Shown here in pieces: positions 1 to 25,004 of a stretch of DNA of 25,004 nt. Position 1 is the stretch's first letter. Each line of letters starts with the position of its first letter. The stretch is taken from IMG/VR virus record IMGVR_UViG_3300030098_003827, positions 1 through 25,004 of that record; one strand, 5' to 3'. Below the pieces are notes generated by a model. It did not search any database and was not told the DNA's origin. It was given only the letters and a program-made list of their open reading frames with translations. A program made the position numbers and the translations under genes. This DNA is from a virus.

Positions 1-3000
1 TTAAAAGTATTTCCAGCTTCATCTGTTACATCTACACTTTTGAATTCTTCTACTTGCGCTTGGGAACCTTCATAACCTATAGTTTTAAAAGATTTAACAG
101 TTTCTGGAGATGAATTAAAAATAAATTCAATACTTGACGGATATAATTCACCATAAAAAGTACCACTTGGTACATCGGCGTAATGCTCATATATACAGTT
201 TTGATAACCAGTATAATATTTACCAAAAACAGAACAACCCTTTTCAGGTGCAAATGATTTAAAACTAACCCAACCTTTAGTTGCTTCACTAAAGGAAACA
301 GTTTCATCACCTAGCGTTAAGTTGTATTCACCGCTACGAATATCAAAACTACCCACTAATTTACCACTTCCCTTTAAAGTCGATTTAAAGTAAGTTTTCA
401 TACCAATATTAGAGATTGGTGTTAAACCATCTCTTGATAATCTTAATACAGCGCCTCTTTGTTTATCAGTAAAATACATTCTATATTGATCTGATGCTAA
501 TGACTCGGGATTTGTTGATATTCCATAATCACCAGCGAATGGTATAGCTGTACCCAATACTCTATCTGTAGCTGTTAATTGAGGGTTACCGTCAGCATTG
601 TATAAAGCATCTTTATTTGCTAACACCTTTAACACCTTGTCCTCAGTAAAAACAACAACATCGTTGTCTCTTGTTTTTAATCTTTGAATAGAACCGTATG
701 AAGGGTTTATATCTTTAGTAATTTTTTCTCCAGCAATAAATTGATTTAAATCATTAACAGAAGAACCAGAGTTATACAAACCAGAATATATCATACTATT
801 TGTTTTGTTTTCCTCTTTATAACCAGAGAAGGTTGTAGAAACTTTAACACCATTATCTATTTTAGGAGCATTGAAATCATCTCTTATCCTATTTGATTCA
901 ACACCATTACCAAATGAATAGCAATTATGCCAACCTATCTCAACCGGATGTTTGTAGACATCGGAATCAATTTGGTAGTAACCACTAGATCCTTGTAAAT
1001 AAACATAATACCATTTACCAGTTGTTCCACCAACAGCCATCCATTCAACACCAAGTGTTGTTGTCATATTTAAAGAGTCTCCATAATAATTCCATATAAA
1101 ACATCCTAAAGGAACTGCTCTATAATCATCGATAGGAGCTAGATCGTCACCAGCTATACTACTACCAATTTGTACATTAGTTGGTAGTATTTGAAGACCA
1201 CTATTTAAACCAGATGTAGCACCTGTTCCTGTCCAAGAAGAGCTAGCTGTATCATACTTTTGTATTTGAAAACTATTCCCATCAAAATTTTTCTTAATTC
1301 TTCTATAAAACTTAGTTTCTTCTACACCAGCTGATGTAACTTTATTAATAACTTTAGATCTGGTTCTCGTGTTATCACCAAGATTAAATACTAAATAGTC
1401 TCCAACACCAATACTATCCACTTGAGGATAATTTGGGTTATTTCCTACAGCGCTATTTATAAGTACAACTGTTGTTCCTGGACCCATCATATTATGATGA
1501 GCATACTCAACGTGAGTATCTTTAACGATTTCGCTCGAGAATGGACTAGCAGTATTAACACGTAAAAGATTTGGATCTTCACTTGCTAAAACAGATCCCG
1601 CTCCAAAACTACTTAAAAATAGATCTGGATACCAAGCATCTCTTCTTATAGACACTCTACCAGTTGTAGGTATAAAAGAATATAAATTAGATTTAGTAAG
1701 TTTTAATGGTAATGCGGGAGAAGCTTCATAATATAAATCTAATTCAACACTTTTTTTAGGTTCTGTTTCCCACACGGCTCTATTAGCCTCTGGAACAACT
1801 ATTGAACCTGGAGCAACTAAAGGTGATACTATTTGAAGTTTAATTGTACCTATACCATCATGTCTTAATGCTCCTCTTGGATCAAATTTTGTTGGATCAA
1901 TACCTTCATTTGTAAGTTGTCCATCTACTACTTTTCTAAATTCAAATCTTATAGAAGCTCTATTACAAACACTACCTCCTCCCAACATATTTGCAACACA
2001 TGGTGCACAGTCTACAGATAATTGAGCTGTTTCACTCGGGTTAGTTGTACTTGACATATCTGTAAAATCACTTAAACTAATTTCATTAGTACCTGATATT
2101 ACGCCAGTGGTAGTGTTAAAATGACTAAAGTTTGATATAATGTAACTTTCTCTTATTGGAATAGGAGTTCCATCTTCACTTTCTGTTACTATTTTATATA
2201 CACTCTGAGTTGAATCATCTTTAAATCTAATAAGAGTGCCATTTGTAATTTGTGCTCTAAAATCATCAGTACTATACGCTCCATCAAAACTATTCCATCC
2301 CGAAAGTCCTACTTGTGCAAAACCTAAACCAGCTTGAGATAAAACCATTCTTCCAAGAGTTCCAGCGTCTGCACCACCTTGATCCAAAGCCTCTGGTTTA
2401 AAATAGTCAAGCGCTTCGTTGGCGTCACCTAAACCATCGTTCCATTGCCATCTTCTAGATCTAGCACCATCCATAAATATTCTACCGTAATCATCACTTG
2501 CATCACTTACTGCTTGAGAAGCAGTTTTCATATTATCAAATAAAGCATTCCAAAAACTATATGTATCGTCGGCGAGATTGATTACATTAACTTCCCCACC
2601 ATCAGCAGCAGAAATAGTTGAACCTCCTGTACAACCCAAACCCATTAAGGCTGGATCTTTATCTGTACCAGTATAATCTCCAGGGTCACCCACAGAACTA
2701 GCTGTACCGAAACTAACGCCATTTAGATATGTTGCACTGTCACCATCATTAAAAGTATGATCAGCATATACACCTTGAGTTGCTGGATTTTTTATAGCAG
2801 ATTCTATATATGCGATATCAAACTCTTTTATAGTACCATATTCTATATTCCCCATACTTAACCTCTCGACATTATCGGCTATAATATTATCATCATCTTT
2901 TTCTATTAATACGAAAAATCTACCATCAAATTCAGGTTTATTATCTACAACATCTTCTGCTATTTCAAAGTAATAATTAATATTTGGAGCTGCAGTTAAG

Positions 3001-5822
3001 GTAGATTCACCAAATTGTAAATTACTAGCGTTTATATATCCTTCTTGTTTAGCTATAGTATAGTAGTCTATCTCTGTCTTTGTTAAATTATCTTCCCATT
3101 TAAACGTACAAGTAGGGTTACTGCCAGTACCAGTTTTATAGTTGTTAATTGTTCTCCACTCCATATTAGTATACGTCTTAACTACAGCTGAGCTGGCAAG
3201 TTCTGTTTCTTTAAGATCCGCTACTATTCTAAACTTCAAAGTCCCCTTTCTCTCATAATCTTTAAGAAGATTACCATATTGTCCACTTGTAAAATTCAAC
3301 GACCTAGTATTTACACCAGATGTTGCATCATCACTAATTTCATAAAGATATTTAGGTGAATCTTCATTTAATTGGAAAGAGTTTGTATTTGGCATTAATT
3401 GACTTTTAGTCATTAGTAATCGACCTAAAGTTCTTCTTTCTGTTTTGATGTAATCTGGCGCTTCATTATCTATGGATATTATTTTATATCTATTTGGTAG
3501 TCTAACAGCATCATCATTACCATGAGTTTTCTTTAATATTAAATATGTTTCCTCATCTATCTTATTTCTATCAGCTGAAGGAAATGATAACCATATGTTC
3601 TCCTTCTCTTCAGCATAATACCATTTATCCATTACTAAGTTGTAATACTCATTAGAAGTTTCTTTAACATAGTATTTTACGTATTCCATCCAATCCGGTG
3701 GTTCATAACTAGTACCACTATCTGTTGTCCAATTTTGTTTTAATACAAATGAATTAGAATAATATGATAAATCAGCACTAACATATGAAGATGAAGTAAT
3801 GGGTGTATCTTCATCAGGACCCTTAAGTAAATAAGAGGATGTTATAACTGGTGTTTCTCTACCGTACTTATCTCCAAATACTAATCCCCATTCATAATTT
3901 CTTAGTGACTTAATAGATTTTTTAGGACTATTTTTTGAAACAATTTTTTGACTATTTATAGTTGATACTACAGAAATAGGATAGTAAATATTATAACCTT
4001 GTGTATAGTTAGCAAATAAAAGTCTATTACCTATTATCTCTTGAGCTTTAGCATATCTAGGGACATTATCCCAAGATCTAATAATTTGATTTTCTGGTAA
4101 AACATGATTTATAGTATCAGCTGTTATAATTAGTTTACCAGTTTCACCATCTATTTCAGATAAACTATCTGTTACAAAATTATCCCATTCTGGATCTACA
4201 CCTCTCCTTATTTCTTTAACAACATATACTAAATTTGAGTCAGTTCTTTTAACTAAAATTTCTATACAAGATACATCTAGTGGTCTTTGTGTAAATGGTA
4301 CTACAAAATCTCTTATAGTTAACTCAACTACTTTATTAACCATACCTAGATTATAACCGTGTTTGGCATCATATTTATAGCCACCAGGACTAAACATAAT
4401 ATTAGTAAATGGTGAAAAAGTAGAATATTCTCCATCATCATACTTGTATCTATAACCAAACCTTTGAAAGCTTAATTCAAATAAAGGTTTCTCTTCATTT
4501 GTTGCTATAACATCTACTTCCCAACTACCATCGCTTTCTGTAACCGCTTCTTCAATTTCTAATACTAATACTTTTATTCTTACAGTACTTGAAAGTGTTT
4601 CTTCCATTTGTGCATCTAAGTAACTTAAAAATCTAACTTTCACTACCTTATCAGAATCTGTAGTTGAAGTAAATCTAAGTATTTCATTAGCTCTATACTT
4701 AGTGAAAAAATAAGCAAGATGAACTAGTTGATGCGTGTCGCCTTCACTAACCATATAATCTATACCACCAGAAATCGCTGAAAATGTATTTTTAAAATAC
4801 TGAGTATCAGTAGTAACGGTTATAGAAGGAGATGCCTCGTATGTTGTGCTAGCTTGTATAGTTGGAGGAGTTGTTGGAGGTTTTTTTATAACTGTTATAT
4901 GCTCTTCTTTTATTTGATCATCTACATTAGTAGATTCAATATCTGATATAGGTATTATAAGATCATCTCCAGTTGTGCTTAATGGTGTTGGATTATAAAC
5001 AGTCAACTTTGTATGAGTGGTCATATCTGTTGAACCTTCTTTACATTTCTCTATATTTATCTTCTTTGGCTCTGAAACACCATCTGTCCAAAGTAGATAG
5101 TCATCTATAATATTTATACCAGTTATATCATGTATACCATTGCTATATGAAGAGAAGTTTAAAACTCTAGGTGCTAGAAATCTAAATGCAGTAGCATTTG
5201 TTAATACAGTTTCTTGAGAAGTTGTAAAAGTAAGAACATTACCTGATACTGATTTTATTTCTAAATTTACATTTGGAGGGTTTGTAGAACCATAAACAGT
5301 AACTGACATACCAGCTCTATAATCTGAACCAGTTGTAACAGTTAGGGTGTTCCAAGAAGAACTTCCATTTGGAAGATTAGAGGCGTCTGTTACTTGAGCA
5401 GTGTTTCTAAATATAGCATGTTTATCTATAATAACTGGTTTTGTTTCGTTTGTTGTAGCATCCTGCTCTAATATAGCATCTATATAAACTTTATTATCAA
5501 ATCCATTAGTAAGATTAGAATTACCATTTGTAAAAAAGAAATAAGCTTTATCTTTTCTTTCGTTAGCAATACTACCTATACACTTTGTTCCTGCATCGCC
5601 ATCTAGCCCATAACCACTACTACCACCTCCTTCAAATGTACCAACCTTATCGTTACCTTGTATATTTTGAACGGTACCAATATTACCCTCACCCTCTCCG
5701 CTATCAACAGATGTTTTTACTTCAATATTTAAAGCGTGTCTATACTCACCATTAGGAACAAGTCTTTCATCAAGATCCTTATTCATTCTACCACCTGTAA
5801 AAGTATTTTTAATTTCTGGCAT
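1..5822 (-). CDS. Giant tail/stabilisation-like structural protein, 3' end beyond the window
   Basis: An open frame runs from ATG at 5822 down to the left edge without a stop that I could find, giving at least 1,940 residues. The product starts MPEIKNTFTGGRMNKDLDER and continues with VPNGEYRHALNIEV. It is rich in Gly, Ser, Thr and Asn with beta-strand-like stretches. Close to the left edge it reads GDYGISTNPES, then FTDKQRGAVLRLSRDG, which looks like a beta-propeller or tail-associated region. I recognise this N-terminal and C-terminal pairing from many uncultured marine phages, where it is sometimes labelled phage stabilisation or tail protein (P22 gp10-like), but I could not test that. It starts 4 bases after the stop of the 296-aa gene, so it is translated from the same message, last of the neck/tail genes visible. 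It could also be a tail spike or nozzle component. Structural role is likely; exact role is uncertain. Confidence 0.8.
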   Translation of the reverse strand, partial: MPEIKNTFTGGRMNKDLDERLVPNGEYRHALNIEVKTSVDSGEGEGNIGTVQNIQGNDKVGTFEGGGSSGYGLDGDAGTKCIGSIANERKDKAYFFFTNGNSNLTNGFDNKVYIDAILEQDATTNETKPVIIDKHAIFRNTAQVTDASNLPNGSSSWNTLTVTTGSDYRAGMSVTVYGSTNPPNVNLEIKSVSGNVLTFTTSQETVLTNATAFRFLAPRVLNFSSYSNGIHDITGINIIDDYLLWTDGVSEPKKINIEKCKEGSTDMTTHTKLTVYNPTPLSTTGDDLIIPISDIESTNVDDQIKEEHITVIKKPPTTPPTIQASTTYEASPSITVTTDTQYFKNTFSAISGGIDYMVSEGDTHQLVHLAYFFTKYRANEILRFTSTTDSDKVVKVRFLSYLDAQMEETLSSTVRIKVLVLEIEEAVTESDGSWEVDVIATNEEKPLFELSFQRFGYRYKYDDGEYSTFSPFTNIMFSPGGYKYDAKHGYNLGMVNKVVELTIRDFVVPFTQRPLDVSCIEILVKRTDSNLVYVVKEIRRGVDPEWDNFVTDSLSEIDGETGKLIITADTINHVLPENQIIRSWDNVPRYAKAQEIIGNRLLFANYTQGYNIYYPISVVSTINSQKIVSKNSPKKSIKSLRNYEWGLVFGDKYGRETPVITSSYLLKGPDEDTPITSSSYVSADLSYYSNSFVLKQNWTTDSGTSYEPPDWMEYVKYYVKETSNEYYNLVMDKWYYAEEKENIWLSFPSADRNKIDEETYLILKKTHGNDDAVRLPNRYKIISIDNEAPDYIKTERRTLGRLLMTKSQLMPNTNSFQLNEDSPKYLYEISDDATSGVNTRSLNFTSGQYGNLLKDYERKGTLKFRIVADLKETELASSAVVKTYTNMEWRTINNYKTGTGSNPTCTFKWEDNLTKTEIDYYTIAKQEGYINASNLQFGESTLTAAPNINYYFEIAEDVVDNKPEFDGRFFVLIEKDDDNIIADNVERLSMGNIEYGTIKEFDIAYIESAIKNPATQGVYADHTFNDGDSATYLNGVSFGTASSVGDPGDYTGTDKDPALMGLGCTGGSTISAADGGEVNVINLADDTYSFWNALFDNMKTASQAVSDASDDYGRIFMDGARSRRWQWNDGLGDANEALDYFKPEALDQGGADAGTLGRMVLSQAGLGFAQVGLSGWNSFDGAYSTDDFRAQITNGTLIRFKDDSTQSVYKIVTESEDGTPIPIRESYIISNFSHFNTTTGVISGTNEISLSDFTDMSSTTNPSETAQLSVDCAPCVANMLGGGSVCNRASIRFEFRKVVDGQLTNEGIDPTKFDPRGALRHDGIGTIKLQIVSPLVAPGSIVVPEANRAVWETEPKKSVELDLYYEASPALPLKLTKSNLYSFIPTTGRVSIRRDAWYPDLFLSSFGAGSVLASEDPNLLRVNTASPFSSEIVKDTHVEYAHHNMMGPGTTVVLINSAVGNNPNYPQVDSIGVGDYLVFNLGDNTRTRSKVINKVTSAGVEETKFYRRIKKNFDGNSFQIQKYDTASSSWTGTGATSGLNSGLQILPTNVQIGSSIAGDDLAPIDDYRAVPLGCFIWNYYGDSLNMTTTLGVEWMAVGGTTGKWYYVYLQGSSGYYQIDSDVYKHPVEIGWHNCYSFGNGVESNRIRDDFNAPKIDNGVKVSTTFSGYKEENKTNSMIYSGLYNSGSSVNDLNQFIAGEKITKDINPSYGSIQRLKTRDNDVVVFTEDKVLKVLANKDALYNADGNPQLTATDRVLGTAIPFAGDYGISTNPESLASDQYRMYFTDKQRGAVLRLSRDGLTPISNIGMKTYFKSTLKGSGKLVGSFDIRSGEYNLTLGDETVSFSEATKGWVSFKSFAPEKGCSVFGKYYTGYQNCIYEHYADVPSGTFYGELYPSSIEFIFNSSPETVKSFKTIGYEGSQAQVEEFKSVDVTDEAGNTF

Positions 5823-5826
5823 AATG

Positions 5827-6717
5827 TTACTTTATTTGTTTACCCATACCTTTAAGAACTTGAGTAAATTCTTCCATTTTTATATTAGATAATCTAATTT
5901 TTGCTTTTCTAGTTTCTGCAAATCTTTCTCTTTTGTATCTTTGAACTATATACTCTGGTATATTAGATCTAGTAGATACGATAGCATATGTTATATACTT
6001 ATAGCAAGCTTCTTCACAAAATTTATGTACAACCATTTCATCATCAGTTCCTAATCCATCACTTATGTATTTTATTACTACAACGTCGCCTGATAAACTA
6101 GAACCAAAATGTATATTACCTCTCAAATAGTCTATAAAAAAAGTACCATTCATCTGAGCATACTGAGGATCTAATCCATATCTTCTACCTCTATTTTCTA
6201 TTTCTATATCAGTAGAATCATCAGCGTAAACATTAGTTTCTGTTTGATCTTTATAATTAGCTAATGTAGTACTAGGTGTTTTTTCTTCTAAATTATCAAG
6301 CACAGCGTCCATGTCACTATCAACGTATTGATAATTACCCTCAGTATCTTGTTTTATTGAAAACGGATTAGAAGTTTTACCAGTTGGATATAATACCCTT
6401 TCTATACCATCATCACCAACCCTAACCAATTTAACATAGTTAACATAGTCATGTGGTAACGGTACAGCTAGACTAGGTGGAATTTCTATCTCTTGAGATT
6501 TTATCGAACGAAAGACATCGTAAGATAATTCTTGCATAGCTCTCATCGCGTGAAACCTAACGTCTGTCATACTAGCTTTAGATATTATTTTTCCTTCTCC
6601 AACATAAGCTACCATAAAAGCTTTTATTATATTATCTAAAGATATAAATTGGTAATTACCGTAATCTAAAGAGTTGTTATAGTAAGAATTTTGAGTTGTT
6701 GATCCTAGTAATCCCAT
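5827..6717 (-). CDS. Probable head-tail connector/neck structural protein, 296 aa
   Basis: The 296-aa product contains a helical N-terminal part (residues about 28-75, with SLDNIIKAFMVAYVGEGKII then TDVRFHAMRAMQELSYDVFR) followed by LPHDYVNYVKLVRV and a beta-rich middle. The C-terminal part is helical and basic (KRERFAETRKAKIRL). This pattern of an N-terminal helix bundle and a PHDYV-type strand is familiar from conserved marine phage proteins encoded between capsid and tail genes. By position (portal, scaffold, capsid, then this) it is a candidate head-tail adaptor or tail-tube-like protein. It starts 2 bases after the stop of the 245-aa gene and ends 4 bases before the giant structural gene, indicating translational coupling. 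No catalytic motif is visible. The function is an inference from order and family recognition. Confidence 0.75.
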   Translation of the reverse strand: MGLLGSTTQNSYYNNSLDYGNYQFISLDNIIKAFMVAYVGEGKIISKASMTDVRFHAMRAMQELSYDVFRSIKSQEIEIPPSLAVPLPHDYVNYVKLVRVGDDGIERVLYPTGKTSNPFSIKQDTEGNYQYVDSDMDAVLDNLEEKTPSTTLANYKDQTETNVYADDSTDIEIENRGRRYGLDPQYAQMNGTFFIDYLRGNIHFGSSLSGDVVVIKYISDGLGTDDEMVVHKFCEEACYKYITYAIVSTRSNIPEYIVQRYKRERFAETRKAKIRLSNIKMEEFTQVLKGMGKQIK

Positions 6718-6719
6718 TG

Positions 6720-7457
6720 TTAACTATTTTTTTGTTGATTTAATATCTGTTTGTCTAGCATAGCAGCCTGTTGTATTTCAGGATCTTCTATGATAACACC
6801 AGATAATTGTATTATTCTATTTACAAGATTTTCTTCTTCAGATCCATGTAGCTCAAAATCAGAGGACGTTCTGTAATTGTATAATGGTTTTGATTTTACA
6901 ATTACATATCCCCAATTAGGAGCTTTTGGTCTGACAATATAATTACAAAAGACATTGTTTATTATTGTTTGCGGATATACTTGTATTCTTCTTTCTCTAC
7001 CTATATTATCATCTTTAACGATAGGATATTTTGTATATATAGGTCTCGTAGTGGAGGGTTTTAATATATGAGAAGATAAAATATATGCTAATTTATTTTG
7101 ATGTATTTTATCTATTTTATAGTATTTATCATCACTTGAAGATGGTTTGTAAAAAAGTTCTCCTAGTTTATAATTTTCAGGAACCATACCTATACCACTA
7201 CCATTAGACATATCTACAGGTTCAAAATGTTTTTCAAAGTAATCTATTTTTTCTTGAACCATATTTGATTTATCTGAGTATATAGTATCATTAGAAGGCA
7301 TTCTTCTAGCTTTATCTTCATCATAAAAATATTCTTCAAATATTTCCATTTGAGCTTTATCTGCTAATAAATTAAACTCTTGAGGAGTTATATATCCTCT
7401 TTGTTCTTTATTTATTATAGCTAATACCTTTTGATATACTGTATCTACACTAACCAT
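6720..7457 (-). CDS. Probable neck/connector structural protein, 245 aa
   Basis: The product begins MVSVDTVYQKVLAIINKEQR and continues with GYITPQEFNLLADKAQMEIFEEYFYD, a helical segment at residues 20-48 that I recognise as a recurrent start in marine phage virion genes. The rest is mixed, with an RRIQVYPQTI strand and an APNWGYVIV segment. Its ATG shares one base with the TAA of the upstream 54-aa gene (TAATG), and it ends 2 bases before the next connector-like gene, so the three are translated as a unit. Position downstream of the capsid and upstream of the giant tail gene suggests a head-completion or tail-adaptor role. No enzyme motif is seen. The specific function is unknown. Confidence 0.75.
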   Translation of the reverse strand: MVSVDTVYQKVLAIINKEQRGYITPQEFNLLADKAQMEIFEEYFYDEDKARRMPSNDTIYSDKSNMVQEKIDYFEKHFEPVDMSNGSGIGMVPENYKLGELFYKPSSSDDKYYKIDKIHQNKLAYILSSHILKPSTTRPIYTKYPIVKDDNIGRERRIQVYPQTIINNVFCNYIVRPKAPNWGYVIVKSKPLYNYRTSSDFELHGSEEENLVNRIIQLSGVIIEDPEIQQAAMLDKQILNQQKNS

Positions 7458-7621
7458 TACTTATATATTTTATATGGAAACTGATTATTAAGCCACTGTT
7501 TTCTTTTATCACACCCACAATCCTCATAACCCATGGATCTAGCTGCTATTTGTATAAGTGGTTTTATACCAGTTGCTGTTGTTATTTTTTCTATAGAATC
7601 TCCTAAACCTTTTGATTTCAT
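7457..7621 (-). CDS. Small conserved-type protein with DCGC motif, 54 aa
   Basis: Too short for ordinary ORF cut-offs but well supported. ATG at 7621 opens a 54-aa frame beginning MKSKGLGDSIEKITTATGIK, with EDCGCDKRKQWLNNQFPY near the end and a TAA that shares its last base with the ATG of the 245-aa gene (TAATG). The GLGDxIEKIxxATGIK start and the xDCGCxxRKxxLNxxFPY end match a small protein I recall from many marine and Bacteroidota phages. The Cys pair C35/C37 could bind a metal or form a disulphide. It is the first gene after the terminator at 7684-7708. No function is known to me; a minor virion or connector role is possible from the neighbours. Confidence 0.75.
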   Translation of the reverse strand: MKSKGLGDSIEKITTATGIKPLIQIAARSMGYEDCGCDKRKQWLNNQFPYKIYK

Positions 7622-7675
7622 AATAATCTATTTTACTATACTATAGTTACATAATAAAGTGAAAGGTTAGCATCT

Positions 7676-7708
7676 AAATAAAAATAGCCACTCCTTTCGG
7701 GTGGCTAT
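7676..7708 (-). terminator. Intrinsic terminator after the 290-aa gene
   Basis: On the minus strand ATAGCCAC (7708-7701) pairs with GTGGCTAT (7691-7684). Inside, CC-GAAA-GG adds two C-G pairs closed by a GAAA (GNRA-type) tetraloop with one bulged A. The stem is followed by TTTTATTT (7683-7676). There is no matching T-run on the plus strand, so the terminator acts on minus-strand transcripts. It lies 21 bases past the stop of the 290-aa gene and 80 bases before the 54-aa gene. Confidence 0.85.
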
Positions 7709-7728
7709 CTCTATTAGTTAAAAGATTA

Positions 7729-8601
7729 TTAATTTAATCTCTTTTCTATATTTGAATATATTTCCATACCTTCGTCAGTTTTAAACCAAGCGGCTAAAGC
7801 TGAATATGGATGCTCATCAAATGGAACTGTCATTAGTTTTCTATCATTAGATCCCCAACTAAATGTTCGTTGATCTGATGATAACTTTATAATACCCATT
7901 TCAGTTGCTTTAATACCAAAATTTCTAAGTACCACATTATCATCATTCACTAAATCTAAGAATAACTTAGGATTTTTCTTAGCGAATATTAATAAATCAC
8001 GTTTAAGTTCCTTAGAAGTCATTTTTGTAACCTTAGAACCTATCTCTACACGCATAACTGCTTCAGCCATATCAACTTCTAAATTTCTAGCAGCTGTTAG
8101 AGCGTCGATTTCTAATTCTATAATTTCAACCTCATTAATAGCTTTTAAGACAGGTTTCTCTTCATAAAAAGTTACATCTCTTTGTGGATGATATATTGAT
8201 AAAAGTTTCTGTAAAATAGTTTTTTCTTTTTCAACTACTAACATTCCATTTCTAAAAACAATATGCTCCATTCTTTGTTCTCCTTTCATTTCATCTACAA
8301 ATACTGTTCTTTGATTTTGACAGTATTTAAGTTCTCTTTCGTAACCCTTTTCTTCATCGAAATAATAAATATCTGCAGATTTAATTGATCTAGATAAAGG
8401 TTTCTTATTACCTTTTAATCTATACATTCTATCTCTTATTTCCCATCCATCTTCTGCTTTTTTATAAACAGGATCTGTTCTTTTAGATTTTTTTGTTTCA
8501 ACTACCACTTTGGGGGTTTCAACTATCGGTTCTTCTATAGTAACCGTTTCTTCCACTTGAGGTTGTTCCACCTCAACTTTTGTTTCTTTTTTCTTTGCCA
8601 T
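7729..8601 (-). CDS. Head-associated protein of unknown function, 290 aa
   Basis: The first 45 residues are low-complexity Lys/Glu/Val/Pro (AKKKETKVEVEQPQVEETVT), like the N-terminal tail of the scaffold gene. The remaining 245 residues are a mixed, probably globular domain: an RDRMYRLKGNKKPLSR segment, then ELKYCQNQRTVFVDEMKG, then a helical part around KRDLLIFAKKNPKLFLDLVN and a C-terminal WGSNDRKLMTVPFDEHPYSA region. I have seen this type of protein directly downstream of marine phage capsid genes, but do not know its role. It is bracketed by two intrinsic terminators, unlike any other gene here, so its expression is probably set separately from that of capsid and tail. It could be a head decoration, head-completion or internal head protein. 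Confidence 0.75.
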   Translation of the reverse strand: MAKKKETKVEVEQPQVEETVTIEEPIVETPKVVVETKKSKRTDPVYKKAEDGWEIRDRMYRLKGNKKPLSRSIKSADIYYFDEEKGYERELKYCQNQRTVFVDEMKGEQRMEHIVFRNGMLVVEKEKTILQKLLSIYHPQRDVTFYEEKPVLKAINEVEIIELEIDALTAARNLEVDMAEAVMRVEIGSKVTKMTSKELKRDLLIFAKKNPKLFLDLVNDDNVVLRNFGIKATEMGIIKLSSDQRTFSWGSNDRKLMTVPFDEHPYSALAAWFKTDEGMEIYSNIEKRLN

Positions 8602-8619
8602 AATATAATATAATATAAA

Positions 8620-8657
8620 TTAATAAAAATATAAGGGCGATACTAGACCGCCCTTAT
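8620..8657 (-). terminator. Intrinsic terminator after the major capsid gene
   Basis: On the minus strand ATAAGGGCG (8657-8649) pairs perfectly with CGCCCTTAT (8639-8631), a 9-bp stem with a 9-base loop, followed by the T-rich run ATTTTTATTA (8630-8621). It begins 13 bases past the capsid stop codon. The base of the stem is only about 30 bases upstream of the ATG of the 290-aa gene, so it also sits in that gene's leader. A triple TATAT/TATTA repeat fills the space to the ATG (8602-8619). Confidence 0.85.
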
Positions 8658-8669
8658 AAATAAAGTATC

Positions 8670-10169
8670 TTACTTCATTAACATAAAGTTGTTAGCACCT
8701 TGAGTAACTAAACATCTTTCAGATAACATATGGATTTCCATAGCATCTAAAGCAGATGTAGTAGCACCAACAGAACCAGTAACCCAAGTTTTGAATTTTC
8801 TACTTTCTGTTTGAGAAGCTCTATATCTAACGTGTAAGAAAGGTCTTTTCATGTTCTTTCCTAAAGCTTGATCATAAACTGAAGATACACCAGCTGGAAT
8901 AATAGCACCTCTGATAGCAGCTGAAGTACCACGAGTATTAATCGCGCCACGAGTAGCTTTATCATTTAGATATTTCCAGTCAGATTTATAAAAGTCATAA
9001 GAACCTCTTCTAAATCCTGAGAAACCTAAGTTTAATGCCATATCTTCATCGTTGTCAAATACTCCATAAGAAGTACCTCCAGCTCCGTAAGAATTCATTG
9101 AAGCAAGCATGTCATCTATTGCAAGAGCAGTAGCTCTATTTACAAACATCATGTTTTCTTCAATAGCACCTTGATTATCAAACTCAGCTAAGATAGCATC
9201 AAATTCAGCTAAATCAGTAGCAGCGTTAACACCTGTAATACCAGAAGTAACGTTACCTCTTTGCTCAATAGCATCGAATAAACCTTGAGTACCTACACCA
9301 CCAGAACCTGCATCAGCAGAACCTCTAATTTCACCATCAGCAAAACCAATGATAGATGCAGCAGCTGATTTTTCAGCTTCTAACAATGTCATTTCCATGT
9401 AGTCAGTAAATCTAGCTCTAGTTTCACCTTCAGCTTTTAGATACCATAAGTAACCACCAGTTCCATCTTCAGCAGAAACTTCAACCCAACCTACCTGTGA
9501 AGCATCAGAACCAGATACAGCATAATAATCTTTCATTATTTGCATTTGGTTTCCAAATGATTTAAATGTAGGTGATAAAGAAGTTCTCTTATCTGCAGCA
9601 GCCGCACCAGTGATAGCACTGTAAGACTGTCCTTTAGCAAAGTGAGAACCTACTACTAATAAAGTTGCTGTACCATCAGATAAAGTTGATAAAGCAGCTG
9701 TAGCATAAGGTTCAACAGTAACAACAGCAGTAGCTGGAGTTTCTACAACCAAAGCTTTAACTATAACGCCAGCTTGAGCGATTAATACAACATCGTTCAC
9801 TCTAATACCGTGAGATGCAACAGCGAAACCATTTTCACCATCAGCACTTCCATCGATATCATGAGTAACTGTAAATGTACCATTTGTATCACCATCAGCA
9901 TCTACCGTACCAACGTAAGATAAATGTAAACGTGATTGTTCAGACCATACAACCTGATCGGATGCACTAGCCTCTTCTGCACCAACTTGAGCTAAGAATC
10001 CAGAAACAGTTCGATTACCGAAAACCGCTGCTTCTTTTTCCATCAAGTCAGGCAGGTATTGTTGTTCCCATCCGGTAGAACCGTCTGTGAAATCTATGTA
10101 GTTTGATGCCAACGCTTGTTGTTGCGCCGTAGGCACTTTATTCAAACTAGCACCTGCAGTAATTGCCAT
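8670..10169 (-). CDS. Major capsid protein, 499 aa
   Basis: The 499-aa, Ala/Gly/Thr-rich protein follows the scaffold gene and ends at a strong terminator, as expected of a highly expressed coat protein. Its N-terminus (MAITAGASLNKVPTAQQQAL) is helical and flexible. Residues about 83-178 form a beta-rich block (VNDVVLIAQAGVIVKALVVE, AVVTVEPYATAAL) that looks like an insertion domain in an HK97-type fold. The remainder has FTDYMEMTLLEAEKSAAAS (a spine-helix-like segment) and a C-terminal RPFLHVRYRASQT segment. Base use is visibly less AT-rich than the neighbours, with many GCA/GCT and ACC/ACA codons, in keeping with high expression. There is no Shine-Dalgarno site before the ATG; the leader is TTAAAAATTAATTATTATG. 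HK97 fold is inferred from gene order and composition, not shown. Confidence 0.85.
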   Translation of the reverse strand: MAITAGASLNKVPTAQQQALASNYIDFTDGSTGWEQQYLPDLMEKEAAVFGNRTVSGFLAQVGAEEASASDQVVWSEQSRLHLSYVGTVDADGDTNGTFTVTHDIDGSADGENGFAVASHGIRVNDVVLIAQAGVIVKALVVETPATAVVTVEPYATAALSTLSDGTATLLVVGSHFAKGQSYSAITGAAAADKRTSLSPTFKSFGNQMQIMKDYYAVSGSDASQVGWVEVSAEDGTGGYLWYLKAEGETRARFTDYMEMTLLEAEKSAAASIIGFADGEIRGSADAGSGGVGTQGLFDAIEQRGNVTSGITGVNAATDLAEFDAILAEFDNQGAIEENMMFVNRATALAIDDMLASMNSYGAGGTSYGVFDNDEDMALNLGFSGFRRGSYDFYKSDWKYLNDKATRGAINTRGTSAAIRGAIIPAGVSSVYDQALGKNMKRPFLHVRYRASQTESRKFKTWVTGSVGATTSALDAMEIHMLSERCLVTQGANNFMLMK

Positions 10170-10192
10170 AATAATTAATTTTTAAATTGTTT

Positions 10193-11440
10193 TTAATTCT
10201 TTTTTCTAATTTTAAAGGATCTGTTTTTTATATCAGAAGAAGTATCACCCAAAACTCTTACTTTAATACCCCCAGCATTTGTTTCGCCGTGAGTTTGTCT
10301 AGGTTCTAAGTTGATATTTTTATCTTTAGCAACTCTTGCTTTTGTAGCATCAGCTTTTCCTTGTTCATAAAAATGATTAGCAATAGCATCTGCGTTCATA
10401 GCTGTGAATAAAGACTTATGATAACCTTTAGCATCTTCAATAGTTGATTTATCTTCACCAACAAATTTGTTGACAAAATTATTAATATCACTTTGGGTTG
10501 CTTTTACTTTATCAGCATCTTTAACGTTAAACCTAAATTTCTTATCTCCGACGTTATATTCAAAACCTTTGAATTTGTCATTAAATAAGTTTTCAGTTTT
10601 ATTTAAAAACGTTCTTTTACTTGCTTCAGATAGTTTCTTCTGTTCTTCAGATTCCTTATTGTATCTATTAAAGAAATCAATAGCTTGTTGTTGTTCTTGA
10701 GTCAACCTTGACCCAGCTTTGATATCTTCATAGTATTTAGACTTTTGCCCGTCTAGATAGGCTTTAGCCTCGGCAACTTGCTCTTTGAGGGCTATTTTCT
10801 TCATACGTATAGTTTTTTCATCATCAACCTCTTCATCATATCCAAAAGTATCTTCTAATAGATAATGTCTTTCTTCTGCATTTAAATGTGGTTTTGATTC
10901 TCTATAGTATTCATCTAGTAAATCAGAGTCATCTAATTTTGAAATGTCTCTATTTAATTTTACGTAATCATTTATATCTCCACCCGTTTCCTCCATAAAG
11001 TTCATAAGCTTTTGGATATTTTCCGGGATTGGATTTCCAGTTTCTTCTGCTTCTGCTACAGCTTCCTCTATTTCTTCTTTTATTTCTTCTACTTGTTCTT
11101 CTGTAACTTCTTGGAGCGTGGGTTGTTCTTCGTTCTGCTCAGGTTCTTTAGTAGTATTTTCAGTTGTTTCTTCTACAACTTCTTCTACAACCTCTTTTTT
11201 GTTTTCTGGTTCCTCGATTACGTCCACCTCTTCTTTAGCTGGTTCTTTTTTAACCTCTTCGCTTTTTTGAACTGGTGGTTTACTTAAATCTACTTTAATA
11301 ACACCATCATCTCCAGCGCTTGTAAATTTAGATTTAAATTGTCCTTTCTCATCTCGTGGTTGTTCCACTTTATTTTCTACAACCTCTTTAACAGGTTGTT
11401 CAGTGACTTCTTCAATCACATCTTTATTTTCTTCTGCCAT
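10193..11440 (-). CDS. Capsid scaffolding protein, 415 aa
   Basis: The product is strongly acidic and helical. Residues 1-135 are Glu/Val/Pro/Lys low complexity with an RDEKGQFKSKF motif (29-39) that I often see in phage scaffold proteins. Residues 140-370 are charged helices with coiled-coil character (YNKESEEQKKLSEASKRTFL). The last 25 residues are basic (VRVLGDTSSDIKNRSFKIRK), fitting the usual scaffold plan in which a basic C-terminus contacts coat protein. The gene lies between portal and capsid, the standard place for a scaffold. No protease active site is visible, so an embedded prohead protease is not supported. The acidic repeats create long but spurious plus-strand reading frames. 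Confidence 0.75.
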   Translation of the reverse strand: MAEENKDVIEEVTEQPVKEVVENKVEQPRDEKGQFKSKFTSAGDDGVIKVDLSKPPVQKSEEVKKEPAKEEVDVIEEPENKKEVVEEVVEETTENTTKEPEQNEEQPTLQEVTEEQVEEIKEEIEEAVAEAEETGNPIPENIQKLMNFMEETGGDINDYVKLNRDISKLDDSDLLDEYYRESKPHLNAEERHYLLEDTFGYDEEVDDEKTIRMKKIALKEQVAEAKAYLDGQKSKYYEDIKAGSRLTQEQQQAIDFFNRYNKESEEQKKLSEASKRTFLNKTENLFNDKFKGFEYNVGDKKFRFNVKDADKVKATQSDINNFVNKFVGEDKSTIEDAKGYHKSLFTAMNADAIANHFYEQGKADATKARVAKDKNINLEPRQTHGETNAGGIKVRVLGDTSSDIKNRSFKIRKKN

Positions 11441-11472
11441 AATAAAATTTTATAAAATATTAAAAACTAGGA

Positions 11473-13869
11473 TTAAAACCGGTCAATACCAGCGTCCCCC
11501 GTAACTATATCATTACCTGATGATTCAAACTTATTAAGTGAATCACCCCTATTTCTTTGATCTATCATTTCTTTTTGATGACTAGCTTGTCTATCTACTC
11601 TAGCATCTTTTCTATCTTCTCTCTTAGTTTCATTACGTTCCGTAATCTCTCTCTCCATTCCTTTTAATTGAGAGTTTAGTTCAAATTCATATGCCATTAA
11701 TTCTTTTTTAACAGCAGCTTCTTCTCTTAAATATTGAATTTTTAACTGTCCTTTTGTTTGCTCTAATTGAGCTTCAGCTTGAGTTTTTGCTTGATTCTTT
11801 TGCACTTCAGCTTGAGCCGCTGCTTGTTGTGCTTGTTGATTTGCTTGAGATTGAGCTTGAATATTTTGTTGTTGTATTTGTTGATCTCTTGCTATTTTTC
11901 TCCTTCTTTTAACTTTAAGTAACTCATTAGCTAGTTTTATATTTCTAACATTACGAAGATCAATAGCATCATCTAAATCAATTGATTGTTGTGATAATGC
12001 AACTTGTATATTATTTTCTAATATAGCTTTTTCTTCTTCATCTGGTAATAGTTCTATAAATATACCAAAATCATATAAATGTAAGTTTCTAAGTTCATCT
12101 AAAGTAGCTACATTATGTACTCCAATAGCATGTATAAATGCTTCTTTAGTTGGTGAGTACTCTATGATATCAGATATTCTTAATGATAAGCACTCAGCGA
12201 CCTCTGCCGTTATATATAACATAGACTGTAATATGTGTCTAGTTGCTGTATTTGAATTAGCAGCTGCCATTTTCTGTACACCAACTAAAGCATTACGATC
12301 TGGAGTACTAGCATCTCTAGCTTCATTTAATCCCGTTACATCCCTTATCATCTGTAAATAATAATTATAAGTTGTAATTAAACTTTGCAATTTACCACTA
12401 TTAACTCCATTGTTAATTTGTGTTATAGGTACTTTACCTGGATTAGGATCTCCTTCAGACGTAAAGCTTCTACCAATAACACTACCAGTTTGGAAGAACA
12501 TGTTTAGCGCTTCTTGTGGATTGTAGTTTGTTCCATTACCCAAATCAATTTCAGCCAAACCATCGGCATCTAAATAAACTCCATCAGGAACCATACGAGC
12601 CATCACTTGTTGTAACTTTAAATGAGTTAATTGAATCATATCAGCGAAACCTGTTATTCTACCCACTAAAGACTCTATCCTACCTCTATACATTCTAGGT
12701 GCAACTAATTGATAGCTCATCTTTACTTTAGAGAAATCAGAATCAGATCTCATCATATTTTCCATCATCTGCCATCTTAAAAGTTTATCACACCCTATAA
12801 TATAAACTCCTTCATATACAGTTTCAATAACTCGTTCTAATTTACTAAAATCACCATCCATATTTTCTACAGGTGGGTTAAACGTGTCATCTTTTTCAAT
12901 AACTTTCTCAGCACCACTTTTAACTTTCTTTAATTTATAAACATCATTCATATGAGTTTTGTAATTAAAGTATAAAACTTGAATTTTATTTTTATCGTTA
13001 TTAGCTTGATAATTAGCGTTATTGTAGACAGTTTGCCCAGAATTATCTGTTATTTCTTTTATTTCACTTTCTGTTAATTCAGGAAATTCTTTAACAAGTT
13101 CATTTATTGGGATATCTTTAACTTCACCTATATAATACACATCTTCAAAATATGGTGACTCCGTATGTGAATAAACTATACTAGCTGGATCAACATACTT
13201 AGCTTTAGCTCCATCAGCCCAATCGAAAGTTGTTTTAGTAGCAGCAATACCTAATGTAGTTAAATCGTATAAACATCTTCTTCTAACTAAATCATAATCA
13301 CTATCTTCAAGCAAAACATTAATAGCTTGTTCTTCTGCTAACTCAACCGCTTGTTTGTAATTAAGTTGCATGTGAAGTGATAGCTCTTCTTCTGTATCTG
13401 GTAAAGTATCAGGATCATTTTCATATAAATCTATATCAAATCTTTGTTTAGCTATTTCATTAAAATTTTTAGCACGAATATCACGGAGCATAGACTCCAT
13501 GTACTCAGTTCTTTTACTAACACCAAATTGATCTTGTGAAAAACAATTTATTTGAAAATTTCTTTGAGACATCCCATTTACTACTATATCGACAAATTTG
13601 GGAATAATTGGAACAGGCTTCCAATCTAAGTTGAGATATGATAAGTCACCGTTTATAGATAACTCATTTTTGTATTTTTCTATAGACTGCTCGCCTCTAG
13701 CATATAATCTTAGTTTATGAAAATTATTTACATTATCGTAAAACTTAGAACTAACACCCTCAAACCACTCTTGTCTAATAGCTTTTGCAACTTTCTCTCC
13801 ATACTTATGAGATAGTTTTTCTAAATCACTAACTGCTTGTGATGGAAAATTTACAACAGATTCTGTCAT
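11473..13869 (-). CDS. Portal protein, 798 aa
   Basis: The product should form the dodecameric ring at the packaging vertex, where it docks terminase and later the tail. It lies 3 bases after the large terminase stop and before scaffold and capsid, the classical portal slot. The N-terminal part has KLRLYARGEQSIEKYKNEL, then LNLDWKPVPIIPKFVDIVVN, typical of podovirus-like marine portals. The middle carries the MVAPRMYRGRIES-type stem region (here QLVAPRMYRGRIESLVGRI) and the IRDVTGLNEARDASTPDRNA segment common in portals. From about residue 655 to 770 there is a long Gln/Ala-rich then charged coiled-coil tail, ending in GNDIVTGDAGIDRF. At 798 aa it is longer than T7-type portals (about 536) and nearer P22 (725). 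The C-terminal extension may form a barrel or an exposed tail. Confidence 0.85.
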   Translation of the reverse strand: MTESVVNFPSQAVSDLEKLSHKYGEKVAKAIRQEWFEGVSSKFYDNVNNFHKLRLYARGEQSIEKYKNELSINGDLSYLNLDWKPVPIIPKFVDIVVNGMSQRNFQINCFSQDQFGVSKRTEYMESMLRDIRAKNFNEIAKQRFDIDLYENDPDTLPDTEEELSLHMQLNYKQAVELAEEQAINVLLEDSDYDLVRRRCLYDLTTLGIAATKTTFDWADGAKAKYVDPASIVYSHTESPYFEDVYYIGEVKDIPINELVKEFPELTESEIKEITDNSGQTVYNNANYQANNDKNKIQVLYFNYKTHMNDVYKLKKVKSGAEKVIEKDDTFNPPVENMDGDFSKLERVIETVYEGVYIIGCDKLLRWQMMENMMRSDSDFSKVKMSYQLVAPRMYRGRIESLVGRITGFADMIQLTHLKLQQVMARMVPDGVYLDADGLAEIDLGNGTNYNPQEALNMFFQTGSVIGRSFTSEGDPNPGKVPITQINNGVNSGKLQSLITTYNYYLQMIRDVTGLNEARDASTPDRNALVGVQKMAAANSNTATRHILQSMLYITAEVAECLSLRISDIIEYSPTKEAFIHAIGVHNVATLDELRNLHLYDFGIFIELLPDEEEKAILENNIQVALSQQSIDLDDAIDLRNVRNIKLANELLKVKRRRKIARDQQIQQQNIQAQSQANQQAQQAAAQAEVQKNQAKTQAEAQLEQTKGQLKIQYLREEAAVKKELMAYEFELNSQLKGMEREITERNETKREDRKDARVDRQASHQKEMIDQRNRGDSLNKFESSGNDIVTGDAGIDRF

Positions 13870-13872
13870 GTT

Positions 13873-16101
13873 TTATTTCTTTATTATTGTTGATTGAAAT
13901 CCTTTATTATCGTATTTAGATATATTAAGGTTTAATGGTGTTTTCTTTTTATCTGGATTAGGTTTGTATAAATGTCTGTTACAAGCCATTATGGCTAAAC
14001 CAGTACTTATAGAGGCATCATGCTTTGTTCTTTTATTTATATCAAATTTAGCCCAATCATTAAGTGTATCATTGAAGTACATTGCACCATAAGTACCATC
14101 TTCTAATAATCCAACGTGATCGTTGATATATGTTTCAATAGCAGCAGCATGAGCTTGTTTTATATCTTCACTTGAGTTAGGTATTCCACCAACTTCTTTT
14201 TCTGCTACTGATAATTTATTCCAAATTTTATCTGGTCTATTCATACTAAAACCTCTATACCCTCTTCTTCTTAAGTAGTATAAAAGTCTAGGTTTATTAT
14301 TCTCTGCTAATAATGGCATACCGTAAAATACTAGTGCCATTAATACGTCTTCAAAAAACATATCAGCAGTTTGAGGTCTAGCTATATATTCTAAAAAGAA
14401 TGTATTAGCTGGAGCATCTTCCATAGAGAACTTTGTTAGTCCATGTAAAGCTCCTTTAGATCCTTTAGAATCTACTGTCCCAGATATATCATATGAGTCA
14501 CAACCAAACGCTCCCATATGTTCATTACCTGGATATTTTACGCCATTTTTAATTATAACGTTATTTTGTAATTTATGCCCTGGTACCCAACTAATTTTAA
14601 ATCTACCATTTGGATCTGGATTAAAAGTAACCTGAGTATCTTTAACTCCATTAATCCATTGAAAATTACCAGTTGTTAAAACAGATGAGTTTCTATTTCC
14701 TTCATTATAATCTATCTGTTCGTATATTTTTACTAGATTAAATAAACTATTTTTAGTTTCATCTCTAAAAGCGTGCTCCTCTGTTCTAGGGAACTGACGA
14801 TAAAATTCATTTAAAGCGTCTTGATCATCTCTTAAACCTTGAGCTTCGTTTTCCCAGTTATCTATTACTCCTTGGTCTATTTCTACTCCATGTGGATCAA
14901 ATGTTTGTTGCTCAGGATCACTGAACACAGGTCGTCCGAATTCATCAATGAATCCTTCGTAATTCCACTCCATAGGAATAAACAAAGAATATAATCCCGA
15001 CTTAGTTTGTCCATTTCTGTTTCGCTTGGTAACATCTGAATCATAATATAGATTTTTAAAATTATCACCTCCTTTATCTAATGCATTCGATGTTGATCCC
15101 ATCATACATTTACCAACCACTCTACTACCTAATCGTAAACAAGTTTTTGTAACTCTCCAGTTATTTTTTATATTATCAGGTTTTTCCCATTTACCACTTT
15201 CATCGTGAACTAATAAATTTAACTTTTCACCATCGTAACTATTGTCACCCGTGTTTTTCCAATCTATAGTTGTATCTAATCCCTGCATATCATCAACCTC
15301 TTCTCGTTCTCTCATTTTCTTTCGAGTAAACTTCTTAGCAGGAACTCTATATGCTAATTCAGATTTTGGACGATCCATACCATCTTGTATTGGTTTAAAG
15401 AAGAATGGATAATTAATACTAATTGGTACTACTTTATCTGTAAACATTTTTTTAGCATCACCACCAGTTTTAGATAATATACCAAATCTACTATCACTAG
15501 CAAGTGTTGCTAAATTAACAGTTTCAGCTGAACTCATAAAAGAGAAACCAGAACGTCTATTTTTTAAATAACACATTCCATAACTTCTTTTATCTGCCTT
15601 GCAAGCTTCCCAGAATATAAAGAATAATCTATTTGCTTCTCTAAAATCTGGAGCTCCAACATCAATCTTACTCCACTGTAAGTACATATAGTGTGTACCT
15701 GTTATATAGGTTGGTTTACCATTATTCGTAAACCAAAACCCTTCGTCTCTTCTTTTAAACTCCTCATCTATATATCCATAATGTTTTTCTTTAAAATCAT
15801 CTGGATAATCTTGCCAGTCAAATACTGTTTTAATTCTTTTAAAATCAGGATTAGATGGAAATTGTTTCCATTTCTGTTCTTCTTTCTTTTTACTACAAGA
15901 ATATACTTCTTTTGGTATTTTAGGTAAAGCTATTTGTAAGTTTTGTATTTCTATAATATCACCGATCATACCTGTTTTAGATATTACAATAATATCATTT
16001 TCTTTATTATAACCGTATTCCCACTTTTTAGATTTATTTAATCTTTTTATAGTGTTTAACTTTATAGGTTCTACAACCTTACATAATGTTTGTTCGTACA
16101 T
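13873..16101 (-). CDS. Terminase large subunit (ATPase and nuclease), 742 aa
   Basis: The packaging motor ATPase and headful or site nuclease. Numbering from a possible GTG one codon upstream (16104), residues 181-190 carry a Walker-A-like KNRRSGFSFM, a deviant P-loop of the kind found in some terminases. Residues 295-302 are the Walker B LNLLVHDE with the catalytic Asp-Glu. GKCMMGSTSN (331-340) fits the coupling motif. The C-terminal nuclease shows GCDSYDISG at 534-542 (first metal-binding Asp) and KHDAS near 694 (last acidic residue). I choose ATG at 16101 because it shares one base with the preceding TGA (TGATG), the usual overlap here. Length is within the family range, with about 100 extra N-terminal residues before the ATPase domain. 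The motifs make this assignment secure. Confidence 0.92.
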   Translation of the reverse strand: MYEQTLCKVVEPIKLNTIKRLNKSKKWEYGYNKENDIIVISKTGMIGDIIEIQNLQIALPKIPKEVYSCSKKKEEQKWKQFPSNPDFKRIKTVFDWQDYPDDFKEKHYGYIDEEFKRRDEGFWFTNNGKPTYITGTHYMYLQWSKIDVGAPDFREANRLFFIFWEACKADKRSYGMCYLKNRRSGFSFMSSAETVNLATLASDSRFGILSKTGGDAKKMFTDKVVPISINYPFFFKPIQDGMDRPKSELAYRVPAKKFTRKKMREREEVDDMQGLDTTIDWKNTGDNSYDGEKLNLLVHDESGKWEKPDNIKNNWRVTKTCLRLGSRVVGKCMMGSTSNALDKGGDNFKNLYYDSDVTKRNRNGQTKSGLYSLFIPMEWNYEGFIDEFGRPVFSDPEQQTFDPHGVEIDQGVIDNWENEAQGLRDDQDALNEFYRQFPRTEEHAFRDETKNSLFNLVKIYEQIDYNEGNRNSSVLTTGNFQWINGVKDTQVTFNPDPNGRFKISWVPGHKLQNNVIIKNGVKYPGNEHMGAFGCDSYDISGTVDSKGSKGALHGLTKFSMEDAPANTFFLEYIARPQTADMFFEDVLMALVFYGMPLLAENNKPRLLYYLRRRGYRGFSMNRPDKIWNKLSVAEKEVGGIPNSSEDIKQAHAAAIETYINDHVGLLEDGTYGAMYFNDTLNDWAKFDINKRTKHDASISTGLAIMACNRHLYKPNPDKKKTPLNLNISKYDNKGFQSTIIKK

Positions 16102-16376
16102 CACTTAGATCTTCCTTCTGCGAATCCTTTAAAAACCTGTTTCTTATCTTCTTCTATAGGCTTTCCTTCAAGCATAGCTTCTTCTTCATGGATTCTATTT
16201 AATATCTCAAAAGCATCGAATATAGCTAGTTTTTTTGTTGCTGCAGCATTTTTTAATCTATCAGCTGATATATCTTCGTCTGAATCAACTATTTCTTCTC
16301 TAGCTACTTTAATTAACTCTTCAACCGCTTTGTGCCCAGCTTGGATTATATTCTTCTTCGTTTCCTTGATATTCAT
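16101..16376 (-). CDS. Candidate small terminase subunit, 91 aa
   Basis: A short helical protein directly upstream of the large terminase. It contains NIIQAGHKAVEELIKVAREE and ISADRLKNAAATKKLAIFDA, then FEILNRIHEEEAML. The acidic and helical character, position and the TGATG overlap with the large terminase support a small-subunit role, that is, recognition of the packaging site, but no clear helix-turn-helix is visible. The conserved-looking ADRLKNAAATKKLAIFDAFEIL block is one I recall from marine phage genomes at this position. The first 56 bases overlap the end of the 195-aa gene in another frame. The coding call is secure; the terminase role is an inference. Confidence 0.7.
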   Translation of the reverse strand: MNIKETKKNIIQAGHKAVEELIKVAREEIVDSDEDISADRLKNAAATKKLAIFDAFEILNRIHEEEAMLEGKPIEEDKKQVFKGFAEGRSK

Positions 16377-16908
16377 ATTTAATTGTAATAAATTTATTCA
16401 TTATCCTATATAATCTTTCTCCATTTATAAAATCTTCACATTGCATTCTAGGAATATAACCAACCAACTCTCCACTATTAAAAGTTCCATCTGAGTATTT
16501 AATAATACCTACTAGTGGTCTTTCATCTTCTATATTAAAAGAATCAATAGCTTTTAGTGGTTTTATAAAACTAAAACCAGGTAAAGTTTTGTATTCTTCT
16601 TTTTTATAAAGAAATATCTGATCTTTAGATATCAAATATTTATCCTCTTTCCAATAAGACCTACTATTCTTTTCTCTACCTTTAACATCGTGCCATCTTC
16701 TAAAAACGTTATGATGCACTATTACTTCATCACCCACGCTAATAGGTGATTGAAATAATAGTGGAGTAGCGATTACCTTTGCTAGTCTATTTACAAACTG
16801 ATGATTATAAATTTCAGTGTTTAGTATAAGCTCTTTTTTACCAACTTTTTTATAGTTATTATATCTTTCACCTATTGGTGATACTATAAAATCTTTATAA
16901 GCTTTCAT
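16321..16908 (-). CDS. GroES-fold-like protein (second co-chaperonin candidate), 195 aa
   Basis: Residues about 1-102 can be aligned by eye with chaperonin-10. An N-terminal strand is followed by KKELILNTEIYNHQF (24-38, matching the mobile loop with its GGIVL-like hydrophobic triad), then NRLAKVIATP (matching the GxVxAVG strand), then ISVGDEVIVHH (56-66, matching VKVGDxVxF), and finally KYLISKDQIFLYK (90-102, matching EYLILxEsDILAIV). Residues 130-180 may be a second half: PLVGIIKYSD, SGELVGYIPRM, INGERLYRIMNKFITIKYEY. It ends EEYNPSWAQSG. Its ATG shares a base with the preceding stop (TAATG), and its last 56 bases overlap the next gene. It lies 4 kb from the true groES/groEL pair. It could instead be a GroES-fold protein with a structural role. 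Confidence 0.6.
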   Translation of the reverse strand: MKAYKDFIVSPIGERYNNYKKVGKKELILNTEIYNHQFVNRLAKVIATPLLFQSPISVGDEVIVHHNVFRRWHDVKGREKNSRSYWKEDKYLISKDQIFLYKKEEYKTLPGFSFIKPLKAIDSFNIEDERPLVGIIKYSDGTFNSGELVGYIPRMQCEDFINGERLYRIMNKFITIKYEYQGNEEEYNPSWAQSG

Positions 16909-17132
16909 TAGTATTCTAGATTATACTCAACAGATATAGCCATATTTTTATTAAAATCCTTCCAAGGTATAACTATATCTTTTTTTCTAATATAGATAGA
17001 GTACTTATCTTCTTCTTCTATAATATCACAGATCTTATGACCACCGTAAACTTCTTGATCTACAGCGTAGTGCATAGAATCGTTTTTATAGTCTTTACCT
17101 ATTGTGATTTTTCTTATAATATTATTTTTCAT
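16908..17132 (-). CDS. Small protein of unknown function, 74 aa
   Basis: A 74-aa mixed alpha/beta protein starting MKNNIIRKITIGKDYKNDSM, with HYAVDQEVYGGHKICDI and ending PWKDFNKNMAISVEYNLEY. I recognise the IRKITIGxDYKxxxMHYxVGQ pattern and the WKxFNxxMxxSxEYN end as a small family frequent in marine phages, with no known function. The gene overlaps the 99-aa gene by 11 bases upstream, and its stop shares a base with the ATG of the GroES-like gene, so it belongs to a tightly coupled cluster. No transmembrane segment or metal site is visible. Confidence 0.7.
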   Translation of the reverse strand: MKNNIIRKITIGKDYKNDSMHYAVDQEVYGGHKICDIIEEEDKYSIYIRKKDIVIPWKDFNKNMAISVEYNLEY

Positions 17133-17421
17133 TATCTAAAAAAGTATCTCTCCCGTTATTAGGCCAATTAATAGTTCCATCTTCTAAATTAACATCAAAA
17201 GTTCCATACTCTTTTTGAAGTTTCATTTGTAGTTCGGCAATTAAATCTTGAGTTACTTTAAACTCAGCAAGCTGCATATGCTTTTGAGTTTCTATTTTAC
17301 CTATATTAAATTGTAAACCATTTAACTTGTTAACAGTTTGTTGTATTTCTTTTAAATGCTCTTCAGATATTTTTTTAACTCTATCTTTTACATCTAATAC
17401 TTTTTCTTTATTTTTTCCCAT
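17122..17421 (-). CDS. Coiled-coil protein of unknown function, 99 aa
   Basis: Residues 10-75 are strongly helical with heptad-like spacing (EEHLKEIQQTVNKLNGLQF, then DLIAELQMKLQKEYG), predicting a coiled coil. The tail YGTFDVNLEDGTINWPNNG is a short strand-rich motif of the type GxxDVNxxxGxInYP that I recall from small marine phage proteins. It starts after an AT-only leader (AAATAAAATTAAATAAAATG) and ends inside the next gene, overlapping by 11 bases. It is the first gene of the run 17421-16101 that leads into the terminase. It may be a minor virion or assembly protein, but no function is established. Confidence 0.7.
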   Translation of the reverse strand: MGKNKEKVLDVKDRVKKISEEHLKEIQQTVNKLNGLQFNIGKIETQKHMQLAEFKVTQDLIAELQMKLQKEYGTFDVNLEDGTINWPNNGRDTFLDNEK

Positions 17422-17452
17422 TTTATTTAATTTTATTTAATTTATAATTATA

Positions 17453-18274
17453 TTAATATTCAACTCCAATATTAAGTACTATCGGGTTAAGATGAACTAG
17501 TTGTTCTTGGTGGTCAATTATTCCACTAATATTTTTTATCGTCATAGTTGTAGCGCTATCAACAGAAACAACATCAGCTGTCCGAGCATTAGAACCTTCG
17601 GTTATCAATACATCTCCAGGTGCAAAAACATCTCGAGGATCTGTTCCTGATGTTGTGATTTGAACTGGATCCGTTGAAGCTGCTTGATGACCAGGTTGAT
17701 TTAAATCTACATCTGTACCAAAATCAAAAGCACCATTGGCTATAGCTGCTACAAAAAAAGTATCATAACCTAAGGGCGCAGATGTGTCTTGTACAACTGA
17801 ACCATCTATAAGTTCACCATTCCACACTACTCCATCACTATTTGCTAACATTACGCTGGGTTGAAAATTACGACCACCCATTTGACCATTTGAATTAAAA
17901 ACAGAATAAGCTATTAAATGGTCTCCATCTGTTATTAAACTTTCATCTAAATTAATTGCACCTAATAAGTAAGGTCTTAACTTTGTTGCAAAAAAAGCAG
18001 TCATAGCACTATGCGCTGTTCTAAAAGGAGATGGACCGAAACCATCTATCGTTCTAGCAAAATACAATATCATATCGTGACTATTACCAGCAGCACTATT
18101 AGTACCCATAATTGTTCCTGATATATTAGATATTCTACACACCCCTTTTGGAAGATGAAATTCCTTCCAGTCAAAAAGAATATCATTGTCACTAAAAGCT
18201 GTTCCTATACTAGCACCAGTGTTAAATCCTGGTTTAACTTCTGCTTGAAAATATTTAGAAAAATGTAAACTCAT
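17453..18274 (-). CDS. Paralogue of the 237-aa protein; probable virion decoration protein, 273 aa
   Basis: A beta-rich, Gly/Thr/Asp-rich protein starting MSLHFSKYFQAEVKPGFNTG, with FSDNDILFDWKEFHLPKG (residues 28-45) and SNISGTIMGTNSA. The same plan (HFxK, DxDILFDWxx, IxGTN, ISVDxxAFDFGTDVDL-like middle, APGDVLI) occurs in the adjacent 237-aa protein, so the two arose by tandem duplication. In the C-terminal third, RDVFAPGDVLITEG then SVDSATTMTIKNISG aligns with NFAPGDVLHDEDD then SVTDDTNIVLAENC of the paralogue. No enzyme motif is seen. Genes of this type sit among virion genes in marine phages, so decoration or fibre-like function is likely but unproven. It begins 9 bases after the 237-aa stop. 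Confidence 0.75.
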   Translation of the reverse strand: MSLHFSKYFQAEVKPGFNTGASIGTAFSDNDILFDWKEFHLPKGVCRISNISGTIMGTNSAAGNSHDMILYFARTIDGFGPSPFRTAHSAMTAFFATKLRPYLLGAINLDESLITDGDHLIAYSVFNSNGQMGGRNFQPSVMLANSDGVVWNGELIDGSVVQDTSAPLGYDTFFVAAIANGAFDFGTDVDLNQPGHQAASTDPVQITTSGTDPRDVFAPGDVLITEGSNARTADVVSVDSATTMTIKNISGIIDHQEQLVHLNPIVLNIGVEY

Positions 18275-18283
18275 GTTTAAGTT

Positions 18284-18997
18284 TTATTCTTCTGATGATA
18301 ATATAAACTGTACAGGGTGTATATTATATAGATCTTTATTTACAGCACTAACGCTAGCACAATTTTCTGCTAATACAATATTTGTATCATCTGTAACACT
18401 TTTAACAGTACCAATAACTAAATCATCTTCATCGTGTAACACATCTCCAGGAGCAAAGTTTACTAAAGCGCCTGTAGTTTTAACTACTAATGCTGTAGTG
18501 TTAGTAGCTGTTTCAGTGCCAACTTGTACTGTTGATCTAAAATCAAAAGCACCTTTTGTTATAGCTGCCATATATAAATCTTGTCCCACTGGTATGTTCA
18601 AACCTGAAACTGTTACTAAATTTAAAACATCTAAATCTCCATCATTAAAAGCGTATGCAGCTTCAGATACATCAAAAAATAATCTACCTGTTAAATTATT
18701 TTTCCATTGGTATAAACTTACACCAGCATTAACAGTGCCTAAACTTGGTGGTGCTTGATCAACACTTATACCTGTGTTAGTCTCTTTAATACCACTGGTA
18801 GCAAATAGTAATTCAAAATCATACATAGTTTGATCTGCACCGTTTGTGCCTCTAACTATAGCTGTTATACCATTTATTTCACCACCTTTAAAGCCGTCAA
18901 CTTTGTGCCAATCAAATAGTATATCCTCATCTGCAAATGCAGCTGTTTGTATGCTAGCGGCTATTGTTGGTATTACTTTTGTAAAATGTTTTGCCAT
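18284..18997 (-). CDS. Paralogue of the 273-aa protein; probable virion decoration protein, 237 aa
   Basis: The product starts MAKHFTKVIPTIAASIQTAA, then FADEDILFDWHKVDGFKGGE, ITAIVRGTNGADQTMYDFEL and DQAPPSLGTVNAG. It aligns along its whole length with the following 273-aa protein, sharing the DxDILFDW block near residue 26 and the APGDVL block near the C-terminus, which indicates duplication. The 273-aa copy has extra length in the middle. The gene follows the holin stop by 6 bases. I recall similar proteins (MAKHFTKVIPTI start, DDxLFDW block) in marine phage structural clusters. The cell location is inferred to be the virion; there is no signal peptide or membrane segment. Confidence 0.75.
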   Translation of the reverse strand: MAKHFTKVIPTIAASIQTAAFADEDILFDWHKVDGFKGGEINGITAIVRGTNGADQTMYDFELLFATSGIKETNTGISVDQAPPSLGTVNAGVSLYQWKNNLTGRLFFDVSEAAYAFNDGDLDVLNLVTVSGLNIPVGQDLYMAAITKGAFDFRSTVQVGTETATNTTALVVKTTGALVNFAPGDVLHDEDDLVIGTVKSVTDDTNIVLAENCASVSAVNKDLYNIHPVQFILSSEE

Positions 18998-19003
18998 AAT
19001 TTT

Positions 19004-19429
19004 TTATTTATTATTTTGTTGTTCTTGATTCTTTTTTGACGATCCGCCGAAAAAGAAATCGACTACCGTATTAACTTTTGCGCTCATTGCGCCAAATATT
19101 GTAGAGATAAAACTTATCTCAAATTCCCCCATGTTTATATCTCCTACCACGAAGAATCTAAACATCATAAAGCTTAATCCAAAGTACGCAACAGTAAATA
19201 ACGTTGCAAGTATCTTTTGAATAATCGCATCGTCTTTGTACATATCCCTAGCGCTCTTTCTGTCTTCGACTTCTTGCTTAAAGGCTTCTTGTTCTGCTTC
19301 AAGTAGTAAGCGCTTAAGAGCAAGCTTTGCTTCATCTCTTTCTTTGTCCGTTGTAATAACCTTGTCAAGTATTCCTTCTGCATTTTCTACTACTGTGCTG
19401 AATAAGCCACCTACTAAATTCTTTATCAT
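19004..19429 (-). CDS. Holin (3TM-type, gene-transfer-release-like), 141 aa
   Basis: Forms the membrane lesion that times lysis. Residues 1-24 are an amphipathic helix (LVGGLFSTVVENAEGILDKV). Residues 28-68 form a charged helix rich in Glu, Lys and Arg, ending EVEDRKSARDMYKDDA. A membrane segment follows at 69-95 (IIQKILATLFTVAYFGLSFM continuing MFRFFVV), and a second hydrophobic region at 100-127 (GEFEISFISTIFGAMSAKVN). The C-terminus is polar and Gln/Asn-rich. This layout, with an RDARxR/SARDMY-like linker before paired membrane helices, matches the holin family of 3TMs. The start overlaps the winged-helix gene by 4 bases (ATGA). No endolysin is visible in the window. Confidence 0.75.
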   Translation of the reverse strand: MIKNLVGGLFSTVVENAEGILDKVITTDKERDEAKLALKRLLLEAEQEAFKQEVEDRKSARDMYKDDAIIQKILATLFTVAYFGLSFMMFRFFVVGDINMGEFEISFISTIFGAMSAKVNTVVDFFFGGSSKKNQEQQNNK

Positions 19430-19866
19430 CTTTCATTATCTTTTATCATATCATCGATAGACTTATTCATGACCTTATCGGTATATGATTTATTATTAAA
19501 AAAAATACTCTTCTCTGATGTTGGTATATCCTCTTCACCTAAGAGTATTCTATAAATTCTACTTATTAAGTGCGAACACTTAAAGGAGGTTTTGAATACA
19601 GAGTATTTGATGGTTGTTCTATTTCTGTGTCTCCACGTTTCTATCCAACCATTCCTCCTTAATTTCTCCCAACGGTTCTTATCCCAACTCATTGTGTAAG
19701 TACCGTCGATAAATTCATTTCTTGTAAAACGCCCCTTGCAATCTAAATATATTAAGAGTTCAAGGTCTGCGTCTGTTAACCCGTAAGTTTTACAGGCCCA
19801 TTTTCTAACGAGCCTGTAATACTTAAGGATTTGTAAATCACGTAAATCGTGACTTGTTAATCTCAT
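19426..19866 (-). CDS. Winged-helix (MarR-like) DNA-binding protein candidate, 146 aa
   Basis: A basic protein with a helix-rich N-terminal part (ILKYYRLVRKWACKTYGLTD), then ADLELLIYLDCKGRFTRNEF at residues 33-52, which resembles the first helices of a winged-helix domain. WDKNRWEKLRRNGWIETWRH (61-80) resembles a recognition helix and the start of the wing, followed by RNRTTIKYSVFKTS as the wing strands. The C-terminal part is helical (CSHLISRIYRILLGEEDIPT). I recall this protein in marine phages near structural genes, where it is sometimes called a MarR-type regulator. It overlaps the holin start by 4 bases. It could act as a late transcription regulator, or be a DNA-binding virion or packaging protein. 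The fold is a reading by eye. Confidence 0.65.
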   Translation of the reverse strand: MRLTSHDLRDLQILKYYRLVRKWACKTYGLTDADLELLIYLDCKGRFTRNEFIDGTYTMSWDKNRWEKLRRNGWIETWRHRNRTTIKYSVFKTSFKCSHLISRIYRILLGEEDIPTSEKSIFFNNKSYTDKVMNKSIDDMIKDNER

Positions 19867-19869
19867 CTA

Positions 19870-20286
19870 TTATGATAATGCAGCAGCAATAGTAATTGCT
19901 CCACAAGATGTAATATCAGAAACTAAAGTTTTTGCTGCTACAGTTTCATCTGCTCCAGCCGTTGACGTTAAGTATGTAGTTGTAACGTCGTCAGCGACAA
20001 CAATAAATCCATCATTATGTGGGTAACCATTAGCAGCTTGAACTAATGCTCGCATAACCTCTTCTGCTTTACCTTGAGTTATATTTATAACAACGGTATC
20101 AGCAATAACAACTTCGTTGTCACCATCTGAAGATGTGTTATATACACTATCAAAAGAGATAGTTATAGCTGTATCCGAACTAGGATTCATTGATCTAATT
20201 TGTCTAACTGGTAAACATAGTGAATCATCGATACCATCATCCGCATCTTGATCAGCTTGTGTTCTGAAATAAAAATATCTGTCCAT
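19870..20286 (-). CDS. Paralogue of the 136-aa protein; probable structural protein, 138 aa
   Basis: The product starts MDRYFYFRTQADQDADDGID, then DSLCLPVRQIRSMNPSSDTA, with an EEVMRALVQAANGYPHNDGF block (residues 75-94) and DITSCGAITIAAALS at the C-terminus. Each of these has a counterpart in the neighbouring 136-aa protein (KYLYIRTEADED, SIALPASRIVAIAPSSD, KEVAARIIQAINGGPHDDGW, NITSVGAITIAGANS). The two are therefore a tandem duplicate pair with a shared beta-helix-beta layout. It begins 27 bases after the stop of the first copy, behind an AT-only leader, and ends 3 bases before the winged-helix gene. A role on the virion is inferred from location and recurrent occurrence in marine phage late clusters; no motif proves it. 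Confidence 0.75.
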   Translation of the reverse strand: MDRYFYFRTQADQDADDGIDDSLCLPVRQIRSMNPSSDTAITISFDSVYNTSSDGDNEVVIADTVVINITQGKAEEVMRALVQAANGYPHNDGFIVVADDVTTTYLTSTAGADETVAAKTLVSDITSCGAITIAAALS

Positions 20287-20313
20287 TTTTCAATTTTTTT
20301 ATAATTAATAATT

Positions 20314-20724
20314 TTAAGAATTAGCTCCTGCTATAGTTATAGCACCAACACTAGTAATATTAGGATGTATATATACAGCATCTCTTGTGCTAGCATCAAA
20401 ATCTGTAGTAGTATCATCTGCCACAACAATCCAACCATCATCGTGTGGTCCTCCATTTATAGCTTGAATGATTCTAGCTGCAACTTCTTTGTGTCTATGA
20501 GTTGTTACATTTAACACTATACTATCTTTTAAAACTAACTCATCGTCTCCAGATGTAAACATATTGTTTACACTTTCAAACCAAATAGTTAGAGCAGAAT
20601 CAGATGAAGGCGCTATTGCAACTATTCTACTTGCTGGTAGAGCAATCGATCTCGCAGCGTCATCATCATCATCTTCGTCAGCTTCTGTTCTAATGTACAA
20701 ATACTTTTCGTATGAATTTTTCAT
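20314..20724 (-). CDS. Paralogue of the 138-aa protein; probable structural protein, 136 aa
   Basis: An acidic protein starting MKNSYEKYLYIRTEADEDDD, with a run of Asp at residues 17-22, PASRIVAIAPSSDSALTIWF, a KEVAARIIQAINGGPHDDGW helix block and an ITSVGAITIAGANS end. It shares the whole layout with the 138-aa protein that follows it. It is the first gene after the groES end and after a 119-base gap. No enzyme, membrane or signal features are visible. The pair probably contributes trimeric or other repeated decoration elements, but that is an inference. Confidence 0.75.
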   Translation of the reverse strand: MKNSYEKYLYIRTEADEDDDDDAARSIALPASRIVAIAPSSDSALTIWFESVNNMFTSGDDELVLKDSIVLNVTTHRHKEVAARIIQAINGGPHDDGWIVVADDTTTDFDASTRDAVYIHPNITSVGAITIAGANS

Positions 20725-20843
20725 GTTAACTTATTTTATGTGATTAATAACTAATTGTTTTAGATTCCAAGTTTCTTGTTTATGGTTTACAGTTTATGTA
20801 TAATCTACTTTAATAGATATTACATGCTTTTTATAAATAGTAA
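20725..20843 (-). other. Intergenic spacer between groES and the 136-aa gene
   Basis: This 119-base AT-rich spacer is one of the longest in the window. It holds no open frame of more than a few codons. The only visible structure is a weak 5-bp hairpin (ATCTA at 20803-20807 with TAGAT at 20814-20818) without a following T-run. A promoter for the downstream genes could sit here, but I see no convincing -35/-10 or Bacteroidota -33/-7 pair. Confidence 0.4.
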
Positions 20844-21101
20844 CTATTCTACTAGCACTATATCCCTCATACGTATAACTCTATATAGTTCATCGTTATA
20901 AGCTATATCATGTCCAGCTACAGCATCGTAATATATAACATCACCTTCTTTTACTATTTCAACCATATTACCAACAGATACTATGTTTGCTTTTCTATAT
21001 CTATTTGTCTCGTCTGTTTCTTCTGTTAGAATTAAACCACTAACTTTTTTTGGACCTTCCTTTATTATATCCACTATAACGTAGTCATTAATTGCTCGCA
21101 T
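20844..21101 (-). CDS. groES: Phage co-chaperonin GroES, 85 aa
   Basis: The lid of the GroEL cage. It starts MRAINDYVIVDIIKEGPKKV (the usual RPLxDRVxVK-like strand), then SGLILTEE (21-28), which is the mobile-loop motif equivalent to GGIVLT that docks on GroEL. KANIVSVGNMVEIVKEGDVI (37-56) matches the GxVxAVG and VGDxV core strands. AGHDIAYNDELYRVIRMRDI (62-81) matches the last strands with the DILA-like end. At 85 aa it is shorter than the E. coli protein (97); the missing part is the stretch between GN and EGD that forms the roof hairpin in bacterial GroES. The gene starts inside the end of groEL, overlapping by 14 bases, so its translation is probably coupled to groEL. Recognition is confident. 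Confidence 0.88.
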   Translation of the reverse strand: MRAINDYVIVDIIKEGPKKVSGLILTEETDETNRYRKANIVSVGNMVEIVKEGDVIYYDAVAGHDIAYNDELYRVIRMRDIVLVE

Positions 21102-22656
21102 TTTCTAATCTTATATTTGAAATTACACAATCTGCTGACATAACAGTTAAGGCTACACTTACAGCATTTTTAAGTGCAGATTTAGTTACAAGTACTGGAT
21201 CAATAATACCTTCTTTAACCATGTTAGGAAAAGTATTATTAACAACATTACAACCATAACCTTCTTTTAAATTACTTGGATTCATCATTAATCCAGCATT
21301 ATTCATTATAGTTTCATATGGAGATGTTAAGGCATTTAACAATACCTTACCGGCTGGTCCGGTCGAAATTTTTTGAGAAGCATTGAGAAGAGCAACACCA
21401 CCACCTGGGACGATACCTTCTTGTAATGCCGCTTTCGTAGCGTAGATTGCATCTTCAACTCTATCTTTCTTCTCTTTTAATTCTACTTTAGAACCAGCAC
21501 CTACCTTAATTATACCAACACTACCAGATAACATAGCTAATCTATCCTCTAATTTCTTTTTAATAAAACCATTCTTCTCATTAGCTAGCTTTTTATTTAA
21601 CTCATCTATTCTACCTTCAATACCTTCAGTCATTCCTTCTAAAGTTAAAACAGTATTTTTATCATTAGTCACAGAAAACTCAGCTTCACCTAAATGCTCT
21701 GGCTTCATAAGATCTAAATCATCTCCTAGTTCTTCGTTTAATACTGTTGCCCCGGTTAATATAGCTAAATCTTCTAATGCATCTTTTCTCGTTGGTCCAA
21801 ATCCAGGAGTATCAATTATATTTATTTTGATATTACCCTTAACTTTGTTCATTAATAAAGCTGATTTTACAGATTGAGCTACTGGGGCTACTATAAGTAA
21901 AGATCTATTATTTTTAATAACATGTTCTAGTATAGATTGTATTTTTCTAATGTTCGGTATCTCTGAAGCTACTGTTAGTACTAGTGGATTATCTAATTCA
22001 CATATATACTTTTCGGTATTAGTTACAAAATGTGGTGATGTTAATCCACAATCAACTTGTACACCATCTACTACTTCAACGTAGGTATCTTCAGTTGGTG
22101 ATTCTTCCATTAACACTACACCTTGCTTACCTACTTTATCATATGCTTCAGCTATAATAGCACCAAGCTCTTCATCGTTATTACATGATATAGAGCTAAC
22201 GGATTTAAGCATATCACCTTCTACATCTATTGATATGTTATTTAAGTAGCTAATGACACTATCTAGTGTTTCATTTACTCCATCTTTAATTTCTCTGATT
22301 GTAAGACCATCTGCGACCGCAGTGTCTATTTGCTTGATTAATGCTTCAGCTAAAACTGTAGCAGTTGTTGTGCCATCACCAGCTTCTTTAACTGTATTTT
22401 TAGCAGCTTCTTTTATTAGGGTTGCACCCATGTTCTCAACCGGATCTAACAAGACTACGCTCTCTGCAACGGTTACACCATCTTTTGTTATGACCGGTTT
22501 GCCACGACCGTCTTCGTAGATAACACATTTACCTGACGCTCCCAATGTGGATTTAACGGCTTGGGCTAATTTATTTACTCCGTTTATTACTTTGTCTTTG
22601 GCTTCACCTCCAAACGCGAGGTCCTTCACCAATTCACTTGGTAAGTTATATTCCAT
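21088..22656 (-). CDS. groEL: Phage chaperonin GroEL, 522 aa
   Basis: An ATP-driven folding cage. The equatorial domain is intact: NGVNKLAQAVKSTLGASG (25-42), VITKDGVTVAESV (55-67) and AGDGTTTATVLAEAL (92-106), whose D94 corresponds to catalytic D87 of E. coli. KDRVEDAIYATKAALQEGIV (397-416) contains D402, matching D398 needed for hydrolysis, followed by the PGGGVALL turn. The apical domain (about 195-380) is recognisable by DCGLTSPHFVTN and PGFGPTRKDALEDLAILTG. In the substrate/GroES groove E. coli Y199, Y203 and L234 appear as Leu, His and Gln by hand alignment. The protein ends NIRLENASN with no Gly-Gly-Met tail and has about 7 extra N-terminal residues. Upstream is an AT-only leader and the metallopeptidase-like gene; downstream groES overlaps. 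It is likely functional. Confidence 0.95.
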   Translation of the reverse strand: MEYNLPSELVKDLAFGGEAKDKVINGVNKLAQAVKSTLGASGKCVIYEDGRGKPVITKDGVTVAESVVLLDPVENMGATLIKEAAKNTVKEAGDGTTTATVLAEALIKQIDTAVADGLTIREIKDGVNETLDSVISYLNNISIDVEGDMLKSVSSISCNNDEELGAIIAEAYDKVGKQGVVLMEESPTEDTYVEVVDGVQVDCGLTSPHFVTNTEKYICELDNPLVLTVASEIPNIRKIQSILEHVIKNNRSLLIVAPVAQSVKSALLMNKVKGNIKINIIDTPGFGPTRKDALEDLAILTGATVLNEELGDDLDLMKPEHLGEAEFSVTNDKNTVLTLEGMTEGIEGRIDELNKKLANEKNGFIKKKLEDRLAMLSGSVGIIKVGAGSKVELKEKKDRVEDAIYATKAALQEGIVPGGGVALLNASQKISTGPAGKVLLNALTSPYETIMNNAGLMMNPSNLKEGYGCNVVNNTFPNMVKEGIIDPVLVTKSALKNAVSVALTVMSADCVISNIRLENASN

Positions 22657-22702
22657 AATATATTTTATTTTATTTAATTAAATTAATTGTAGATTTAAAG
22701 TT

Positions 22703-23071
22703 CTACTTCTTTTCAGCTTTTATAGCTTCTGCTTCCCATGGATGGTTAGGGTGACCTTCCGGCCACCTACCATTTGGTCCATCTATAACATCAACCCCAT
22801 CTTCTTTTTTCCTAAAATAGATCTTATCTTCCCACATGACCCAATTATCTCCATAATCAGCTCTACCTTCTTCCATCTGCTTTATATGAGCCATCTCATG
22901 TTTAACAACTCTATTAAACAACTTGCTGTTAGGTTTAATTCCTGGTTGCATAGATATAGTACCATCATTATTAGCTTCTGCTATAGTATCTTTATCTAGT
23001 GGTGTTGAAATTAAATCAACATTACCAGAATGCTTAAAACCTCTCCTCTCATTTCCAAGTTTAAAAGCCAT
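22703..23071 (-). CDS. HExxH putative zinc metallopeptidase, 122 aa
   Basis: A small protein starting MAFKLGNERRGFKHSGNVDL. Residues 55-64 read VVKHEMAHIK, giving the HExxH zinc motif H58-E59-x-x-H62 in a helix; a third ligand could be one of the acidic residues in YGDNWVMWED or PWEAEAIKAE. I choose ATG at 23071, one base after the TAA of the upstream gene. A frame-consistent ATG at 23167 would add 32 residues that overlap the upstream gene and do not resemble the family start. I recall similar MAFKLGxE...RHEMxH proteins in marine phages. The substrate is unknown; head maturation or peptidoglycan-related roles are possible guesses. It is followed by groEL after 46 bases. Confidence 0.75.
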   Translation of the reverse strand: MAFKLGNERRGFKHSGNVDLISTPLDKDTIAEANNDGTISMQPGIKPNSKLFNRVVKHEMAHIKQMEEGRADYGDNWVMWEDKIYFRKKEDGVDVIDGPNGRWPEGHPNHPWEAEAIKAEKK

Positions 23072-23072
23072 A

Positions 23073-23363
23073 TTATTTGTCTTTAAACTTATCGTATATT
23101 GCTTTACCGGCTTTATAAATTCTACCAGTTTTACCTCCTCCGAAAGGAACTTTAAGTTTTTTAACATTTGGATTACTAGTAAACATTTTCCCTATTAATG
23201 ATTTATCATCATAATTTGTACGTTCTTCAATATCTTTAGTCGCGTATTCTCCATTTAATTCATATGGAGTAGAATACTTTTTACCCATATCATATGGAGA
23301 TTCCGATCTTTTATCAGCAAATATTTTACTAAATCCTTTTTTAGGTGGGTTGAAATAAGGCAT
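23073..23363 (-). CDS. Small basic protein of unknown function, 96 aa
   Basis: The product starts MPYFNPPKKGFSKIFADKRS, is rich in Lys, Tyr, Gly and Asp, and ends with a Gly/Lys-rich stretch (VPFGGGKTGRIYKAGKAIYD). The GGGKTG sequence at about residues 74-79 is not in a P-loop context because there is no preceding strand or downstream Walker B. It ends one base before the start of the HExxH gene and begins 8 bases after the 97-aa gene. I do not recognise a family with known function. A minor virion protein is possible from the surroundings. Confidence 0.65.
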   Translation of the reverse strand: MPYFNPPKKGFSKIFADKRSESPYDMGKKYSTPYELNGEYATKDIEERTNYDDKSLIGKMFTSNPNVKKLKVPFGGGKTGRIYKAGKAIYDKFKDK

Positions 23364-23371
23364 ATTGTTTA

Positions 23372-23665
23372 TTATTTAAAAGTTTTGACCACTTTTGGTC
23401 CTTTGATATATTCTAATTTTTTGGAAAAATGCTCAACACTACCCTCGATCGCAGCTTCAGCTCCTTCTAATGTTTCTCTTCTAGTAACATCCACCCATCT
23501 TTCTTCATCGTTTGAGTCATTTACCTCTGTTTGGTAATACCCATTTGGTAGTTGTGTTATTCTCCAGTTCTTTTTAGTAGCTAAATGTTTCCATTGCTCT
23601 ATTGTTTTCTCTGAAATTTTCGGTTCTGTAGTACTCGTAGTACTTTTATAGTATAAATAAGTCAT
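23372..23665 (-). CDS. Small protein of unknown function, 97 aa
   Basis: The product has a polar Ser/Thr-rich start, then NWRITQLPNGYYQTEV (residues 34-49), a strand-turn-strand pattern, and ERWVDVTRRETLEGAEAAIE (55-74) leading to a helical end with KKLEYIKGPKVVKTFK. The WxxxxLPNGYYQxE and DVTRRETxExAExAID pattern looks like a small conserved phage family that I cannot name. It sits in the small-gene run between the lysine-rich protein and the 96-aa protein. No catalytic or membrane features are seen. Confidence 0.65.
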   Translation of the reverse strand: MTYLYYKSTTSTTEPKISEKTIEQWKHLATKKNWRITQLPNGYYQTEVNDSNDEERWVDVTRRETLEGAEAAIEGSVEHFSKKLEYIKGPKVVKTFK

Positions 23666-23698
23666 TGGTTTTGTTTTTATTGGTTATTAATTTGTTTT

Positions 23699-24025
23699 TT
23701 AGTATTTTCGGTTATCAATTCTTGCTCCTCTATACTGTCCAGCAGCAGATTTATAATGATCTGGAGTGCTCCAGTTAAGGTCTTTGGTTGATTCACCGGT
23801 ATTAATATCGTTAGTAATGTTTATATTAATCGATATTGTCTCATTTTGTTTATTATTATTAAGTTTCTTACTCTTAACTTTCTTTTTTACTGCGGCTTTT
23901 ACTTTCTTCTTTACTTTCTTTTCTAACCCCTTCTTCATAAGAGCTAACTTCTTTTTTCTAAGCTCCTCTTTAGTGAGACGTTTCTTTTTCCTCTTTATCC
24001 TACTTCTTTTTAATTTAAAAGCCAT
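23699..24025 (-). CDS. Lysine-rich protein, possibly DNA-binding, 108 aa
   Basis: Residues 2-56 are extremely basic (KLKRSRIKRKKKRLTKEELR, then repeats of KKxKKVKxAVKKK), followed by Asn-rich NNNKQNETISININITND and a C-terminal WSTPDHYKSAAGQYRGARID. The basic half resembles nucleic-acid-condensing or internal head proteins. The start MAFKL is shared with the HExxH protein. It starts 5 bases after the stop of the 134-aa gene. The antisense frame is open only because Lys codons read as Phe on the other strand. Function unknown; a DNA-binding or internal virion role is suggested by composition only. Confidence 0.65.
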   Translation of the reverse strand: MAFKLKRSRIKRKKKRLTKEELRKKKLALMKKGLEKKVKKKVKAAVKKKVKSKKLNNNKQNETISININITNDINTGESTKDLNWSTPDHYKSAAGQYRGARIDNRKY

Positions 24026-24030
24026 ATATA

Positions 24031-24435
24031 TTATCCTTTTGTCCAGTAAGCATACTCAGCAATAACAGTATTAGCCGATGCTTCTAGTTGTATTATACCA
24101 GCTGATTCCGCGTGATGTGGTAAGAAACAGAATTCATCTGTTGCTAGATCAATAACTCTAGCACCATCACCTGTCTCTACTTTTACTGTAGCTGTAGTCG
24201 CTGCATCACTAGCATCTAACCCCGTATTCTTAATATATAAATACCTTGTAGCATCTACGCTGGGTAATATTATATTATCACCTCCCGTAGTTGTACATGC
24301 TATTCTAGATACTCCAACCATTGGATCAGTTACCGTTAATGTATCCGTTACAGATAATGCTAATGAAGCATCTTCACTTACACCACTTGATCCAGCAGTA
24401 CTAGTTAATGTTAATGTCGGTTTTAATGTAGCCAT
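24031..24435 (-). CDS. Paralogue of the 147-aa protein; probable structural protein, 134 aa
   Basis: A Thr/Ser/Ala/Val-rich beta protein starting MATLKPTLTLTSTAGSSGVS, then LALSVTDTLTVTDP, YLYIKNTG (about residues 66-73), a DEFCFLPHHA block and a final YAYWTKG. These elements match the 147-aa protein in the same order (MATINPSLTI, LQLSVTDALSVD, FVYVKNVT, EFAWFPWD, LEYWVF), so the two are tandem paralogues. The layout resembles small beta-sandwich decoration proteins. It is preceded by an AT-rich leader and 18 bases after the 147-aa gene. Virion location is inferred. Confidence 0.72.
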   Translation of the reverse strand: MATLKPTLTLTSTAGSSGVSEDASLALSVTDTLTVTDPMVGVSRIACTTTGGDNIILPSVDATRYLYIKNTGLDASDAATTATVKVETGDGARVIDLATDEFCFLPHHAESAGIIQLEASANTVIAEYAYWTKG

Positions 24436-24453
24436 ATTGTATCTATATTTTTA

Positions 24454-24897
24454 TTATGCTGTTCCTGTTCTTACAAATACCCAGTATTCTAAAGCATTTG
24501 TCGAACTACCATTTGCATCTTCGTATATATCCTGTGAACAATCCCATGGAAACCATGCGAATTCTTGTGGTTGTAACGTAAATAATCTATCAGCTTCATC
24601 ATCTGATGATAAATTTTCATTTGCTACACCTATCATTATGTTTCTTCCAGATCCAGCTGCCGTTACATTCTTAACATATACAAATGCTCCGTCTGTACCT
24701 GCTTCTGCAGTAGCTGAAAAGTCACTAGCATCTAATAAGATACCGTGAGTACCATCAACATCTTTGATTTCTGTTTTCACTTGATCCACCGATAAAGCGT
24801 CTGTTACTGATAATTGTAACGCAAAGCTAAGTGGTCCAGGCGTAGAAGCAGAACTAGAGTTTGCTGTTATTGTTAATGAAGGGTTTATTGTTGCCAT
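24454..24897 (-). CDS. Paralogue of the 134-aa protein; probable structural protein, 147 aa
   Basis: A beta-rich protein starting MATINPSLTITANSSSASTP, with LSFALQLSVTDALSVDQV, GAFVYVKNVTAAGSGRNIMI (about residues 69-88), QPQEFAWFPWDCSQDIYE and ALEYWVFVRTGTA at the end. It aligns with the following 134-aa protein over nearly its full length. It is the first complete gene in transcription order and is behind an AT-only leader (TATTTAAAAAAGAAATATG). No signal peptide or enzyme motif is visible. A decoration or fibre-associated role is likely from fold type and clustering. Confidence 0.72.
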   Translation of the reverse strand: MATINPSLTITANSSSASTPGPLSFALQLSVTDALSVDQVKTEIKDVDGTHGILLDASDFSATAEAGTDGAFVYVKNVTAAGSGRNIMIGVANENLSSDDEADRLFTLQPQEFAWFPWDCSQDIYEDANGSSTNALEYWVFVRTGTA

Positions 24898-24920
24898 ATT
24901 TCTTTTTTAAATATTAATTT

Positions 24921-24987
24921 TCCTATATTGAAGATAATTACACGGAAGTAAGTATATTTACTATTTTCCCATATTATAAATATAGGA
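24921..24987. repeat. 9-base inverted repeat in the leader of the 147-aa gene
   Basis: TCCTATATT (24921-24929) is the exact reverse complement of AATATAGGA (24979-24987), 49 bases apart. It lies just upstream of the first complete late gene. It might be an operator half-site pair or chance in AT-rich DNA; the spacing is long for a hairpin. Confidence 0.3.
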
Positions 24988-25002
24988 GTATTGTGTTCCC
25001 CC
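24961..25002 (-). CDS. Possible 3' end of an upstream gene
   Basis: One minus frame reads GGTQYSYIYNMGK and a TAG at 24963-24961, plausible as the last residues of a protein that begins beyond the right edge. Another frame is also open across the edge, so this is only a candidate. The stop would fit the 63-base gap before the 147-aa gene. Confidence 0.25.
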   Translation of the reverse strand, partial: GGTQYSYIYNMGK

Positions 25003-25004
25003 CT

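Follow-up and report, generated by a model that had tools for sequence, protein, structure and literature searches.

The DNA analysed here, a 25-kb viral contig from IMG/VR (record IMGVR_UViG_3300030098_003827; 25,004 nt, hereafter the window), carries a groEL-groES pair upstream of a block of packaging and structural genes. The features relevant to this study are as follows:

21088-22656, minus strand: groEL, group I chaperonin, 522 aa (Pfam PF00118, PHROG 5725)
20844-21101, minus strand: groES, single Cpn10 domain, 85 aa (Pfam PF00166, PHROG 3188)
21088-21101, minus strand: 14-nt overlap of the groEL 3' end with the groES 5' end (read from the sequence)
16321-16908, minus strand: probable tandem protein of two Cpn10 domains (Cpn20-like), 195 aa, a second co-chaperonin (PHROG 13932, AF2 model and fold match)
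16101-16376, minus strand: ORF of 91 aa between the tandem gene and the terminase, no usable family match
13873-16104, minus strand: terminase large subunit (PHROG 6681, E 2e-170)
11473-13869, minus strand: portal protein (PHROG 6547, E 2e-153)
8670-10169, minus strand: candidate client, a 499-aa product that is probably the major capsid protein (PHROG 13704, annotated as virion structural protein, E 1.5e-99; position after the portal)

The initial annotation had described a minus-strand groEL followed by groES with 14 shared bases, and the open reading frames confirmed both the coordinates and the order: the ATG of groES sits within groEL, and the TAA stop of groEL comes after it. Its inventory of chaperonin genes was correct for the pair but overlooked the third GroES-family gene at 16321-16908.

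The family identity of both members of the pair is secure, as judged from profile matches. GroEL possesses a full-length Cpn60_TCP1 domain (Pfam, 192.7 bits against a cut-off of 34.3, E 1.4e-56) covering residues 30-514 of 522, and it matched PHROG 5725 (groEL) at E 2e-136. The ATPase residues D52, D87, T89, T90 and D398 (E. coli numbering) were unchanged in all 15 GroEL sequences surveyed from the window clade. In the same 15 sequences changes were seen at inter-ring, inter-subunit and apical-groove positions: the inter-ring residues R452, K105 and V464 were mostly replaced, the R197/E386 pair was replaced, and in the apical groove L234 was Q in 15/15 and L259 was K in 14/15. Collectively, these replacements suggest specialisation to the phage's own lids, and those between the rings perhaps point to a looser ring-ring contact. 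GroES consists of a single Cpn10 domain (Pfam, 45.3 bits against a cut-off of 21.1, E 9e-12; PHROG 3188 GroES, E 5e-15). Its AF2 model had a pLDDT of 88.6, confidence being low in the region of the mobile loop (near residues 13-30), and it matched Cpn10 structures in the PDB from E 5e-6. The loop carries the hydrophobic motif SGLILT, in which G22 is invariant and L23 almost so, and the roof segment is short in the alignment.

The terminase and portal genes downstream of the pair make its phage setting secure on sequence grounds. The window terminase is 64% identical to that of the uncultured podovirus MW202828 and 46% identical to that of the Flavobacterium phage elemo; terminase and portal together group the window with these two phages, Cellulophaga phage phi38:1 (Pervagoviridae) and Maribacter phage Panino, with the Pachyviridae further off. 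Since the named hosts of the related phages are Flavobacteriia, we infer that the host likely lies within this class, and probably within Bacteroidota. The product of 8670-10169 is the probable major capsid protein, and its match to Pfam SU10_MCP was weak and below the cut-off. Elsewhere in the window, 19004-19429 (minus strand) is a candidate holin gene with weak matches to PHROG 3427 and Pfam GTA_holin_3TM, and an ORF at 3-5822 (minus strand), encoding at least 1940 aa, runs off the end of the contig.

The third chaperonin gene, 16321-16908, is located two genes upstream of the terminase, and its product is most likely a tandem Cpn10 protein, as suggested by profiles and a structural model. 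It matched PHROG 13932, 'co-chaperonin GroES', at E 1e-16, and in the orthologues from phi19:3 and phi38:1 the C-terminal half scored above the Pfam Cpn10 cut-off. The best PDB match of the AF2 model (pLDDT 77, about 55 for residues 21-40) in Foldseek was Chlamydomonas Cpn20 (7ekq_R; E 2e-4, TM 0.52, 200 columns), and alignment to 7ekq_Q with VIA-align gave a Z score of 8.4 over 152 residues spanning model residues 3-178; the other credible structural matches were single-domain Cpn10 proteins. Two head-to-tail Cpn10 domains were recognised in this way, with moderate evidence for the N-terminal half that came mainly from structure, and hhalign comparison of the separate halves with bacterial GroES gave weak support. 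An HMM iterated on the tandem protein took in ordinary GroES sequences, so no claim about domains was based on its E-values. The N-terminal half contains an ELILN motif that resembles a mobile loop (compare GLILT in groES), no recognisable mobile loop was found in the C-terminal half, and an invariant YNPSW motif ends the protein in the window clade.

The tandem gene was present in 71/71 window-like loci whose sequence extends far enough downstream, the other nine ending too early. It adjoins the terminase region in all relatives examined; the small intervening ORF recurs in MW202828 and the Pachyviridae, and in elemo, phi38:1 and Panino the lid gene and the terminase are immediate neighbours. 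A gene of 180-200 aa near the terminase is annotated as cpn10 or GroES in elemo, Panino and phi19:3. Some genomes list the tandem lid as a plain GroES/cpn10, and no report of a phage Cpn20 or tandem co-chaperonin was found in the literature searched.

We searched the whole genomes of 10 phages that bear the tandem protein: MW202828, elemo, phi38:1, Panino, phi19:3, phi46:3, phi18:3, phi13:2 and two long IMG/VR records. A single-domain GroES was present in every one of them (10/10), and in phi19:3 its gene stands amid replication and recombination genes. No Cpn60/GroEL was found in the four Pachyviridae (phi19:3, phi46:3, phi18:3 and phi13:2), searched whole. Tenacibaculum phage Gundel_1 yielded none of GroEL, single GroES or the tandem protein. 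With its own GroEL, the window does not have a lone lid of the T4 gp31 type, although GroEL-less relatives exist.

We propose that this phage probably encodes a group I system of its own, in which a GroEL ring works with a single GroES and with a tandem lid encoded in the head and packaging module, and that this system serves the folding of virion proteins. The groEL-groES order with its short overlap would be an old, vertically kept trait of a podovirus lineage that has cultured relatives on Flavobacteriia. The mechanism would begin with the three chaperonin genes, which the sequences show to be present and conserved. GroEL would hydrolyse ATP and cycle, as indicated by its intact ATPase residues, and translation of groES may be coupled to that of groEL through the overlap. 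Judging from gene position and from T4 gp31 and gp23, the machine would fold virion proteins, most likely the 499-aa (~55 kDa) capsid protein, which is a plausible client by this analogy. In the weakest step, the single and tandem Cpn10 proteins would join in one seven-domain lid, as chloroplast Cpn10 and Cpn20 do; joint action of the two lids is hypothetical, and co-occurrence alone does not demonstrate assembly. A wider proposal, that a Bacteroidota phage lineage uses a mixed single/tandem Cpn10 lid of seven domains on its own or the host GroEL, as an independent viral counterpart of chloroplast Cpn10/Cpn20, is speculative and in our estimation would probably fail.

To place the pair among its relatives, gene order was surveyed at 338 loci by searching with iterated profiles of GroEL and GroES. 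IMG/VR contains many relatives of the window GroEL that are 70-90% identical to it, and groEL preceded groES in all 80 window-like loci, in 13/14 elemo-like loci and in 78/80 MW202828-like loci, as well as in Panino; in the three loci without this call (elemo-like and MW202828-like) groES was not found, and one locus ends inside groEL. Such a survey of related phages had been proposed in the initial annotation, and it returned the reversed order in about 170 loci. Among bacterial loci with both genes the order was groES then groEL in 78/78, in agreement with what had been claimed for bacterial operons; the window pair lacks the upstream groES of a bacterial groESL operon. The groEL-groES order is therefore a conserved clade trait and not a peculiarity of one phage. 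The accompanying statement that phages mostly carry just one of the two partners, a lid or a GroEL, was not supported, as complete pairs occur in several phages and in both orders (groES-groEL in immuto, DAC19, MaF61 and phi38:1; groEL-groES in elemo, MW202828 and Panino). Pairs of this kind in phages are largely known, as is the reversed order, both being already annotated in public phage records including the deposited elemo genomes. Mislabelled 'phage' GroEL matches that are bacterial contigs (Acinetobacter phage MD-2021a and Salmonella entries) were left out of the count of phage pairs. The sequence CAKLQH020000021.1 (L097), although labelled as phage, has the character of a contig from a bacterial chromosome and carries a host groESL. 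Panino GroEL used as a query against the viral contig collection gave no match.

The 14-nt overlap was identical in 70 of the nearest relatives, and a 17-nt version was present in nine others; its conservation across relatives led us to reject a chance origin. Two window-like IMG/VR loci (L026 and L036) have more than 400 nt between groEL and groES and no overlap. A promoter scan found no excess over shuffles. Whether the order itself matters is a separate point, and there is a substantial possibility that it is a neutral accident, fixed once in the ancestor of the lineage and devoid of functional meaning. We are not aware of any functional effect of the order of chaperonin genes, and the groES-groEL order also occurs in phages of this host group (phi38:1 and immuto). 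However, the exact overlap is retained in 70 relatives and the order in almost every one, as would fit selection for coupled expression, although shared ancestry by itself may account for a large part of this.

In the GroEL tree the bacterial sequences formed a clade (100/98) with all groEL-groES phages outside it. A single order change was needed, and the branch parting the two orders was supported at 93/80; long branches meet in this tree. The GroES tree likewise needed one order change and kept the bacteria separate, GroES being too short for a firm tree. The terminase and portal trees (seven rows) disagreed or were unresolved, with no single groEL-groES group in the terminase tree, which leaves it unproven that the order was passed down vertically along the phage tree. 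The initial annotation had taken the reversed pair as a sign of independent assembly rather than host capture. The absence of host nesting was borne out, but independent assembly does not follow, as one order change suffices on both trees, and an old captured operon rearranged once therefore fits these sequence data equally well. That groEL and groES were acquired separately and ended up adjacent in the reversed order is in our view possible but doubtful. The Pachyviridae, with single and tandem GroES and no GroEL found, indicate that lids can precede or lack a phage GroEL, and the setting of the single groES in phi19:3 also favours separate acquisition; yet the absence of GroEL in the Pachyviridae may be a loss, and the single order change, together with the position of the phages outside the bacteria on both trees, is what co-inheritance predicts, with the reservation that GroES is short.

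With respect to the tandem protein, it is unlikely, though with some evidence in its favour, that the GroES fold was reused for a virion or packaging protein (e.g., one associated with the terminase) rather than for a lid. Its gene stands beside the terminase in all relatives examined and also in phages without GroEL, its C-terminal half has no mobile loop, and its YNPSW end is invariant in the window clade. Against such a role, the N-terminal ELILN motif is mobile-loop-like, neighbouring genes in elemo and phi38:1 are annotated as structural while the tandem gene is not, and a single-domain GroES always accompanies the tandem protein.

That this phage simply captured a host operon and then rearranged it locally is very improbable: the window GroEL is at most 43% identical to cellular GroELs among the matches listed (scan of GTDB genomes), the bacteria form a separate clade, AU tests rejected a grouping of the window clade and Flavobacteriia (p 0.0004) or Bacteroidota (p 0.001), and the reversed order is common to about 170 loci. 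DAC19 illustrates what such capture looks like, having kept the host order and a GroEL that groups among those of Bacteroidales; the GroEL of a 735-kb phage nests there as well, and the tree method thus detects host capture where it is present. Recent capture from Flavobacteriia or Bacteroidota was accordingly rejected on the GroEL tree and AU tests, and the earlier assertion that simple host capture does not explain the pair was upheld, as nesting of both genes in one host lineage was not found.

The closest described arrangement to the phage-encoded system that we favour is in Flavobacterium phages vB_FspP_elemo (MT497071 and relatives), which share the groEL-groES order (with an overlap of 1 nt in elemo) and a tandem Cpn10 gene adjoining the terminase; these genes are annotated there as chaperonin GroEL, co-chaperonin GroES and chaperonin cpn10. 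However, elemo GroEL is 37% identical to that of the window, and the elemo pair is on the strand opposite the packaging genes. MW202828 (Manatee Spring) resembles the window in gene order, terminase and tandem gene (40% identical), but its GroEL is also 37% identical and its tandem gene is annotated as hypothetical. Marine et al., writing on virioplankton chaperonins in 2017, reportedly described divergent GroELs as common in marine viruses and gene order as linked to GroEL phylogeny.

Phage T4 is not known to encode a GroEL. Its gp31 takes the place of GroES, is without roof loops and provides a larger cage for gp23, the ~56-kDa capsid protein (PMC6318259). The window would share with T4 a GroES-fold lid and a capsid client, the latter inferred; T4 has one single-domain lid, whereas the window has its own GroEL and two lid types. 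Chloroplast Cpn20 and Cpn10 form hetero-oligomeric lids of seven domains (PMC5780408). Like Cpn20 of chloroplasts and apicoplasts, its best fold match, the tandem protein has two Cpn10 domains per chain, and in chloroplasts a single-domain Cpn10 occurs alongside; unlike Cpn20, it is viral, shares 16% identity over the structural alignment and has a recognisable mobile loop in the N-terminal half only. Phages EL and OBP also encode a GroEL-like chaperonin, and the window GroEL has lost residues of the inter-ring contacts too. The EL chaperonin is co-chaperonin-independent and passes through single-ring intermediates (PMC5934643), whereas the window GroEL has dedicated lids.

Rather than being an isolated curiosity, the reversed groEL-groES pair marks a phage lineage that is large and old. 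If the proposed role of the tandem lid is true, it would give phages a two-lid system, which to our knowledge is otherwise known only from plastids. The questions of client and symmetry are testable in cultured phages that carry these genes as well (elemo on Flavobacterium; phi38:1 and phi19:3 on Cellulophaga).
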